A DNA stretch of 64,000 nucleotides, from contig NZ_ABCK01000002.1 in assembly GCF_000170755.1 (NCBI RefSeq), positions 124,001 to 188,000 of the forward strand. Direction: 5' to 3'. Below, piece after piece: positions 1-64,000 of the stretch. The translations under genes were made by a program, and so were the position numbers. The notes beneath the pieces were generated by a model. The model searched no databases, had not been told where the DNA came from, and saw only the letters and a list, made by a program, of their open reading frames with translations. The stretch comes from Lentisphaera araneosa HTCC2155. GTDB taxonomy: Bacteria; Verrucomicrobiota; Lentisphaeria; Lentisphaerales; Lentisphaeraceae. Each line of letters opens with the position of its first letter. Positions within the stretch are counted from its first letter, which is position 1.

Positions 1-1567
1 CATTGATGAATTTTATAGAGTACGTCGTAATCGGCGGAGGAGATGTAATGAAAGTGTTAATAAATAATTGCACATTTGCCTGACCAACGGCATCATGATC
101 ATAACCATGAATATCACTGAAATTAGTTCGATAAGGCGCTACTTGAGTGTCGAATAAAACTCCTTTTGAATCCCCATTACTAATATTCATTAAAGCTGTA
201 TTAATACCTTCCCCTGAATTCCCCACAGTATTCATTACAAATTTGTATTGATCACTCACAAGCCCCATATCCTGCAGATCAGCTTCCACTTGATTTAAAA
301 GCCCTCTCCACCTATTAGCATAATTGAATTCACAGGTATTATTCTGGTATGGAGGCGTCCCTACGCCATCACTTTCTCCTTGAAACCAAAATAAACCTCT
401 AAATCTTGGCACTCCTCCTTCTGAAATAATTTGAGCTAATTTAGCTTGTAATTTTGCAGTCGTATTGTCGTAAGTCCCAAAAAATTGTTTCTTGTAAATC
501 CACTGCGGACTGGAACCATCGTGCCAATTGGATATCTGCTCACCAGGTTCACCATCAATAACAACAACAGGATCCGAAAACAATCCCGAGTTCGCCAAGA
601 CATCTTCCACTCCTTTCCCATAATAATAAAGCCCCTCACTCCCAGAAGATTCGGGGTCAACGGGCCAAAAGGCATTGGATTGCCCCGTAGCCATAAAAAC
701 ATCTACATAATTACCAGCTCCCGATTTATCAGTATAGAGAGCCGTGTAAGTTACATCTTGACTTGCGGGCTTAACATTTGGCCACCCCGTAAATGTTTTA
801 TCAGCAGTACTCACTCCTGATGGTGGCACCGCAATTCCCCCCTCATGAATCGTCTCAACTGTTTCCGTACCATCTACATTAATAAATATCGTTTCATGTG
901 TTTTTTGTATCGGAGGTGGAACAGTGGTCAATGTTTTCAAAGAAAAAGCTTCATGCGCAAAAATCGCTTGACCACCCCCATTTTTCACCAAATCAAGAGA
1001 TAGAGTATCTGAACCCTGAGTAGAAAAATCGATCGTGTATTCATATCTTTGAATTGCATTAGCAACATAACTACCATTTACTACATCTTGTATGCCCGCT
1101 GAACTTAAGCTAGCGGTAGCATCTAAGTTAAGGTCGTATGTTGAAGCGTAAAATTTAAGTTGATAATCTCCTGCGTTAGCCACACTAACAACAAGACGAA
1201 CACCATCACCCGTGTTAGCTATACTCGCACTTCCCGACAAAGTACTTGAGCCAATAGAAGTAGGTGCTCCATTAGTCCAAGTGTAATTATTGGCACTATC
1301 AAAATTCCCCACGGCAAAACTAGTAGATCCAATTGCGGAAAAACTTACAAAGCCACCACCAGAACTCATGGTTTGATTAGGCGCAGACGCACCACCATCC
1401 CATGCAGCCCAATCTAAATCTCCATGCGCAGATAAGTCAACATTTGTCACACCTTTGCCAGAAAAAGCTTTTTGTGTAAGACTTATATTTACAGAATTAT
1501 TAGCGCAAACAAAGAGCTGCAAGGAAAATATAATATAAACAAATATGTGGGTTGGTATTTTGGTCAT
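1..1567 (-). CDS. Secreted SASA-type esterase with InlB-like repeats (3' end outside window)
   Basis: Partial gene; its 3' end lies beyond the left edge and 522 codons are visible. Residues 1-21 form a signal peptide. Residues 30-215 look like a beta-sandwich or carbohydrate-binding region. Residues 225-280 resemble an InlB/Listeria-Bacteroides repeat (TFTGW, YTALY). Residues 288-505 form a sialate O-acetylesterase (SASA/DUF303) domain: GQSN with Ser297, WFQGESD with Glu398, and an Asp-His stretch near 485-491. A second InlB-like repeat begins at the edge (YSIKFIN). The likely role is deacylation of acetylated sugars outside the cytoplasm. The ATG overlaps the stop of a 31-codon prepilin fragment (ATGA), so the two may be translationally coupled. 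Family assignment is firm; substrate unknown. Confidence 0.82.
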   Translation of the reverse strand, partial: MTKIPTHIFVYIIFSLQLFVCANNSVNISLTQKAFSGKGVTNVDLSAHGDLDWAAWDGGASAPNQTMSSGGGFVSFSAIGSTSFAVGNFDSANNYTWTNGAPTSIGSSTLSGSASIANTGDGVRLVVSVANAGDYQLKFYASTYDLNLDATASLSSAGIQDVVNGSYVANAIQRYEYTIDFSTQGSDTLSLDLVKNGGGQAIFAHEAFSLKTLTTVPPPIQKTHETIFINVDGTETVETIHEGGIAVPPSGVSTADKTFTGWPNVKPASQDVTYTALYTDKSGAGNYVDVFMATGQSNAFWPVDPESSGSEGLYYYGKGVEDVLANSGLFSDPVVVIDGEPGEQISNWHDGSSPQWIYKKQFFGTYDNTTAKLQAKLAQIISEGGVPRFRGLFWFQGESDGVGTPPYQNNTCEFNYANRWRGLLNQVEADLQDMGLVSDQYKFVMNTVGNSGEGINTALMNISNGDSKGVLFDTQVAPYRTNFSDIHGYDHDAVGQANVQLFINTFITSPPPITTYSIKFIN

Positions 1568-1659
1568 CTGTGTAAGCCTAATGTGGTTAATAATAAAATG
1601 GCTAATATGCCAATGATGGCTACTACCACTAATAACTCTATTAAAGTAAAACGTTTCAT
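1564..1659 (-). pseudogene. Prepilin N-terminal fragment, 31 codons
   Basis: The short frame reads [20 protein letters not shown], then a hydrophobic run and a stop after 31 residues. This is the type IV prepilin/pseudopilin N-terminus without any of the roughly 220-residue globular domain seen in its relatives here. Its TGA overlaps the ATG of the downstream esterase. It may be a remnant of a pilin gene broken by rearrangement, or a retained mini-pilin/leader that couples translation to the esterase. A truncated prepilin, also lacking the complementary part, lies about 210 bases away on the other strand, which favours a remnant. Whether it is expressed cannot be judged. Confidence 0.55.
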
Positions 1660-1871
1660 AAGTTATATATTCCTTTTTTGTTTTAAGTCTTAAACATATA
1701 AAATTAAAAAGCGATACAAATAAAATGAAAAAAAAATACAATTTTTTTAAGAAGACTTTAATAATAGAAAAATAAACATTCACCAATTCACATAAAATAT
1801 TTTTTAATAACAATTTAAAATATAGATAAGAGGGCTTTTAACATAAAAAATACCATTTCTAAAAAAAATAA

Positions 1872-2489
1872 ACTCCCAATAGTTTTGGCTGGGATGACCA
1901 ACTAAGGACCTACTTAACTAGTAATGAAATCCCCCGTGCCACCCTTCTCAATGACTGGCAGTGGAATGCTGATAAAGCGCTAGATATTTTAGTTTGTCCC
2001 AGTGCCTCAGAACCTCAAACTGCTGGTAATGCTAATCTAACCATCAATAGTTACGGCATGTCAACAGGGTGGGCCGATATCGTTGCTGGAGTCATGCAGG
2101 GTATTCAAAACAACCGTTTTTCTGTCTGGAGGAGCGGGGCCAATATAACAACTTATAGAGTGACGGAAATCGACGATCCGACTGGATCTTTGGTTCTCAC
2201 AGAAGTTGACGTCAAGAGTGCTGCACACACGTCCCTGTACCAAGGCTCTGCAAATATGATTTTTGATCCCGAAGTCCAAACAGGTCAAACTTTTAACGGT
2301 CTCCCTTCATACATTGCAACAAATGCCGCTTGGGAAAATAAAACTCTCGACTTACATAATAAAGCAAAAGTGAACTACATGTTTGTCGATGGTCATGTTG
2401 AAAGCCACCACCCCTTTTCTTCATCAGTCATTGGCGCTGGAACTCCAGCTGCTCCAGCAGGCATGTGGACTACTATTAAAGGTGATTAA
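1872..2489 (+). pseudogene. Prepilin-like protein lacking its N-terminus
   Basis: An open frame aligns with the C-terminal three quarters of the intact prepilin that follows. It shares GWDDQLR versus GWEDQLR, LVCPSA versus LRCPSA, SYGM, the DGHVE motif, and the same ending (PF/YSS..VIG.GTPA.P.GMWTT.KGD). An in-frame TAA lies just upstream of the conserved GWDD region, and no FTLIELLVV leader exists in any frame before it. An internal ATG at 2058 could give a 143-residue product without the membrane helix. The simplest reading is a 5'-truncated paralog left after a duplication or rearrangement. Confidence 0.7.
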
Positions 2490-2650
2490 TCCCCCCTTTA
2501 TCGACATGATAATAAAATATGAAAAAAACTTAAAAACTCGTTGAGATCATCTTAAGCCTCGTCGTTTTAATGTTTAAAGGATGAGAAAGTTGATCAAAAA
2601 TCGCTTTCCAAATCTTCAACATCAACGAACTAAAATTAAGGGGGCTTAAT

Positions 2651-3457
2651 ATGCTTAGTTCAAAAAAAACTGAAGTAAAATTCACTCTCATTGAGTTACT
2701 GGTAGTTATTGCCATCATCGGCATACTTGCATCACTATTACTCCCATCGTTAAAGTCAGCTCGCGGAGCCGCTCGCCAAGCAAGTTGCATGAATAACCAA
2801 AAACAGATTGGGATTGCATTGCAACTATATTATGATGATAGCAACGGCGAATTACCCTACGCTAAAAATCCAATTATTGGCGCTTACGGCTGGGAAGACC
2901 AATTAAGGGGGTACATGGGAGGTAGTACACTCGCTAATCCAGCAGTAACAATATGGAATGAAGAACAGGCTCTTGAACTATTAAGATGTCCCAGCGCCAA
3001 AGAAAAAACTTGTGCTGGTAGAGACGACCGCCAAAGAATAAGTTATGGCATGGCCGCTGGCGATGCCAATCGAATAAATGATGGTAGCAAAGATAGGTTT
3101 GCTTATCATGCAGTAGGTACAGCTCCTTACACAAGAACAATTGATAGTATAGAAGATACCAGCGGAACGTTAGCTATAACTGAAATAGATTACACAGGCG
3201 GATCTAGATGGGACTATTCTCAAGGCTTAGGTTCAATGTTGTTGGAACCAGAATTTCAGGCTGGACCAAATGGCATTGGCTATACTACCAACACAGATAC
3301 AACTAATACCACTTTTGATCTTCACAATAATCAAAAAGTCAACAATCTATTAGCCGATGGTCACGTAGAGGCTCACAATCCTTATTCATCAGCTGTCATT
3401 GGTTCAGGTACTCCTGCTAACCCTCAAGGTATGTGGACAACTGCAAAGGGCGATTAA
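2651..3457 (+). CDS. Prepilin-type (pseudopilin-like) protein
   Basis: 268 residues. The leader (residues 1-10) is followed by the prepilin signature [20 protein letters not shown], which should form the pilin helix, and then a globular domain with paired cysteines (near 46 and 114). The C-terminus carries the His-X10-Asp-Gly motif ([18 protein letters not shown]) of planctomycete/Lentisphaerota prepilin-like proteins. The residue before the cleavage site is Lys rather than Gly. A GGGGG-containing ribosome site precedes the ATG. It follows a truncated paralog and precedes a secreted alpha/beta hydrolase by 99 bases. Likely a minor pilin or secretion pseudopilin; its specific partner is unknown. 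Confidence 0.85.
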
Positions 3458-3556
3458 ATCTTTCTTTTTTCAATTCTGATCTGTATCAAAATCTTCACAG
3501 TTGCTGTTTAATATTTAAATTCAAAAATTATTATAATTTCTATACGGACAAACACC

Positions 3557-6298
3557 ATGCGTAAAACTTTTACTTCATTAGCCTTATTATTTGCGATCTC
3601 CGCAAGCGCCGCTGACAAATCGAACGATACCCTCCCTCCCCTTTCCCCAAATAATATGCCAGAGAGTATTCCAGCACTTTGGGCAAGATTTGATGCTAAA
3701 AAAGACCCGCTTGAAACAGAGGTTCTCCACGAGTACGAAAAAGATGGCGTCAAAGTTCAAATGATTTCCTATGTGGTGGGAACTTTCAAAGGTAAAAAAG
3801 TGCGCATGGGTGGCTACCTAGCTTTTCCAAAAAATACTAAGGGCAAACTTCCTGGCATCGTACAAATTCACGGAGGTGGTCAACGCGCCATGGGTGATTA
3901 CGCTCAGGGCATTGCTCAAAATGGTTATGCGGTTCTCGCAACCAACTGGGGCGGACGCCTCATGCAGCACCAGGAAGCAGGTCAGCCTGCAGAAGGAAAA
4001 ATTGGCACTGACTGGGCACCTCTCGACGCAACCCAAAAAAATAATGCCTGGTATGCAAAAACTGAAGCAGGTCCCGTGAGTTACGACGACTTTGATTCTC
4101 CACGCAATAATAATTGGTACCTCATCAACTTAGCCAACAAACGTGCGATCACCCTGCTACAGAAACTCGACTTTGTCGATGCAAATAAAATCGGTGTTCA
4201 TGGTCACTCCATGGGGGGAAAACTCTCAGTCATGCTCGCCGGAACCGATGACCGCATTAAAGTTGCCGTACCTTCTTGCGGCGGCACTGGAACTGCACCT
4301 ACTGAACTCAAAAAGCGTAAAGGCAATTCAGCGCGCCCTCAGCCGATCACTCCCCTTTATGCCAAGTACATCGATGATGCAAAAATGCTTCCCTACGTCA
4401 AAGCACCTATCATGTATAATGGCCCACAAAATGACTTCAATGGCATGATGTCCAACATGGCTTTCAACTGGCCTGCCATTCCTTCATCCACTCCCGTACG
4501 CTTTTCCATTAGTTCTCACCTCAATCACCGTCATGCTCACGAGTCTTCCTATGTTGACTTACTCATGTTTGAGCAATACCTCAAAGGCACATATAAGCTC
4601 CCTAAGACGCCAAAAATCAAAGTTGATTTAAAGGGCGATAAAAATGGCCCGCTCATCACCCTCATCCCCGACACATCAAAAGAAATTGACCATGTGCAAA
4701 TTTTCTATACGCAGGATCCCAATGGTCAATTCCGCTTTCACCGTACGGCAAGAGCAAAAAAAGTCGGCAATAAGTACATTGCTTCCGCACCGATACTCTC
4801 CAAGAATCTCGGCTTCTTCGCCATGGCCAACGTCTTCTATAAGCACCCAAAAGAACTCAATCTCCATGGCCCACGCTGGAACAAAAACCCAGCTGACACC
4901 TATATCTTGAGTACCAACATTCAAAAATATGAAATTGCTGAAGTTCAAAAAGCCAACCCAGCAGTCACTGATCAATTCACTCGCATCATCGAAAAAGATT
5001 TACAAAAATCAGACCTGCCCGATTGGTATAAATATTCACAAACGGCCATTCACACTCGCAAAATCCGCGACCCAAAATGGCGAGGTCCCATTGGCTCCAA
5101 GCTTTCAATTGATGTTCTTGACCCCGATGCCGAGAACCTCATCCTCGAACTCGAATTCAACTGTTACTCTAAGTATGGTCGCGAATATGCCGCAGGCATG
5201 TTCTATGTCGTCAAGCCGCTTAAAAAATCAAATGATTGGCAGACTGTGGAAATTGACGTTACAGATCTAAAACCCCTCAAAAACACTCACAACGGCACGC
5301 CAAAAGATTGGCAAACTCTTGATCACCTTACGATCAACAGCAGCTTAAGAGTGAACGCCAATGGTCAAACGCAAACCTTCCGCGCCAATTCCAAACACGG
5401 CAAGGGACGTCAAATGCGCAATATCAAATGGGTCGGTGGCGATTATCCGCAAACGATTCTTATGAATGGCGGTGGTCTGGAACTCAATGCAGCCGACTAC
5501 GAAAAGCAATTCAATAATCAAATCGACGTCTCCATTGAACTTGAAGAGAAAGTCGATGGCCTCGAGAAAGCCAAAGAAATTAAAGCCACCCCTATCAGTT
5601 ATCAAGCTTCAAGCGATACTTCAAACAATCAGCTTCCCACCCCTTGGCAGTCAAAAAATATCGGAGTCGCCCCCGCTTCTGGTGAGGTACAGTTTCGGGG
5701 TGGGAAGTTTTTTATTAGTGGTTCAGGTAGCGATGCCATTGGCAAACAAAAAGATAGCTTCAATTACGTCTACAGGGAGTTCGAAGGCGATGGCAGTATC
5801 ATAGTAAAAGTAAATTCAGTCTCTGGACAAAACCGTGTCCACTTTGACTTCTATGGTTTAATGTTTAGAGCCAGTCTCGATGATGATGCCCCGATGTTTT
5901 CCTTCGCACATACTCTATTTAGAACTTGTGCTTTTTATAGACAAAACAAAGGTCAAAGAGGCATAGGAAATCATGAAAATGGTAATAACCAAGTCCCCAT
6001 CTGGTTGAAGATTGATCGTTCAGGAGATGATTTCACCGCATCTTTTTCTCTTGATAAACGCTCTTGGACAAAACAGTATAGTGCTAATGTCAACTTACCT
6101 AAAAAGCTCTATATCGGCATGTTCTCCACCTCTTCTAAAGATGAAAATGCCGCCGGTGCTGAATTCTCAGACTTTGAAATAAATGGCTCCTCAACAAATC
6201 GTAGTGAAAGAGATAAGCAATTTGAGTCAAAAAAGGAAAAAGGTTCAATGCCAGTTCAAACACCTAGTAAACCTAAAAAAGAAATCATCTCCATTTAA
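3557..6298 (+). CDS. Secreted alpha/beta hydrolase with C-terminal ConA-like domain
   Basis: 913 residues with a signal peptide ending near Ala19. Residues 60-360 form an acetyl-xylan-esterase/dienelactone-hydrolase-like alpha/beta fold: HGGGQ oxyanion region, nucleophile Ser218 in GHSMGG, a probable acid in NDFNGMM and a probable His in the HRHAHE stretch. A middle beta-rich region (370-680) is unassigned. Residues 690-880 resemble a DUF1349/concanavalin-A-like domain (FEGDGSIIVKV, WLKIDRSGDDFTA). It probably removes ester groups from a polysaccharide or an oligosaccharide. A shorter paralog is encoded by a gene beginning at 19786 and, like this gene, follows a prepilin gene by 99 bases. One base separates it from the next gene, suggesting an operon. 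Confidence 0.82.
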   Translation: MRKTFTSLALLFAISASAADKSNDTLPPLSPNNMPESIPALWARFDAKKDPLETEVLHEYEKDGVKVQMISYVVGTFKGKKVRMGGYLAFPKNTKGKLPGIVQIHGGGQRAMGDYAQGIAQNGYAVLATNWGGRLMQHQEAGQPAEGKIGTDWAPLDATQKNNAWYAKTEAGPVSYDDFDSPRNNNWYLINLANKRAITLLQKLDFVDANKIGVHGHSMGGKLSVMLAGTDDRIKVAVPSCGGTGTAPTELKKRKGNSARPQPITPLYAKYIDDAKMLPYVKAPIMYNGPQNDFNGMMSNMAFNWPAIPSSTPVRFSISSHLNHRHAHESSYVDLLMFEQYLKGTYKLPKTPKIKVDLKGDKNGPLITLIPDTSKEIDHVQIFYTQDPNGQFRFHRTARAKKVGNKYIASAPILSKNLGFFAMANVFYKHPKELNLHGPRWNKNPADTYILSTNIQKYEIAEVQKANPAVTDQFTRIIEKDLQKSDLPDWYKYSQTAIHTRKIRDPKWRGPIGSKLSIDVLDPDAENLILELEFNCYSKYGREYAAGMFYVVKPLKKSNDWQTVEIDVTDLKPLKNTHNGTPKDWQTLDHLTINSSLRVNANGQTQTFRANSKHGKGRQMRNIKWVGGDYPQTILMNGGGLELNAADYEKQFNNQIDVSIELEEKVDGLEKAKEIKATPISYQASSDTSNNQLPTPWQSKNIGVAPASGEVQFRGGKFFISGSGSDAIGKQKDSFNYVYREFEGDGSIIVKVNSVSGQNRVHFDFYGLMFRASLDDDAPMFSFAHTLFRTCAFYRQNKGQRGIGNHENGNNQVPIWLKIDRSGDDFTASFSLDKRSWTKQYSANVNLPKKLYIGMFSTSSKDENAAGAEFSDFEINGSSTNRSERDKQFESKKEKGSMPVQTPSKPKKEIISI

Positions 6299-6299
6299 A

Positions 6300-7664
6300 A
6301 TGAAACTCACAGATAATTGTCTTTATTTTTTACTGATTTTTTTTGCGAATATCGCATTTACTCAACCCGAAACTATCAATCCCGTTCCACAGCCCCACAA
6401 ATGGTGGGCAGAACGCCATGATTTAAAACTCCAGGAAGTGGCCAACGCAGATGTGGATCTCCTACTCATCGGAGATTCCATCACACATTACTGGGAACGC
6501 AGCCCTAGCTACAACTACTTTTATGGTGACCGCAAAATCTTAAATATCGGTTACGGCGGCGACAAAACACAAAATGTTCTTTGGAGAATTGATAAAGGTG
6601 AACTAAAAGGCCTCAAGCCCAAAGTGATCAGCCTCATGATTGGCACCAACAATTCTAACCACTTCGATCCCAAAGATACTCTCGTGGGGATTCAAAAAAT
6701 CATCTCTGAATTGCGTTTGCGACTTCCGCAAAGTAAGATCCTACTCCACTCCATACTACCCCGTGGAGTACAGCAACTCGATCAGAAAAACCGTATCGTC
6801 AATAAATCTTTACCTGAACTCGTAGATAATAAAAATGTCTTTTTCTTAAACCTTTACGATAAGTTCCTCAATTCCGACGGTAGTCAGAACATGAAACTCT
6901 ATTATCACGATGGCGTCCATCTAAGTGATCAAGGCTATTTTGTCTGGGCTAATGCCATGGAGAACTTCATCAGTAAAGAACTTGCGGACAGCGCAAAAGA
7001 CCCGAATCCTCCTTCAGCTATTATTCCTATAGCTCAAAACGGCGATCGTCATAAGGCCAAAGTCAAAGAAGCCGCAGCTTCAAATCACGATCTCATTTTC
7101 ATTGGCGATTCCATCACACACTTTTATGACCGCGATGGAAACTGGGGATCCTCTGTATGGGACAAATACTACAAGCATCGAAATGCCATGAACCTCGGCT
7201 TCGGAGGCAACACCACCGGCAAAGTCATCTGGCGTTTACAAAATGGTCAAATTGCAGGACAAACGCCCAAAGTCTGCGTCTTGATGATTGGCACCAACAA
7301 TACTCATGTTAGCAAAGACAAGGCCGAAAACACCTTCAAGGGAATCGAACGAATTGTCGACATTTTGAAACAAAAATTACCCAGTTCAAAAATCCTAGTG
7401 CTCTCCATTTTTCCACGCGGGAAAGATCATTCCGATCCCCTCCGCCAAGAGAATCAGCGAGTTAATAAAATGCTCCCCAACTTGGCCGACAACAAAACGG
7501 TTTATCACCTGGACATTAATCAATCCTTTCTCGACAAAGACGGCAAACTCTCTAGGGATCTCATGCCCGACCTACTCCACCCCAACACTAAGGGCTATCA
7601 AGTTTGGGCCGAAGCCATGGAACCTACCTTAAGCAAATTGCTCAATGACACGCCTGTAAACTAA
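6300..7664 (+). CDS. Secreted protein with two tandem SGNH/GDSL esterase domains
   Basis: 454 residues from the chosen ATG, which gives a clean signal peptide (LYFLLIFFANIAFT); an upstream in-frame ATG at 6183 would overlap the preceding gene by over 110 bases. Each half is a PAF-acetylhydrolase-like SGNH domain. The first has LLIGDSITHYW, GYGGDKT, MIGTNNS and DGVHLSDQGY. The second has IFIGDSITHFY, GFGGNTT, MIGTNNT and DLLHPNTKGY. Both catalytic sets look complete, so this is an internal duplication with two likely active sites. The expected reaction is hydrolysis of acyl esters on carbohydrates outside the cytoplasm. It starts one base after the hydrolase stop, consistent with co-translation. 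Confidence 0.88.
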   Translation: MKLTDNCLYFLLIFFANIAFTQPETINPVPQPHKWWAERHDLKLQEVANADVDLLLIGDSITHYWERSPSYNYFYGDRKILNIGYGGDKTQNVLWRIDKGELKGLKPKVISLMIGTNNSNHFDPKDTLVGIQKIISELRLRLPQSKILLHSILPRGVQQLDQKNRIVNKSLPELVDNKNVFFLNLYDKFLNSDGSQNMKLYYHDGVHLSDQGYFVWANAMENFISKELADSAKDPNPPSAIIPIAQNGDRHKAKVKEAAASNHDLIFIGDSITHFYDRDGNWGSSVWDKYYKHRNAMNLGFGGNTTGKVIWRLQNGQIAGQTPKVCVLMIGTNNTHVSKDKAENTFKGIERIVDILKQKLPSSKILVLSIFPRGKDHSDPLRQENQRVNKMLPNLADNKTVYHLDINQSFLDKDGKLSRDLMPDLLHPNTKGYQVWAEAMEPTLSKLLNDTPVN

Positions 7665-7682
7665 AATCAATTAACAAATTTC

Positions 7683-10163
7683 ATGAAATACTTTTTAATC
7701 TTCCTATTTTCTCTCTCAGCTTTGGCTTTCTCACCAGCCAAAAAAGAAAGCTTCCAACGCAGTTGGGTTCCCGAACCCATTTTTGATAAAGAGCCCGCTT
7801 ATGTCGACCTCTACTGGACTGCCTGGAAGCAGGCTTATGATCATGTCGACATCAAAGACGGTATCCCCCAAAGTCCTTACATGGACGAAGCATTCGCCAG
7901 TAGCCATGTCTGGATTTGGGACACCTGTTTCATGGTTCTTTTTTGTAAATACTCACCGGAAAAATTCCCCGGCGTCGAAACACTCAATAACTTTTACGAA
8001 GCCTTTCATACCGACAAATATAAATCAGGAAACTTCCCCCTAGGCATTCAGCATCCGGATAATCCCCCGCTCTTTGCCTGGGCCGAATACGGCAATTACC
8101 TTTTTACAGGTGATGACCAACATGCCGAAACACTCTTAACTGACACCCAATACCTGCAAAAGCATTTCAACTGGTTCCACGACTTGGAAAAAGGCTGGCG
8201 CTTTAAGTACAAAGGTGGTGAAAGTGCTCCCGTCTCCAAAGATAATACTCCTCTCGGGTATAAATGGGGTGGTTGCCCAAGCGGCATGGATAACACTCCA
8301 CGTGCGCCCCATGGCTTATGGCTCGATGCTTTAGCTCAGCAAGGCTTATCTGCTCTCGCTATTTACCGCATGGCTGAACGCATCGGCAAAGATGAAATGG
8401 CCGCCAAGTGGAAAAATAAATACGAAGAAATCAAAAAACTCGTCAACACTCATTACTGGGACGAAAAAGACGGCATTTACTATGATATTTCAGAAGATGG
8501 CAAGAAGTTTTATAAAATCAAAACTCCCGCTTCCTACTGGCCCATGCTAGCAGAAATGTGTAGCCCTGAACAAGCTAAGCGCATGGCTGAACACATTTCC
8601 GACCCAAAAATCTTTGGTGGCATGCGCCCCTGGGTTACCGTTTCCCGTAGCGACAAAAACTTCGTCAGTCCCGATGGTGCCTACTGGCGTGGTGGCATTT
8701 GGCTCCCCACTGCCTACATGGGGACCAAGGCTTTAGAAAAGTACGGTTATCATAAAGAAGCTAACAAAGCTGCCGAGAACCTCATCGCTCACATGGCACG
8801 CACCTACGATACCGTTGAACCAAAAACCATTTGGGAATGCTATAGTCCGACTCGTGATTACCCCGTTGTGCGCCAAAATGGTCACATCGTTCGTAAAGAT
8901 TTTTGTGGTTGGTCGGCGCTTGGCCCCATTTCCATGTTCATTGAAAACGTTTTGGGTTTCCACACAGTGGATGCCAAAAATAAACTGGTTGAATGGAACC
9001 TTCACCAACAATCGCGCCACGGCATCAAAAACTTCAAATTTGGAAAAATTGCCACAGACATCATTTATAATGGCAAAGATGAAATCAGCATCAGTACTAA
9101 CCAGGCTTATACTCTGGTCATCAATGGTAAAGAATTCCCCATTAAAGCTGGGAAAAACAAACTTGCTTTTAAAGCTCCACAAGAAACTGAATTTAAGCTC
9201 GAGGTCCAAAATGCCGATGCTTCCGGATCCTACGCCGAAGCCAAACTCATAAAACTTCAGGCTCCAACAACTAAGGGAGATAAACAATTCTATAATTGGA
9301 CCATTTCCGATGGCGAAATTGATGATGCTCAAAACCCCAATACACTCTTTTACATGCCTGGAAAAGACGTCGTAGTCAAAGCCAATTACCGCAAAGTCCA
9401 CGCAGTCAAATTTATTATTCCCTCAGGGCTAGAACATCTCGGCGATGGTTCTTTAGATCAAAAAGTTACTGATGGCAAAAACGCTCAAGAGCCATTTATT
9501 CGCGCCAAGTACGGCTGGGCTTTTGATGGCTGGGATAAGTCTCTTAATAATATAACTGATGAACTTACCATCCGTGCCATCGCATCTCCATCCAGCGAAC
9601 TTATTGACAACGGTGATTTTTCAAAAGGCGTTAAACACTCAGCCAAATGGAATGAGTTTAAAGCGAAATCATCCCAAGCAAAAACCTGGTACATCCCCTT
9701 GTTTGACGACCGATTTAAACTCAACAAAGAAAATCATAGTGTTATCAACAATCACCTTAATAGTGACAAGGCCAGTGCAATGTACCAAAGCCTTGAGTCA
9801 CCTCCTGCAGGAAATTATACTTTCTCCTTTGATTACATGAGTAAAGACGTGGAACAAACCCAAAAGAACCAATTTTCATGGGCTATCCTCGCCTACTTCA
9901 AAGATTCCAAAGATGATCAACTCGGTTATGGCAACAGCTTTTCTTCAGTGGAAGAACTTCCTATTTCAGGTAAAAAGCTCGCTTCTTCCAGCTTTGCTCC
10001 CGGTAGCTGCTCATGGCAAACTTTAGCAGATCAAAAAATTACTGTGCCAGCTAATGTCGAACGACTTGTCATCGCCCTAGGCGTCAATCAGATAAAAAGC
10101 TCAAAAGGCGACAAGTTCGCCATCTCTAATGTTCAGCTCAAACTCGACAAGAGCTCCAATTAA
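7683..10163 (+). CDS. Secreted six-hairpin glycosidase (GH63/MGH1-like) with repeat and C-terminal beta domains
   Basis: 826 residues, signal peptide at 1-17. Residues 40-470 form an (alpha/alpha)6 glycosidase of the GH63/GH37/mannosylglycerate-hydrolase-like group: HVWIWDTCF, the SGMDNTPR motif whose Asp203 is the expected general acid, GGIWLPT, and TIWECYSP whose Glu385 is the expected general base. Residues 520-640 contain an InlB-like bacterial repeat (GWAFDGWDKS). Residues 645-820 look like a carbohydrate-binding beta-sandwich (IDNGDFSKG at its start). It should be an inverting exo-acting enzyme on an oligosaccharide; the sugar cannot be read from sequence. No good ribosome site precedes the ATG 18 bases after the previous stop. 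Confidence 0.78.
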   Translation: MKYFLIFLFSLSALAFSPAKKESFQRSWVPEPIFDKEPAYVDLYWTAWKQAYDHVDIKDGIPQSPYMDEAFASSHVWIWDTCFMVLFCKYSPEKFPGVETLNNFYEAFHTDKYKSGNFPLGIQHPDNPPLFAWAEYGNYLFTGDDQHAETLLTDTQYLQKHFNWFHDLEKGWRFKYKGGESAPVSKDNTPLGYKWGGCPSGMDNTPRAPHGLWLDALAQQGLSALAIYRMAERIGKDEMAAKWKNKYEEIKKLVNTHYWDEKDGIYYDISEDGKKFYKIKTPASYWPMLAEMCSPEQAKRMAEHISDPKIFGGMRPWVTVSRSDKNFVSPDGAYWRGGIWLPTAYMGTKALEKYGYHKEANKAAENLIAHMARTYDTVEPKTIWECYSPTRDYPVVRQNGHIVRKDFCGWSALGPISMFIENVLGFHTVDAKNKLVEWNLHQQSRHGIKNFKFGKIATDIIYNGKDEISISTNQAYTLVINGKEFPIKAGKNKLAFKAPQETEFKLEVQNADASGSYAEAKLIKLQAPTTKGDKQFYNWTISDGEIDDAQNPNTLFYMPGKDVVVKANYRKVHAVKFIIPSGLEHLGDGSLDQKVTDGKNAQEPFIRAKYGWAFDGWDKSLNNITDELTIRAIASPSSELIDNGDFSKGVKHSAKWNEFKAKSSQAKTWYIPLFDDRFKLNKENHSVINNHLNSDKASAMYQSLESPPAGNYTFSFDYMSKDVEQTQKNQFSWAILAYFKDSKDDQLGYGNSFSSVEELPISGKKLASSSFAPGSCSWQTLADQKITVPANVERLVIALGVNQIKSSKGDKFAISNVQLKLDKSSN

Positions 10164-10204
10164 AAATACTTTTATTTAAATCACTTCAATTCAAAGGAAA
10201 AAAA

Positions 10205-11725
10205 ATGTTCAAATCCAAGCTTTCTCAAGCACTCCTGCTCTCGGCTAGTTTCTTATTTCAGGCTCAGGCAGATATCACCCTACCAAAAATCATGGATTCC
10301 CAAATGGTGCTCCAGCGCAATGCCAAAGTTCCTATCTGGGGCTGGGCCGATCAGGGTGAAAAGGTCACCGTTTCTTTTGCGGGCCAGACAAAGACTGCCA
10401 TGCCCAATGAGAAAGGAAAATGGATGGTGGAACTCGAACCCCTTCAGGCTTCTGCTCAAGGACGCGACCTCATCATCAAGGGGAAAAATTCCGTCACTTT
10501 AAACGACATCCTCGTCGGTGAAGTTTGGCTCGCCTCCGGCCAGTCCAACATGGAATGGACTTTTGCCCAAAGTAACAAGCAGGAATTTGAGTACGCCAAA
10601 ACTTTTGCTGATAACAAAAACATTCGCTTTTTCCACGTGGAGCATCACCTCCAGGCAGGTACCCCCATGGACGACACCCTTGGTCGCTGGAAACTTCCCG
10701 CTGAATTTATTAAACACTCCCACATGGTTTCTGCCGTAGGCTTTTACTTTGCAGCGAAGCTACACAATGAGCTCAATGTTCCCATTGGAATTTTAGATGC
10801 TAACTGGGGTGGCATGAGAATTGATAATTTCATTTCTGAAGAGGGCTATAAAAGCCAAAATCTTCCCCTGCGTAAACACCATCAAAATAACGACCCCAAT
10901 GTTCGTCTCAACAAACTCAAACGCATGCGTGACTCCATTGATCACGCTATTACACTCGCAGAAAAAGGCATCACTACCTCTATTCTCGAAGATCGCGTCA
11001 ATGGCTGGGCTGAAAACATAATCTACAACGCCATGATCGCCCCGCTGACTCCCTACGCCATCAAAGGTGCCATTTGGTATCAGGGCGAATCCAACCGTAC
11101 CGACAATAAATATTTTGAAAAACTTAAAGCTCTCTCCTACGGCTGGTCCAAAGCCTTCCGAGTTAAAGACATCCCCCTCTATCAAGTTCAGATTGCTCCT
11201 TTTGATTACACTCGTGGACAAAACCCAAAAGATCACACGCTCGGCGATAATGTCTGGAAAGCCCAATACCGCGGCGCCAAAGAAATCCTCGGCGTCGGCA
11301 TCATCCCCATTCACGACACCAACATTAATATAAAAGATATCCACCCCCAGCATAAACGCCCCGTTGGTGAAAGACTTGCGGATCTCGCACTCAACAAAAA
11401 CTACGGGAAGTCCAACAATGCTTCAGCTCCGGAATTCGCTTCTGCGAAGTCCGCAAACGGCAAAGTCATTGTCAGTTTTAAGAACCTCAAGAACTCACTC
11501 ACCAGCTTTGACGGCAAGCCACTGACTCATTTTGAACTCTCTGCTGACGGCAAAAACTTTGTCGCTGCGCAAGCCGCAATTAAAGGCAAAACCGTGGAAG
11601 TCACTTCCGCATCCCTTCCCACCCCCAAATACGTTCGCATGGGCTGGAGCGACATCGCCATCCCTAACCTCTGCGAAAAAGATGGCTGGCCTGTCTACGC
11701 CTTCCCTGCACAGGAAGTTAAATAA
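10205..11725 (+). CDS. Sialate O-acetylesterase-like secreted esterase (SASA family)
   Basis: 506 residues with a signal peptide ending near ALA/QA at residue 22. The family pattern is complete: an N-terminal beta domain beginning ITLPKIMDSQMVLQR, then GQSN with nucleophile Ser114, WYQGESN, and the DIHP motif with Asp378/His380. A C-terminal beta domain follows. Full-length members remove acetyl groups from sialic acids or, in polysaccharide-degrading bacteria, from xylan or other glycans; the latter is likelier here. AAGGA six bases before the ATG is a good ribosome site. Last gene of the plus-strand cluster that begins with the prepilin gene. Confidence 0.88.
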   Translation: MFKSKLSQALLLSASFLFQAQADITLPKIMDSQMVLQRNAKVPIWGWADQGEKVTVSFAGQTKTAMPNEKGKWMVELEPLQASAQGRDLIIKGKNSVTLNDILVGEVWLASGQSNMEWTFAQSNKQEFEYAKTFADNKNIRFFHVEHHLQAGTPMDDTLGRWKLPAEFIKHSHMVSAVGFYFAAKLHNELNVPIGILDANWGGMRIDNFISEEGYKSQNLPLRKHHQNNDPNVRLNKLKRMRDSIDHAITLAEKGITTSILEDRVNGWAENIIYNAMIAPLTPYAIKGAIWYQGESNRTDNKYFEKLKALSYGWSKAFRVKDIPLYQVQIAPFDYTRGQNPKDHTLGDNVWKAQYRGAKEILGVGIIPIHDTNINIKDIHPQHKRPVGERLADLALNKNYGKSNNASAPEFASAKSANGKVIVSFKNLKNSLTSFDGKPLTHFELSADGKNFVAAQAAIKGKTVEVTSASLPTPKYVRMGWSDIAIPNLCEKDGWPVYAFPAQEVK

Positions 11726-11880
11726 CTTGGAGTTCCGGACTCATGATCCGCATATGATCATTGACGTTTTTTGGCGCACGATAAATCGGGGACTACATAC
11801 AGCATTAGGCTCGCAGTTCAGGCTTTAGCCTGCTGATTGAAACGACGAGTTCCTAATCGACATTTATCAAAAACAGAGTT
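11726..11880. other. Intergenic palindromic patch between convergent genes
   Basis: The gap holds several short inverted repeats, including CAGGC-TTTA-GCCTG at 11819-11832 and TGATC...GATCA near 11751-11762. No coding frame is supported. It could act as a two-way terminator or be a REP-like palindrome; there is no long T tract on either side. Confidence 0.35.
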
Positions 11881-12525
11881 CTACTTCAAATCTTTGATCA
11901 TAATATTTTTCCAAGTCACCTCATAGGGGCCTTTGCCCTTTGGGATGGAGTGAACCTGAAGGCCGATGAAACCTTCGGGGTGGCTTTTTAACTTTGCGTC
12001 ATCAGTGAGGTCAGAAACTTGCGTACCATTGATCCAAGTTTGAATTTTTGCGCCCTTCGCAATAATGAGAACGGTATTCCATTCACCGTTTTTCATGAGG
12101 GTATGTGGCTTAAGTTTGGCTTTGGGAGTCATCCATCCACCGCATGCTTCGCCATAGATATAACCTGACTCCGCGCCTTTTCCCTTAGTTGCTTCCACTT
12201 CAACTTGTGGTCCATTGACTCGTTTTTTAGCATTATTATCATTAGAACGGATCTGTATACCGGAATTAAGCTGATCATTAATCAGTTTTACCTCTAGCGT
12301 TAACTCAAAGTCACTGAATAATTTATCTGAACATAAAAAAGTATTTTTACTGCCATCAGTTGTTTTGCCGATGATGGCGCCATTTTCGACTCGATAAGTT
12401 CCCGTCCCATTGCGCACAGTCCAGCCACTTAAATCTTTGCCATTAAAAAGTGCCGTAAAGCCCTCTTCAGCACTAACTGAAAAAAACATGAATGAAGCAA
12501 GAAGAACAAAATTGAAGTATTTCAT
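11881..12525 (-). CDS. Secreted DUF1080 (3-keto-disaccharide hydrolase-like) protein
   Basis: 214 residues from the chosen ATG, which opens a signal peptide (YFNFVLLASFMFFSVSA) and has AAGGG seven bases upstream; an upstream in-frame start would add 28 unlikely residues. The domain fills the protein: GFTALFNGKDLSGW, NGAIIG, DFELTLEVKL, NSGIQIRS, GEWNTVLIIAKG, and GFIGLQVH near the end. This is the ConA-like DUF1080 fold, members of which act on 3-keto sugars or bind glycans. It is separated from the upstream esterase gene by about 400 bases of structured non-coding sequence. Confidence 0.88.
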   Translation of the reverse strand: MKYFNFVLLASFMFFSVSAEEGFTALFNGKDLSGWTVRNGTGTYRVENGAIIGKTTDGSKNTFLCSDKLFSDFELTLEVKLINDQLNSGIQIRSNDNNAKKRVNGPQVEVEATKGKGAESGYIYGEACGGWMTPKAKLKPHTLMKNGEWNTVLIIAKGAKIQTWINGTQVSDLTDDAKLKSHPEGFIGLQVHSIPKGKGPYEVTWKNIMIKDLK

Positions 12526-12928
12526 CATAAAACCCTTAACGATATTAATTAATAAGCAGTAAATAAGACCTGCCATGATGGCAGACTCATTTCTAATACC
12601 TCTACACACATTATGACTCAGTTTAATGTGACATCGCTTTTAAGGCTGAGCCATAAATTTAATAAGTTCTCGTGCGCTTAAGTGAGTTTCAAAAAGAAAT
12701 ACGATTACCCACAGGCATGGTGCTTCGCACAGGAGATGGACGCTATCCCTCTCGAGCTCTCCCTGCAGAATGCTGCCGTACGGACTAATACTTTTTGTCC
12801 GCCTATCTGGCAAGGCCCTTGAACAGGCGACTAGGGGGCCTTACCCCGCTTTATGGGTAGTTATGAAAAGAAACACTCATTATTTTTTAATTTTCCGCAC
12901 AAAATTTCTGAGCGTATAGCGAAGTATT
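12526..12928. other. Non-coding gap with a structured, GC-richer core
   Basis: No gene is supported. Bases about 12700-12870 are richer in G+C than other gaps here and contain many short inverted repeats: GTGC-TTC-GCAC, GCAG-AATG-CTGC, CGGAC...GTCCG, AAGGCCC...GGGCCTT and TACCC...GGGTA. This suggests a structured RNA or a mobile-element remnant. I compared it by memory with 6S, tmRNA, SRP, RNase P and common riboswitches and found no match. Confidence 0.4.
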
Positions 12929-13864
12929 TTACTTTTTCATAATTGGCTGAGAAATGAACTCGTGAATGATCTCTTTGATTTCTTTGCCTTGCACACCATG
13001 CTTAGAACCCACGGCCTTAATATGCTTAAAGTTCCCATCTAAGTATTCATAAGTCATGAGCTTATTATTTTTAGGATGTGGCTTTCCTGCGGAGTCCGCT
13101 AATTGAGGAGCTTTTTCACCCATGTGAACAGCCCAACGATAAAAGCTATCTTGGGCAGCTATAAAACTTATACCCAAAGTTCCTGTCCCCCCCGTATACG
13201 GTACAATTTGATCCTCAGTTCCATTTATCTGTAAAAAACGTCTTCCTTTTGCAGGTACAATAGCTGTTTTATTATTATCTCCTCCTGTAGGGTCCCACAA
13301 AAAATTCTTGCCATCATAACGCTCAGTAGTGAGCCCCCCAATTGAGCAAATGCCATGATGAAAAGTACCTTCTTCCAATTCAATCATCAAACGATACAAA
13401 AGCCCTGCGCCATTAGACGAACCATGAATAGCAATATTGCTCCCATCAACAACTTTACACGTTTTGAGATAGCTAATAATTTGACGGACAAAATCCACAT
13501 CAGGCCTTTTTTGTGACCAGCCCTTATTGTAACCATCTGGTGCAATCACTATCCTATCTGTCATTCTCTTTAAATTCATCATTTTACGCTCACCCGTTCC
13601 ACCGCGACCATGAAGCGCAATATAAACTGGAAAGGGACCCTCTCCCTGTGGAACCTGCACGTAAACGGCTCGATCGTAATCAATGACCTCAGCCCAAGAT
13701 TGACGGATATGAAAGACCCCCGATTTTAGCACCCCATTAGCCGCTTTATATACCACGGCCTTGCTTGTTCCCCTCTTTTCTTTTGCAGATCTTTTCCCTT
13801 GAGAGAACGCTGTCCCCAGCAACACTGTCGAACTTAGTAATATTAATAATAATCCCTTGCGCAT
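12929..13864 (-). CDS. Secreted polyester/feruloyl-type esterase (LpqC-like alpha/beta hydrolase)
   Basis: 311 residues, signal peptide at 1-21. Alpha/beta hydrolase of the PHB-depolymerase/feruloyl-esterase group: oxyanion stretch ALHGRGGTGE, nucleophile Ser150 in GSSNGAG, acid in NGTEDQIVPY, and His in GSKHGVQG. AAAGGAC lies six bases before the ATG. The likely role is hydrolysis of an ester-linked substituent or polyester outside the cytoplasm. It is divergent from the ThuA gene at 14086 with a 221-base promoter region between. Which ester it cleaves is not visible. Confidence 0.83.
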   Translation of the reverse strand: MRKGLLLILLSSTVLLGTAFSQGKRSAKEKRGTSKAVVYKAANGVLKSGVFHIRQSWAEVIDYDRAVYVQVPQGEGPFPVYIALHGRGGTGERKMMNLKRMTDRIVIAPDGYNKGWSQKRPDVDFVRQIISYLKTCKVVDGSNIAIHGSSNGAGLLYRLMIELEEGTFHHGICSIGGLTTERYDGKNFLWDPTGGDNNKTAIVPAKGRRFLQINGTEDQIVPYTGGTGTLGISFIAAQDSFYRWAVHMGEKAPQLADSAGKPHPKNNKLMTYEYLDGNFKHIKAVGSKHGVQGKEIKEIIHEFISQPIMKK

Positions 13865-14085
13865 TTTTTCGTCCTTTACTTTATTTCAATAATTGAAGCG
13901 TGTAAAACACAGCTGTGCTTGTGTCCTACTTTATACTTCAATACGCAAGTCCCTGGCGCGATCTATCAGCTGATGATTAAATATTGGATTATTAAATAGT
14001 TCAAAGTATTTTATTTTTCAGCGCAAGATTTGATACAATTAACGAATTAATTTGTTAAGTACAAAAACACAATGGAGTCACAAGT

Positions 14086-15072
14086 TTGAAAAAAATTGCC
14101 TTAAAGTACCTTACCGTCCTCTTTATTTTCACTGCCTTTCTACAGGCAGCTGACAAGAAAAAAATCCTCTTTTTAGCGGGAAAACCAAGTCATAGTAGTG
14201 GTGATCATGAATTCCGCGCCGGTTGCATGATTTTAGCTGAAAAACTCAATCAATCGGGTTTAGCTATCGAAGCCAAAGTTCATTATTACGGCTGGCCCAA
14301 GGACGAAAGTATCTTTGATGATGTGGATGCTTGTGTCATTTATGCTGATGCTGGTGGACGTTTCGGTGATAAGTATGAGTTCTTGAATAATAAAGTCAAA
14401 AAAGATGGCATGGGCATTATGTTCATGCACTATGGCGTTCATCCCTCAAAAGAGGTTGGTGAAAAATACTTCACAAATTGGATCGGTGCCTATATGGCTA
14501 ACTCCCAATCGGTCAACCCCCACTGGATTGCCGACCTCAAGCCCGTGGCAAAAGAAGATATTTCACGTGGCGTCACTCCCTTCACAGCCTATGACGAATT
14601 TTATTTCAACATGGTTTGGCCCACTAAAGATGACTGCTGTCGTCCCGTAGCTGTCGCAACTCCAACACCCGATAAAATTGTTCGCTACATCAATATGTGG
14701 AATCAGCATGGCGAAAAATGTTTTGGTAAAGAGCAAGCCCTAATGTGGTGCAGAGATCCCAAAGCAGAAGAAGGAGGTCGCGGAGTTGGTTTCGTAGGTG
14801 GTCACTATCACCGCAACTGGGCCGTTGATGAATTCCGTAAGCTCGTACTCAATGCGATTGTTTGGACAGCTCGTATGGAAGTCCCCAAGGGTGGCGTTCC
14901 CGCTGGCAAAGTCACAGAAGCTGATTTGAATAAAAACCTAGATAAGAAAAAAAGAGGCATCAAATATATTAAGCTTCCGACTTCTGAGCTATATAAACAA
15001 AAAGCCATGCCTCAACCGTGGTTTGATGAAAAAGGTAAACGACACAAAGGTCCCAAGCCTACTCAAAATTAA
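14086..15072 (+). CDS. Secreted ThuA-like protein
   Basis: 328 residues. Translation starts at TTG, chosen because GGAG sits eight bases upstream and the product begins with a normal signal peptide (to about residue 21). The ThuA (class I glutamine-amidotransferase-like) fold covers residues 23-265: KILFLAGKPSHSSGDHEF, a GGRFGDKYEF stretch, MFMHYGVHP, DEFYFNM and FVGGHYHRNW near the end of the domain. ThuA proteins are linked to sugar (trehalose, keto-sugar) metabolism, but most secreted planctomycete/Lentisphaerota members have no defined reaction. A strong terminator follows, so it is probably a single-gene unit. Confidence 0.85.
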   Translation: MKKIALKYLTVLFIFTAFLQAADKKKILFLAGKPSHSSGDHEFRAGCMILAEKLNQSGLAIEAKVHYYGWPKDESIFDDVDACVIYADAGGRFGDKYEFLNNKVKKDGMGIMFMHYGVHPSKEVGEKYFTNWIGAYMANSQSVNPHWIADLKPVAKEDISRGVTPFTAYDEFYFNMVWPTKDDCCRPVAVATPTPDKIVRYINMWNQHGEKCFGKEQALMWCRDPKAEEGGRGVGFVGGHYHRNWAVDEFRKLVLNAIVWTARMEVPKGGVPAGKVTEADLNKNLDKKKRGIKYIKLPTSELYKQKAMPQPWFDEKGKRHKGPKPTQN

Positions 15073-15114
15073 TAATCAACTCCAGCTAAGTTAAAGCCAT
15101 TTCATTCTCAAGAA

Positions 15115-15145
15115 GCCGCCAGGAAAATTCCTGGCGGCTTTTTTT
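15115..15145 (+). terminator. Rho-independent terminator after ThuA gene
   Basis: GCCGCCAGG and CCTGGCGGC form a nine-base-pair GC-rich stem, extendable to eleven, followed at once by seven T residues. It ends the ThuA transcript 43 bases after the stop. Confidence 0.93.
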
Positions 15146-15460
15146 ATATCTTCCTAGAAAATAGGGATTTAAATATCGCACTCTCTCTCACTTTATTTTA
15201 TATATTACTTTTTATAAAATTTTGAACGGTAAAAGAAATACATACTGAACTCCCTCTACCCTCTGATAAATAAAAGACAATAAACATATCTGTATAAAGT
15301 GTTTTCATTAAAAGAAAACCTTCCTGTTGCTTTTAAAACAAAAGAAGTATAGTTTAATTATATCCAAAACATAAGGAATAAGACTATAAATAATTGCATG
15401 GCAAGGCTATCCCAAGCCATAAGAAACAATATTTATCATTAGAAAAAATGGAGTATATTC
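15146..15460. other. AT-rich gap, nothing recognised
   Basis: About 315 bases of AT-rich sequence between a terminator and the next signal-peptide gene. It must contain that gene's promoter, but no convincing -35/-10 pair or operator stands out. GGAG at the right end is the ribosome site of the next gene. Confidence 0.4.
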
Positions 15461-16111
15461 ATGAAAAGATTCATTTTAACATTTTTATTTTTATCATTAA
15501 GTTTATCCTTAACAGCAGCTCCAACTGACTTAAATTTTAATGACGTAAAAGCTAATTCTACCAAACATCCACTTGTTAAAGGAAAGTTTAAAATCATTCA
15601 ACTGTCTGATGCTAATAATGCCTTAAAGATTTATAGCACAGACAAAAGTGACTCGGGCAAAGTACAGATTCCGCTAAATCTAGCCAAAGCTTCTGATTCC
15701 AAGTTTAAGTTGAGTTGTGATGTTAAAGTTTCTACCACTGCCACCCCCGCGGGAAAATTGCTGGCGATTAGCAACTGGGATACAAATGACGAACTTTTCA
15801 GGATCCAACTTGGTGCTGGAAAACTCCAATTAAAAGCGACAAAATTTCAAAATGGGCGCTTAGTTGCTTCAAATATTTGTACCTACAAATCCAATAATTG
15901 GATGACTATTGAATTGATCGTGGACAACAATAATGGCAATTGTAAGGTTTCTATCATAGACAAAGCAACTAAGATTTCATTATACAAAGGTACTCATACT
16001 ATCAATAAAAAATTTAAGGGAGTCTACCTCACAAGTTCAGTGTGGCCCGGACAATCAAAGAATGGTTATTCTTACGAGTTTGATAATATTAAAGTTACCC
16101 CATTAAAGTAG
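15461..16111 (+). CDS. Small secreted ConA/LamG-like beta-sandwich protein
   Basis: 216 residues. A strong signal peptide (FILTFLFLSLSLSLTAA) is followed by one domain whose alternating pattern resembles LamG/concanavalin-A folds: FKLSCDVKVS, FRIQLGAGKLQLKA, WMTIELIVDNNNG, and SYEFDNIKVTPL at the very end. It has no catalytic signature. It lies ten bases upstream of the GH86-like enzyme gene, so the two are probably co-transcribed and this protein may bind the same polysaccharide. Function inferred only from fold pattern and context. Confidence 0.65.
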   Translation: MKRFILTFLFLSLSLSLTAAPTDLNFNDVKANSTKHPLVKGKFKIIQLSDANNALKIYSTDKSDSGKVQIPLNLAKASDSKFKLSCDVKVSTTATPAGKLLAISNWDTNDELFRIQLGAGKLQLKATKFQNGRLVASNICTYKSNNWMTIELIVDNNNGNCKVSIIDKATKISLYKGTHTINKKFKGVYLTSSVWPGQSKNGYSYEFDNIKVTPLK

Positions 16112-16121
16112 CTTATTTATT

Positions 16122-18578
16122 TTGATTAATTTAAAAAGACTCCCCTCCTCAATAACCTTTTTACTTTTTATTTTATCGCTAATGGCTGTGAGTTTAGCTT
16201 ATCAAGAGAAAAATCTTCAACAAAAGTTAGTCATAACAGAACAGAACACCCTTAATGCGATATCTACGGAAATTATTCTGCCACCTAAAGTCCAAGCCGA
16301 AAAAGATTCTTTAAAGCAACTTTTTGAAATGGCTAAATCTAAAAATTTCAAAATCGAGTGGTATAAGCATATCAACACCGGTGAATTACGTCTTCGCTCC
16401 ATTGAACTTTTACAAGAAAGCCAAGATATAGTTCACACTATAAAGGTACCTATCCCCTCACCCCTAGCTCAAACTTTGAATTTATTTGATGAGTGTAACA
16501 TACGCGGTCATAAAATAAACAAAATCAAAGTACACCTCAATACCGCTGGTCAAAAATTCCTCTATCTAAAACCAAAATCTTCTCATTCACAACTTTATTC
16601 AGCCAAACTTATCGATATTAAGCCTTCGAAAATCACTAATGATAATAGTTTTATAGAAATAAGTGGTCAAGGCTCCATTACTTCTGTCGTCTTTCATAAT
16701 AAAATTGGAATATCTCCTCATTTTGATGATCGCGCTTGGTCAATTTTGGGAAATGATCTACCGATCATAAAAATCAAGGCTGATTTATTTCCTCAAACTA
16801 GCCGAAGTATAGAGGGTATTAAGCATTTGGAATTAGATAAATTCCGTCGTGTTTATTGTGATATTGATGGCCCTTCAGTTCAATGGGATGCCTTGAAAAT
16901 TATTAAGGACAAAGGTTTTTACCCAGGTCGCCAAATGAAAAAGCTCAAAGCTATCCTAGAAATGGGCTATGGCCTTAAAAATGCTCCGACTTTAAATGAA
17001 GACCCCAAGCGAAAGGGCTGGAGTGATAATTCTTTTTTTGAAAAAAATTATCAGCCCGATTTAAAAAAAATTAACCTGCTCAAACAACACTATCCAAATG
17101 ATTTCGAGTTTGTCTCATGCCTCAATAATTGGCCCAGCTGGATTGAAGCTAAAAATTTAAAGAGTAGAAATGAAAAAGGGACTCCTGCAGTCGAGCTATT
17201 TGATTCTGCTGCCGACCTTGCCTCTAGATTTATTGAAGCCAAGAAACGCCAAAATGAACTCATCGCGAAATACTGGGAAGTCAAAAATGAATCTACCATT
17301 AAAAGCGAATGGGTGTATCATTGGGAAAAAGCTTATGATAGCTGGAATTTATTAGCGGAGTTTCACAACACAGTCGCTAAAACCATCAAACAACGTAATC
17401 CTGAACTGAAAATCGGAGGACCTTCTAGTGCGTGGATGCATTTGGATGCTGGGGGGCAAAATGGCTTTAATCTTGCTCATCAACAACTGCGTTTTATGGA
17501 TCTAACTAAAGAACACTTAGACTTCTATTCTCATCATTTTTACGAAGTGAAAGAACTTATTATTAATGACCCCAATCGTTTAAATAATTATGGCGGATAC
17601 CTTGCCGGGCGCTTAGAGGCCGACCTAGACTTAATCAGAAATCATATGATTTTAACGAACAATATCAAGCCTCTCATTATTTCTGAAACTGGCACCTTAA
17701 TGCGAGCTAAAAATGAGATTGACCATTGGATTAAGCTGAAAAACTATAATTCGCTCATGATGCGATATATGAATCGCGCTCACGAATTTAAAATTATCGT
17801 ACCTTTTTTATTACCTGTTAATTGGTGGGCTCATGGCGAACAAGATGCCATATTCGACATCCAAGATGACGGTTCGATCACAGCTAATACGCAGAGTTTA
17901 TATTTGGACTTTTGGCAGGGCTACAAAGGCCAGCTTATCGCCACTCAAACTAAGGCAAAAAATGTCTTCCTACATGCTGTGAGAGATGAAAATATTATTC
18001 AGTTCGCAGTCAATAATTTAAACCCCTACCGAATTAATATTGATATTAATACCTTAGTGGACAATTCCAAAATAAAAGGTATTCAACAACGGCGTTTGTG
18101 GTTAGACAAAGGAAAAATTAAATTTGAAAATATCCCTCGTGATAATTTGAAAGATATTCCCCTCTCAGTAGAGGAAACAAGTATAATAATAATCACCTTA
18201 GATAGTGAGGAGGTAGAATTCAACTCTCAACAACTGAACAAAACCTTTTTTGCAGAATCTACTTTACACAATACGGGACAAGCAACAGAGTTCATTTTAA
18301 ATTGCCCCATGCAAAACCTCGCCACATCAAAATTACGTGTTTGTTTTGGACGAAAAGGCGGTTTTCAAAAAAACCTTTATGTAAATTTTAATGGAGTAAA
18401 ATTTTTTCGAAAACTGGATCATACGAATAAAGATGGAAACTTTTTTGGCTATGAGGAATTTGATATCCCCACCAAGCTAGTTAAAAAAATCAATAAAATC
18501 TTAATTAATATCCCTCAAACTGGAGGAAAGATTAGCTCCATTGCTCTAAGCTGCTCAAATCAGACGATTATTGAATAA
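16122..18578 (+). CDS. GH86-like beta-agarase/porphyranase
   Basis: 818 residues from a TTG start that yields an N-terminal hydrophobic segment (ITFLLFILSLMAVSLA); no strong ribosome site, so the start is uncertain. The TIM-barrel core (about 240-600) has FYPGRQ, EDPKRKGWSDNSFF, WEVKNES with the expected acid/base Glu390, GGPSSAWMH, YSHHFYE, and IISETG with the expected nucleophile Glu522. The end (about 690-818) resembles the beta-sandwich C-terminal domain of porphyranase A. Family GH86 enzymes cut agarose or porphyran internally. A GH50-type enzyme at 43876 supports a red-algal galactan substrate. A GH39-type relative is the main alternative. Confidence 0.68.
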   Translation: MINLKRLPSSITFLLFILSLMAVSLAYQEKNLQQKLVITEQNTLNAISTEIILPPKVQAEKDSLKQLFEMAKSKNFKIEWYKHINTGELRLRSIELLQESQDIVHTIKVPIPSPLAQTLNLFDECNIRGHKINKIKVHLNTAGQKFLYLKPKSSHSQLYSAKLIDIKPSKITNDNSFIEISGQGSITSVVFHNKIGISPHFDDRAWSILGNDLPIIKIKADLFPQTSRSIEGIKHLELDKFRRVYCDIDGPSVQWDALKIIKDKGFYPGRQMKKLKAILEMGYGLKNAPTLNEDPKRKGWSDNSFFEKNYQPDLKKINLLKQHYPNDFEFVSCLNNWPSWIEAKNLKSRNEKGTPAVELFDSAADLASRFIEAKKRQNELIAKYWEVKNESTIKSEWVYHWEKAYDSWNLLAEFHNTVAKTIKQRNPELKIGGPSSAWMHLDAGGQNGFNLAHQQLRFMDLTKEHLDFYSHHFYEVKELIINDPNRLNNYGGYLAGRLEADLDLIRNHMILTNNIKPLIISETGTLMRAKNEIDHWIKLKNYNSLMMRYMNRAHEFKIIVPFLLPVNWWAHGEQDAIFDIQDDGSITANTQSLYLDFWQGYKGQLIATQTKAKNVFLHAVRDENIIQFAVNNLNPYRINIDINTLVDNSKIKGIQQRRLWLDKGKIKFENIPRDNLKDIPLSVEETSIIIITLDSEEVEFNSQQLNKTFFAESTLHNTGQATEFILNCPMQNLATSKLRVCFGRKGGFQKNLYVNFNGVKFFRKLDHTNKDGNFFGYEEFDIPTKLVKKINKILINIPQTGGKISSIALSCSNQTIIE

Positions 18579-18825
18579 ACTATAAGTATTTTAACAAGCT
18601 ACTTAGTTCACCACACTACGAACTCTGAGCAAGCCAACACCATTCAAATGATGAGAATTGTAAGGTTAAATGCCTTCGCAAATTCTAATTTTTTCAGCCT
18701 CATATGATTAACTGTACTATTTAAAATATCCGCAACAAAAATCCACTTCTTGTAACGGAATCAAAATACTGAAGTTCAACATAGATAAGTACTCTTTAAT
18801 TAATGGTACAAATAGGAGAATTTCA

Positions 18826-19686
18826 GTGAGTAAAAATCGACGGAACAATTATAGACATTCCTTGGAGACCAAATCATTTACACTCATCGAGCTTCTCGTT
18901 GTGGTCGCCATTATCGGGATTTTGAGCTCTTTGCTTTTGCCTTCACTTGGCAAAGCCCGTGAAAAAGCCAGGATCGCTGTCTGCACCAGTAATCAAAAGC
19001 AAATTACTATTTCCACAGCCTTATTTATGGATGATAATGAAGGTTATTTTCCTGCTTCTAACTCAAATGGTTCTACTAGCTGGGATGACCACCTAGGTCA
19101 ATACGACGGCCGCGGTTTAGATGAAGCCATGATGGCAGGGGCATTTGGAAAATGGGGCGCCATGCAGACAGAGCTACCTGGTGGTAAAGAGCATGGCGCG
19201 ATATACCGTTGCCCACTAGACGATCGAGAAGATCCTGTATTCATTATGAGAACTTATGGACAATCATCACTAATTTATGGAGGCCCCATTAATCCAGCTT
19301 TTCAACTTGGCGCTCACCGAGGTATCGCTGGTTTTTGGGTTAGAGGGGCTGGTGACATACCAAGTGCTTCAATGAAAGCTAGTGATTTAAACAGTAGTAA
19401 TGACGTTATTGCCTACGCCGAAAATTTTGCCCCTCTTGACTCGCAGCCAGTTGTTGGCGTAGATAATTTAGTTAGACTACGTCTAGGTAACTCCTGGGAA
19501 TGGGGTGGTATCAACCCTGAGATCTTTCAATTAAATGACCCCTCTCACAGTGACATGAAATTTAATTTTGCCATGGCCGATGGCCATGTGGAAAAAATGA
19601 ATTACATCCAATCTATGGTTCGCACTGACGGTGGGGTAGGAACAACTGCTGATACATCAGGTACCAAATGGGATTCAGCTCGATAA
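18826..19686 (+). CDS. Prepilin-type (pseudopilin-like) protein
   Basis: 286 residues from a GTG start with AGGAGA six bases upstream. A polar leader of about 17 residues ends in Ser before [20 protein letters not shown]; the -1 residue is therefore Ser, not Gly. The globular part has the usual cysteine in the first region ([10 protein letters not shown]), [10 protein letters not shown], and the C-terminal His-X10-Asp-Gly motif ([23 protein letters not shown]). The closest relative in the window is the partial prepilin at the right edge, which shares RCPLDDR, DGH.EKMN.IQS and a WDSAR/WDRAR end. It precedes a secreted alpha/beta hydrolase by 99 bases. Confidence 0.86.
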
Positions 19687-19785
19687 TTTTCACAATTATT
19701 GAATTTAATATGTCCTAAGCTGTAACATAAACAGTACTGTCGATGTTAGGTAAGACAACTTACTAAAACATATCAAAGGCCTACT

Positions 19786-21654
19786 ATGTTCAAGCAACAA
19801 CTCCTCAAGTATTTACTCCTCCTACTCTTTTCCCTTAGTTTATCTGCGGAAAAACTACAAGAAACTCTGCCCTCTTACCCTGACGCCCAAGTTCCAAAAA
19901 ACTTTGAAGAAATGTGGAAGGATTTCGACCCACGAAAAGAACCTCTTGATGTGGAGGTCCTTCACGAAACCGAACAAGATGGCGTCGTGATCAAAGTCAT
20001 TCGCTTCCGCGTGGGTATCTTCAAAGGTCAAAAGTCGATGATGGCCGCCGTTTATGGTTACCCGAAAGGAGCGAAAAATCTCCCAGGACTACTCCAAGTG
20101 CATGGCGGCGGGCAATACGCGCAGTACCAAGCCATAGTTACTAATGCTAAACGCGGCTACACCACACTTTCCATTGCTTGGGCCGGCCGCCTAAACGCGC
20201 CAGGCTATGTTGTGAGTCCCACCGAAGTAAAAGCCTTTTGGAAAGGCGATACCACTGACAAACATTTCAAAGTCACCACTGATTGGGGAGCTCTTGATGC
20301 TTATCATGCGCCTTCACGAAGTGGAATCCATGCCTTTGGAGATCTTCCGGCTGATAAATGGCGAATCGATAATGTAAAATCCGCGCGCAATAGTTCTTGG
20401 TTTCCCATCACCATGGCAACTCGCAGAGCTTTAACTTTCCTTGAACAGCAGCCCCAAGTCAACGGTGATAAACTCGGGGTTTACGGCCATTCCATGGGCG
20501 GAAAAATCACCGTACTTACTGCGGCTGCCGACAAGCGCGTCAAAGCGGCAGCGCCATCATGTGGTGGCATCAGTGATCGAGAAAAAAAACATGCTGAACA
20601 TTACAATGGTGTAGGCGACGCCACTAACCTAGAAAACATTACTTGCCCTACCGTTTTTCTCAGCCCCGCCAATGATTTCCACGGAAGAATTAATGACCTC
20701 CCGCAAACGATCAAAGAAATCAAGACCGATCAGTGGCGCATTGCAGCGGCCCCTCATAATAATCACCAGGATATCCCCGAAGCCGAAGTGGCGACTCAAC
20801 TGTGGATGGATCAATACTTAAAACAGAGTTTCACTTGGCCCAAGGCTCCCACAACTCATGTCATGCTCAAAAACAATGCGAAACGCCCTATCATTGTCGT
20901 CAATGTCGATGAATCTATGCCCATAGAATCTGTGGAGGTTTATTATACCCAGCAAGGCTCTACGGTAGGTAAAGATCGACATAGACAGATCAATCAATTC
21001 TGGCATTTCGCCAAGCCTAATCTTCACAAGGGCAAATATGCCGCTGTGCTCGATCTCTACTCCACAGAAAAACCCCTCTGGGTTTACGCCAACGTGATCT
21101 ACAAAATGGATAAAGAAGTCACTGGTGCGGGTTACTATTACGGAACTTATAAGGCGGATAAATTCATCAACTCTTCCTTACTAAAAATGATTGCACCCAC
21201 TGAACTTCAGGCGGCAGGTATTGAAACAACTATCCAGAAAACTCTCAACTTCGAAGACTTTAAAGAAAATTGGGAGAAAGAATGGTTCACTTACAAAGTC
21301 CAGCAATGGGGTCGCAAAACTCACAAGCTTTATCACCCCGCTTATCAGCCTCCAAGTCCAAATTCCGCAATGACACTTAAGGTCTATGCTGAACAGGATA
21401 ATGCCCTCATCATTGGCGTTGATAAATATGTCAAAGAATTTCAAGTCAAGGGTGGGCAAATCAACGAATTTACTTTCACTGCAACTGACTTTAAAGACGC
21501 TGATGACAAGATTCTCCCTTCATGGGAGGGTACCAAAGAATTCCGCTTGGTAGAATCGGAAGCCCTTCGTCCTAAAAGCGGTAAAGTCAAAATTATTGGC
21601 AAAGCCTGGCAGGGTCCTAAGCCTCAGTTTAAGGAATTGAATTGGATTAAGTGA
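19786..21654 (+). CDS. Secreted alpha/beta hydrolase, paralog of the 3557 gene
   Basis: 622 residues, signal peptide at 1-20. It matches the N-terminal two thirds of the 913-residue hydrolase: P.FEEMWKDFDPRKEPLDVEVLHE, VHGGGQYAQ, Ser236 in GHSMGG, NDFHGRINDLP for the acid, and HNNHQD for the likely His. It lacks the ConA-like tail of the larger paralog. AAAGG precedes the ATG. The product should be a periplasmic or surface esterase acting on a glycan ester. Its stop overlaps the start of the downstream ThuA gene (GTGA), so these two are translationally coupled. Confidence 0.82.
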   Translation: MFKQQLLKYLLLLLFSLSLSAEKLQETLPSYPDAQVPKNFEEMWKDFDPRKEPLDVEVLHETEQDGVVIKVIRFRVGIFKGQKSMMAAVYGYPKGAKNLPGLLQVHGGGQYAQYQAIVTNAKRGYTTLSIAWAGRLNAPGYVVSPTEVKAFWKGDTTDKHFKVTTDWGALDAYHAPSRSGIHAFGDLPADKWRIDNVKSARNSSWFPITMATRRALTFLEQQPQVNGDKLGVYGHSMGGKITVLTAAADKRVKAAAPSCGGISDREKKHAEHYNGVGDATNLENITCPTVFLSPANDFHGRINDLPQTIKEIKTDQWRIAAAPHNNHQDIPEAEVATQLWMDQYLKQSFTWPKAPTTHVMLKNNAKRPIIVVNVDESMPIESVEVYYTQQGSTVGKDRHRQINQFWHFAKPNLHKGKYAAVLDLYSTEKPLWVYANVIYKMDKEVTGAGYYYGTYKADKFINSSLLKMIAPTELQAAGIETTIQKTLNFEDFKENWEKEWFTYKVQQWGRKTHKLYHPAYQPPSPNSAMTLKVYAEQDNALIIGVDKYVKEFQVKGGQINEFTFTATDFKDADDKILPSWEGTKEFRLVESEALRPKSGKVKIIGKAWQGPKPQFKELNWIK

Positions 21655-22580
21655 AAAGCTTTCTTTTCATCCTAGTTTTTGGCTTTTGCCTACAGGCGCA
21701 GCACCTCTGGCAAAAGCCTAAAGCCCCCCTAAAAAAAGAAGTCCTTCAAGAACTTATTGGCCCACTTCAAAACAAAAGCCTCAGTCGCGAAATCAAGGTC
21801 CTGTGGCTCTATGGCTTCGACAAGCATCACACCCCTGGTGCCCATGACTACGTAAAAGTTAAAGATTTGATGCTCGGCTTACTTAAATCCGTGCCAAAAA
21901 TCACTATTGATGAAGCCTTTCAGTTCCCCACTGAACAACAATTCGCTGAAGCCGACATCATCTGCATGTACCTGCATTTTGAAAACCTCAGCGACCAGAA
22001 AATCACTCAATTACAAAATTATATTGAAGCTGGAGGTCATGTCATTGCTCTGCATGAGAGTGTCATTATTCGCCCCAGTGAAAAGGGAGAAAAGCTTTCC
22101 AAATGCCTCGGCTGTGCGTGGAATGAGGGGCAATCCAAGTGGGGCGCGCTCTTTGACAAAATTAAAATTGATAACTCTCACCCCATCTTCAAAAACTTTC
22201 CTGCTCAACTCAGCCTCTCCGATGAGTTTTATTGGGACCTGCATCAGCAAGAAAATATTAATGTCATTGGCAAAGTCAAAAGTGGCTCTCCAAGACACAG
22301 TAAAAAACCTGCTAGCAAAGATCAGCTCTCAAAAGAGTACCACCCCGTTTTCTGGACTTATGAACTAGGTAAAGGTCGCGTTTTTGCGACTTCCGCAGGT
22401 CACAATACCTTCACCTATTACGACCCAAAATTCCGTCTCATCCTCTTGCGGGCCATGGCTTGGTGCCTCCAAGAACCCATCAACCCTTTCATTCCCCTCG
22501 TTTACAAAGGCATTGAACAAGATGGCCTCATAGGAACTACCAACCCCATGCGCCACTGGAAAGGAAAAAAACGGCGTTAA
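21651..22580 (+). CDS. Secreted ThuA-like protein, coupled to the upstream hydrolase
   Basis: 309 residues, GTG start sharing four bases with the preceding stop. A short signal peptide (FLFILVFGFCLQAQ) leads to a ThuA/GATase1-like domain over residues 45-280: KVLWLYGFDKHHTPGAHDY, ADIICMYLHF, GGHVIALHES, LSDEFYWDLH, and GKGRVFATSAGHNTFTYYDP. This resembles the secreted ThuA proteins found next to glycoside hydrolases in Lentisphaerota. The overlap with the hydrolase suggests matched expression and a shared substrate pathway. The reaction is not known. Confidence 0.82.
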   Translation: MKSFLFILVFGFCLQAQHLWQKPKAPLKKEVLQELIGPLQNKSLSREIKVLWLYGFDKHHTPGAHDYVKVKDLMLGLLKSVPKITIDEAFQFPTEQQFAEADIICMYLHFENLSDQKITQLQNYIEAGGHVIALHESVIIRPSEKGEKLSKCLGCAWNEGQSKWGALFDKIKIDNSHPIFKNFPAQLSLSDEFYWDLHQQENINVIGKVKSGSPRHSKKPASKDQLSKEYHPVFWTYELGKGRVFATSAGHNTFTYYDPKFRLILLRAMAWCLQEPINPFIPLVYKGIEQDGLIGTTNPMRHWKGKKRR

Positions 22581-22729
22581 TAAAATTGACGGCACACGAA
22601 AAATTTTAGCTAGACTCATCACCGTACCTATTTGAGCATAACACATCCTCAATGTTTAAATCATAAAGAATTGTTTTATATAAAGATTAGAGCTATATTA
22701 GTGTATATTTTTATATAAGAGGCCAGATC

Positions 22730-22972
22730 ATGCAGATGAATGTATCACTCACTCCTGAATTACACGACATAGTTCAACGCAAAGTTAAATCTGGTTTATA
22801 CTCTAATGCCAGTGAAGTTATTAGAGCCTCCATTAGAAACCTCGAAAAAGAAGAGCAAAAACAAAACTCTTGGAATACTCTCAATAAGCTACTAGAAGAT
22901 GCAGCTGATTCTGGTAGGTCTGAATCAACTCTCGATGATATTGTAAATCGAGTCATAAAGCAGAATGAGTAA
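22730..22972 (+). CDS. parD: ParD-like antitoxin
   Basis: 80 residues. The N-terminal ribbon-helix-helix half (MNVSLTPELHDIVQRKVKSG, YSNASEVIRASIR) is the DNA-binding domain of the ParD/CopG antitoxin group; the charged C-terminal half would wrap the toxin. AGAGG precedes the ATG by seven bases. It overlaps the toxin gene by eight bases, the usual antitoxin-first order, and the pair should repress its own promoter. Small cassette placed between two polysaccharide genes, typical of horizontally moving toxin-antitoxin loci. Confidence 0.9.
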   Translation: MQMNVSLTPELHDIVQRKVKSGLYSNASEVIRASIRNLEKEEQKQNSWNTLNKLLEDAADSGRSESTLDDIVNRVIKQNE

Positions 22973-23270
22973 AAAATACTTTTTAACTAGAAAAGCTGCA
23001 ATAGATTTCGAAAATATTATTAAATATACACTCGAAGAATGGGGACTTAATCAAGTTTCTATTTACCAAAATCAATTAAAAAATAGGTTGAACGCCATTG
23101 TCACTTTCCCAGACCTTGGCAGAAAACATCCTAAGTTAACAACAGATATTTATTACGTCTCCGAAGGAAAGCATTATATCTTTTACAGACAATGTGATGA
23201 TGGGATAGAAATACTTAGGTTTTTACACCACCAAATGGATATAATTAAACATATCTCAGATGAACTGTAG
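22965..23270 (+). CDS. parE: ParE/RelE-superfamily toxin
   Basis: 101 residues spanning a full ParE fold: YFLTRKAAIDFENIIKYTLEEWG, YQNQLKNRLNAI, PDLGRKHPKL, SEGKHYIFYRQ, ILRFLHHQMD. ParE toxins usually poison DNA gyrase, while RelE relatives cut mRNA; the FYRQ and LRFLHHQMD strands fit the ParE branch, but the target cannot be fixed by sequence alone. Its start lies inside the antitoxin gene, giving translational coupling. No damage is visible, so the pair is probably active. Confidence 0.9.
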   Translation: MSKKYFLTRKAAIDFENIIKYTLEEWGLNQVSIYQNQLKNRLNAIVTFPDLGRKHPKLTTDIYYVSEGKHYIFYRQCDDGIEILRFLHHQMDIIKHISDEL

Positions 23271-23388
23271 AATCTAAGCAGCAACTCTAAGCTACTGCGA
23301 TAAACGCTTCACAAAAATCTTTATACATGTTACAAAAGTGCCATGACATTGTTAAGATATTTATAGATAAAAGTAACAAGGTCCCTTT

Positions 23389-25530
23389 ATGTACAGATTT
23401 CTACTCATTTTATTTCTTTCTCTTCCCCTCTTCGCCGACACATCATTTTACACGCCTGGTAGCGATAAAAAGAACCTCAAATTCCAAGGGAAAATCAATG
23501 CTAACTTACCCAATGTATTAATCATTGGGGATTCGATCTCCATTGGTTATCACAAAGAAGTCGTCAAACTACTTGAAGGTAAGGCCAATGTCTTCCGCCC
23601 CAAAACAAATTGTGGCGACACTAACAAGGGTGTGAAAAGCCTCGATAAGTGGCTGGGTAAGACCAAGTGGGATGTGATTCATTTTAACTTCGGTTTGCAC
23701 GATCTCTGTTACCGCCACCCTGATGCCAAAGTCTATGGCCATCGCGATAAAGTGAATGGCAGCGTTTCAGTAGCAATCCCCCAGTACAAAAAAAACCTAG
23801 AAGAGATTATTACTCGACTCAAAAAAACTAATGCCAAACTCATTTGGGCCAGTACCACCTTTGTTCCCGAAGGCGAAGCGGGACGCTACCAAAAAGATAA
23901 TCGCAGTTACAATAGCGAAGCTCGCAAAATCATGGTTAACAATGACATTGTCGTCAACGACCTCTTCACCATAAGTAAACAGCTCCCCGAGAAATTTAAG
24001 AAACCCGCCGATGTTCATTACACCAGCGAGGGTTCTTCGATTTTGGCAAAGCGAGTCGCACAATTTATTGCCCAAGAATTACCCAAGAAAGCTTCAAGTA
24101 AACGTCCTCATATCATCCTCTTTCTCATCGATGACTTAGGTTGGAATGATATCGCTTGCTACGGCAGTCAATTTTACGAAACTCCCCACCTCGATAAGAT
24201 GGCCAAAGAAGGCTTTAGATTCACCGATGCTTATGCCGCCAATCCGGTCTGTTCTCCTACACGAGCGAGTATCCTTTTAGGTAAGTACCCGAGCCGTGTG
24301 GGCCTCAGCAATCATAGTGGTTCTTCTGGTCCCAAAGGTCCCGGACACAAACTCACACCCGTTCCCGTCAAAGGCAATATGCCCTTAGAGGACATTACTC
24401 TCGCCGAAGCCCTCAAAGAAGTGGGTTACAAAACGGCTCACATCGGTAAATGGCATCTCCAAGCTCACCACGATACTTCTCGAAATCACTTCCCCGAAAA
24501 ACATGGCTTTGATCTCAATATTGCAGGACATCGCATGGGTCAGCCCGGCTCATTTTACTTCCCTTATAAAAGCAAGCAGCACCCCTCGACAAATGTTCCC
24601 GACATGGCAGATGGTCAAGAAGGTGATTACCTCACAGATAAACTCACTGATAAAGCCATCCATTATATCAAAGAGAATAAGGACACGCCCTTTTTTCTCA
24701 ACTTTTGGTATTACACAGTTCACACCCCCATTATTCCTCGCCAAGACTTAAAAAAGAAATATGAAGCGAAGGCTAATGAACTCGGCATCAACAAAAACCA
24801 GCCCGGAATTCCAGTCCTCAAAAGTTTTGCGCGCTCTTCGCAAAATAACCCAAGTTATGCCGCCATGGTCGAAGCCATGGACGAGAATATCGGCCGCATC
24901 TTCAAAACTCTTAAGGAACTCCAAATCGACGATGAAACCATCATTATATTTTGCTCCGATAATGGCGGATTATCCACGAGTACGGGTCCCAATTGCCCCA
25001 CCTCACAACTGCCGCTCAAAGCCGGCAAGGCCTGGGTTTATGAAGGAGGTATTCGCATCCCATTTATTATCAAGTGGCCCGGAAAGAAAGGCGGCAAAGA
25101 ACTCCAAGCTCCCGTGTGTACCACAGATATCTATCCGACCCTCCTCGATATGCTGAAGCTCCCGGCAAAACCAGAACAGCACCTAGATGGCGTGTCTTTA
25201 ACATCCTTAATGAACGGGCAAGCAAAGGAACTTCAAAGGGAAGCACTGTTTATTCATTACCCCCATTACCATCACATTAATTCCATGGGGCCCGCGGGTG
25301 CAGTACGCATGGGCGATTACAAACTCGTGGAATACTACGAGACAGGGGAGTTTGAGCTCTACAATCTCAAAGAAGATATTGGCGAAATGAACAACCTCGT
25401 CAAAGAACAGCCAGAACGCGCCGCGCAAATGCTCAAAAAACTTGAGCAGTGGCGTCAGCAAAGCAATAGTCCCAAACCTGAGCGCAATCCCCATTACGAT
25501 CCACAAAAAGATTATCGCATCAAAAAATAG
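23389..25530 (+). CDS. SGNH esterase - sulfatase fusion, secreted
   Basis: 713 residues, signal peptide at 1-16. Residues 35-235 are an SGNH hydrolase: LIIGDSISIGY, FNFGLHDL (block III with His in place of the common Asn) and ADVHYTSEGS. Residues 238-700 are a type I sulfatase: IILFLIDDLGWND for metal binding, and CSPTRAS with Cys288 as the residue to be turned into formylglycine. Further sulfatase marks are AHIGKWHL, FCSDNGG and the terminal YNL..D..E..NL pattern. One chain could remove an acyl ester and a sulfate ester from the same sugar. AAGG precedes the ATG. Sits just after the toxin-antitoxin pair. Confidence 0.92.
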   Translation: MYRFLLILFLSLPLFADTSFYTPGSDKKNLKFQGKINANLPNVLIIGDSISIGYHKEVVKLLEGKANVFRPKTNCGDTNKGVKSLDKWLGKTKWDVIHFNFGLHDLCYRHPDAKVYGHRDKVNGSVSVAIPQYKKNLEEIITRLKKTNAKLIWASTTFVPEGEAGRYQKDNRSYNSEARKIMVNNDIVVNDLFTISKQLPEKFKKPADVHYTSEGSSILAKRVAQFIAQELPKKASSKRPHIILFLIDDLGWNDIACYGSQFYETPHLDKMAKEGFRFTDAYAANPVCSPTRASILLGKYPSRVGLSNHSGSSGPKGPGHKLTPVPVKGNMPLEDITLAEALKEVGYKTAHIGKWHLQAHHDTSRNHFPEKHGFDLNIAGHRMGQPGSFYFPYKSKQHPSTNVPDMADGQEGDYLTDKLTDKAIHYIKENKDTPFFLNFWYYTVHTPIIPRQDLKKKYEAKANELGINKNQPGIPVLKSFARSSQNNPSYAAMVEAMDENIGRIFKTLKELQIDDETIIIFCSDNGGLSTSTGPNCPTSQLPLKAGKAWVYEGGIRIPFIIKWPGKKGGKELQAPVCTTDIYPTLLDMLKLPAKPEQHLDGVSLTSLMNGQAKELQREALFIHYPHYHHINSMGPAGAVRMGDYKLVEYYETGEFELYNLKEDIGEMNNLVKEQPERAAQMLKKLEQWRQQSNSPKPERNPHYDPQKDYRIKK

Positions 25531-25547
25531 ATTATTCCACATGGGAT

Positions 25548-25706
25548 ATGGTGAAGCCATTAAACTTCAATTAGCCTGGGATGTCAATCCCAGGCTAATG
25601 TACAATGCCTTAAGGTATTGTACCTAGAGGCACAATTATTTTAGGGAGATGATTCACACCCACATTTACATGTCGGGCTATTTACTGTTAAATCGTTTCA
25701 CGATGG
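25548..25706. repeat. Dispersed multi-hairpin element, copy A
   Basis: Ends are imperfect inverted repeats of about 29 bases, each with its own small palindrome (ATGGTGAAGCCAT; ATCGTTTCACGAT). Between them are three hairpins: TTAGCCTGGGAT/ATCCCAGGCTAA (25571-25598), a TGCC...GGCA stem (25606-25632) and a CCCACAT/ATGTCGGG stem (25659-25677). It fills the gap between two convergent sulfatase genes. Related copies are at 36790, 43452 and 43587. Confidence 0.82.
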
Positions 25707-25721
25707 ATCCTAGAAAAAGCC

Positions 25722-27446
25722 TTACCTAGCTTTCTTATGATCATTGAGTTCTTTCCAGCTGAGTTCCCCGTCTTTGTTGGTATCGGCATCAGGGTTATTC
25801 TTGAAGTAGTTCTTTTTCCAGTACTCACCATCCTTGTTTTCCATAGGTGACTTCTCATTTTTAACTGCAGCTTTTTTCATGGGGCTCTTAACAGGCTTGC
25901 TAAAATCAAACTGACCAAAGCTGATGAGATCCTGTTTGAGCCCCTCTTTGATTTGAGCGTATTCAGGGTTTTTCGCAAGGTTAGTGAGCTCACGGGGATC
26001 TTTGCTATGATCATAGAGTTCTTCCATGCCATTATTATAGCGAATGTAGCGAAAATCCTTGGTGCGCCAGGTCCAATGCTGTAAATCGGGATCCATACCC
26101 GTGTGCGCCCCAGCGTAAATCATGGTCAGCGCTCCCTTGGGACCATCCCAGTCCATACTTTTGGGCTCTTCTAAAAAGGGACGAATACTAAAACCACCTA
26201 ACTTGGCGCCACGCTCATTTTTGCGATTATCACCTTCGAGTCCACAGAGGTCTACCAAGCTGGGGTAGATGTCGATGAGAGAAACGGGGTGTTCGGCTTT
26301 GCTACCTGCTTTTGCGATTTGCGGAGCTCGCACAATAAAGGGTACTCGCCCGCTCTCTTCCCAAGGTGAGTTCTTAAAGAGGTAATCTTTTTCTCCCATA
26401 TTCCAGCCGTGATCAGAAGTGAAAATAACGATCGTATTATCTTTAAAACGACTTTCATCAAGAGTTTTAATGACTCGCCCAATATTTTCATCCACTGCTG
26501 CGATACTCGCTAAATAAGCCTGGGTAAAAGCTTTGATCCCCTCCTGCCAATTAGGATAGGATTTTTTCAATAAATCAAAATACATCAAGCCCTTTTTATC
26601 AGCATCAAAAAGGTCGGTGTAATGAGTATCATCGGCATCATTTTCCAAAATCTCGGGAAGTTGAATTTGATCGATGGGGAACATATCAAAGTATTTTTGC
26701 GCAACATGCAAAGGTGTATGCGGGCGTACAAAACCTACAGACAGGAAAAAAGCTTGATCACTGCCACTGCGATCCAATTTTTCAATGCGCTCGGATACCC
26801 ATTTCGCATTGAGTTCATCGGGCGTTAAATCGCGATTGGGTCCTTCGAAATTAAAAGGTGTCTTGATAAATCTCCAATCACCCGAAAACCAATGCTCATT
26901 TTTTGTTTGTTTGGAAATCGCACTCTCAATCGAGCCATAAGAGCCATCAATTGCGCCAATTTCGGCGAAGGGCTGAGGAACATCGGGATGCGCCACGGTT
27001 TTCCCATCTTTTAACCAATAAGGACCATAGTTTGCTTTATTTTTAAACTCGGTATAGAGCTGCTTTTGTTCATGGTGTAAAAGCTTGCCCGTTCCAATGA
27101 CATTATAGCCATTCTCGCGAAAGAGCTCCATTATCGTTTTGTTATGCTTCAAGGTCTTTTGTTCATACCACTTATTCCAAAATAAATTTCCAGAATCGTG
27201 GGGGTAAACACCGGTAAATAAACTTGCACGCGAAGGGGCACAAACGGGATTGTTCGAGTAGGCTCTTTTAAAGGTGACGGCGCTTTTCGCAAAATCTTTT
27301 AAGTGAGGCGTTCTAACTTGCGGATGACTCTCATAAGCCGATACGTAATCATTTAAATCATCACAAATGATGAAGAGTACATTGGGACGTTCAGCGGCAA
27401 AAAGCCCACAAGTGAGGAAAAGTAATACGTAGGGTAAGCGATTCAT
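25722..27446 (-). CDS. Secreted sulfatase with C-terminal EF-hand tail
   Basis: 574 residues, signal peptide at 1-17. Iduronate-2-sulfatase-like type I sulfatase: VLFIICDDLNDY, Cys69 in CAPSRAS for formylglycine, GTGKLLHH, GFVRPHTPLHV, TSDHGWNMGEKD, and the terminal EELYDHSKDPRELTNLA. After a linker rich in Lys, residues 540-570 form an EF-hand loop (DADTNKDGELSWKE) preceded by W..NYF. The same tail occurs on the sulfatase at 41344 and twice in the small protein at 43059. The enzyme should hydrolyse sulfate esters of a glycan; the tail may bind calcium or a partner. Convergent with the SGNH-sulfatase. Confidence 0.92.
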   Translation of the reverse strand: MNRLPYVLLFLTCGLFAAERPNVLFIICDDLNDYVSAYESHPQVRTPHLKDFAKSAVTFKRAYSNNPVCAPSRASLFTGVYPHDSGNLFWNKWYEQKTLKHNKTIMELFRENGYNVIGTGKLLHHEQKQLYTEFKNKANYGPYWLKDGKTVAHPDVPQPFAEIGAIDGSYGSIESAISKQTKNEHWFSGDWRFIKTPFNFEGPNRDLTPDELNAKWVSERIEKLDRSGSDQAFFLSVGFVRPHTPLHVAQKYFDMFPIDQIQLPEILENDADDTHYTDLFDADKKGLMYFDLLKKSYPNWQEGIKAFTQAYLASIAAVDENIGRVIKTLDESRFKDNTIVIFTSDHGWNMGEKDYLFKNSPWEESGRVPFIVRAPQIAKAGSKAEHPVSLIDIYPSLVDLCGLEGDNRKNERGAKLGGFSIRPFLEEPKSMDWDGPKGALTMIYAGAHTGMDPDLQHWTWRTKDFRYIRYNNGMEELYDHSKDPRELTNLAKNPEYAQIKEGLKQDLISFGQFDFSKPVKSPMKKAAVKNEKSPMENKDGEYWKKNYFKNNPDADTNKDGELSWKELNDHKKAR

Positions 27447-27597
27447 AAATGACCTAAAGTGAGTGTTTTTGTTTAAATAACCTGCTCTAGATAGATTAGT
27501 GACAGACTAAATATGACTCCTGCATCGCATTTGGGTTTAATTTTTATAAAATAATTTATATAGTTTTATAATACTAAAATCAAGATACCTTAAGAGC

Positions 27598-28194
27598 ATG
27601 GAAAAAAACTTAACTAGAATCAGCCTCATTCAAAAGTTGCAAGAAGATCGCAATGACGAATCTTGGAACGAATTTATCGACTTATACGAAGGCTATATCT
27701 TCACTATTGCGAAGAAAATGAACTTCTGTGATGACGATTGCTACGACATCATGCAAACGGCCTTTGTTAAAATCTGGTCTAAGGTGAATTCCTTTGAACA
27801 TGGTGGTAATGCTGGACAATTCCGTCGCTGGCTCGCGGTTATCACGCGTAACTCTGGCCTCAATCACATCGATAAACGCAAACGTGAGCAGGCCAAACAC
27901 GATAAGTTTTATGATGATCAAGCCAATTACCTCAACACGGTAACTGAACCCGAAATCGAAAAAATGGCTGAGAAAGAATGGGCCATCTATGTGACCAATT
28001 TGGCATGGAAAAATGTTCAAAATGACATCAGCCAGAGCCAAAAAGAAATTTTCGAAATGACCCTCGATGGCAAAAATCGCCCTGAGATTGCCGAAGCTTT
28101 AGAGATCCCTCTCAACACTGTGTCGGTTTACAAACGTCGAGTGACGGCCATTCTACAAAAAGAAATTAAACGCCTCGAGCAGAACTTTAATTAA
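27598..28194 (+). CDS. ECF-type RNA polymerase sigma factor
   Basis: 198 residues. Sigma region 2 lies at about 15-85 (DESWNEFIDLYEGYIFTIAKK, DIMQTAFVKIWSKV, FRRWLAVITRNS), and region 4 at about 135-195 (AWKNVQND, GKNRPEIAEALEIPLNTVSVYKRRV). This layout and the W.EF/YEGYI wording match the planctomycete-type ECF factors associated with Ser/Thr kinases. No anti-sigma gene follows. Instead a kinase gene converges on it, the two stop codons sharing the palindrome TTAATTAA. A paralog at 49533 is also next to a kinase gene. It probably directs transcription of neighbouring degradation genes, by inference. Confidence 0.9.
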   Translation: MEKNLTRISLIQKLQEDRNDESWNEFIDLYEGYIFTIAKKMNFCDDDCYDIMQTAFVKIWSKVNSFEHGGNAGQFRRWLAVITRNSGLNHIDKRKREQAKHDKFYDDQANYLNTVTEPEIEKMAEKEWAIYVTNLAWKNVQNDISQSQKEIFEMTLDGKNRPEIAEALEIPLNTVSVYKRRVTAILQKEIKRLEQNFN

Positions 28195-30188
28195 TCCACA
28201 TAAGTAAACTTGAGCTGTAAGTAAGTTTTGCCGAGTACATCTTGCTCTTCAGCTGATATTTGACCCTTTTGCAATACGACTTCCTCTAAACCAGGCAAAT
28301 GCTGCAGGCTTTCCATTGATTCAACTTCAGAACCATTGATGATGATTTTTCGTATGTAAGAAGAATTTAAATCTTCTAATCTAACCTGGCCGCAATCACT
28401 CAAATCTAGCGTCCCAATTTTCAGGCCGCAAAGAGCAATGAGATTCGATAAGTTTTCATGCCCACTTAAATCCAAGTCTGTAAAGACCGAGCCCTCGTTG
28501 GTATTAAATTGAACGTTCCACTTTTCTTGTTGCGCATTCGTTCCTTTTAGAATCTCACGAATGAGTAAAAGGCGCCTTTCAGTTGGCTGTGGTCGACTGA
28601 GGCGATGATGCACAATACGTCGGGCAATCCACGCTGATTCTGTGCTGCCAATCGTCGAAATAAATTTGATGAAATCATCGTCGTGCAAATAACCTTGTCG
28701 GTAGTAGGCCGTATCATCTCGGCGGTATTTAATGTATTCATCCAAGATTCTTTTTATAAACGTTTGTTTCTCCAAGTTATGCTTGAGATAGAGCTGATAA
28801 GCCTGTTCATTTTTTTCATAGAAAATCAGGAAAATGATTTTATTAGTCAAAACTTTTAAATCCTCTGGTGCCGCTGCCAAGGCCAAGTTTAATTGATTCA
28901 GCGTCCGTGTGTAAGTCCACTTCTCTGTAAAAACAGAGTTGATATTAGAAATTGAAAGGTCTTTTAAATGCTCGCGCTCTTTTTTCTCACCTAGGTACAT
29001 TTTAAAATTGATCTGAGCTTCGCTTAAAGCTTTTTCGGCTTTCTGCTGATTGGACTCAGCACGAGATCGTTCTTTTTCGGCACGTGCAGTTTCTTCCGTC
29101 GCGACATTGAGAGCTTCTAAAATTTGTTGTTCACTAATTTTTAAACGAGTAATAAAGCCAATGATTAGGGTCGTAATAATCGTGAAAGCAATCATCACAG
29201 TTACACAAATCTTTTTGTGGCGACGAACCAAGAGGCTCAGGGTTTTCAAGAAAGAGGCATTTTCTGCGCTCGGCGCAAAGCCATCGAGATACCGATCGAT
29301 TTCATGCCTCAATTCATCCACTGTTTGATAACGTTGCTCGGGATTCTCACTCATCGCCTTGAGGCACACTGCGACAAGGCCGTTGTCAATATGAAGCTCT
29401 GGACTGCGCTTGCTGGGAGCAATGAGTTCGCGTTTTGAGTTAAATGACTTGATATCAAAAGGAACTTTCTTTGTGAGAATGCTATAGAGCAATCCTCCCA
29501 AAGAGAAAATATCTGTGCGCTCATCCACTACTTTTTTGTTGGGAGTCAACTGCTCGGGAGCCATAAAGGCGGGCGTGCCCTTGCATTCGTTTGAAACTCC
29601 CTGGATATCTGGACTCAAAAAGTTCATGTCATCTTCGGGAATGTAGAGTCGCAGGGCCATGCCCCAGTCATAAACAAAAACTTCACCAAAATTATCGATA
29701 CAAACATTATCCGGCTTCAAATCTAAATGCACCACCCCACGTGAATGGGCATAGGAAATGGCATCACAGATTTTGATAAAAACTTGTAGAGATTTATTGA
29801 GTGGCTGATTATAAATGGCTTTGTTTAAGCTCTCGCCTTGAACTAACTTCATCGTGAAAAATGGCTGCTTCAACCAACCCATATCATACACTGGAATTAT
29901 ATTGGAGTGCTCTAACAAGGCACTAATTTGTGCTTCGCGACGAAAAGCCTCTTCACTCTCTTTTGAATCATCTTTTGGAAAGGCCATTGCCACATAACGC
30001 GAAGCTTTACAATCAAAGGCCTTATGGATATCTTTTAACCCGCCTTGAGCCATCAAATCTTCTACCTGATAGCGCTCATCGGGCTCAATATATTCTTCCT
30101 GATGATTGAGCTGTTGGTACAAGTCTCCAAGGCGGTCATCTATTTCGGAAACCGATTGGGACAAGCTTTCTTGCTTATTGCGGGGCAT
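28191..30188 (-). CDS. Membrane Ser/Thr kinase with WNK-like lysine position and LRR-like ectodomain
   Basis: 665 residues from the ATG with AGGTTA upstream; an upstream in-frame start adds 16 residues. Kinase domain at about 40-310: loop QGGLKDIHKAFD with Lys52 at the third loop glycine, VAMA where VAxK is expected (Ala69 at the lysine position), Glu85, HLDLKPDN (Asp156, Lys158, Asn161), DWG (Asp174) and GTPAFMAPEQ. A transmembrane helix (about 335-360) leads to a coiled coil of REEERAE type and a TPR/LRR-like C-terminal part (NLSNLIALCGLKIGTLDLSDCG). Arg is absent from the HRD motif. Probably active and coupled to the convergent sigma factor. Confidence 0.88.
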   Translation of the reverse strand: MPRNKQESLSQSVSEIDDRLGDLYQQLNHQEEYIEPDERYQVEDLMAQGGLKDIHKAFDCKASRYVAMAFPKDDSKESEEAFRREAQISALLEHSNIIPVYDMGWLKQPFFTMKLVQGESLNKAIYNQPLNKSLQVFIKICDAISYAHSRGVVHLDLKPDNVCIDNFGEVFVYDWGMALRLYIPEDDMNFLSPDIQGVSNECKGTPAFMAPEQLTPNKKVVDERTDIFSLGGLLYSILTKKVPFDIKSFNSKRELIAPSKRSPELHIDNGLVAVCLKAMSENPEQRYQTVDELRHEIDRYLDGFAPSAENASFLKTLSLLVRRHKKICVTVMIAFTIITTLIIGFITRLKISEQQILEALNVATEETARAEKERSRAESNQQKAEKALSEAQINFKMYLGEKKEREHLKDLSISNINSVFTEKWTYTRTLNQLNLALAAAPEDLKVLTNKIIFLIFYEKNEQAYQLYLKHNLEKQTFIKRILDEYIKYRRDDTAYYRQGYLHDDDFIKFISTIGSTESAWIARRIVHHRLSRPQPTERRLLLIREILKGTNAQQEKWNVQFNTNEGSVFTDLDLSGHENLSNLIALCGLKIGTLDLSDCGQVRLEDLNSSYIRKIIINGSEVESMESLQHLPGLEEVVLQKGQISAEEQDVLGKTYLQLKFTYVD

Positions 30189-30338
30189 AAGTAACCTATT
30201 GATTGATATCCAGATAATTAAGTCTCTAAAAACCAAATAGAAGACTATCTTTCTTTTAATTTATAAGATAATGTTTTAATTAATCTAGCTTTGTTTAGAA
30301 AAATTGTCACTTACCAAGGCATGCTTGGTTTTCTTAAT

Positions 30339-33206
30339 ATGAAAAAGATAACACACACCGCCCACCTAAGATTCTTTACGCTTTTGTCATTTATTTGCCT
30401 TAGCATTATGAGTCAAGCTCAAGCAGCTGACACCCTCCCTCAACTTCGCATTAACACAGAAAAAAATATTGAATCCAAAAGTGCCTTTTTTGCCCTCAAA
30501 GCGAATGGGCACATCAAGGAGCTCATGCACTTTTCTGAGCTTCTCATCCAAGGCAGTAGTTTTATCGTTGTCGATAAAAAAGGCAACAGTATTAATTTGC
30601 GCTTACCTGATAAAATTGCGCTCAAACAAAACGATAATTTGATTAGCTTCCAAAGCCATTTTAAACACGAAGGCGAAAAAGTGCAGTTCGAGGGTGAAAT
30701 TAGTCCTCAGGCTGATCAGATCAATTTCAAATACAGCCTCAAATGTCCCTCATTAGAGACCAGCCATTTTGTCATTCAACTCAATCCAAAAACATATATT
30801 GGCAACACTTTCAAAATTAATGAACGCCCATACTCCTACCCGAAAATTGAGAGTCGTGAAGAAAACCTTTGGCGTACCCTTGTGGCAGACACCCCACTCG
30901 CTAGCTTCACAGCATCCATTACAAAAGATAAGAATTTTGTTCTCACTCCTCAATCGAAAACTAATTTATCGGTCAAGTATCTGCACAACCGTTGGCAAGA
31001 CAATTTTTCCCTGTATTTATCTTGCGAGGATCGCAAAAGTATTCAATTTTCTTTGCGTTTACCACAATCCCAAGAGAATCCTTACCCTCTAAGCCGTTCA
31101 CAAGCTAACCTCCTCAGCAACGGAAGTTTTGAGGTCGGCACCAAAGATTGGGGTGTCAGTTTTTCGAGCCTCAACAATCGCTCATCTTACTCAAGCCAAG
31201 TGATCCCTAGCCCCTCTGGTCAACGCGCCCTTGTGCTTGACCATCGCCCCGTCGACGCAAAATATCAACAGGCTTTCCGTAAAGTCAAAATCCAAAGTGA
31301 ATATGTCCAAATTCCGGCGCGCACCCCCATCACCTTTTCTTTTGATGTAAAAAGTGCAGCAAAAGTTATTCATGCCAAAATGATTATTCGCTATCAATCA
31401 GCCGAACGCATTGCCAATGCCGGAACGAGTTCGGTGACAAAATATATTCGTATCACTCCTGATTGGCAACGCCATAGCCTCTCTCTTCGACTCCCTCGCG
31501 GCATGAATGACGCTTACAGTTTTGGTCTTGAGGCCCAAGGTCAAGAACATTTGGAGGGGAGTAAAATTTATTTTGATGGCGCGGCAGTTCGCATCGGAAA
31601 CTCAAATGAATTCACTGCCGAAAAAGAGCTCATTATTGGTGCTGACATCCCTCAAAAACACAACTTATTTGAGTTCGATCAAGCCTTTAATTTAAAAACT
31701 CATATTAAGAATAATTCTGCTCAAGAACAAAGTCTTGTGGCCGTAGCTAAAATTTTCGATCCCTACCAAAAGCTTGTTTTGAATAAAAAAGCCACTTTCA
31801 CGATCCCCGCTCATCAAAACAATTCAGATTTTTTAAAGGATTTGCAATATCAAGCAAAAGTTTTGGGCCCCCATAAACTTATCTTGCAAATTTACAGAGG
31901 AAATGAACTTCTTGATCAGTACCAAAAGGCTTTCGGTTTTATCAAGAGTCGCCCCAATAAATCTCTAAATACCGCCTCCAAGTTTGGCCTTCACATGGGA
32001 GGAGAAAACTACCAAGAATGCCTCGCACTCGCTTCGCGAATTGGTTTTACTTGGACGCGTAGTGGCGCCTTTTATAATTCTTGGAGAGCTTATCAGCCGA
32101 GTAAGCTCGCTTGGAATCAAAAGTTTATGGATCGAAACCTCGCCATCATAGAGGATCACGAAAAGCTGGCTATGACCCCGATTGTCACTCTTGGAGTTCA
32201 AACTCCTAGATGGGCCTCCAGTGCGCCTGCATCATCTCCTGAGTATAGCCTCTATCCGCCGACTCAGGATAAGTATGCTGACTTCGGTGAATATGTAAAA
32301 AAACTCACTCAAAGCTTTGGCAAACGAATTCATGCTTACGAGATTTGGAACGAGCCCAACACCAGTGTTTTTTATCGTGGAACTCCAAAAGAATTTGCTG
32401 GCCTAATTGATGCCTCATGCGAAAATATTTCAGCACATAATCCCGAGGCAAAAATCATTGGCTTTGGCTTAACCCACTATGGGGAAAGCGCTTCGGGTTT
32501 TATGCTTAATAGCCTAAAGCATACTCAGTCCAATCAGCTAGACGGGGTCTCCTTCCACCCCTATTCTGATGATCGCCTCAGCCCAGAAAAAACACGAGTT
32601 CAAACACAATTTGAGTGGATTCAAAAAGACATTAAAAAAAGCCAACTCAATTCGAATCTCGAACTCTGGGCAACTGAATTTGGCTGGTTTGCTCCGCACC
32701 AATTTTCAAAAGAGTTTACCCCTTACAAAAATGCGAGTGTCGCAAAACGACTTATTTCTGAACAGGAATGTGCTCGTTTTTATATCCAAATGGTGAACAC
32801 TTCTTTTGCCTATGGACTCGATAAACTCTTTTATTTCATCTTTCAAGAAGGCTCCATGAGCAATCGCTGGTTTCACGGTTTTGTGGGTCCCAATGCCGAA
32901 TTCTTAAAAGCACCTTACTACGCTGCATCAACTGCCATTAAAAATTTAGATTTCAAAACTTGCTTGGGTCAGGAAAGATTTGAATCAGGCTTAGTACTCA
33001 CTCGCTATAAAGAAGACATGAGCGTCTTGTGGAACCATACAGATCATATGTTCAAAATCCAGACTATGACTCCCCTGCAATGTGAGGATATATATGGCAA
33101 TGAATTCACCCTCAATCCTATCGATGGCACTACGACTCTACTTATTGGCGAAGATCCGATCTACGTCAAATCACTCCTTTCACCTAATCAAATCACCTCA
33201 CTTTAA
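30339..33206 (+). CDS. Large secreted clan GH-A glycoside hydrolase (GH39-like)
   Basis: 955 residues from the ATG that opens the clearest signal peptide (LLSFICLSIMSQAQAA); a TTG 48 bases upstream is an alternative. Residues about 30-255 are an unassigned beta-rich region. Residues about 265-420 resemble a CBM4/9-type binding domain (NLLSNGSFEVGTKDWGV). Residues about 540-860 form a TIM barrel with acid/base Glu672 in EIWNEPN and nucleophile Glu780 in ATEFGW, the clan GH-A layout. It is likely to cut glycosidic links with retention; family 39 or a close relative is the best guess. Its stop and the next sulfatase start share one base (TAATG), so both are coupled. Confidence 0.75.
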   Translation: MKKITHTAHLRFFTLLSFICLSIMSQAQAADTLPQLRINTEKNIESKSAFFALKANGHIKELMHFSELLIQGSSFIVVDKKGNSINLRLPDKIALKQNDNLISFQSHFKHEGEKVQFEGEISPQADQINFKYSLKCPSLETSHFVIQLNPKTYIGNTFKINERPYSYPKIESREENLWRTLVADTPLASFTASITKDKNFVLTPQSKTNLSVKYLHNRWQDNFSLYLSCEDRKSIQFSLRLPQSQENPYPLSRSQANLLSNGSFEVGTKDWGVSFSSLNNRSSYSSQVIPSPSGQRALVLDHRPVDAKYQQAFRKVKIQSEYVQIPARTPITFSFDVKSAAKVIHAKMIIRYQSAERIANAGTSSVTKYIRITPDWQRHSLSLRLPRGMNDAYSFGLEAQGQEHLEGSKIYFDGAAVRIGNSNEFTAEKELIIGADIPQKHNLFEFDQAFNLKTHIKNNSAQEQSLVAVAKIFDPYQKLVLNKKATFTIPAHQNNSDFLKDLQYQAKVLGPHKLILQIYRGNELLDQYQKAFGFIKSRPNKSLNTASKFGLHMGGENYQECLALASRIGFTWTRSGAFYNSWRAYQPSKLAWNQKFMDRNLAIIEDHEKLAMTPIVTLGVQTPRWASSAPASSPEYSLYPPTQDKYADFGEYVKKLTQSFGKRIHAYEIWNEPNTSVFYRGTPKEFAGLIDASCENISAHNPEAKIIGFGLTHYGESASGFMLNSLKHTQSNQLDGVSFHPYSDDRLSPEKTRVQTQFEWIQKDIKKSQLNSNLELWATEFGWFAPHQFSKEFTPYKNASVAKRLISEQECARFYIQMVNTSFAYGLDKLFYFIFQEGSMSNRWFHGFVGPNAEFLKAPYYAASTAIKNLDFKTCLGQERFESGLVLTRYKEDMSVLWNHTDHMFKIQTMTPLQCEDIYGNEFTLNPIDGTTTLLIGEDPIYVKSLLSPNQITSL

Positions 33207-35011
33207 TGAAATATTTACTCCTCAGTTTTTTTCTGATTTTCAGTACTTTTGCCTATGAACAAAAGCCTAATTTACTCTTCATCATCATGGATGACCTCAA
33301 TGATCTACCTATCGGCAGCCCTTTGGGTAACTCGATAAAAACTCCCCATATGGATCGCCTTGCCAAGCGTGGTGTCAGCTTTACCAATGCTCATACCAAC
33401 GACCCCATTTGTGCTCCGTCAAGATCGAGCATGCTCTACGGCCTCTACCCTCAAACAAGCGGTATGTTCTGGTTTGAAAAAATCAAGGATCGAAAAGTCC
33501 TTCGCGAGAGTGTAGATTTCCCCGCTCACCTCAAAAATAATAATTACGATGTTTTTGGAACCGGGAAAATTTACCATGGCGGGGCTCCACAAAAATCCTT
33601 TAAGTCATACGGTATTCGTACGAACTTTGGTCCCCACCCCGTCAATGGCGACCCCTTTATGGCTCATCATCCCAAACAAGATTATCTCTTTGAAAAATTT
33701 CCTGATCTTGGCTACAAATGGGAGCAGACTTTTGGCCCCTTAGAAGACGTCCCCGATTGGTCGCATTTACCCAATGGCAAAAAAGGTTGGTTCCTCGGAA
33801 AAACACCTTGGTCTCTCAAAGAAGGTCACAATCGCGATCTCTTACCTGACGAAATCTCTGCTGAATTCTGCAAAAAAATCCTCGCGCAAAAACACGAAAA
33901 AAACTTTGCTCTACTCGCGGGCTTAGTCCGAACGCACACTCCGCTCTATGCACCCAAAGAGTACTTCGATCGCTTCCCGCTCGACTCTATTGTCGTACCG
34001 GAGAATATCGCCATAGATCAGTTTGCCCCATCGATTGCCGATACGAGCCGCTATGGCTTTCAACGCTACCAATTCCTGATGCAGGAAAAAGATCTCCTCA
34101 AAAAATGGATTCAGGCTTACTTGGCCTGTGTTGCCTTTGTGGACGATCAAATCGGCAGCATACTCGACGCCTTGGATAAATCGGAATACGCCGATAATAC
34201 CATCGTCATTCTCACTTCAGATCACGGCTTCCATATGGGTGACAAACAATTTATTTACAAGCAGAGTCTTTGGGATGGTGCAACTCGGGTACCTCTGATT
34301 ATTAGCGGACTCAAAGGCATGGCTCAGGATAAAAAATGCACACAACCCGTTTCTCTCATCGATATTTATCCCACTATCATTGATACACTCAAGCTAAGTA
34401 AAAATCCTAATCGCGCCAAAAGTACAGCTCAACTTGATGGCCATAGCCTAAAACCTTTGCTGCAAGATCCACAAGGAGATTGGCAAGGACCATCTGTTGC
34501 GATTTCCGCATTACCTGGCAAAGATCATAGTATGAAACGAGTTTACGAAGGTGCCATGCGCCCTCACTTTTCTGTACGCTCAGAAGACTTTCGCTATACT
34601 TTAAGTTCTGCCGGTGAAGAAGAATTATTTCATTACAAAAAAGATCCTCTCGAAACTCAAAACCTCTCCGAACAAGCTGAATACAAAGAGATCAAAGCTC
34701 AACTCAAAAAACAGCTCATCGCTCTGCGCGATGGTGATAATTGGATAGATCTCAACTCAAAGCAAGAAGCTAAAGATTTTGAAATCGACATCAATTCTAA
34801 TCAAGCTCACTTACCTTTAACTATTTCACCTCAAATCTCTATTCCAAATGGAAATCAAAACTCAAATACTTGGCGTATACGCCTCGAGGGAAAACGATTG
34901 GAAATATGGCTCAATAATAAGCTCGTCAAAGACGAAATCCTTGCCGCTGATCATGCTTATACAATTCAGCCTGCAGGTGCGTCCACACAAACACGCTTTC
35001 GCAAGCTTTAA
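33206..35011 (+). CDS. Secreted sulfatase with extra C-terminal beta tail
   Basis: 601 residues, signal peptide at 1-16. Type I sulfatase close to iduronate-2-sulfatases: LLFIIMDDLNDLP, Cys69 in CAPSRSS (formylglycine site), GTGKIYHGG, GLVRTHTPLYAP, TSDHGFHMGDK and EELFHYKKDPLETQNL. Beyond the usual end, about 75 residues (NTWRIRLEGKRLEIWLNNKLV) look like a small beta domain in place of the EF-hand tail of its paralogs. Coupled to the upstream GH-A enzyme, suggesting that the two act on the same sulfated chain. Confidence 0.92.
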   Translation: MKYLLLSFFLIFSTFAYEQKPNLLFIIMDDLNDLPIGSPLGNSIKTPHMDRLAKRGVSFTNAHTNDPICAPSRSSMLYGLYPQTSGMFWFEKIKDRKVLRESVDFPAHLKNNNYDVFGTGKIYHGGAPQKSFKSYGIRTNFGPHPVNGDPFMAHHPKQDYLFEKFPDLGYKWEQTFGPLEDVPDWSHLPNGKKGWFLGKTPWSLKEGHNRDLLPDEISAEFCKKILAQKHEKNFALLAGLVRTHTPLYAPKEYFDRFPLDSIVVPENIAIDQFAPSIADTSRYGFQRYQFLMQEKDLLKKWIQAYLACVAFVDDQIGSILDALDKSEYADNTIVILTSDHGFHMGDKQFIYKQSLWDGATRVPLIISGLKGMAQDKKCTQPVSLIDIYPTIIDTLKLSKNPNRAKSTAQLDGHSLKPLLQDPQGDWQGPSVAISALPGKDHSMKRVYEGAMRPHFSVRSEDFRYTLSSAGEEELFHYKKDPLETQNLSEQAEYKEIKAQLKKQLIALRDGDNWIDLNSKQEAKDFEIDINSNQAHLPLTISPQISIPNGNQNSNTWRIRLEGKRLEIWLNNKLVKDEILAADHAYTIQPAGASTQTRFRKL

Positions 35012-35174
35012 GTCAGTAAATAGAACTCAACTATAAATAAGCCTACTACACAGAGCTGAAATTTGGGAAATCCGCATTAAATTTTAATACTCAGGTACGA
35101 CTCCCATTGTAAACATAAATTCACGTTAAAGATTAATTGAGTTTGATTGCAATGGAAAGGGACAACTTTTGACC

Positions 35175-35327
35175 ATGGTCAAGGCTTTTATTCCTTCCTC
35201 TAAGAATAATTTAATTGAAGGAATAATGATGAGTTTGTCAGTAAGTGAACCTTTTTTTAATAATGATTCAGGCGCTTATCGTGAAATACTGCTTCAATTT
35301 TTATTTACTGAAGAAGAGGAGGAGTAG
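35175..35327 (+). other. Possible 50-codon small ORF upstream of DUF1016 gene
   Basis: An ATG frame encodes a product starting MVKAFIPSSKNN and ending YREILLQFLFTEEEEE. An internal ATGATGAG start after GGAATA mirrors the AGGAGTAATGATGAG start of the DUF1016 gene. A second open frame just after it runs to the DUF1016 start (ends FNVELWERWRLAGMRSNDE) and crosses a GC-rich palindromic patch at 35405-35430. I recognise neither. They may be remains of a restriction-modification gene disrupted at the run of GA-rich codons. The rest of the 427-base gap is AT-rich without features. Confidence 0.3.
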
Positions 35328-35438
35328 TTGTACTTAATCAACAAAGAAGAAAACTAGATAGCCGAAGAGATAATTTTGAATTCTTAATTTTTAATGTTGA
35401 ATTGTGGGAGCGCTGGCGGCTCGCCGGTATGAGGAGTA

Positions 35439-36503
35439 ATGATGAGTGACTTATTGAAAGATGACAATTACCAAAACTGGTTAAAGGTCATAGTTGGAAA
35501 AATTAAAGAGGCACAAATTAAAGTTGCTTCTGTTGCTAATAGTTCTTTGATTCTTTTTTACTGGGAGTTGGGTCGTTTGGTCGTGGAGAAGCAATCTGAA
35601 AGTTCTTGGGGCGACAAGGTTATAGATCAGCTTTCTCAGGACTTACAAAAAACATTTCCTGATTTAAAGGGTTTGTCTCGATCCAATATAAAATACTGTA
35701 AGCGCTTTTATCTTTTCTATACAGCTAAGGGAATTGGTCAACAGGCTGTTGACCAATTACTAAAAGAGCATCTAGTGCAAGTTCCCTGGGGCCACAATAT
35801 TCAGGTTTTTACCAAAGCAAAAAATCTAGATGAAGCGCAGTATTATTTGAATCAAAGTCGCGAAAATGCTTGGAGTCGGGATGTATTGGCATTGCAAATA
35901 AAATCGAATTTGTACGGACGGGAAGGTAAAGCTTTGAGTAACTTTCAGCAAACTTTGCCCGCACCGCAATCCGACCTAGCTCAGCAAACCTTGAAAGACC
36001 CTTATGTCTTTGATTTTTTGACGATGACTCAACCCTACAATGAAAGGGATATAGAACTACAGTTAACAGAGCACATCACCAAATTTCTGTTAGAGCTAGG
36101 CAAGGGCTTTGCTTTTGTTGGGCGGCAGTATCATTTAGAAGTGGGTGATTCGGATTATTATCTGGATCTACTTTTTTATCATATAAAGCTAAAATGTTAT
36201 GTGGTGGTGGAACTTAAAAATACTAAGTTTATCCCGGAGTACGCGGGTAAACTGAATTTTTACCTTTCGGCAGTGGATAGTTTGTTGAAGGGAGAGGATG
36301 ATAAGCCGACGATAGGTATCTTACTCTGTCGCGATAAGAACAAAATCGAAACTGAATTTGCTCTGCGGGATATGAAAAAACCTATGGGCGTGAGTGAATT
36401 TACTTTGAGTGAGGTTTTGCCAGAAGAATTGAAGTCTTCTTTACCGACAATAGAAGAGATTGAATTGGATATGAAGAATTTGGAAAATAGGCACGATGCT
36501 TAG
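35439..36503 (+). CDS. DUF1016/YhcG-family PD-(D/E)XK nuclease
   Basis: 354 residues. N-terminal DUF1016 helical domain (residues 10-170: LILFYWELGRLVVEKQ, SWGDKVIDQLSQDL, FPDLKGLSRSNIKYCKRFY, VPWGHN) and C-terminal nuclease domain (about 185-345). The PD-(D/E)XK residues are visible: Asp243 in LDLLFYH and Glu258-Leu-Lys260 in VVVELKNTKF. YhcG proteins are found inside type I restriction loci and other defence or mobile regions, and some suppress recombination intermediates; a single cellular role is not settled. An hsdR relic follows directly, so this is probably what survives of a restriction-modification locus. Two adjacent ATG codons after AGGAG make the start uncertain by one residue. 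Confidence 0.93.
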   Translation: MMSDLLKDDNYQNWLKVIVGKIKEAQIKVASVANSSLILFYWELGRLVVEKQSESSWGDKVIDQLSQDLQKTFPDLKGLSRSNIKYCKRFYLFYTAKGIGQQAVDQLLKEHLVQVPWGHNIQVFTKAKNLDEAQYYLNQSRENAWSRDVLALQIKSNLYGREGKALSNFQQTLPAPQSDLAQQTLKDPYVFDFLTMTQPYNERDIELQLTEHITKFLLELGKGFAFVGRQYHLEVGDSDYYLDLLFYHIKLKCYVVVELKNTKFIPEYAGKLNFYLSAVDSLLKGEDDKPTIGILLCRDKNKIETEFALRDMKKPMGVSEFTLSEVLPEELKSSLPTIEEIELDMKNLENRHDA

Positions 36504-36551
36504 TAAAGTTACATCTATAAATAATGGGTTGAATGAAGGATGATTACATAA

Positions 36552-36700
36552 AATCAATTAGAGCAATTATGTATAGGCCGGTTTGAAGAGATTGGCTATG
36601 ATTATGTGTGTGGCTATGACATTGCTCCCGAGGAGCCAGGAGAAGAGCGTAGCGATTATCGCAAAAATTATTAGAAGACCGTTTATTAGATCGCTTAAAG
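36552..36700 (+). pseudogene. hsdR: Frameshifted 5' relic of type I restriction gene hsdR
   Basis: The frame reads LEQLCIGRFEEIGYDYVCGY then DIAPEEPGEERSDYRK and hits a stop. This is the recognisable start of HsdR (the LEELGYEV..G.DIAP......R..Y pattern). A change of frame restores the next conserved stretch, LLEDRLLDRLK. There is no nuclease or helicase domain downstream; the relic runs into a dispersed repeat. It shows that a type I restriction system once lay here beside the DUF1016 gene. Confidence 0.8.
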
Positions 36701-36734
36701 GTGGGTTTTCTAAATCTGCGACCTTTTTCCTTTT

Positions 36735-36763
36735 ATGGCGAAGCCATTACACTTTAAATAGCC
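36735..36763. repeat. Solitary left end of the dispersed element
   Basis: Twenty-nine bases identical to the left end of the full copy 55 bases further on (ATGGCGAAGCCATTACAC followed by TTTAAATAGCC). The centre and right end are missing, so this is a deleted or nested copy. Confidence 0.8.
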
Positions 36764-36789
36764 CTAGGTCCATAATTTCCTACACAAGT

Positions 36790-36961
36790 ATGGCGAAGCC
36801 ATTACACTTTAAATAGCCTGGGATGTCAATCCCAGGACAATTCGATTCAATTCCCGCAATGCCTTTAGGTATTGTACCTAAAGGCACAATTTTGCGTTTC
36901 ATGATATTCATCACCCACATTCACATGTGGGCCTAATTAAAGTTGCATCGCTTCACGATGG
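36790..36961. repeat. Dispersed multi-hairpin element, copy B
   Basis: The cleanest copy. Left end ATGGC-GAA-GCCAT; hairpins CCTGGGAT-GTCA-ATCCCAGG (36817-36836), a 12-base-pair stem TGCCTTTAGGTA/TACCTAAAGGCA (36860-36886) and CCCACAT-TCAC-ATGTGGG (36914-36931); right end CATCG-CTTCA-CGATG. The two outer arms (about 29 bases) pair imperfectly with each other. It lies after the hsdR relic. The remainder of the 563-base gap up to the cytochrome gene holds no other feature apart from its GGAG ribosome site. Confidence 0.88.
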
Positions 36962-37066
36962 GGCAAAAAATTATTTTTAATCTATATCTTCTTTGATTTC
37001 ATCCATTTTGTCACTTCACTTGTCCTGCTCTGTTATCTTAAGCAAAGAAAACTTATCGGAGCAATA

Positions 37067-39703
37067 ATGAAACTCATCCCCTACTTTCTATTGATGGCCA
37101 GCACTAGCTTCGCCGCTGTTGATTTCGAAACCCAAATCAAGCCCATTTTTGATGAGCATTGTATCAAATGCCACGGTCCTGAAAAACAAAAATCTGACCT
37201 TCGCCTCGATAGTCGCGCCAGTATTTTAAAAGGTGGTGACCTCGGGGAACCAGGTGCTCATCCAGGCCACCCAGAAAAATCTACCATCATTGAATTCATC
37301 TCTTTGGATCCCGATGATGACGAAATCATGCCTCCCAAGGGTGATCCCCTAAGTGCAGAACAAATTGAACTAATCTCCACTTGGATTAAAGAGGGCGCTC
37401 AAATGACTGAGAAAAAGATCGCCAAAAAAGAAAAACTTTGGTCCTTGAAGAAGGTAGAAAAAGTTTCCGTTCCACCTGGTGAAAATAATCCTGTCGATGC
37501 GTTCCTTAGTGCAAAACTCAAAGAGAAAAACCTCAAATTTTCTCAGCAAGCTGACCCAGTGGTTTTACTTCGTCGCTTGCATAGCATCCTCATTGGTATT
37601 TTGCCAAGTCCGCAAGAAAAAGATGCCTTTCTAGCGCAATGGGTCGACAATCCCGAGAAAGCTTATTCAGCAAAAGTAGAAGAATTACTGGCATCACAGC
37701 ATTATGGCGAACGTTGGGCTCAACACTGGCTCGATGCTATTCGCTGGGCCGAAACATCGGGTTCCGAATCCAACCTCTACCGCAATAGGTCATGGGAATA
37801 CCGCGACTACGTCGTTCGTTCATTTAATGAAGATAAACCTTATAAAAATTTTATCATCGATCAATTAGCTGGTGATAAGACAGGCTATCCTCGCGCCACG
37901 GGTTTTATGGTCGCCGGCCCTCACGTCCCTCCAGCAACTGTGGGTCAGCAACCGTCTGCCATTGCTGAAGCACGCTACGATCGCTTGGACCAAACCATGC
38001 AAACAGTCGGCGCCTCGATGATGGGTATGACTTTGGGCTGTGCTCGTTGCCACACTCATAAATTTGACCCGATTAAGATTGGTGATTATTATGCGATGCT
38101 CGCAAATTTCCAAGACCTTGAATACGGCATTCGCAAACCCGAACTTCCTGCTCATACAGGGCCGGCAATTCAGGAAGCTAAATACAACAAACTCATTCGC
38201 GATCACCGCAAAACTCTTGAACTCAAATCCTGGAAAGAAACTTGGCACGACCGCTACGAAGCGCATATCCCACGCGAGAATGTGAAAGCGATTCGCATTA
38301 CGACTCTCGGCGGTGATATGGCCTTTGACGAAATGGAAGTTTTTGACCAAACTTACAAAAATCACATGCCACAAGCGAAGCTCAGCACAACACTCGAAAG
38401 TGATAAAAATAATGTTGAGTTCCTACGCGATGGTCAGGTCGGGTACTTCTTTGCCTTCAAAGGAAAAACTAAGGGAAAATCCGCTGAGCTTCTAATTGAA
38501 TTCGATTCATCAATAAAATTACAATCCATTTCTTTCAGTAAAGATCGTAAAGCCAAACTCAACACCAGTTATTTAAGCCCAGAAAATTGGATGACTGAAT
38601 TAGCTAAGTACAAAATTGAGTACCAAGATTCAAAAGGTGAGTGGCATGTCGGCATCAAAAATACTAAAACTGAGAAAGATGTTGCCGAACTCAATGAGCT
38701 CATTGCAAAGAGACTTAAATATGGTGTTCAGCATGAATTTTTAGGTCGCTTTATTGATCCCGTTGTGACCCATATTCTCAAACGTGGTAGCCCCAATACC
38801 CCTGGTGCAGAAGTAGCGCCTAATTCTCTAGCGGTAATCACTCCTACACTCAATATGACGAGCCAGACACCTGGTCCTGAAAGAAGGCTTACTTTTGCCA
38901 AATGGTTAGCTGACGAAGAAAATCCCCTTACTGCTCGTGTGATGGTGAATCGCCTTTGGTATCACACTTTCGGCAATGGTATCGTTTCAACTCTCTCGGA
39001 CTTCGGTAATGCGGGTACCAAGCCTTCTCACCCCGAGTTGCTCGATTTCCTTGCAAGCGAATTCGTAGAGAACAATTGGTCGACCAAAGATATGTTGCGC
39101 CTCTTCGTTTCATCTCGCGCTTTCAAACAAGACAATAAACCCAAAGGCGAAGCTCTTAGAGTTGATGCTGGTAACCTTTTGCTCTGGCGCTACGCTCCTA
39201 AGCGAGCCGATGCCGAAATTATCCGCGACTCAATCTTGAAGCTCTCGGGTAAACTCGATCCAAAAATTGGCGGCCCCTCTTATCGCATCCACAATGTCAA
39301 AAAGCGTTATGGCATGTGGAAAGTGGAAGATAACTTTAGCCAGCATACCTGGCGTCGCATGCTCTACCAAGAGCGCATGAGAGGTGTTGATGACCGTATG
39401 TTTACTGCATTTGACTTCCCGGACTGTGGACAAGTCGTTTCCAAACGTCCTCAGTCGACCACTCCATTGCAAGCACTGAACCTTATGAATAGTCAGTTCA
39501 TGATCGATCAATGCGATATTATTGCTGAGAAAGCCAAAGGTAAAAACACCGACGAATCTATACGAAATACCTTCATGCTGATCTACAATCGTCAACCTGC
39601 AGAAGTCGAACTCGCCATGAGTCGCAAAATCTTAAAAACAGAAAAGCTCAATATTCTCGTTCGAGCCATTCTTAACAGTAACGAATTTATTTTCATTCAA
39701 TAG
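37067..39703 (+). CDS. Secreted PSCyt1-DUF1549-DUF1553 cytochrome protein
   Basis: 878 residues, signal peptide at 1-16 and GGAG six bases before the ATG. Planctomycete-type cytochrome domain (20-110) with heme motif Cys32-IK-Cys35-His36 and MPPKGDPLS. DUF1549 follows (about 145-370: HYGERWAQHWLDAIRWAETSGSE) with a second heme-type motif Cys325-AR-Cys328-His329. A central insert is unassigned. DUF1553 occupies about 610-870 (RLTFAKWLADEENPLTARVM, VNRLWYHTFG, KRADAEIIRDSILKLSG, RPQSTTPLQALNLMNS). Proteins of this build are almost always followed by DUF1501, as here, and are thought to oxidise or bind sugars at the cell surface, though no member's reaction is firmly known to me. Confidence 0.92.
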   Translation: MKLIPYFLLMASTSFAAVDFETQIKPIFDEHCIKCHGPEKQKSDLRLDSRASILKGGDLGEPGAHPGHPEKSTIIEFISLDPDDDEIMPPKGDPLSAEQIELISTWIKEGAQMTEKKIAKKEKLWSLKKVEKVSVPPGENNPVDAFLSAKLKEKNLKFSQQADPVVLLRRLHSILIGILPSPQEKDAFLAQWVDNPEKAYSAKVEELLASQHYGERWAQHWLDAIRWAETSGSESNLYRNRSWEYRDYVVRSFNEDKPYKNFIIDQLAGDKTGYPRATGFMVAGPHVPPATVGQQPSAIAEARYDRLDQTMQTVGASMMGMTLGCARCHTHKFDPIKIGDYYAMLANFQDLEYGIRKPELPAHTGPAIQEAKYNKLIRDHRKTLELKSWKETWHDRYEAHIPRENVKAIRITTLGGDMAFDEMEVFDQTYKNHMPQAKLSTTLESDKNNVEFLRDGQVGYFFAFKGKTKGKSAELLIEFDSSIKLQSISFSKDRKAKLNTSYLSPENWMTELAKYKIEYQDSKGEWHVGIKNTKTEKDVAELNELIAKRLKYGVQHEFLGRFIDPVVTHILKRGSPNTPGAEVAPNSLAVITPTLNMTSQTPGPERRLTFAKWLADEENPLTARVMVNRLWYHTFGNGIVSTLSDFGNAGTKPSHPELLDFLASEFVENNWSTKDMLRLFVSSRAFKQDNKPKGEALRVDAGNLLLWRYAPKRADAEIIRDSILKLSGKLDPKIGGPSYRIHNVKKRYGMWKVEDNFSQHTWRRMLYQERMRGVDDRMFTAFDFPDCGQVVSKRPQSTTPLQALNLMNSQFMIDQCDIIAEKAKGKNTDESIRNTFMLIYNRQPAEVELAMSRKILKTEKLNILVRAILNSNEFIFIQ

Positions 39704-39712
39704 AGGTCGCCC

Positions 39713-41194
39713 ATGAATCCATTAAATATCAGTCCCCAAGGACGTAGCTTTCTCAATCGTCGTGATTTCTTAAAAACTACCGGTGGTGCCCTCGGATCTT
39801 TAGGTCTCTTAAGCCTACTCGGTCAAGATCAACTCCTAGCTGCCGGCTCAGGGAAAAGCCCTATCCGACCCAAGATTAATAGCGCGAACCCCTACGCGCC
39901 TCGTCCCGGTCATTTTCCCGCCAAAGCTAAACAAGTCCTCGTGGTTTACTGCCCAGGTGGTGTGAGTCATGTGGATACCTTTGACTACAAGCCAGATCTC
40001 TGGAAATTCAATGGTCAAAAACCACCGGGGATCCCCGCCGTTACTTTTGAAGGGCCCACGGGCAATATTGCCAAACCCTTCTGGGACTTCAAAGCACGCG
40101 GTAAGAGTGGCAAAATGGTCTCGGATCTTGTGCCTCATTTAGGTGAGCTCTCCGATGAACTGTGCTTTATCCACTCGATGAAAAGTGGTACTAGTGCCCA
40201 CCCTCAAGGTGAAAATTTCTTCAACACCGGCTTCACTGTAGAAGGTCACCCCTCACGTGGTGCGTGGATTTCTTATGCCCTGGGTACAGAAAACCAAAAC
40301 CTCCCTGCATTTGTTGCCATTAACGACCCCCGTGGTAAGCCTCGTTCAGCTAAGAATAACTGGGGCTCGGGTTTCTTGCCCGCGGCTTATCAAGGCACTG
40401 ATTTTAGTGCTTCTGCGCTGCCCGCAAACTTGAATCTACCTAAATCCATCAGCAAAGGTTCAGAAAAAAACACCAATGATTTACTGAAATTCCTCAATGA
40501 AAAGCATATGGAGCAATTCCCCGAAGATTCAAATTTGGCTGCTCGCGTCGCCACTTATGAACTCGCTGGACGTATGCAAATGTCCATTCCCGAGGTCTCC
40601 AATATTGATGCAGAACCACAATATATTTTAGATCAATATGGTGCCAATAGTTCTAATAAAACTAAAAATGAATACGCTCGTAACTGCATCCTCGCTCGTC
40701 GCTTATTGGAACAAGGTGTTCGCGTTGTGGAACTCTATAATGGCGCCAACACCCCCAATGGTATCAATAACTGGGACTCACACTCAAACATCAAGAAAAC
40801 TCACCAAGCTCAAGCCGACATTATGGATCAACCGACTGCGGCGCTCATCAAAGATATGCAGGACCGTGGCATGTTGGACGACGTCCTCGTGGTATGGTGT
40901 ACTGAATTTGGCCGCATGCCTTTCCTACAAGCCAATGGTACTGGCCGCGATCATAACCAAAGCGCCTTTACTTGCTTTATGGCAGGTGCAGGAGTTAAAA
41001 AAGGCTTCAGTTATGGCTCGAGTGATAACTGGGGCTTTAAAGGCGCTGATAAACCAGTGGAAATCTATGACTTTAACGCAACGATCCTCCACCTCATGGG
41101 CTTAGATCATGAACGCCTGTCTTATTACCACAATGGTATTGAAGCTCGACTCACAAATGTTCATGGCCACGTTGTTAAAGATCTCCTAGCCTAA
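39713..41194 (+). CDS. DUF1501 protein with Tat-type signal
   Basis: 493 residues. The N-terminus has a twin-arginine signal (LNRRDFLKTTGGALGSLGLL), implying export in folded form. The DUF1501 domain, an alkaline-phosphatase/sulfatase-fold relative, fills the rest: VYCPGGVSHVDTFDYKPDL, FIHSMKSGTSAHPQGENF, GRGAWISYALG-type stretch, NWDSHSNIKKTHQ, VVWCTEFGRMP, GRDHNQSAFTCFMAGAGVK, and ATILHLMGLDHERL. It lacks the formylglycine motif of sulfatases. Placed nine bases after the cytochrome protein with GAGG as ribosome site, so the two form the standard DUF1549/DUF1553-DUF1501 pair. Confidence 0.93.
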   Translation: MNPLNISPQGRSFLNRRDFLKTTGGALGSLGLLSLLGQDQLLAAGSGKSPIRPKINSANPYAPRPGHFPAKAKQVLVVYCPGGVSHVDTFDYKPDLWKFNGQKPPGIPAVTFEGPTGNIAKPFWDFKARGKSGKMVSDLVPHLGELSDELCFIHSMKSGTSAHPQGENFFNTGFTVEGHPSRGAWISYALGTENQNLPAFVAINDPRGKPRSAKNNWGSGFLPAAYQGTDFSASALPANLNLPKSISKGSEKNTNDLLKFLNEKHMEQFPEDSNLAARVATYELAGRMQMSIPEVSNIDAEPQYILDQYGANSSNKTKNEYARNCILARRLLEQGVRVVELYNGANTPNGINNWDSHSNIKKTHQAQADIMDQPTAALIKDMQDRGMLDDVLVVWCTEFGRMPFLQANGTGRDHNQSAFTCFMAGAGVKKGFSYGSSDNWGFKGADKPVEIYDFNATILHLMGLDHERLSYYHNGIEARLTNVHGHVVKDLLA

Positions 41195-41235
41195 AAAATA
41201 CCGCGCCCGAATAGGGATAAAAACCTTATAAACTG

Positions 41236-41265
41236 AGCCTCACATAAATTATGTGGGGCTTTTTT
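41236..41265 (+). terminator. Terminator after the cytochrome/DUF1501 operon
   Basis: AGCCTCACATAA and TTATGTGGGGCT form a stem with one mismatch, followed by six T residues. It lies about 40 bases after the DUF1501 stop. Confidence 0.88.
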
Positions 41266-41343
41266 CTGGTCTGTACTTAGGTGAAATTTGTCACTTTGCC
41301 CATACTCATTCTGTTTCCTATAAAAATCACCTAAGGAAAATGA

Positions 41344-43044
41344 ATGAAAGTCAGTTTAATACTCACCTGTCTCATAAGTTTAGTCAGTTTTGCTCAAACG
41401 GAAAAGTCTAATGTCCTGATGATTGTCTTCGATGATCTCAATGACTTTATTAGCCCCATGGGAGGTCATTCCCAAAGCACCACGCCTAACTTCAAAGCTC
41501 TCGCAGACGATAGCGTGGTCTTTAAAAATGCTCATAGTAACGCACCCGTTTGCTCTCCTTCTCGCGCCAGTTTTATGACCGGAGTTCATCCTTATAGTTC
41601 GCGCAACTACGGTTTCAAAAATGCTTTTGCTAACTCCGTCCTTAAGAATTCCAAAACCCTTCCTCAATACATGCAGGAAAATAATTATAAGACTTATTCA
41701 GCAGGAAAAATCTTTCACGGTAAAGTGAAAGGCGTTTGGGATGAAGTCGGCGTTGAAGTTGATTATGGTCCTTTGGCTCACAATGGCAAAAAATCAACTT
41801 TACACCCCTCAAATCCTGCGGCCCTCGCTCCATTTGGCGCTTTGGATTCCACTTATGCACCCTTATCTGATGTTCCTGTAGTTCCTGCTTCAGCAGATGC
41901 CCCGGGTCACTCGGGTTGGATGAATGCTAAATGGGGGCAGGCGATGCCCTTTAAATACAATTCAGAGAGTGACCGCGACTTGCTGAATGACGAAAAAACC
42001 CTGCAGTGGTTTCAGAAAAAGCTCAAATCCATGGAACAACAGGGTCATGATGAGCCCTTCTTTATGGCACTCGGCTATATCCGCCCGCACACTCCCTTAG
42101 TTGTTCCTGACAAATACTTCGACATGTTTCCTCTTGATAAAGTTAAATTACCCACAAGAAAACAGGATGATCTAGAAGATACTAACTACAGCTCAGCAAG
42201 TGGGAATAGTTCACGTGGTATAAAAATCTACGAAGCACTCCAAACAGAAGAAGATGCTCTGAGGCGCTATACTCAAGCATATTTAGCTTCTATAGCTTTT
42301 GCTGATGACATGCTGGGCCAAACAATTGATGCACTCGAGAAAAGTTCTTTTAATGATAATACCATTGTGATTCTCTTCAGTGATCATGGTTATCACGTTG
42401 GCGAAAAAAATAATGTTTGGAAATACACTCTTTGGGAAGATAGCACTCGTGTTCCCTTCATGATTAAGCACCCCAAGTATAAAAATAATGCAGGAACAAT
42501 TGTTTCACATCCCATCAGTTTAGTGGATGTCTTCCCCACGATTAAAGACTTTTGTCAATTAACTGGCGATACCAGAAAACATGCTAGCGGTGCCCCTCTT
42601 GATGGTCATAGTGTCAAAACATTTCTAGAAAACCCCAATTCAACTCAATGGCAAGGCCCTGACGTAGCCATGACCATGCTGGATAGCTACACATCCAAAT
42701 TACCTGAGAAACAAAATATCGCCGTCCGTTCAAAAGATTTCCGCTATATTCGCTATGCGAATGGCGAGGAAGAACTTTATGACCACCGCCGCGATCCCCA
42801 TGAGTGGGCCAACCTCGCTTCCAACCCCGAGTATGCTTCGGTCAAAAGTCAGCTCCAAACCAGTATGAAAAAAGAATTAGCCCAAGCTCATAAACCCTCT
42901 AGCCAGGTCAGTAATACAAGTACTAAAGCGAGTGGAGAAACATGGAAAGATACTTATTTCAAAAAGCATCCGGAAGCCGATACTAATAAAGATGGCGAAC
43001 TCAGCTGGCCAGAATTTCATCAGCACAAAAAAACTAATACTTAA
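41344..43044 (+). CDS. Secreted sulfatase with C-terminal EF-hand tail
   Basis: 566 residues, signal peptide at 1-18, AAGGA upstream of the ATG. Iduronate-2-sulfatase-like: VLMIVFDDLNDFI, Cys70 in CSPSRAS, SAGKIFHGK, GYIRPHTPLVVP, LFSDHGYHVGEKNN, and EELYDHRRDPHEWANLAS. A Ser/Thr/Lys-rich linker leads to the tail WKDTYFKKHPEADTNKDG followed by ELSWPEF, an EF-hand loop. This tail is nearly identical to both repeats of the next gene's product, and at DNA level the three form a tandem series. The enzyme should remove sulfate esters; the tail's role (calcium binding, anchoring or assembly) is inferred. Confidence 0.93.
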   Translation: MKVSLILTCLISLVSFAQTEKSNVLMIVFDDLNDFISPMGGHSQSTTPNFKALADDSVVFKNAHSNAPVCSPSRASFMTGVHPYSSRNYGFKNAFANSVLKNSKTLPQYMQENNYKTYSAGKIFHGKVKGVWDEVGVEVDYGPLAHNGKKSTLHPSNPAALAPFGALDSTYAPLSDVPVVPASADAPGHSGWMNAKWGQAMPFKYNSESDRDLLNDEKTLQWFQKKLKSMEQQGHDEPFFMALGYIRPHTPLVVPDKYFDMFPLDKVKLPTRKQDDLEDTNYSSASGNSSRGIKIYEALQTEEDALRRYTQAYLASIAFADDMLGQTIDALEKSSFNDNTIVILFSDHGYHVGEKNNVWKYTLWEDSTRVPFMIKHPKYKNNAGTIVSHPISLVDVFPTIKDFCQLTGDTRKHASGAPLDGHSVKTFLENPNSTQWQGPDVAMTMLDSYTSKLPEKQNIAVRSKDFRYIRYANGEEELYDHRRDPHEWANLASNPEYASVKSQLQTSMKKELAQAHKPSSQVSNTSTKASGETWKDTYFKKHPEADTNKDGELSWPEFHQHKKTNT

Positions 43045-43058
43045 ACAAGGAATAATTC

Positions 43059-43394
43059 ATGAAAAAAGTAATTATTATCACATGTCTACTTTTAGCCTTT
43101 GCTGGAAGTCTACATGCAGACGAGAGCAAAGGAAGTGGGGAAAAATGGAAAGACAGCTATTTCAAAAAGCACCCGGAAGCCGATACCAATAAAGATGGTA
43201 AACTCAGCTGGCCAGAATATAAAGCCCACAAAAATGCTCCGAAAAACCCTCAGGATAACGCGGAAAAAGCGGGTGGCGATAAATGGAAAGATACTTACTT
43301 CGAGAAGTATCCAGAAGCTGACACTAATAAAGATGGCGAACTCAGTTGGTCCGAGTACCACGAACATAAAAAATCTAAAGCCAAAAATATCTAA
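43059..43394 (+). CDS. Small secreted protein with two EF-hands
   Basis: 111 residues: signal peptide at 1-20, then two copies of a 30-residue unit (W-K-D-x-Y-F-x-K-x-P-E-A-D-T-N-K-D-G-x-L-S-W-x-E-Y) separated by a Lys/Asn-rich linker. Each unit has the Asp-x-Asn-x-Asp-Gly calcium loop. It lies 14 bases after the sulfatase whose C-terminus is a third copy. It probably arose by duplication of that tail and may bind calcium, sulfated glycan or the sulfatase tails. AAGGA lies eight bases before the ATG. No enzyme domain is present. Confidence 0.88.
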   Translation: MKKVIIITCLLLAFAGSLHADESKGSGEKWKDSYFKKHPEADTNKDGKLSWPEYKAHKNAPKNPQDNAEKAGGDKWKDTYFEKYPEADTNKDGELSWSEYHEHKKSKAKNI

Positions 43395-43414
43395 ATAATC
43401 CCTTTATTATTTTC

Positions 43415-43444
43415 GCCTCAGAGTCTTTGCTCTGAGGCTTTTTT
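43415..43444 (+). terminator. Terminator after the EF-hand gene
   Basis: GCCTCAGAG and CTCTGAGGC form a perfect nine-base-pair stem with loop TCTTTG, followed by six T residues. Confidence 0.95.
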
Positions 43445-43451
43445 GTGTCTT

Positions 43452-43514
43452 ATGGCGAAACCATTAAACATATATTAGCCTAGGGCGAATTAAAAAAACC
43501 ATCGTTTCACCATG
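43452..43514. repeat. Short (centre-deleted) copy of the dispersed element
   Basis: A left end (ATGG-CGAAA-CCAT, then TTAGCC) is joined almost directly to a right end (AATTAAAAAAACCATCG, CATCG-TTTCA-CCATG); the three central hairpins are missing. It follows the terminator by seven bases. Confidence 0.7.
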
Positions 43515-43586
43515 TAATTACATAGGAATTTTGCGATATCCGCATTTCCTATTCTTACCGATCTGCGTATTTGATTTTATCCCTTT

Positions 43587-43759
43587 ATGGTGGAACCATT
43601 ACACTTCAAATAGCCTGTGATGCCAATCCCAGGACTTCTCCAATAAAAACGCCTTTCAATGCCTTTAGGTATTGTACCTAAAGGCACAAGCATTTTTGGT
43701 GACATTCATCACCCCACATTCACATGTGGGGCTAATTAAAATTACATCGTTTCACGATA
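43587..43759. repeat. Dispersed multi-hairpin element, copy D
   Basis: Left end ATGG-TGGAA-CCAT; hairpins CCTGTGAT/ATCCCAGG (43614-43633, one mismatch), a perfect 12-base-pair TGCC...GGCA stem (43660-43686) and CCCCACAT/ATGTGGGG (43712-43731), one pair longer than in copy B; right end ATCG-TTTCA-CGAT. A further right-end-like fragment follows to about 43818. It lies between convergent genes. The rest of this 480-base gap shows no gene. Confidence 0.85.
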
Positions 43760-43875
43760 ATTAGATCCAAAATTCACTCATGGCGAGGGGCTAATTAAAA
43801 ACCCTACCATTACGATGATTTTTGGCAACATTGTTTATTCTATTATACCTACAATATCCGTGAACTAATGACAAC

Positions 43876-45972
43876 TTACTTTGCGCTTTGGACAAAATTG
43901 GGGCGAAGGGGCTTCTGATCCAACCTTTCGGAATACATCGCTTCGGCAACTTCGCGGGCACGACTACGCATTTCATCGTAGGGTTGATCGGTAATATCAA
44001 CAAATCCAATGCGATAATTTTCCCCGTCGGGACGTCCGGTTACGGCTTGGTCCTGAAGCTGAAAGTAATGGGCACCTATATAACGTGGGTCCTTGTACGC
44101 ATGTTCCGTGTAGGCTTTAAACTGCTCAGCTGCGTGTTTAATATCTACCGACGTACAAAGGCCACCACCCCAAACACCTTTTTCGTTGATTGTGCCAAAG
44201 TGGTACTCGCCAATAATCATCGGTTTATTGATTTCTTTCGGCCACTTAATTGTCAGAGGACTAAAGTCGTAATAGTTCACACTCACCACATCACAGTGAC
44301 GCGATGACGCAATCAAGGCATAATTATTTTCTTTAAAGTGAATACGACTGCCTAAATACAGTTTTTTAGGCGCATACTCTTTCATCATTTTCGAACACAC
44401 AGAAAAGTATCGATCCAAGTAAAGAGCGCTGATTTCTAAGAGGTCACGTTTACAATTCTTTTGATTCTTGGCCAAAGCTCCTTCAATCGAATCCCAAGAC
44501 TGATAATTTTTGCGCCAAGACGAATTGAGTTGCTTTATATTTTGGTATTTTTTTTGCAAGTGCTTTATGGCTACTTGACGTGAACGAGAGTCTTTGCGGC
44601 CATTCAAAATGATTTCGGCAGTTTGGACTGATTGCTGACCAAAATCGAGTTCATTATCAATAAAAAACCCAATGCACCAAGGATCATTTGCCTGCACTTG
44701 ATTTCTCGCTAGAGTTTTCTTTAAACTCTCTTCAAAGTGAGGGTGAAAGGCATCTGGTAAAGACTTAAGCTGCTTGCCTTCTTTGATTTCTGGACGCCAA
44801 AAGTGCACAGCTAAAGTATAAGGCATCTTTTTAAGTTCATAAAACTCTTTTTTCGTCCAGTTCCCTAAAGTATTGAAGCCCCATGAACGCAGGCGACGAT
44901 TGATCATCTTTGGGTAAGTTTGACGCCAATTTTTACCATATTTTTTTTGTAAATTGCTCTGTGATGGATTCCATGTACCGGGTTTTCTTCCCTTAATCAA
45001 TCCATCTGAGCTAGCAGCTTCTTTTAACTTTGCCAAAGCAGGCTCAGAAGTATCGCCACCATAGCCAATCGACGTTAAGCCAAATGACCAAAACAAATAT
45101 CCTTGAGGGTCAACAAACCACCATTTCCCATCAATTTCCACGGTATAAAAATGTCCTGTTGCTTGTTGTTTTGGGCTTAATAGATTCCCTCCATAAACAC
45201 TCAAATTAGTGCCTCCTGGATGGCTCTCTATCTCTTTCATTTCTTCTTTTAAATGAACTTGTAACTGCTCAGAACTTTTTACCTTCCCAGGCCACTTCTC
45301 TAAAACATTTTGACCAAAAGCATCCACGTAAGGTCGCTTGATAGGCGAAAATTGATAATCCTTGACATCGACAAAATCAACCATGCCTCTCAAGTCACTG
45401 ATCACTAAGTTGACCTCAGCTGACGCAGAAAATATATCGAGGTCTAAGTTACGGACATTGTCTAAATTCAATTGCTTCCATCTTGATCCATAAGTTCCAT
45501 TGGGAAAACCTTTAATATTACCATAAAGATAGGTTTGGTTCTCTATATGATTCACTTCTCTAGGCAAGTGAATGTAGAGGGTTCCACTCTCACCTGCTTC
45601 AAGGGCTAAACCACCCGTCGTTTCTTTCCAAGACTCAAAGGCACGCCCACGAACCATAATTTTTTCAATTCCTTTATTGGAAATATCGAGGCACATCCAG
45701 ATTTTTGAGCGAAAGTCTAAACCTTGGGCTCCTTGTACTTGAAATGAGACTTTTAAACTTTTGCTAGCCGAATTCTGAATACTCCAGACACCATTTTCTT
45801 TAGATTGACGCTTTTTCATGGAGTTTTGAGTTTTGGAGCTCACTACAATTTGCGCATCATCAAAATTTAAGGGTGCTCGATCAGCACTAGGATGTAATGG
45901 CTGAAGATTTTCCGCACATAAGTGGAAACTCAAAGCCAAAAAGGCTGTTAAAATTGATTTAAAATACTTCAT
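43876..45972 (-). CDS. GH50-like beta-agarase, secreted
   Basis: 698 residues, signal peptide at 1-20, AGAGGA five bases before the ATG. Residues about 25-215 are an N-terminal carbohydrate-binding-like beta domain. The catalytic TIM barrel (about 260-690) carries GKWWFVDPQGYLFWSFG, GFFIDNELDF with expected acid/base Glu441, GEYHFG with expected nucleophile Glu589, and HYFQLQDQAVTGRPDGENY. These match GH50 agarases, exo-acting enzymes that release neoagaro-oligosaccharides from agar. Eleven bases downstream of a sulfatase gene and in the same direction as a sigma factor and kinase, suggesting one regulated unit for a sulfated galactan. Confidence 0.85.
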   Translation of the reverse strand: MKYFKSILTAFLALSFHLCAENLQPLHPSADRAPLNFDDAQIVVSSKTQNSMKKRQSKENGVWSIQNSASKSLKVSFQVQGAQGLDFRSKIWMCLDISNKGIEKIMVRGRAFESWKETTGGLALEAGESGTLYIHLPREVNHIENQTYLYGNIKGFPNGTYGSRWKQLNLDNVRNLDLDIFSASAEVNLVISDLRGMVDFVDVKDYQFSPIKRPYVDAFGQNVLEKWPGKVKSSEQLQVHLKEEMKEIESHPGGTNLSVYGGNLLSPKQQATGHFYTVEIDGKWWFVDPQGYLFWSFGLTSIGYGGDTSEPALAKLKEAASSDGLIKGRKPGTWNPSQSNLQKKYGKNWRQTYPKMINRRLRSWGFNTLGNWTKKEFYELKKMPYTLAVHFWRPEIKEGKQLKSLPDAFHPHFEESLKKTLARNQVQANDPWCIGFFIDNELDFGQQSVQTAEIILNGRKDSRSRQVAIKHLQKKYQNIKQLNSSWRKNYQSWDSIEGALAKNQKNCKRDLLEISALYLDRYFSVCSKMMKEYAPKKLYLGSRIHFKENNYALIASSRHCDVVSVNYYDFSPLTIKWPKEINKPMIIGEYHFGTINEKGVWGGGLCTSVDIKHAAEQFKAYTEHAYKDPRYIGAHYFQLQDQAVTGRPDGENYRIGFVDITDQPYDEMRSRAREVAEAMYSERLDQKPLRPNFVQSAK

Positions 45973-45982
45973 TTATGTCCTC

Positions 45983-47371
45983 TTATTGAACTTTTTTCTT
46001 TTTTCTATTTTTCCACGCTTGTGTATGAATTAGGCCTAAAAATACCGGATCAATTAATTCACTATCCCACTGTTTAAGTAAAGCTTTGAGTTCTTTAACT
46101 CGCTCTGGATATTGAGCTGCGAGATTTTGTTTTTCTCCCATATCATTTTCTAGATCGTATAACTGAGGGGGAGCTCCGCGCCAAGGAATTATCATCTTAT
46201 AAGATCCATTTCTTATCGAATACCGATTTCCATCAAATTTACGTAAGTAAATTTGCTCGTGAGGAGCACCAGATTTTTCTCCCTTTAAGTAGGGGAGTAA
46301 ATTAACGCCATCTAAGGGTTTATCCGCATGAGTGGGTGACTGAGCTAAACTTGCGATGGTCGCAAATATATCTAATGAACTCACGGGCAGATCATAAGTT
46401 TGACCTGGCTTCAATTCTCTGGGATATTGCATGGCAAAAGGCACGCGAAAACCACCCTCAAAGACATCCCCTTTTTTACCCCTAAGATCTCCATTATCTG
46501 AGTTATTTTTTGTTGTAGGTCCCCCATTATCAGAAAGAAAAAATACAATGGTATCATCTTTAATTTTAAGCGCATCTAATTTTTTCATGAGACGTACAAT
46601 ACCATCATCCATGGCACTGACCATAGCACAATATGTTCTACGATTCTGATCTTCAATATGAGGAAAACGATCGAGATATTTTTGCGTGGCCTGCAAGGGG
46701 GTGTGAGGCGCATTATAAGAAAGGAACAAGAAAAAAGGCTGCTCATAGTTTTTCTCCACAAAGCGAATCGCTTCATCACTGAATTCATCGGTTAAATACT
46801 TCGTGGTTTTCACTGGTGTATCATTGCGCGTAATGTAACTTGCGTAGGAATCCATCTCATTTTTTACATCTTCCGTCTTGATGATGCGAAGCTTTTCTGG
46901 AAAGTAGGCATGACCTCCACCCAAATGACCAAAAAACTCATTAAAGCCACGCTGATTGGGTCTCAAACTGGGCTCCGCACCCAAATGCCACTTGCCAATA
47001 ATGCCGCAATGATAGCCGACTTGCTGCAATGATTCCGCAATCGTCATTTCACTTTTAGGCAAAGCTGAATTGGGATCAGTTAAATTCCATTGCGGATTGC
47101 GCTCAAAGCCAAAGCGTTGCTGATACCTCCCTGTGATAAAACCGGCGCGACTAGGGCCGCACACTGAATACGACGTGTAGCCACTACTAAATTTGACACC
47201 ATTGTTGGCGATAGAATCAATTCCTGGTGTAGGAATATCTTTACAGCCGTTAAAGCCCACATCCGCATAACCCAAATCATCGGCCATAATCACAATAAGA
47301 TTGGGTTTGCTACTAGCTTGAACGATTAGGCTTAGTCCTAAACTGAGTATAAAGAGTAAAAATTTTGTCAT
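45983..47371 (-). CDS. Secreted arylsulfatase-type sulfatase
   Basis: 462 residues from the ATG that gives a proper signal peptide (FLLFILSLGLSLIVQA) and has AAAGGA upstream; a longer in-frame start adds 23 residues. Type I sulfatase of the arylsulfatase A group: LIVIMADDLGYADVG, Cys71 in CGPSRAG, GIIGKWHLGAE, FLSYNAPHTPLQA, FFLSDNGGPTTKNN, and QLYDLENDMGEKQNLA at the end. It lacks the EF-hand tail of the IDS-like sulfatases in this window. Directly upstream of the GH50 agarase gene, so it probably desulfates agar/porphyran chains for that enzyme. Confidence 0.93.
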   Translation of the reverse strand: MTKFLLFILSLGLSLIVQASSKPNLIVIMADDLGYADVGFNGCKDIPTPGIDSIANNGVKFSSGYTSYSVCGPSRAGFITGRYQQRFGFERNPQWNLTDPNSALPKSEMTIAESLQQVGYHCGIIGKWHLGAEPSLRPNQRGFNEFFGHLGGGHAYFPEKLRIIKTEDVKNEMDSYASYITRNDTPVKTTKYLTDEFSDEAIRFVEKNYEQPFFLFLSYNAPHTPLQATQKYLDRFPHIEDQNRRTYCAMVSAMDDGIVRLMKKLDALKIKDDTIVFFLSDNGGPTTKNNSDNGDLRGKKGDVFEGGFRVPFAMQYPRELKPGQTYDLPVSSLDIFATIASLAQSPTHADKPLDGVNLLPYLKGEKSGAPHEQIYLRKFDGNRYSIRNGSYKMIIPWRGAPPQLYDLENDMGEKQNLAAQYPERVKELKALLKQWDSELIDPVFLGLIHTQAWKNRKKKKVQ

Positions 47372-47455
47372 GGATCCTTTAGAGTTGTTTACATAAAAAA
47401 CAGGACTTAAAGAGCAAAGTGACAAACAGTAAACTAACACACAGCTGAACTAAAC

Positions 47456-49519
47456 TTAAGGAACTACAATAATTTCAGTTTCTGGAAGGTAAGCTTTAAG
47501 AGCTTCAAGCTTGAATTGGCCCTCATGGATTATCAGCTCATCTAGACCCTTAAATCCCTGAAAAACTGCCAAACTGCGAATAGCCGTGTGGCTCACATTA
47601 AGTTTACGAATAGACAGCTGATTCAGTTTAACTAAATTAACCACACCGGTGTGAGCGAGGTTTAACTCCCGCAAATCATCATTCTCTAAGGTGTGTAACT
47701 CAATAATCTCTGTGTGGCTCACATCAAGATATTGTAGAGGTTGATTCCGAAAGCAAATAAAATTATTGATCCCAGTGTGGGAAAGATTGGCTGAAAGAGC
47801 AGGAAAGTTTTGTAGAATTAAAGCCGTATGCATCCACCTATTATTGGAGACATCTAAGTGACGACTTTCGGCATCATAAATAAAATTAATTTTTTGCCCT
47901 TTGTAATATCTCTCCAAAGTTTTTTTATTGTGAGCAATCAAAAAAGCTTTACAATACTCGATACGCTTCTCCACAGGCATTTCAGAATAGGCAGTATAAT
48001 GAATCAGACTACCTGCTAACTCCAGTAAACCTTCATCCATAGTTTGCCGAAATAAGTTAACGAGTTGATTCAAAGGCAACTCATTCTCATCCTTAGCTTT
48101 TATCTTGAGAAAATCTTCTGATAAATTCAGTAACTTTGGTGATTGTCCTCCTTTATGAAAAGCTTGTATGGCCATATCAAATTCTTGATAAATTAAGTGC
48201 AATAAGCCCTTTAAACTCCAGGCCTCTTTAAGACTTGGATCCAATTCCACTGCTGAATCACAGAAATTTACTGCATCATCAAAATTAAAGGTATTATAGG
48301 CAATTTGAGCACGATTAAAAAAGCGTGGTGCAGCATCTTTACCCATTTTAACGTGAAACTCTTTTTCTAAACTCAATTTTTCCGCAAGTTGCAAAGCATT
48401 TATCTTTTCTAATTTGAGATTATTAACGGCAAAAAAAGCGGTAAATAAACTAATCAAAACCAAAAGACTCACAGCCAAACTCATCGCCTTGTGACGCTTG
48501 AACCACAGACTCATGAGCTTCACTAAGGTGGCATTTTCTGCACGGGTCGCAAAACCATTACGATAATTCAAAATATCTCTTTGGAGATTCACCACACTCA
48601 CATAACGCTCTTTAGGATCCATAGACATCGCTTTTAAACAAACCGCTTCTAAAGATAGAGGGATTGATGAGTCAATTTCACTGGGTTTGCGGAAGTCGCA
48701 ATTGGCCGTTTTGGTCATGATCTCATCTAAATCTTTGCCGCGAAAAGGTTTTTGAAAAGTCAAAATTTTATACAGCACACAACCAAGAGAAAATATATCG
48801 GTGTGAACGCCCTTTTTATTTTTCACCAAAGGCGTTTGCTCGGGCGCCATGTAGCCAGGTGTGCCCTTAATCACGCCGTCGAGGGTTAAATGAGTATCTT
48901 TGGGATTAAAACTATAATATTCTAGCAAGTCTTCATCACACACGGATGCCATTACTTTCGCCAAACCCCAGTCACAAAGCAAGACGTCACCATATTCACT
49001 GATCTGAATATTATCGGGTTTTATATCCAAGTGTAAAACGCCCCTAGAATGGGCATAGGCAATCGCATCACATACTTTAATAAAAACGTCGAGGCGATCA
49101 CTCAAATCGCTGTGTTGAAAAGATTTTCCTTCCTGAATTTCTTTGAGAATTTGTTCGAGGGAGGACCCCGAAATAAATTTCATCGTAAACCACGGGTGGC
49201 GACCCTTGAGGCCTAAATCATGCATGGGAATAATATTTGGATGCTGAAGTGTCGCAGTTAAACGCGCTTCGCGCAAAAAGGCTTCTTTTTCTAGATCACT
49301 GGCATCATTCTTTAAACTCGCCATGGCCACAATTCGACCGGTTTTTAAATCTCGGCAAGTTTTGATGGCTTTGATTCCGCCTTCATCCACATACTCGAAA
49401 TCTGTGTAGCGATTTTTGATCGTTTCCAACATATCGAGCAAGGGCATTTCGTCAGAGTCTTCCACCTCATCATAAAAATCGGCAAACTTCTTATCAAATC
49501 CTTCTTCAAGTCGGCTCAT
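47456..49519 (-). CDS. Membrane Ser/Thr kinase with WNK-like lysine position, TPR and LRR ectodomain
   Basis: 687 residues. Kinase domain about 40-325: loop DEGGIKAIKTCRD with Lys50 at the third loop glycine, VAMA with Ala67 at the usual lysine position, Glu84, HLDIKPDN (Asp165, Lys167, Asn170), DWG (Asp183) and GTPGYMAPEQ. A transmembrane helix (MSLAVSLLVLISLFTAFFAV) follows, then a TPR-like region (NFDDAVNFCDSAVELDPSLK) and LRRs with a recurring L.(V/L)(S/A)HT phrase. The C-terminal sensor would face outside. It lies 13 bases after the ECF sigma gene and upstream of the sulfatase, implying an operon. Paralog of the kinase at 28191. Confidence 0.9.
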   Translation of the reverse strand: MSRLEEGFDKKFADFYDEVEDSDEMPLLDMLETIKNRYTDFEYVDEGGIKAIKTCRDLKTGRIVAMASLKNDASDLEKEAFLREARLTATLQHPNIIPMHDLGLKGRHPWFTMKFISGSSLEQILKEIQEGKSFQHSDLSDRLDVFIKVCDAIAYAHSRGVLHLDIKPDNIQISEYGDVLLCDWGLAKVMASVCDEDLLEYYSFNPKDTHLTLDGVIKGTPGYMAPEQTPLVKNKKGVHTDIFSLGCVLYKILTFQKPFRGKDLDEIMTKTANCDFRKPSEIDSSIPLSLEAVCLKAMSMDPKERYVSVVNLQRDILNYRNGFATRAENATLVKLMSLWFKRHKAMSLAVSLLVLISLFTAFFAVNNLKLEKINALQLAEKLSLEKEFHVKMGKDAAPRFFNRAQIAYNTFNFDDAVNFCDSAVELDPSLKEAWSLKGLLHLIYQEFDMAIQAFHKGGQSPKLLNLSEDFLKIKAKDENELPLNQLVNLFRQTMDEGLLELAGSLIHYTAYSEMPVEKRIEYCKAFLIAHNKKTLERYYKGQKINFIYDAESRHLDVSNNRWMHTALILQNFPALSANLSHTGINNFICFRNQPLQYLDVSHTEIIELHTLENDDLRELNLAHTGVVNLVKLNQLSIRKLNVSHTAIRSLAVFQGFKGLDELIIHEGQFKLEALKAYLPETEIIVVP

Positions 49520-49532
49520 ATCAAATTCGGAA

Positions 49533-50135
49533 TTAGCCGCCCAGTTCGGTATTCAGACGCGCAATCTCACGTAGAAGAACTTTTTTAACTCGGGATTTAT
49601 AAACTCGAATCGCGCCGGGGCTCGCATCAAATTTCTCTGCGAGTGATTGATTACTTTCTTCGTGAATTGAGGCTTCAAATATCGCGCGGGATTTTTTGGG
49701 AAACTCATCTTTCACATTCTCCCAAGCCATATTCGAAATGTAGCTCTTCCACTCAATTTCAGCTATCTTATTGATCTCGGGTTCTGTAATTGTGTTGAGT
49801 GCATGCAAGGTCGAATCATAATCCACATTCTTCGTATCATTGCGTGTCGACTTCTTTTTAAAAAAGTTGTATACCGTACTGCGGATTACGAGGCAAAGCC
49901 AAGTTCGGAAGGTGCATTCACCCTCACGGTATTCATAATTGGGAAGAGATTTCCAAACTTTGATCAGCACATCTTGCAACAAATCTTCGGCCACATGCTG
50001 ATTAACTCCGAGGCTACGGATCACCACATAAATATATCCTTCATAGTAACGGACAAATTCATCCCAAGATTTTTCATCACTGGAATCAATAAGTTTATAC
50101 AGAAGAGTCTGTCGAGTATGGTACTCTTTAGCCAT
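49533..50135 (-). CDS. ECF-type RNA polymerase sigma factor
   Basis: 200 residues with AAGGA five bases upstream of the ATG. Region 2 at about 18-95 (EKSWDEFVRYYEGYIYVVIRSLG, HVAEDLLQDVLIKVWKSLPNY, TFRTWLCLVIRS) and region 4 at about 135-195 (MAWENVKDEFPKKSR, SNQSLAEKFDASPGAIRVYKSRV). It is similar in build to the sigma factor at 27598 and, like it, has a kinase neighbour in place of an anti-sigma gene. First gene of a minus-strand series: sigma, kinase, sulfatase, GH50 agarase. It may control its own operon in response to the kinase's sensor domain; that is inference. Confidence 0.92.
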   Translation of the reverse strand: MAKEYHTRQTLLYKLIDSSDEKSWDEFVRYYEGYIYVVIRSLGVNQHVAEDLLQDVLIKVWKSLPNYEYREGECTFRTWLCLVIRSTVYNFFKKKSTRNDTKNVDYDSTLHALNTITEPEINKIAEIEWKSYISNMAWENVKDEFPKKSRAIFEASIHEESNQSLAEKFDASPGAIRVYKSRVKKVLLREIARLNTELGG

Positions 50136-50598
50136 TCATATCCTTAGGTTATTTATGTCATAATATACTAACTATAGGATCTCTGAATTGCCATCGCAGA
50201 TACAAACTATGCTAGGAAAAAATAAGGATTCCAAAAGCAGAACAAAAAATTCGATTATCCATTTAACGATATAGTTCTTTATTTTGAGGGGAATTCTAAC
50301 CGTGCCGAAGGCTCGAAGCATCAGTCAGCCTATGGTTTTTAACCATAGGACCTTAATTTACGCTACATCCCGTTCTGAAGAAACGGCGCATAGGTCATGA
50401 CACATCGTTAACTGGGTCGCCATAAAAAATTGAGAATTTTACTGAAGACTTGTCACAGTTTCTTCACTCATCTTGTTTAATAAAGTATTCCTACCTTCGA
50501 CCTGTAATCAATCTAACTCTCTATACAGGTCGTGGGTAGAGAATGTCCTTGGAAACAGTCTTCCATTTACAATTCAATAAGCTTAAATCCTTTAAAGC
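50136..50598. other. Non-coding gap with hairpin and GC-richer patch
   Basis: 463 bases containing the promoter region of the sigma-kinase operon on its left side. Bases about 50285-50420 are GC-richer and contain a perfect hairpin CCTATGGTT-TTT-AACCATAGG (50329-50349) and a smaller CCGTT...AACGG stem. No coding frame or known RNA was recognised. Confidence 0.4.
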
Positions 50599-50982
50599 TT
50601 AGGCTTTACAGGATTTTGAATATTGTAAAACGAGTTCTGTGACGAGGTGATCCATCTCTTTTAAAACAACTGTATTGAGTTCGACAACATCATCGAGTTC
50701 ATGAGTTTCGAAAGCAGCAATGAACTTCATCCAGGCCTCATTCACCACCGAGATCGCTTTTTGAACTCGCAAGTTATTGTCGGGCTTAGCACCCAACATA
50801 ACTTGCGTTGAATTAAAACTTTCAACACACTCCAATATATCCTGATTCACATGCCCTCTGTAGGGAATATTATATGACTTGATGAGATGTAATTTCATCA
50901 GTTCCTGTGTCAGCATACGTTGCCGTCCTGCTCGATTGATTAGAGTAAGTAAATCCATTTTATTATTCCGAGATTGATGCAT
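50599..50982 (-). CDS. Small PilJ/NIT-like domain protein
   Basis: 127 residues, no signal peptide or membrane segment. The core INRAGRQRMLTQELMKLHLI near the N-terminus is the hallmark of the PilJ-type four-helix sensor domain (type IV pilus chemotaxis transducers, nitrate sensors). The rest is helical (EDIL..VESFNSTQ, VNEAWMKFIAAFE). No output domain is present, so it may be a free-standing binding or partner protein. A second ATG eight codons in has a better upstream GGA and could be the true start. It is near a prepilin gene, but a functional link is only suggested. Confidence 0.65.
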   Translation of the reverse strand: MHQSRNNKMDLLTLINRAGRQRMLTQELMKLHLIKSYNIPYRGHVNQDILECVESFNSTQVMLGAKPDNNLRVQKAISVVNEAWMKFIAAFETHELDDVVELNTVVLKEMDHLVTELVLQYSKSCKA

Positions 50983-51182
50983 TTAAATTTATGCCAATAG
51001 AACATAGAATTCAAACATGAAATTACTTTTTATGTAATTTTTATATAAATAATTACAATATGGTAAATTTATGAATTGTTTTGAGCGCAAAAAAAACTTC
51101 ACACTTACTTAAAAAAGTATCAACTAAAAAGTTATAAGTAAAGAAAATGCACGACTTAAGGAAGTACGAACTTCACTAACAT

Positions 51183-51950
51183 TCATTGTGCATCCCATTG
51201 AGTATCAGTAATATTTGAAGTACTTGCTAATGAACCGTCTGATTTGCTTATAGTTTTATAAAAACTAGTTTTTGCTACATGACCGTCAGTATATAAGTAG
51301 TTGGAACCAGTTAAACCATCATGGGGGATTAGTTCAGGGGTACTATTAATGGTGTCGGCATTTACACCACTTCCCCAGTATCTACCTACCATTTGACCTG
51401 TTCTCATTATCTCCGCTAGAGATATAGTATTACTCGGGTCACTAATTTCATTTAACTTGATCGCGTAAGGCATTCTGCCAACCCAGGTGACTCCAATAAT
51501 ACCTCTGCTTTTATTATCTATTCCATTATTGTCAAAAAATGCAGATGCACTATATGTCAAAGGAAGACAATCTGGATCAGTCCCAAATAATCTTTCTATG
51601 TCATCTGTAGGACATTGATATATACCTGCATCGTTATTAAAATCACTCCCATTAAGCTTACCTGCATTTTTTTGAGTAGTAGATAAATCTCGTCCATCGT
51701 AAGCACTTAAATTATCATCCCAAGATACAGGTCCATAACCCGGCCATTGATGACTGGTAGACTCAGGGAAACGCCCTTCATTATCGTCGGCATTCAGGGC
51801 AAACAAAATAGCAATTTGTTTCATATTATTTTTACAGACAGCTTGCTTCGCTTTGTCTCGCGATTGTGCTAATGAAGGTAGTAAGAAGGAACTCAGAATT
51901 CCAATTATAGCCACTACAACCAAAAGCTCTATTAAACTAAATTTTTTCAT
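51183..51950 (-). CDS. Prepilin-type (pseudopilin-like) protein
   Basis: 255 residues. A very short leader MKK precedes [20 protein letters not shown]; the -1 residue is Lys. Globular domain with AVCKNNMKQIAILFALNADD, WDDNLSAYDGRDLS, YQCPTDDIE and the C-terminal motif in which His and Asp-Gly are separated by eleven residues (HDGLTGSNYLYTDGHV). The end WDAQ parallels WDSAR/WDRAR of two other prepilins here. AAGGTG precedes the ATG. Likely a minor pilin or secretion pseudopilin. Divergent from the ThuA-discoidin gene at 52337. Confidence 0.86.
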   Translation of the reverse strand: MKKFSLIELLVVVAIIGILSSFLLPSLAQSRDKAKQAVCKNNMKQIAILFALNADDNEGRFPESTSHQWPGYGPVSWDDNLSAYDGRDLSTTQKNAGKLNGSDFNNDAGIYQCPTDDIERLFGTDPDCLPLTYSASAFFDNNGIDNKSRGIIGVTWVGRMPYAIKLNEISDPSNTISLAEIMRTGQMVGRYWGSGVNADTINSTPELIPHDGLTGSNYLYTDGHVAKTSFYKTISKSDGSLASTSNITDTQWDAQ

Positions 51951-52336
51951 ACAAACACCTTATCTTTCACTTATAAGACGATAAACAGATATAATTAGAA
52001 ACCAGTCTTTTGATGATCTGAAACAAAAACCCAAAATTATTTTTTTATTATACAATATTGTATTTATTTATAAGCGCTTAACTATATTAAATTTATAATG
52101 TTTTTAGCTCAAAAACAAGACTTATGAAAAATAAAGTTAACTTTAAATTAATTTAACCCACGATCCTTCGTCTAGTTTAAATATAAGAAATTCAGCTTTC
52201 TGAGCTGCATAATTCTTTATTTTGGAAACGGCAAATTATATAATAAAATCGGAATCTTTGATGTTTCATGTTACAAACGGTCTTTCACACAGTTTAGAAT
52301 CTAAATAATCAACGTCATTAAAATTAGGATCACATT
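51951..52336. other. AT-rich divergent gap, nothing recognised
   Basis: 386 bases between divergent genes, so promoters for both must lie here. The sequence is strongly AT-rich, and no clear operator, RNA or repeat was identified. AGGA near the right end is the ribosome site of the next gene. Confidence 0.4.
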
Positions 52337-53686
52337 ATGTTTTTAAGCCCATCCCTGTCTATAAGTAAATCTTCAGCATTTTTTATACTAATTAGTATTT
52401 TAACAATTAATTTATCCGCTGTTGAAGATTGCTGTGGAGGCCAATTAAACGAAGGTGTGGTGAATACTTTAGATGAAAAAGCTTTTCTCAAAGAAGATTC
52501 CGCACCTGTTTTAGCTAGTCCGATTTCAAGCGAAAGCAAAACTCTCAAAGCCCTACTGATTGCGGGTGGTTGCTGTCACGATTATGCCACCCAGACAAAA
52601 ATCCTCTCCAAAGGCATTCAAGAACGCGCGAATATCCGCGTCGATGTGGCTTGGACACGTGATCAGGATCACAACACTTCCTTACCTATTTTCAAAAACC
52701 CCGATTGGGCGAAAGGCTATGATCTCATCATTCACGACGAATGTGCGGCCGTGAACAAAGATGAAACAATCCTCAACAATATCCTTAAGGCTCACCAAAC
52801 CGTCCCTGCCGTTCACCTTCATTGCGCCATTCATTCTTTTCGCGGCTCAGATAACCAATGGCACGAACACATTGGACTCTCCTCAACTAAACATGGCCCC
52901 CATGTTCCTATTGCGGTAGAAGTTCTTGAACCCAAGCACCCGATTACAAAAACTCTTGATAACTGGGTAACCGATAAAGAAGAACTCTACAATAACGCCG
53001 AAGTCTATGGCGCGACTCCCATTGCCATGGGAACTCAAAAGTACAAAAGAAACGGCAAAGACATCACCGATAAAGCGATTGTGGCTTGGGTCAACACCAA
53101 GTATGGCGCCCCATCATTCTCAACTTCCATGGGGCACTTCACTCACAATGTGGAAGCTCCTCGCTACCTTGAGCTGGTTACACGTGGTGCTCTTTGGGCC
53201 TGTGGTAAACTCAGCTCTCCCTCCTATCACCAGCCTTACACAGGAGATAATACTGTTATCGAAATGCCTTTCGATACGGTTCTGAAAACTTCAGCTACAA
53301 CAAGTCAAGAGGGAAAAATGGCGGCCTTTGCCATTGATGGTGATAGTGAGACTCGCTGGTGTGCGAGCTCCGCAAAAAAGCCGACTTGGTTTCAATTAGA
53401 ATTTCTGCGTATGACTTCTCTTTCGGCCATCGAGATTGAATGGGAGATTCAAAATCAATGGACGCAATACTCCATCGAAACTTCCCGCGATGGGAAAAAT
53501 TGGAAACTCTTATTTGACGCTTCAAAAAATACGACTGCAGGAACCCGTAAGGATCTCGCCAAAATCCAATACATGCGTTACATGCGCATCAATATTCTCG
53601 GCCAGGAAAAAGACATGTGGCCCAGCATCCGTGAAATCCGCCTCTATGATTACACCGGCACAGAACTCACCCTAAAAAACAAGTAA
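52337..53686 (+). CDS. Secreted ThuA-discoidin (F5/8 type C) protein
   Basis: 449 residues, signal peptide at about 1-31. ThuA domain at about 60-295: KALLIAGGCCHDYATQTKIL, YDLIIHDECAA, VPAVHLHCAIHSFRG, HPITKTLDNWVT, and TSMGHFTHNVEAPRYLELVTRGA. Discoidin-type binding domain at about 310-445: DGDSETRWCASS, WFQLEF, WTQYSIETSRDGKNW and the final IREIRLYDYTG. It is closely similar to the first 440 residues of the giant protein encoded six bases downstream, so the pair arose by tandem duplication. Likely a surface protein acting on or binding sugars. Confidence 0.87.
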   Translation: MFLSPSLSISKSSAFFILISILTINLSAVEDCCGGQLNEGVVNTLDEKAFLKEDSAPVLASPISSESKTLKALLIAGGCCHDYATQTKILSKGIQERANIRVDVAWTRDQDHNTSLPIFKNPDWAKGYDLIIHDECAAVNKDETILNNILKAHQTVPAVHLHCAIHSFRGSDNQWHEHIGLSSTKHGPHVPIAVEVLEPKHPITKTLDNWVTDKEELYNNAEVYGATPIAMGTQKYKRNGKDITDKAIVAWVNTKYGAPSFSTSMGHFTHNVEAPRYLELVTRGALWACGKLSSPSYHQPYTGDNTVIEMPFDTVLKTSATTSQEGKMAAFAIDGDSETRWCASSAKKPTWFQLEFLRMTSLSAIEIEWEIQNQWTQYSIETSRDGKNWKLLFDASKNTTAGTRKDLAKIQYMRYMRINILGQEKDMWPSIREIRLYDYTGTELTLKNK

Positions 53687-53692
53687 ACTCTA

Positions 53693-56600
53693 ATGAAATT
53701 TCTAACTTATTCCCTACTCATATTTCTTTCTACTGAGCTATTCGCTCAGAGCTCAGGCTTAGCTCAAGTTAAGGAAACTGATCAGCGCCCCATCAAAGCC
53801 TTGCTAATTGCGGGTGGCTGCTGCCACGATTATGAAGCTCAGCATAAAATTTTATCCGAAGGCATTCAATCGCGTGCCAATATTCGCGTCGATGCCTATG
53901 TCAGCTTGAGCAAATCCCCCAATCCACCTTTGCCCCTCTTTGATGACCCCAATTGGGCCGAGGGCTACGACCTCATTATTCACGACGAATGTGCCGCCAC
54001 TAATAAAGACAACAAGCATGTGGATAACATTCTCAAAGCTCATGAAAGCATTCCTGCCGTTCACCTTCACTGCGCCATGCACTCATTTCGCGGAGAAAAA
54101 AACGAAGCCTGGAATAAACACATTGGTCTCAAATCTACTCGCCATGGTCCCCATCTTCCCGTTGCAGTAGAAGTCACGGATAAAAGTCACCCCATCACCA
54201 AGGGTTTTCAGAACTGGGTAACTGGCAAAGAAGAACTCTACAACAATGAGGAAATCTATACTGCAGAGCCTCTTCTACAAGGAACTCAAAAATACAATAA
54301 AAAAGGAAAAGACATTGTCGACACCGCCATAGTTGCTTGGGTCAATACCCAACATGGCGCACGTTCTTTTTCCACTTCCCTCGGTCACTACAACGAGGTT
54401 GTAGCGAGTGACAAATACCTCGAGCTCGTCACGCGTGGCTCGCTCTGGGCTTGCGATAAACTGGATCAAAAATTTTATCATCAAGCCTACACGGGCAGCA
54501 ACTTAGTCACCATCCTGAATAAAGATTTTAAAGCGGACCCAAAAAAGCCCCTTAGCACTGCTCCTCCCGCCGATGCAATTTTTGTTAAATTGTCTGCTAG
54601 TTCTACTCAAACGAGCAATAAAAACTTCATGGCTAATGTGATTGATGGCAATCCGAAAACTCGTTGGTGTGCAAATTCAGGCTCAGCTCCAGCTTGGTTA
54701 CAAGTAAATTTTGAAACGCCTCAATCCATTCAAGCTGCGCAAATCGAATGGGAAATGCGTGATCAATGGACACAGTATAGAATTGAAACTTCCGCAGATG
54801 GAAAAAATTGGGAAACTCTTTTTGATGCCTCAAAAAATACTCAAGGCGGTCTTCGCAAAGATCAATTTAAAGCCACCAATACCTCATATTTACGCGTCAC
54901 CTTTTTACGCCAAGAACGCGGTATGTGGCCCAGCTTATGGGAACTCAACTTATTCGATCAAGCAGGCAAAAAACTCAAACTTCATGAGAGAACTCAAAAA
55001 GTAAGTGTCCCGGTTAGTTTAGATCAATTTAAAAAAAGCGGTAACTACAAGCCCCATCCTCATCGTTTGTCCCCCGTCGAAGAAAAGGAACTTCTCAAAG
55101 ACATTTCAGTTCCCGAGGGTTTTGAGAAATCAATTTTTGCTCCTTGGCAAATGGCCAATTATCCCACCTATGTCGCAGCTGCCCCTAGTGGTGATCTCTA
55201 TGTCTCCTCCGATGGTAATGCGTCTGGTAACCGCAATCCCGGTCGTGGACGTATCCTGCGCTTGCGAGATAATGATGCTGATGGCCGTGCCGATGAAGTC
55301 ACGGAATTTGTGCGTGACATTGATTCACCTCGCGGCATTGTATGGGATCACGACCGCCTTTATGTTTTGCACCCTCCGCATATCACCGTTTTCCACGATC
55401 AGGATGGCGATGGCATGGCCGATTCCTCCAAACGCCTCATTTCCAATATTGCTTTTGGCTTTAAAGATCGTTCTGCTGACCACACCACCAATGGTTTGGA
55501 AATGGGGATTGATGGCTGGATCTATATTGCCGTGGGTGACTTCGGCTTTATGAAGGCTACAGGTACAGATGGACGCGAGATGCAATTGCGCGGTGGGGGC
55601 GTCGTACGCTTTCGCCCTGATGGTACCGGTATGGAACTCTTTTCCGGCGGAACCCGAAATATTTACGGTATCGCTATCACACCCAAGCTCGATATGATCT
55701 CCAGGGATAATACCAATGATGGTGGTGGATGGGATGTTCGCATGCATCAGCACAGCGGTTTAGAGGATCACGGTTACCCGCGCCTCTACATGAATTTCCA
55801 AGATGAAATCATTCAGCCCTTAGCCGATTATGGCGGTGGTTCTGGTGTGGGAGCTTTTTATCTCGGCGAGCCTGGAATTCCCTCCGAGTGGAATCAACGC
55901 CCCTACACCTGCGACTGGGGAAGACAGGGCTCTTACCGTCACATATTAACTCAGCAAGGAAGTCTTCTTAAGGAAGAAAAAAAGCCAGATATCTTCATTA
56001 AAATGACGCGTCCAACTGATGCTGATGTGGATGGTCTAAGCAACATCTATCAAGCTTCATGGAAGGGACCCGCTAATTATTTTTGGAAGGGAGTTGATCA
56101 AGGCTATATTGCAAAAGTACGCCCTAAGAATTTCCAAGCCGAGGCACTGCCACCATTTGAAAAACTCAGTGAAGATCAACTGATTGCGCTCATCGCAAAC
56201 TCAAGGAGTCACGTTCGTCGCCTCAATGCTCAGCGCATGATTCTACGCAAGCCTTTTAAAAAGGAAACTCAAGAGAAGCTTTTGCGGGAAACGCAAAATC
56301 AACAGCTCAACTTAGATAATAGAATCGCCCTACTCTATACTTTTTCTCAGCGCGGTGTCGATAGCACGTTCAGTGAAGCCGTCATCAAGGCTCTCACGCA
56401 AGCTTTTGACAATGAGCAAGAACTCATGCCCTTCGTCGTACGCGCTCTGGGTGACATGGCGATTGACAAAAGAACCACTCAACAAGCGAGTCCCGTACCT
56501 TCTGAATTCTTAAAGGCTGCACTTAAATCAAATCAGCCGAAACTGGTCCTCGAAGCTATCATTGCTGCCACTCGTCAAGAAAAAATGGATTTGGCCTATG

Positions 56601-58159
56601 TCATTGCCGATCAACTTGCTAGTCAAGACAAGCTCATTTTTCACACTGCTTTCCAGGCTCTTGCCAAGCTCAATGCTTATCAAGCCGCCCTTTTTAAACT
56701 CGGGTCACCCACTACACGCCAAGGCGCCAGTTTTGCCCTCATGCGCATGCACGACCCCAAGCTCGTTCAAAAACTCATCACCCAAGTACAAAAAGAAAAA
56801 AATGGGCAAATTCAGCAAGCCATCATTGCTGTCCTTGCACGCCTTTATCATCGCGAAGCGCAGTGGCAAGGAGATAGCTGGTCGACTCGTCCCGATACCC
56901 GTGGCCCTTACTACCAGTTAGCCACTTGGGAAGCCTCTGAATCAATCCTCGAAACTCTGAACCAATTCCTTGAAGCACCTCAAACTCCTAAAGCACTCAA
57001 TGCTGCTATAGTGGGAGAAATCGGTAAAAATCGCATCCAAAATGATCGTGGCCTCGTGCAAATCATTAAATTAGCCGAAAGCGATGCGAGCCTCTTGCCC
57101 ACAGTTTTGAGCCAACTTGCTGATAAAGATAACATCCCACCCAATGCTGTCCCCCTCATCATCAGTGCTGCACATAACTCAAAATCCAGCGCCTCAAGTT
57201 TAGCTCAAGCCGTTCAGCTACTGATAAAAATTGATCACCCCAAAGTTTACCCCGCAATGATGGCTGCATTGAGCTCAATCCTGCGCGATAATAAAGCGGT
57301 AAAAGTCCGTAGCGAAGTACGCAAAAAACTTTTCAACTCCCCAAAACTCGAGAATTATACCGATCAATTTGTTAAAAGTTTAAGTCAGCCCACAATTCCT
57401 TTTGAAGATCAATGGGCGGCCCAAGCCTTGCTCCATTTGGCTAATGCTAAAGGTATCGGTAAGGAAGCTCAACACAAAAGCCGTCTCGCCATTGATAAAA
57501 CTTGGCAAGACGACAATAAAAAAGCCAACCTCATACAAGCGGCTCACCGTTCTAGTAATCCCTACCTCAACAATCGCATTCGTCTTGTAATCAATCACCC
57601 GAATGAAGGGGTCAAAGCTTGGGCAAAAGCCGCTATGCGCAGCCTACGCATTCAAGCGCCTGGCGAAGATAAAACGCCCAAGATCGCCAGTCTCAAAGTG
57701 GAAGATGCCATGACACAAGTGATCAACTATAAAAAAGGTGATGCCGCCTTAGGTGAAGCCATTTATACTCGCGCCAGTTGCTCCGCTTGCCATACTGTAT
57801 CGCCTGATGAGGCTCCCAAAGGCCCCTACCTCGGCAATATCGCCAGCATCCTCCGTCGTCAAGATTTGGTGGAATCTATCTTGCTTCCCAACAAATCCAT
57901 TTCTCAAGGTTTTGCGACCCAAATGATCAGCCTAAAAAGTGGCCAGAGCATCATGGGCTTTGTTACTGACGAGAGTGGTGATAGCGTCTCCATGCGCGAT
58001 ATCTCGAGTGAGGAGCATAGCTTCAAGAAAAGCGAAATCTCCAGCCGTCAAAAGCTGCCCACTTCACTCATGCCACCTGCCCTCATGAATAACTTCACGG
58101 TCCATGAATTCGCTAGCTTGATTGACTACCTCAACAAACTCGCAAAAAAGGATGAGTAG
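53693..58159 (+). CDS. Giant ThuA-discoidin-dehydrogenase-HEAT-cytochrome c fusion
   Basis: 1488 residues, signal peptide at 1-18. In order: ThuA domain (about 30-275), discoidin domain (about 300-440), membrane-bound-dehydrogenase-type beta-propeller (about 470-820: PEGFEKSIFAPWQMANYPTY, RGRILRLRDNDADGRADEV, HTTNGLEMGIDGWIYIAVGDFG, GGTRNIYGIA), HEAT-like helical repeats (about 830-1330), and a heme-binding cytochrome c domain with Cys1363-SA-Cys1366-His1367 and the Met-bearing SLMPPALMNNFT. It probably oxidises a sugar and passes electrons to the heme while held on a glycan. Starts six bases after its shorter paralog. No frameshift is seen along its length. Confidence 0.93.
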   Translation: MKFLTYSLLIFLSTELFAQSSGLAQVKETDQRPIKALLIAGGCCHDYEAQHKILSEGIQSRANIRVDAYVSLSKSPNPPLPLFDDPNWAEGYDLIIHDECAATNKDNKHVDNILKAHESIPAVHLHCAMHSFRGEKNEAWNKHIGLKSTRHGPHLPVAVEVTDKSHPITKGFQNWVTGKEELYNNEEIYTAEPLLQGTQKYNKKGKDIVDTAIVAWVNTQHGARSFSTSLGHYNEVVASDKYLELVTRGSLWACDKLDQKFYHQAYTGSNLVTILNKDFKADPKKPLSTAPPADAIFVKLSASSTQTSNKNFMANVIDGNPKTRWCANSGSAPAWLQVNFETPQSIQAAQIEWEMRDQWTQYRIETSADGKNWETLFDASKNTQGGLRKDQFKATNTSYLRVTFLRQERGMWPSLWELNLFDQAGKKLKLHERTQKVSVPVSLDQFKKSGNYKPHPHRLSPVEEKELLKDISVPEGFEKSIFAPWQMANYPTYVAAAPSGDLYVSSDGNASGNRNPGRGRILRLRDNDADGRADEVTEFVRDIDSPRGIVWDHDRLYVLHPPHITVFHDQDGDGMADSSKRLISNIAFGFKDRSADHTTNGLEMGIDGWIYIAVGDFGFMKATGTDGREMQLRGGGVVRFRPDGTGMELFSGGTRNIYGIAITPKLDMISRDNTNDGGGWDVRMHQHSGLEDHGYPRLYMNFQDEIIQPLADYGGGSGVGAFYLGEPGIPSEWNQRPYTCDWGRQGSYRHILTQQGSLLKEEKKPDIFIKMTRPTDADVDGLSNIYQASWKGPANYFWKGVDQGYIAKVRPKNFQAEALPPFEKLSEDQLIALIANSRSHVRRLNAQRMILRKPFKKETQEKLLRETQNQQLNLDNRIALLYTFSQRGVDSTFSEAVIKALTQAFDNEQELMPFVVRALGDMAIDKRTTQQASPVPSEFLKAALKSNQPKLVLEAIIAATRQEKMDLAYVIADQLASQDKLIFHTAFQALAKLNAYQAALFKLGSPTTRQGASFALMRMHDPKLVQKLITQVQKEKNGQIQQAIIAVLARLYHREAQWQGDSWSTRPDTRGPYYQLATWEASESILETLNQFLEAPQTPKALNAAIVGEIGKNRIQNDRGLVQIIKLAESDASLLPTVLSQLADKDNIPPNAVPLIISAAHNSKSSASSLAQAVQLLIKIDHPKVYPAMMAALSSILRDNKAVKVRSEVRKKLFNSPKLENYTDQFVKSLSQPTIPFEDQWAAQALLHLANAKGIGKEAQHKSRLAIDKTWQDDNKKANLIQAAHRSSNPYLNNRIRLVINHPNEGVKAWAKAAMRSLRIQAPGEDKTPKIASLKVEDAMTQVINYKKGDAALGEAIYTRASCSACHTVSPDEAPKGPYLGNIASILRRQDLVESILLPNKSISQGFATQMISLKSGQSIMGFVTDESGDSVSMRDISSEEHSFKKSEISSRQKLPTSLMPPALMNNFTVHEFASLIDYLNKLAKKDE

Positions 58160-58254
58160 CACTTTTAAAATCCAAATACTACAAGGAAACTAAACGCCTC
58201 CTAGTCCACAATTATTTATGCAAAATATACTTTAATTCTCAATAGGTCTTTGTT

Positions 58255-61047
58255 ATGCCCTCCCTTAAAACTTTACTACTAGTTATTGTAATGTTATCCT
58301 CGGCACTTTTTGCCAGCTCACCAGATCGCTACAATGTAGTTTGGGATAGCCCCAGTAAGGATCAGCATGGTTCGATGCCACTCGGCAATGGCTCCACCGG
58401 CATCAATGCGTGGATTGAACCCAACGGCGACCTCGTCTTCTATATTTCTAGAACTGATTCTTGGGGGGATAATGGACGTCTACTAAAAGTGGGCAAAGTA
58501 CGAATCAAACTAGCTCCAGCTCCAGCTAGCAATGATTTTTTACAAACACTTAGTTTAGTCGACGGGACTCTGAAGGCCCGTTATGGCGACACCGACATCC
58601 GCCTCTGGGTCGATGCGAATAATCCAGTGATTCATGCCGAATTTAATGGCCCACAGAAAACAGCAGCGACTGCGTCGATTGAGCTATGGCGTACAAAGCA
58701 GTTCTCTATACCAAGTTCTTGGGAATGTAGCGATGTTCACCTCTTTCGACCCAGACCTGGAGAAAAATGGGGCAATCTCGGCCCCACGGTAATGGAACCA
58801 GACAATCTTCTCAACAATAAAAAAGACCGTATCGGATGGTATCATCGCAATATCAAATCCGTGGGCCCCGCAATGCATGCTAAAATCCAGGGCATGGCCG
58901 ATTTCAAACGTACAGATCCGCTACTGCACCGAACTTTTGGAGCTATTATCACGACGAAAAACGGCAAAAAAATTGATAACACCCATCTACTCTCGCCGCA
59001 ATCGAAGAATCATCGCTTCGATATTTACGTACATACCGAACACCCCGCGACAGAACACCAATGGCTAAATGCCTTGGAACAACTTATTGCGCAGACCGAG
59101 TCAATCCCTTTCGAAAAACGTCGCTCCGCACACGCTGCATGGTGGAAGGCTTTTTGGCAACGAAGTTGGATTCACGCCACTCAAAGCTCAAAAAATGAGA
59201 TTAGCAAAAGCCTTATCCCCGCAAACAAACTCAATTTCAGCTTCGGAATCGATTCGAATGGCAATAGCCGCTTTGCAGGCAAGATGGGACGCACTTCCTT
59301 GCTGAATGTGGCATTGGATGAAAACGCGATTCGCCAGCTCGCTCAAGATCAAGAGAGCCTAAGCGGTTTTAATCCGAAAGAACTTCTTTTTTCTGCGACG
59401 CCGAACTTGCATACGGAGCTACCCAACTCGGATCAATGGACCAATTCTCCTGCACTAACAGCAGAGGCCTGGATTCTCCCAGATACCCATGCGGGCAGCG
59501 TTCGTATTTTAAATAAAACTTTGGTGGGTAGTAATGAGGGCTTTCTTCTCGATACATACCCAGGAAATAGCTTGCGCCTCATCGTAGGCGAAAAGGTCTT
59601 AATGGTAAAGGACTGCCTCGTCCCCGAAGAATGGAACCACCTTGCAGTTGTCATAGATTCCCAGGCGGGAACTATTGCCCTCTATCACAATGGGGAAAAA
59701 ATCGCTGAAGAAAAACCTGAGCGCTCGCTGACAGATGCCTATATCGTGAGTCGTGCCTATGCATTGCAGCGCTACATCAACGCCTGTGCTGGACGTGGCG
59801 CCTATCCGATTAAATTTAATGGCTCGATCTTTACCGTAGAGGGCTTTGCAGACGGAAAAAGTCGCGGGCCAGATTACCGTCGCTGGGGTTCTGGCTACTG
59901 GTGGCAAAACACCCGCCTCCCCTATATCAGCATGCTAACTTCCGGTGATGTGGAAATGACCAAGCCCCTCTACAAAATGTACTGTCAGGATTTATTTGAA
60001 TACCACAAGCAGCGCACACGACGCCATACGGGCCACGGTGGCATCTATGTCCCCGAATGTATGTATTTTTGGGGAGAAATGTTTGCAGAGACCTATGGAA
60101 AAAAACCTTTTGAAGAACGAAAAGACAAACTCCAAGATAATCGCTATCACAAGTGGGAGTGGGTCTCTGGACTCGAAATGACTTTTATGATGCTCGATCG
60201 CTACGAGCACACCCTCGACGAAAAATTCCTCAAAGAAACCACCCTCCCCTTTGCCACAGAAGTTCTTAAATTCTTTGTCGAACATTACCAAACCGATAAA
60301 AATGGCAAGCTGGTAATGAACCCAGCTCAGGCCTTGGAAACTTGGTGGGAATGTACCAACCCCATGGATCCCGTATCGGGCATGCGCGCGGTCACCAATC
60401 GTTTACTTGACTTACCTGAACACCTGAGTAGCCCTAAATTACGCCAATACTGGGCGCAAGTACAGGCAAAAGTCCCACCGCTTCCGACCCGTGAATATCA
60501 AGGTGAGACGATTTTTGCGCCAGCTGAAAAATTTGCTGTCTGTAAAAATGGTGAAGTTCCTGAACTTTACTGTGTTTTTCCCTTCCGCTTGGCCTCTTTC
60601 GAGAAAGCAAATGCGGAAATGGCAAGGCGCACTCTGCACCACCGCAAAGCACGCGGCAACAGCGGCTGGCGTCAGGATGAAATTTTCATGGCCTACCTAG
60701 GGCTTGCCGACGAGGCTCAAAAAAACTTGGTAGGACGAGCAAAAAACAAGCATAAAGGCTCGCGTTTTCCGGCCTTCTGGGGCCCCAATATGGATTGGAT
60801 TCCCGATCAAGACCATGGTGGTATTTTGACCAAAGCTTTCCAGTCAATGATCCTACAGAGCGATGGCAAAAAAATCTTTCTGCAACCCGCTTGGCCCAAA
60901 GATTGGAACGCCACCTTTAAACTGCACGCACCTTATAAAACCGTCATTGAGGGACAGGTCGTAAATGGTAAAATCACAAAGCTAAAAGTTACGCCAAAAT
61001 CACGCACCAAGGACGTGGTCATGGCATCAGATTTCAAACAGCCATAA
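58255..61047 (+). CDS. DUF5703/GH95-like six-hairpin glycosidase with inserted LamG domain
   Basis: 930 residues, signal peptide at 1-20. N-terminal DUF5703-type beta domain (24-310: YNVVWDSPSKDQHGSMPLGN, NAWIEPNGDLVFYISRTDSW). Residues about 330-520 form a LamG/ConA-like insert (SPALTAEAWILPD, EEWNHLAVVIDSQAGTIALY). The (alpha/alpha)6 catalytic part follows (about 540-910: RWGSGYWWQNTRLPYISMLT, ALETWWECTNPMDPVSGM, SGWRQDEIFMAYLGLADEA, QSDGKKIFLQPAWPKDW). This matches GH95-type glycosidases, which act on alpha-L-fucose or alpha-L-galactose; the latter is present in some red-algal galactans. Substrate not provable here. Confidence 0.82.
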   Translation: MPSLKTLLLVIVMLSSALFASSPDRYNVVWDSPSKDQHGSMPLGNGSTGINAWIEPNGDLVFYISRTDSWGDNGRLLKVGKVRIKLAPAPASNDFLQTLSLVDGTLKARYGDTDIRLWVDANNPVIHAEFNGPQKTAATASIELWRTKQFSIPSSWECSDVHLFRPRPGEKWGNLGPTVMEPDNLLNNKKDRIGWYHRNIKSVGPAMHAKIQGMADFKRTDPLLHRTFGAIITTKNGKKIDNTHLLSPQSKNHRFDIYVHTEHPATEHQWLNALEQLIAQTESIPFEKRRSAHAAWWKAFWQRSWIHATQSSKNEISKSLIPANKLNFSFGIDSNGNSRFAGKMGRTSLLNVALDENAIRQLAQDQESLSGFNPKELLFSATPNLHTELPNSDQWTNSPALTAEAWILPDTHAGSVRILNKTLVGSNEGFLLDTYPGNSLRLIVGEKVLMVKDCLVPEEWNHLAVVIDSQAGTIALYHNGEKIAEEKPERSLTDAYIVSRAYALQRYINACAGRGAYPIKFNGSIFTVEGFADGKSRGPDYRRWGSGYWWQNTRLPYISMLTSGDVEMTKPLYKMYCQDLFEYHKQRTRRHTGHGGIYVPECMYFWGEMFAETYGKKPFEERKDKLQDNRYHKWEWVSGLEMTFMMLDRYEHTLDEKFLKETTLPFATEVLKFFVEHYQTDKNGKLVMNPAQALETWWECTNPMDPVSGMRAVTNRLLDLPEHLSSPKLRQYWAQVQAKVPPLPTREYQGETIFAPAEKFAVCKNGEVPELYCVFPFRLASFEKANAEMARRTLHHRKARGNSGWRQDEIFMAYLGLADEAQKNLVGRAKNKHKGSRFPAFWGPNMDWIPDQDHGGILTKAFQSMILQSDGKKIFLQPAWPKDWNATFKLHAPYKTVIEGQVVNGKITKLKVTPKSRTKDVVMASDFKQP

Positions 61048-61078
61048 TAAATCATCACTAAAAACGGATACAAAGAAG

Positions 61079-63172
61079 ATGCAATCGACAATGAGAACAA
61101 GAATTATAATCGCCATAGTCTGCCTATTGAATGGCATTGTTCACGCAGCTCCACCGACCTATCCCGAATCGGTGCCCACACCAACGCAGATAAATGTTGC
61201 CTACGGAACACACGAACGGCAGGTACTCGATTTCTGGATGGCCCCCTCAGCATCGGCCACTCAACCCGCGCCCTTAGTCTTCTATATTCACGGGGGCTCT
61301 TGGCAGATGGGTAGTAAGGAGATCATTCGAGGATGTGTAGATGTCAAGGCCTTGCTAGAGGCAGGCATTTCAGTGGTCGGAATTAACTACCGTTATGTCA
61401 GTCAGGCAAAGGCAGCGGGAATTACACCACCGGTCAAAGCACCTTTAAACGATGCCGCTCGCGCTCTACAATTTGTACGTAGCAAGGCTTTGCAATGGAA
61501 TATCGATAGCACTCGCATCGCAGCAACGGGTGCCTCGGCAGGCGGATGCTCATCGCTTTGGTTGGCGTATCACGACGATATGGCCGATCCCTCTAATATT
61601 GATCCTATTGCGCGTCAATCGACCCGCCTTTTTTGTGCAGCTGTGCGAGTTCCGCAAACCTCACTTGATCCCCAACAAATGAAAGATTGGCTCACCCGCA
61701 TTGGCTACGGCGGCCATGCCTTCAACGTGAGCAATAATGAGTTTTTGAGCTCGCGCCATAAACTTCTTCCTTGGATCAAAGCATATTCCCCCTATGCTCA
61801 TGTGAGTGCAGACGATCCACCAGTCGCCATCTATTACGATAAGAACCTTAAAGATGACCTCGGCGCCCACAGCCCTCAATTTGCCTTCCACCTCCAGAAA
61901 CGATGCCAAGAATTGGACCTATTTTGCGAGGTTCGCTATGCTGAATTCAATGGCTATCGACAATATGAGGCAACGCGTTATTTGATCAAAACCTTAAAGG
62001 GCCCTGCGCTTAAAAACGCTCCCAAAAAATATGATGTTAGCGCTAAAAATCACCGCCTGCCCGCCTTTAAAAAAGGCAGCCGAGTGCTCTTCATCGGCGA
62101 CTCCATCACAGATATGAACCGGGGCCGTAATGAGCGTGATCGCAATCACTATCTAGGCCATAGTTTTGTATTTCTGATCGCTGGAAAATTGGGTGTGGAC
62201 CTCCCCAAGGCACAATTAGATTTTTATAACCGAGGTATCAGTGGCAATACGATTGCACAGCTCAAAGCCCGTTGGCAAAAAGATGTCATCGCTATGCGTC
62301 CGGATCTTTTGACCATTCTGATCGGAACTAATGATGTGGGTAAAAAAGTTAAACCCCATGATTTTGAAAATGACTACCGTACGATTTTAAGTGCCAGTCG
62401 CAAAATGAACCCAAAGCTCAAAATCGTCCTCTTGGACCCATTTGTTTTACAATCAGGCAGTTTAAAAAACGAAAGATCTTGGAATTCACGGCGCTCCGCG
62501 ACCGACCAATTGCGCCCCATTGTCGCCAAACTAGCCAAGGACTTCGACGCCGTTCACATCAAGACCCAAGACCTTTTCGATACAGCGGCTCAATCATCAT
62601 CTCCAGACTACTGGTTGTGGGATGGCATCCACCCCTTACCGCAAGGGCATGAACTCATCACTCGCCACTGGCTAAGAGCGGTAAGTGCGCGCTGGCCACA
62701 GGAGACTCTGGCTACTCAAACTCACCAGCCTACTCAAGCCATCTTGACTTGCCCCAGCGGTCATTTACCTTGGAAAAACCTCTCTGAGGCACATATCGAT
62801 AAGTCCGTAGATGGCGATCTAAAAACAAAATGGTGTTACGTTCATCATAGACGTCCCATGCAGTGGCAAGTGCAACTAGCCGCGCCTCGGGTGGTCAGTG
62901 GCTACTCCTTCACCTCCGCAAATGACGTACCGAAGCGCGATCCTAAAGAATGGAAATGGCAAGGCTCCAGCGACGGTGTAAACTGGACGCTGCTGGATCA
63001 CCGCAAAAATCAGCTCCCCTTCCCAACCCGGCTCTCAAAGAGAAGCTACACCTTTGAGAATACCAAAGCCTATACCTTTTATCGCCTCACCCTGCTTGCT
63101 AATCAAGGCGATGGGCACTATCAGTTCGCAGAAATAGAGCTGGAGGGAATAAATAATATCACAAAACCATGA
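61079..63172 (+). CDS. Secreted esterase - SGNH - discoidin-like three-domain protein
   Basis: 697 residues with a signal peptide; the second ATG, four codons in, is an equally good start. Residues 35-310 are a BD-FAE/carboxylesterase-type alpha/beta hydrolase (FYIHGGSWQMGS, Ser153 in GASAGG). Residues about 330-545 are an SGNH hydrolase (FIGDSITDM with Ser342, GISGNTIAQLKARW, ILIGTNDVG, DGIHPLPQGHELI). Residues about 575-690 resemble a discoidin domain (IDKSVDGDLKTKWCYVHHR, SSDGVNWTLLDHR, YQFAEIELEG). One chain thus carries two different ester-cleaving folds and a probable glycan-binding domain. It lies 31 bases after the DUF5703 enzyme and is probably co-transcribed with it. Confidence 0.88.
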   Translation: MQSTMRTRIIIAIVCLLNGIVHAAPPTYPESVPTPTQINVAYGTHERQVLDFWMAPSASATQPAPLVFYIHGGSWQMGSKEIIRGCVDVKALLEAGISVVGINYRYVSQAKAAGITPPVKAPLNDAARALQFVRSKALQWNIDSTRIAATGASAGGCSSLWLAYHDDMADPSNIDPIARQSTRLFCAAVRVPQTSLDPQQMKDWLTRIGYGGHAFNVSNNEFLSSRHKLLPWIKAYSPYAHVSADDPPVAIYYDKNLKDDLGAHSPQFAFHLQKRCQELDLFCEVRYAEFNGYRQYEATRYLIKTLKGPALKNAPKKYDVSAKNHRLPAFKKGSRVLFIGDSITDMNRGRNERDRNHYLGHSFVFLIAGKLGVDLPKAQLDFYNRGISGNTIAQLKARWQKDVIAMRPDLLTILIGTNDVGKKVKPHDFENDYRTILSASRKMNPKLKIVLLDPFVLQSGSLKNERSWNSRRSATDQLRPIVAKLAKDFDAVHIKTQDLFDTAAQSSSPDYWLWDGIHPLPQGHELITRHWLRAVSARWPQETLATQTHQPTQAILTCPSGHLPWKNLSEAHIDKSVDGDLKTKWCYVHHRRPMQWQVQLAAPRVVSGYSFTSANDVPKRDPKEWKWQGSSDGVNWTLLDHRKNQLPFPTRLSKRSYTFENTKAYTFYRLTLLANQGDGHYQFAEIELEGINNITKP

Positions 63173-63305
63173 GTCCCTAAAAGGGCATTGATCTTCCAGT
63201 CAGAAGAGGTCCCCATGGCTCCTATTATACGATTCTTCCTAAGCCAAGCTCTATATGCTCCCGCGAAGTTCTAAGCTGCCCAAATTTACACGATTAAGCA
63301 CTTAA

Positions 63306-63365
63306 GAGTGTCACGAAATGGCCAGCGTCTTGGATTACCTCACTCACCTCGCGAAAACAGAATAA
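63306..63365 (+). pseudogene. 3' scar of a dehydrogenase/cytochrome c gene
   Basis: A short frame ends ECHEMASVLDYLTHLAKTE and a stop. It aligns with the last residues of the giant fusion protein (VHEFASLIDYLNKLAKKDE), with about two thirds of bases matching. An in-frame stop precedes it, and nothing else of the cytochrome domain is found. It looks like the leftover tail of a related but not identical gene. The surrounding bases 63173-63305 and 63366-63547 hold no other supported feature. Confidence 0.6.
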
Positions 63366-63547
63366 TAGCGCAAAGTTACCTAATCATCTAAAACAAAATA
63401 ATTTCATTCTCTATAATACTTAGAGGACGCCCCTTCGACCAAAAGGGGTGACGTTTTAGCACTAAATTTATCAGGCTCTGATCTAGACTACGACAATCAC
63501 CAAAGAGTTCTATGGCTTGATTTATCAGCTTAAGTTCACCAGCATAA

Positions 63548-64000
63548 TTAACGAGCTCTATCCCAAACGGTTTCGTAAACATCGTTGGTGGCAGCTAGAG
63601 AACCATCATTTTTTATAAGTGATTGAATGAAATTCATTTTTTCAATGTGACCATCAACCATCAGAAAGTTATACTTTAAGTTTGAGTGCTGATCACCGTT
63701 AAATTCAAAATGTCGTGCCTGAACGCCGCCGTCACCCCAAGCACCTCCCATGGCAATGCGGCTACCATTATTGGAATAGCTTGTAGGGTGTAAGTTTTCA
63801 GTATAAGCAGCCACTTGCGATGTATTGTTAATTTCGTTAATCTTTATGGTAAGCATTGCCCATGTACCGTGGAAATCCTGACCAAAGATGCCATTTCCTT
63901 GCCCATTATGGCCAGCTTGTGTTGGTCCATAGGTTCTTACAATCTTATTGCCATTCGTACGGTCATCTAGTGGGCATCTATACAAGGCCCCGTGATCGGC
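63548..64000 (-). CDS. Prepilin-type protein, C-terminal part (5' end outside window)
   Basis: The last 150 codons of a gene whose start lies beyond the right edge. It reads [20 protein letters not shown] at the edge, then NEINNTSQVAAYTENLHP, and ends with the His-X10-Asp-Gly motif (HSNLKYNFLMVDGHIEKMNF) and WDRAR. It is closest to the prepilin at 18826 ([20 protein letters not shown]). The FTLIELLVV leader expected about 100 residues upstream cannot be seen. Confidence 0.85.
   Translation of the reverse strand, partial: ADHGALYRCPLDDRTNGNKIVRTYGPTQAGHNGQGNGIFGQDFHGTWAMLTIKINEINNTSQVAAYTENLHPTSYSNNGSRIAMGGAWGDGGVQARHFEFNGDQHSNLKYNFLMVDGHIEKMNFIQSLIKNDGSLAATNDVYETVWDRAR

Follow-up and report, generated by a model that had tools for sequence, protein, structure and literature searches.

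By convention, an active protein kinase is recognized by the lysine residue in strand β-3 (VAIK motif), and motif-based definitions apply the term pseudokinase to any kinase without it (PMC12599244). According to Kannan et al. 2007, WNK is the one ePK family that functions without K72; K55 (PKA numbering) is required for its catalysis, and R55 of CAK-chloro represents an analogous shift (PMC1821047). In bacteria, the families ActPs1-3, DLHK, GLW, CP1, and DYD have mostly lost the β-3 lysine, but their other catalytic motifs are lost or altered as well and they occur in other hosts than the kinases treated here. None of them is described as combining a lysine in the nucleotide loop with intact HxD/K/N/DxG residues, and the 2025 review of bacterial pseudokinase families refers to WNK as an analogy only, without describing a family of this kind (PMC12599244). 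With regard to signalling, pairs of an ECF sigma factor and a Ser/Thr kinase are known from EcfP/PknT and EcfK/PknS, in which the sigma factor gene adjoins the gene of a membrane kinase. In the EcfP type, sigma region 2 has uncharged Ser/Thr residues in place of the acidic DAED motif, and phosphorylation restores the missing charge (PMC8103513).

The window, that is, the whole stretch of 64,000 nucleotides of Lentisphaera araneosa HTCC2155 that was analysed, encodes a kinase that shares features with several of these systems (Table 1). Its more likely start is the ATG at 30188, from which all residue numbers are counted; an alternative TTG at 30236 would extend the reading frame (28191-30236, minus strand) to 681 amino acids. 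The match to PF00069 scores 108.9 bits against a gathering cut-off of 31.7. With PknB-type Hanks kinases (PF00069) the protein shares the fold, the arrangement of kinase domain, transmembrane segment, and sensor, the α-C glutamate, the catalytic Asp/Lys/Asn residues, and the GTPxxMAPE region. It differs from them in an alanine at the β-3 lysine site, a lysine in the nucleotide loop, HLD instead of HRD, DWG instead of DFG, and LRR or helical repeats where PknB-type kinases carry PASTA domains at the C-terminus.

Table 1. Features of the window kinase, its sigma factor gene, and the second kinase module.
Feature	Position	Strand	Remarks
ECF-type sigma factor paired with the window kinase	27598..28194	+	convergent, 4-base overlap
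Window kinase CDS, 665 aa from ATG at 30188	28191..30188	-	stop 28191-28193
LRR-like C-terminal domain, residues ~558-665	28194..28517	-	presumed extracytoplasmic; follows coiled-coil and helical-repeat stretches
One predicted transmembrane segment, residues ~327-345	29154..29210	-	hydropathy only
Protein kinase domain, residues 38-325 (span aligned)	29214..30077	-	PF00069, E 3.8e-31
DWG motif (Asp174)	29661..29669	-	
Catalytic loop HLDLKPDN (Asp156, Lys158, Asn161)	29706..29726	-	non-RD, HLD replaces HRD
Glu85, α-C glutamate	29934..29936	-	invariant
Ala69, site of the β-3 VAIK lysine	29982..29984	-	codon GCC; family-invariant Ala
Lys52, third-glycine position of the nucleotide loop	30033..30035	-	codon AAA; first residue of β-2 (model); family-invariant
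Glycoside-hydrolase-like gene, second module	43876-45972	-	
Sulfatase, second module	45983-47440	-	
Second swapped-family kinase	47456..49519	-	VDEGGIKAIK...RIVAMASL
Sigma factor partner of the second kinase	49533..50135	-	directly upstream, same strand

The initial annotation had assigned a lysine to the third-glycine position of the loop, and an alanine to the β-3 lysine site, within the span 29982-30041 (minus strand), which corresponds to residues 50-69, and had compared this layout to WNK. The codons and the alignments bear out this assignment. A phmmer comparison with PknB of Mycobacterium tuberculosis sets MAQGGLKDIH...RYVAMAF against LGFGGMSEVH...RDVAVKV without a gap; AQGGLKDI lies over GFGGMSEV, so that Lys52 takes the third glycine of GxGxxG, and VAMAF lies over VAVKV, so that Ala69 takes the position of the invariant β-3 lysine. 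When WNK1 (GRGSFK/VAWC) is placed against the family profile, its loop lysine and β-3 cysteine fall on the same two positions. An AlphaFold2 model of the kinase, calculated from a 40-sequence alignment (pLDDT 91.2, pTM 0.90), has a PknB-like fold, in which β-2 comprises residues 52-59 and begins exactly at Lys52, β-3 comprises residues 64-71 including Ala69, and α-C comprises residues 76-91 including Glu85. The nearest solved fold to the model is PknB (VIA Z 30.5, rmsd 2.3). Behind the transmembrane segment, a single one of which is predicted C-terminally to the kinase domain in nearly all paralogs, a long helix is followed by helical repeats, and the end of the protein is LRR-like; relatives have Pfam LRR_4 matches in this part, and comparison of the last 100 residues of the C-terminal model with LRR proteins gave high Foldseek probability with weak E-values. 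Because there is only one transmembrane segment, the C-terminal part would be located outside the cytoplasm.

The layout is that of a large family. The Lentisphaera genome yields about 105 kinase-domain matches, and among 94 aligned kinase reading frames, 62 combine a lysine at the third glycine with a β-3 alanine (swapped kinases in the following), while 27 have the canonical β-3 lysine together with Gly, Ser, or Ala in the loop. Lys52 and Ala69 do not vary among 58 swapped paralogs whose identity to the window kinase is 32-53%, and each is invariant in 164 swapped sequences at ~40% identity; to judge from these alignments, invariance at such divergence is far beyond chance. They are also the two most discriminating columns, each of which completely separates swapped from canonical DWG kinases. 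Among 327 distinct kinases, the lysine is found in the loop only in 166, in β-3 only in 160, at both sites in none, and at neither site in one; a Fisher test on these counts treats relatives as independent and is descriptive only. The family would appear to be an as yet undescribed branch of the Hanks kinases in which the active site is WNK-like, and its members, lacking the VAIK lysine by sequence, are to be regarded as deviant rather than canonical representatives of the Hanks type. The earlier statement that no such bacterial group is described agrees with the open-access literature searched, in which no account of a WNK-like bacterial kinase family was found; the 42-family bacterial kinase atlas lies outside this scope, and a prior mention there is possible.

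The reading that we consider quite probable is that of a PknB-like, membrane-anchored Ser/Thr receptor kinase, belonging to a family found mainly in Verrucomicrobiota (GTDB), in which the lysine that anchors ATP has moved from β-3 to Lys52 as in WNK, with Lys52 supporting catalysis and the paired sigma factor being activated. The C-terminal part would sense something outside the cytoplasm; Lys52 would reach the α/β phosphates and Glu85 and take over the role of the β-3 lysine; the target phosphorylated by the cytoplasmic kinase domain would probably be the paired sigma factor, which, once activated, would switch on nearby genes. That Lys52 would act in the role of the β-3 lysine is strongly supported by its conservation and by the WNK precedent. 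If so, a second, apparently independent case, spread over several classes and present in 62 copies in one genome, would be available for testing why and how this lysine moves, and motif-based surveys would mislabel such kinases as pseudokinases. Kinases are distinguished as RD and non-RD types; since the catalytic loop reads HLD and not HRD, activation-loop phosphorylation would not be the main switch.

An alternative which we regard as unlikely is that the family consists of pseudokinases, whose domain would only bind partners such as the sigma factor, with Lys52 as a structural remnant. The motif-based definition of the term, the replacement of HRD by HLD, and an altered C-spine position are in its favor. 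The retention of Glu85, Asp156, Lys158, Asn161, and Asp174, already listed in the initial annotation for the window kinase, is complete at the equivalent positions in each of the 162 scorable sequences of the swapped type, however, and the GTPxxMAPE region is likewise kept. The DxG motif of these 162 sequences is DWG in 160 and DFG in 2, the HxD motif HLD in 155, HRD in 5, and HFD in 2. Moreover, the new invariant lysine is located exactly at the site of the WNK catalytic lysine, and the only paralog without both lysines (L120, 2908-4821, plus strand) has also lost the HRD and DFG residues. By its sequence, this degenerate paralog, with sulfatase genes nearby, is a true pseudokinase of the Lentisphaera genome. 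The conservation pattern thus argues well for swapped kinases that are probably catalytically active. As a separate observation, one swapped kinase gene (L074, 2116-4284, minus strand) is broken by a single in-frame TAA, which is either the mark of a pseudogene or a sequencing error.

The two lysine columns are not the only ones to differ. The third most different column is that of residue 163 (codon 29700-29702, minus strand), two positions after the catalytic Asn, where swapped kinases have Gln, Arg, His, or Asn and canonical DWG kinases Met or Leu; the window kinase has Cys. We take this residue to be the equivalent of PKA Leu173 on the floor of the adenine pocket (C-spine). Next follows residue 155, with Leu in place of the HRD arginine. 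Since loop, β-3, residue 163, and residue 155 are all altered, the nucleotide site has changed as a set, and a polar residue 163 may alter nucleotide binding, with a preference for a nucleotide other than ATP. The concomitant change of the adenine-pocket floor also speaks for a further alternative, namely, that the kinases are active but owe their activity to another substitute (Lys158, Lys72, or an arginine) or to an altered nucleotide geometry, and not to Lys52. This is very unlikely: Lys72 is poorly kept (50 of 164 swapped sequences), Lys158 is common to every kinase, and Lys52 alone is present in all swapped sequences and confined to them. Relocation to Lys52 remains the preferred reading. 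An alignment or sequencing artefact, in which a lysine such as Lys72 would truly occupy the VAIK register, can practically be discounted: lysine is the commonest residue at position 72, but the PKDD lysine, named beforehand as the residue that could overturn the assignment, is out of register, lying past the end of β-3 in the model, while residue 69 lies within this strand, the stretch from loop to β-3 is gapless across 40 relatives, and the same arrangement is found in 166 independent gene sequences.

Descent from, or common with, eukaryotic WNK kinases, possibly as chloride sensors, has next to no credence in spite of the identical position of the lysine and the loss of its β-3 counterpart, because PknB chains of M. 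tuberculosis come closest among solved structures by sequence (E about 1e-34), and PknB also by fold, the motifs are HLD and DWG instead of HRD and DLG, and bacterial DWG kinases are the nearest of the canonical relatives. WNK uses the DLG motif as part of its chloride site; with DWG and HLD in the swapped family, WNK-type chloride sensing receives no support from the motifs. No WNK was present among the matches listed for the best 60 PDB sequences, which PknB heads, nor a WNK chain among the matches listed from the fold searches with the model, although its absence from the latter does not amount to a test. The swapped family and WNK1-4 thus share the lysine at the third loop glycine, at the start of β-2, and the lack of the one in β-3, where WNK has Cys instead of Ala; the bacterial kinases are membrane-anchored, linked to sigma factors, and nearer to PknB in sequence and fold. 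Since the family is related to PknB-like bacterial kinases and the other WNK motifs are missing, the likeness would be convergent, and the lysine placement has apparently arisen independently of WNK. CAK-chloro and POMK are similar to the swapped family in that the glycine loop supplies a positive charge once the β-3 lysine is lost (PMC1821047, PMC12599244). Both lack the α-C glutamate that the swapped family keeps, CAK-chloro being in addition small-molecule-kinase-like with Arg55.

Within the phylum, the best matches from several families of Lentisphaeria and from other classes share the swap; by NCBI names, the relatives carrying it belong to Lentisphaerota, Kiritimatiellota, and Verrucomicrobiota, and rarely to Planctomycetota. 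A named scan found it in records of Lentisphaera marina, Pontiella, Kiritimatiellales, Victivallales, and Akkermansiaceae, while the same scan returned only canonical relatives from Myxococcota, Acidobacteriota, Planctomycetota, and other groups. The WNK-like layout claimed for a single gene is accordingly that of a phylum-wide family with two mutually exclusive lysines and intact catalytic residues. Only two of 343 Planctomycetota genomes contain swapped sequences, one with several strong matches (G431, locus L315) and one with a single match (G393, locus L303); relatives of the sigma factor are found near both loci, and about 15 are present in G431. These exceptions may reflect transfer or contaminated bins. 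In Myxococcota, 17 of 189 genomes scored above the threshold, and the kinases found in them were canonical throughout. Trees calculated without the two swap columns place the swapped kinases among or beside canonical DWG kinases and imply two or three state changes, but the AU test does not reject a single origin (p-AU 0.31 and 0.27), and coupled reversions are therefore not established. One canonical DWG kinase (AYK, HRD; L107, 2050-4230, minus strand) groups among swapped ones and has a sigma factor gene nearby; it is a possible but not established case of such a reversion.

A sigma factor gene of the same family directly adjoins 52 of the 62 swapped kinases; in 30 of these 52 it lies upstream on the same strand and overlaps the kinase gene. 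Of the nine canonical DWG kinases of the genome, only two have an adjacent gene of this kind. The f5 group of swapped kinases, mostly shorter proteins, has none, which counts against the preferred reading. As there are about 60 paralogs of this sigma factor in the 6 Mb genome, dozens of adjacent pairs are not due to chance. Kinase and sigma factor genes are also paired in other genera, such as members of Pontiellaceae and Akkermansiaceae. Gene pairing, together with the precedents of EcfP/PknT and EcfK/PknS, makes signalling to the paired sigma factor the most likely function. The Lentisphaera pairs differ from these precedents in the swapped kinase lysine, in their number within one genome, and in the acidic DAED-like motif of sigma region 2, which is kept in the paired sigma factors: among the 52, the last position is Asp in 44 and Glu in 8, and the position before it Glu in 23 or Asp in 20. 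Activation of the EcfP type, the sole worked-out mode of kinase-driven sigma activation, is therefore ruled out, and about 52 kinase-sigma pairs in one bacterium would signal by another mechanism. There is about an even chance that the full picture holds, in which more than 60 active receptor kinases per genome, with an independently evolved WNK layout, would each serve as a switch made of one membrane protein, activating their own ECF sigma factor by phosphorylation of a residue different from the DAED-replacing one.

The second module of the window (43876-50135, minus strand) has the genes for sigma factor, kinase, sulfatase, and glycoside-hydrolase-like protein in operon-like order, and its kinase is also swapped. 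Throughout the genome, a sulfatase gene is located within about 3 kb of 29 of the 62 swapped kinases; since at least 151 sulfatase matches are present (340 first-look candidates), this is near the chance level by a rough estimate, and a linkage of sulfatases and kinases was not retained. A role in defence, as might be read from PADLOC matches to PD-T4-6, was likewise dismissed, these matches reflecting the common kinase domain only. Beyond the second module, the region 51183-51950 (minus strand) encodes a protein resembling pseudopilins, with an N-terminus as in type II prepilins, of a kind that is often numerous in this phylum.
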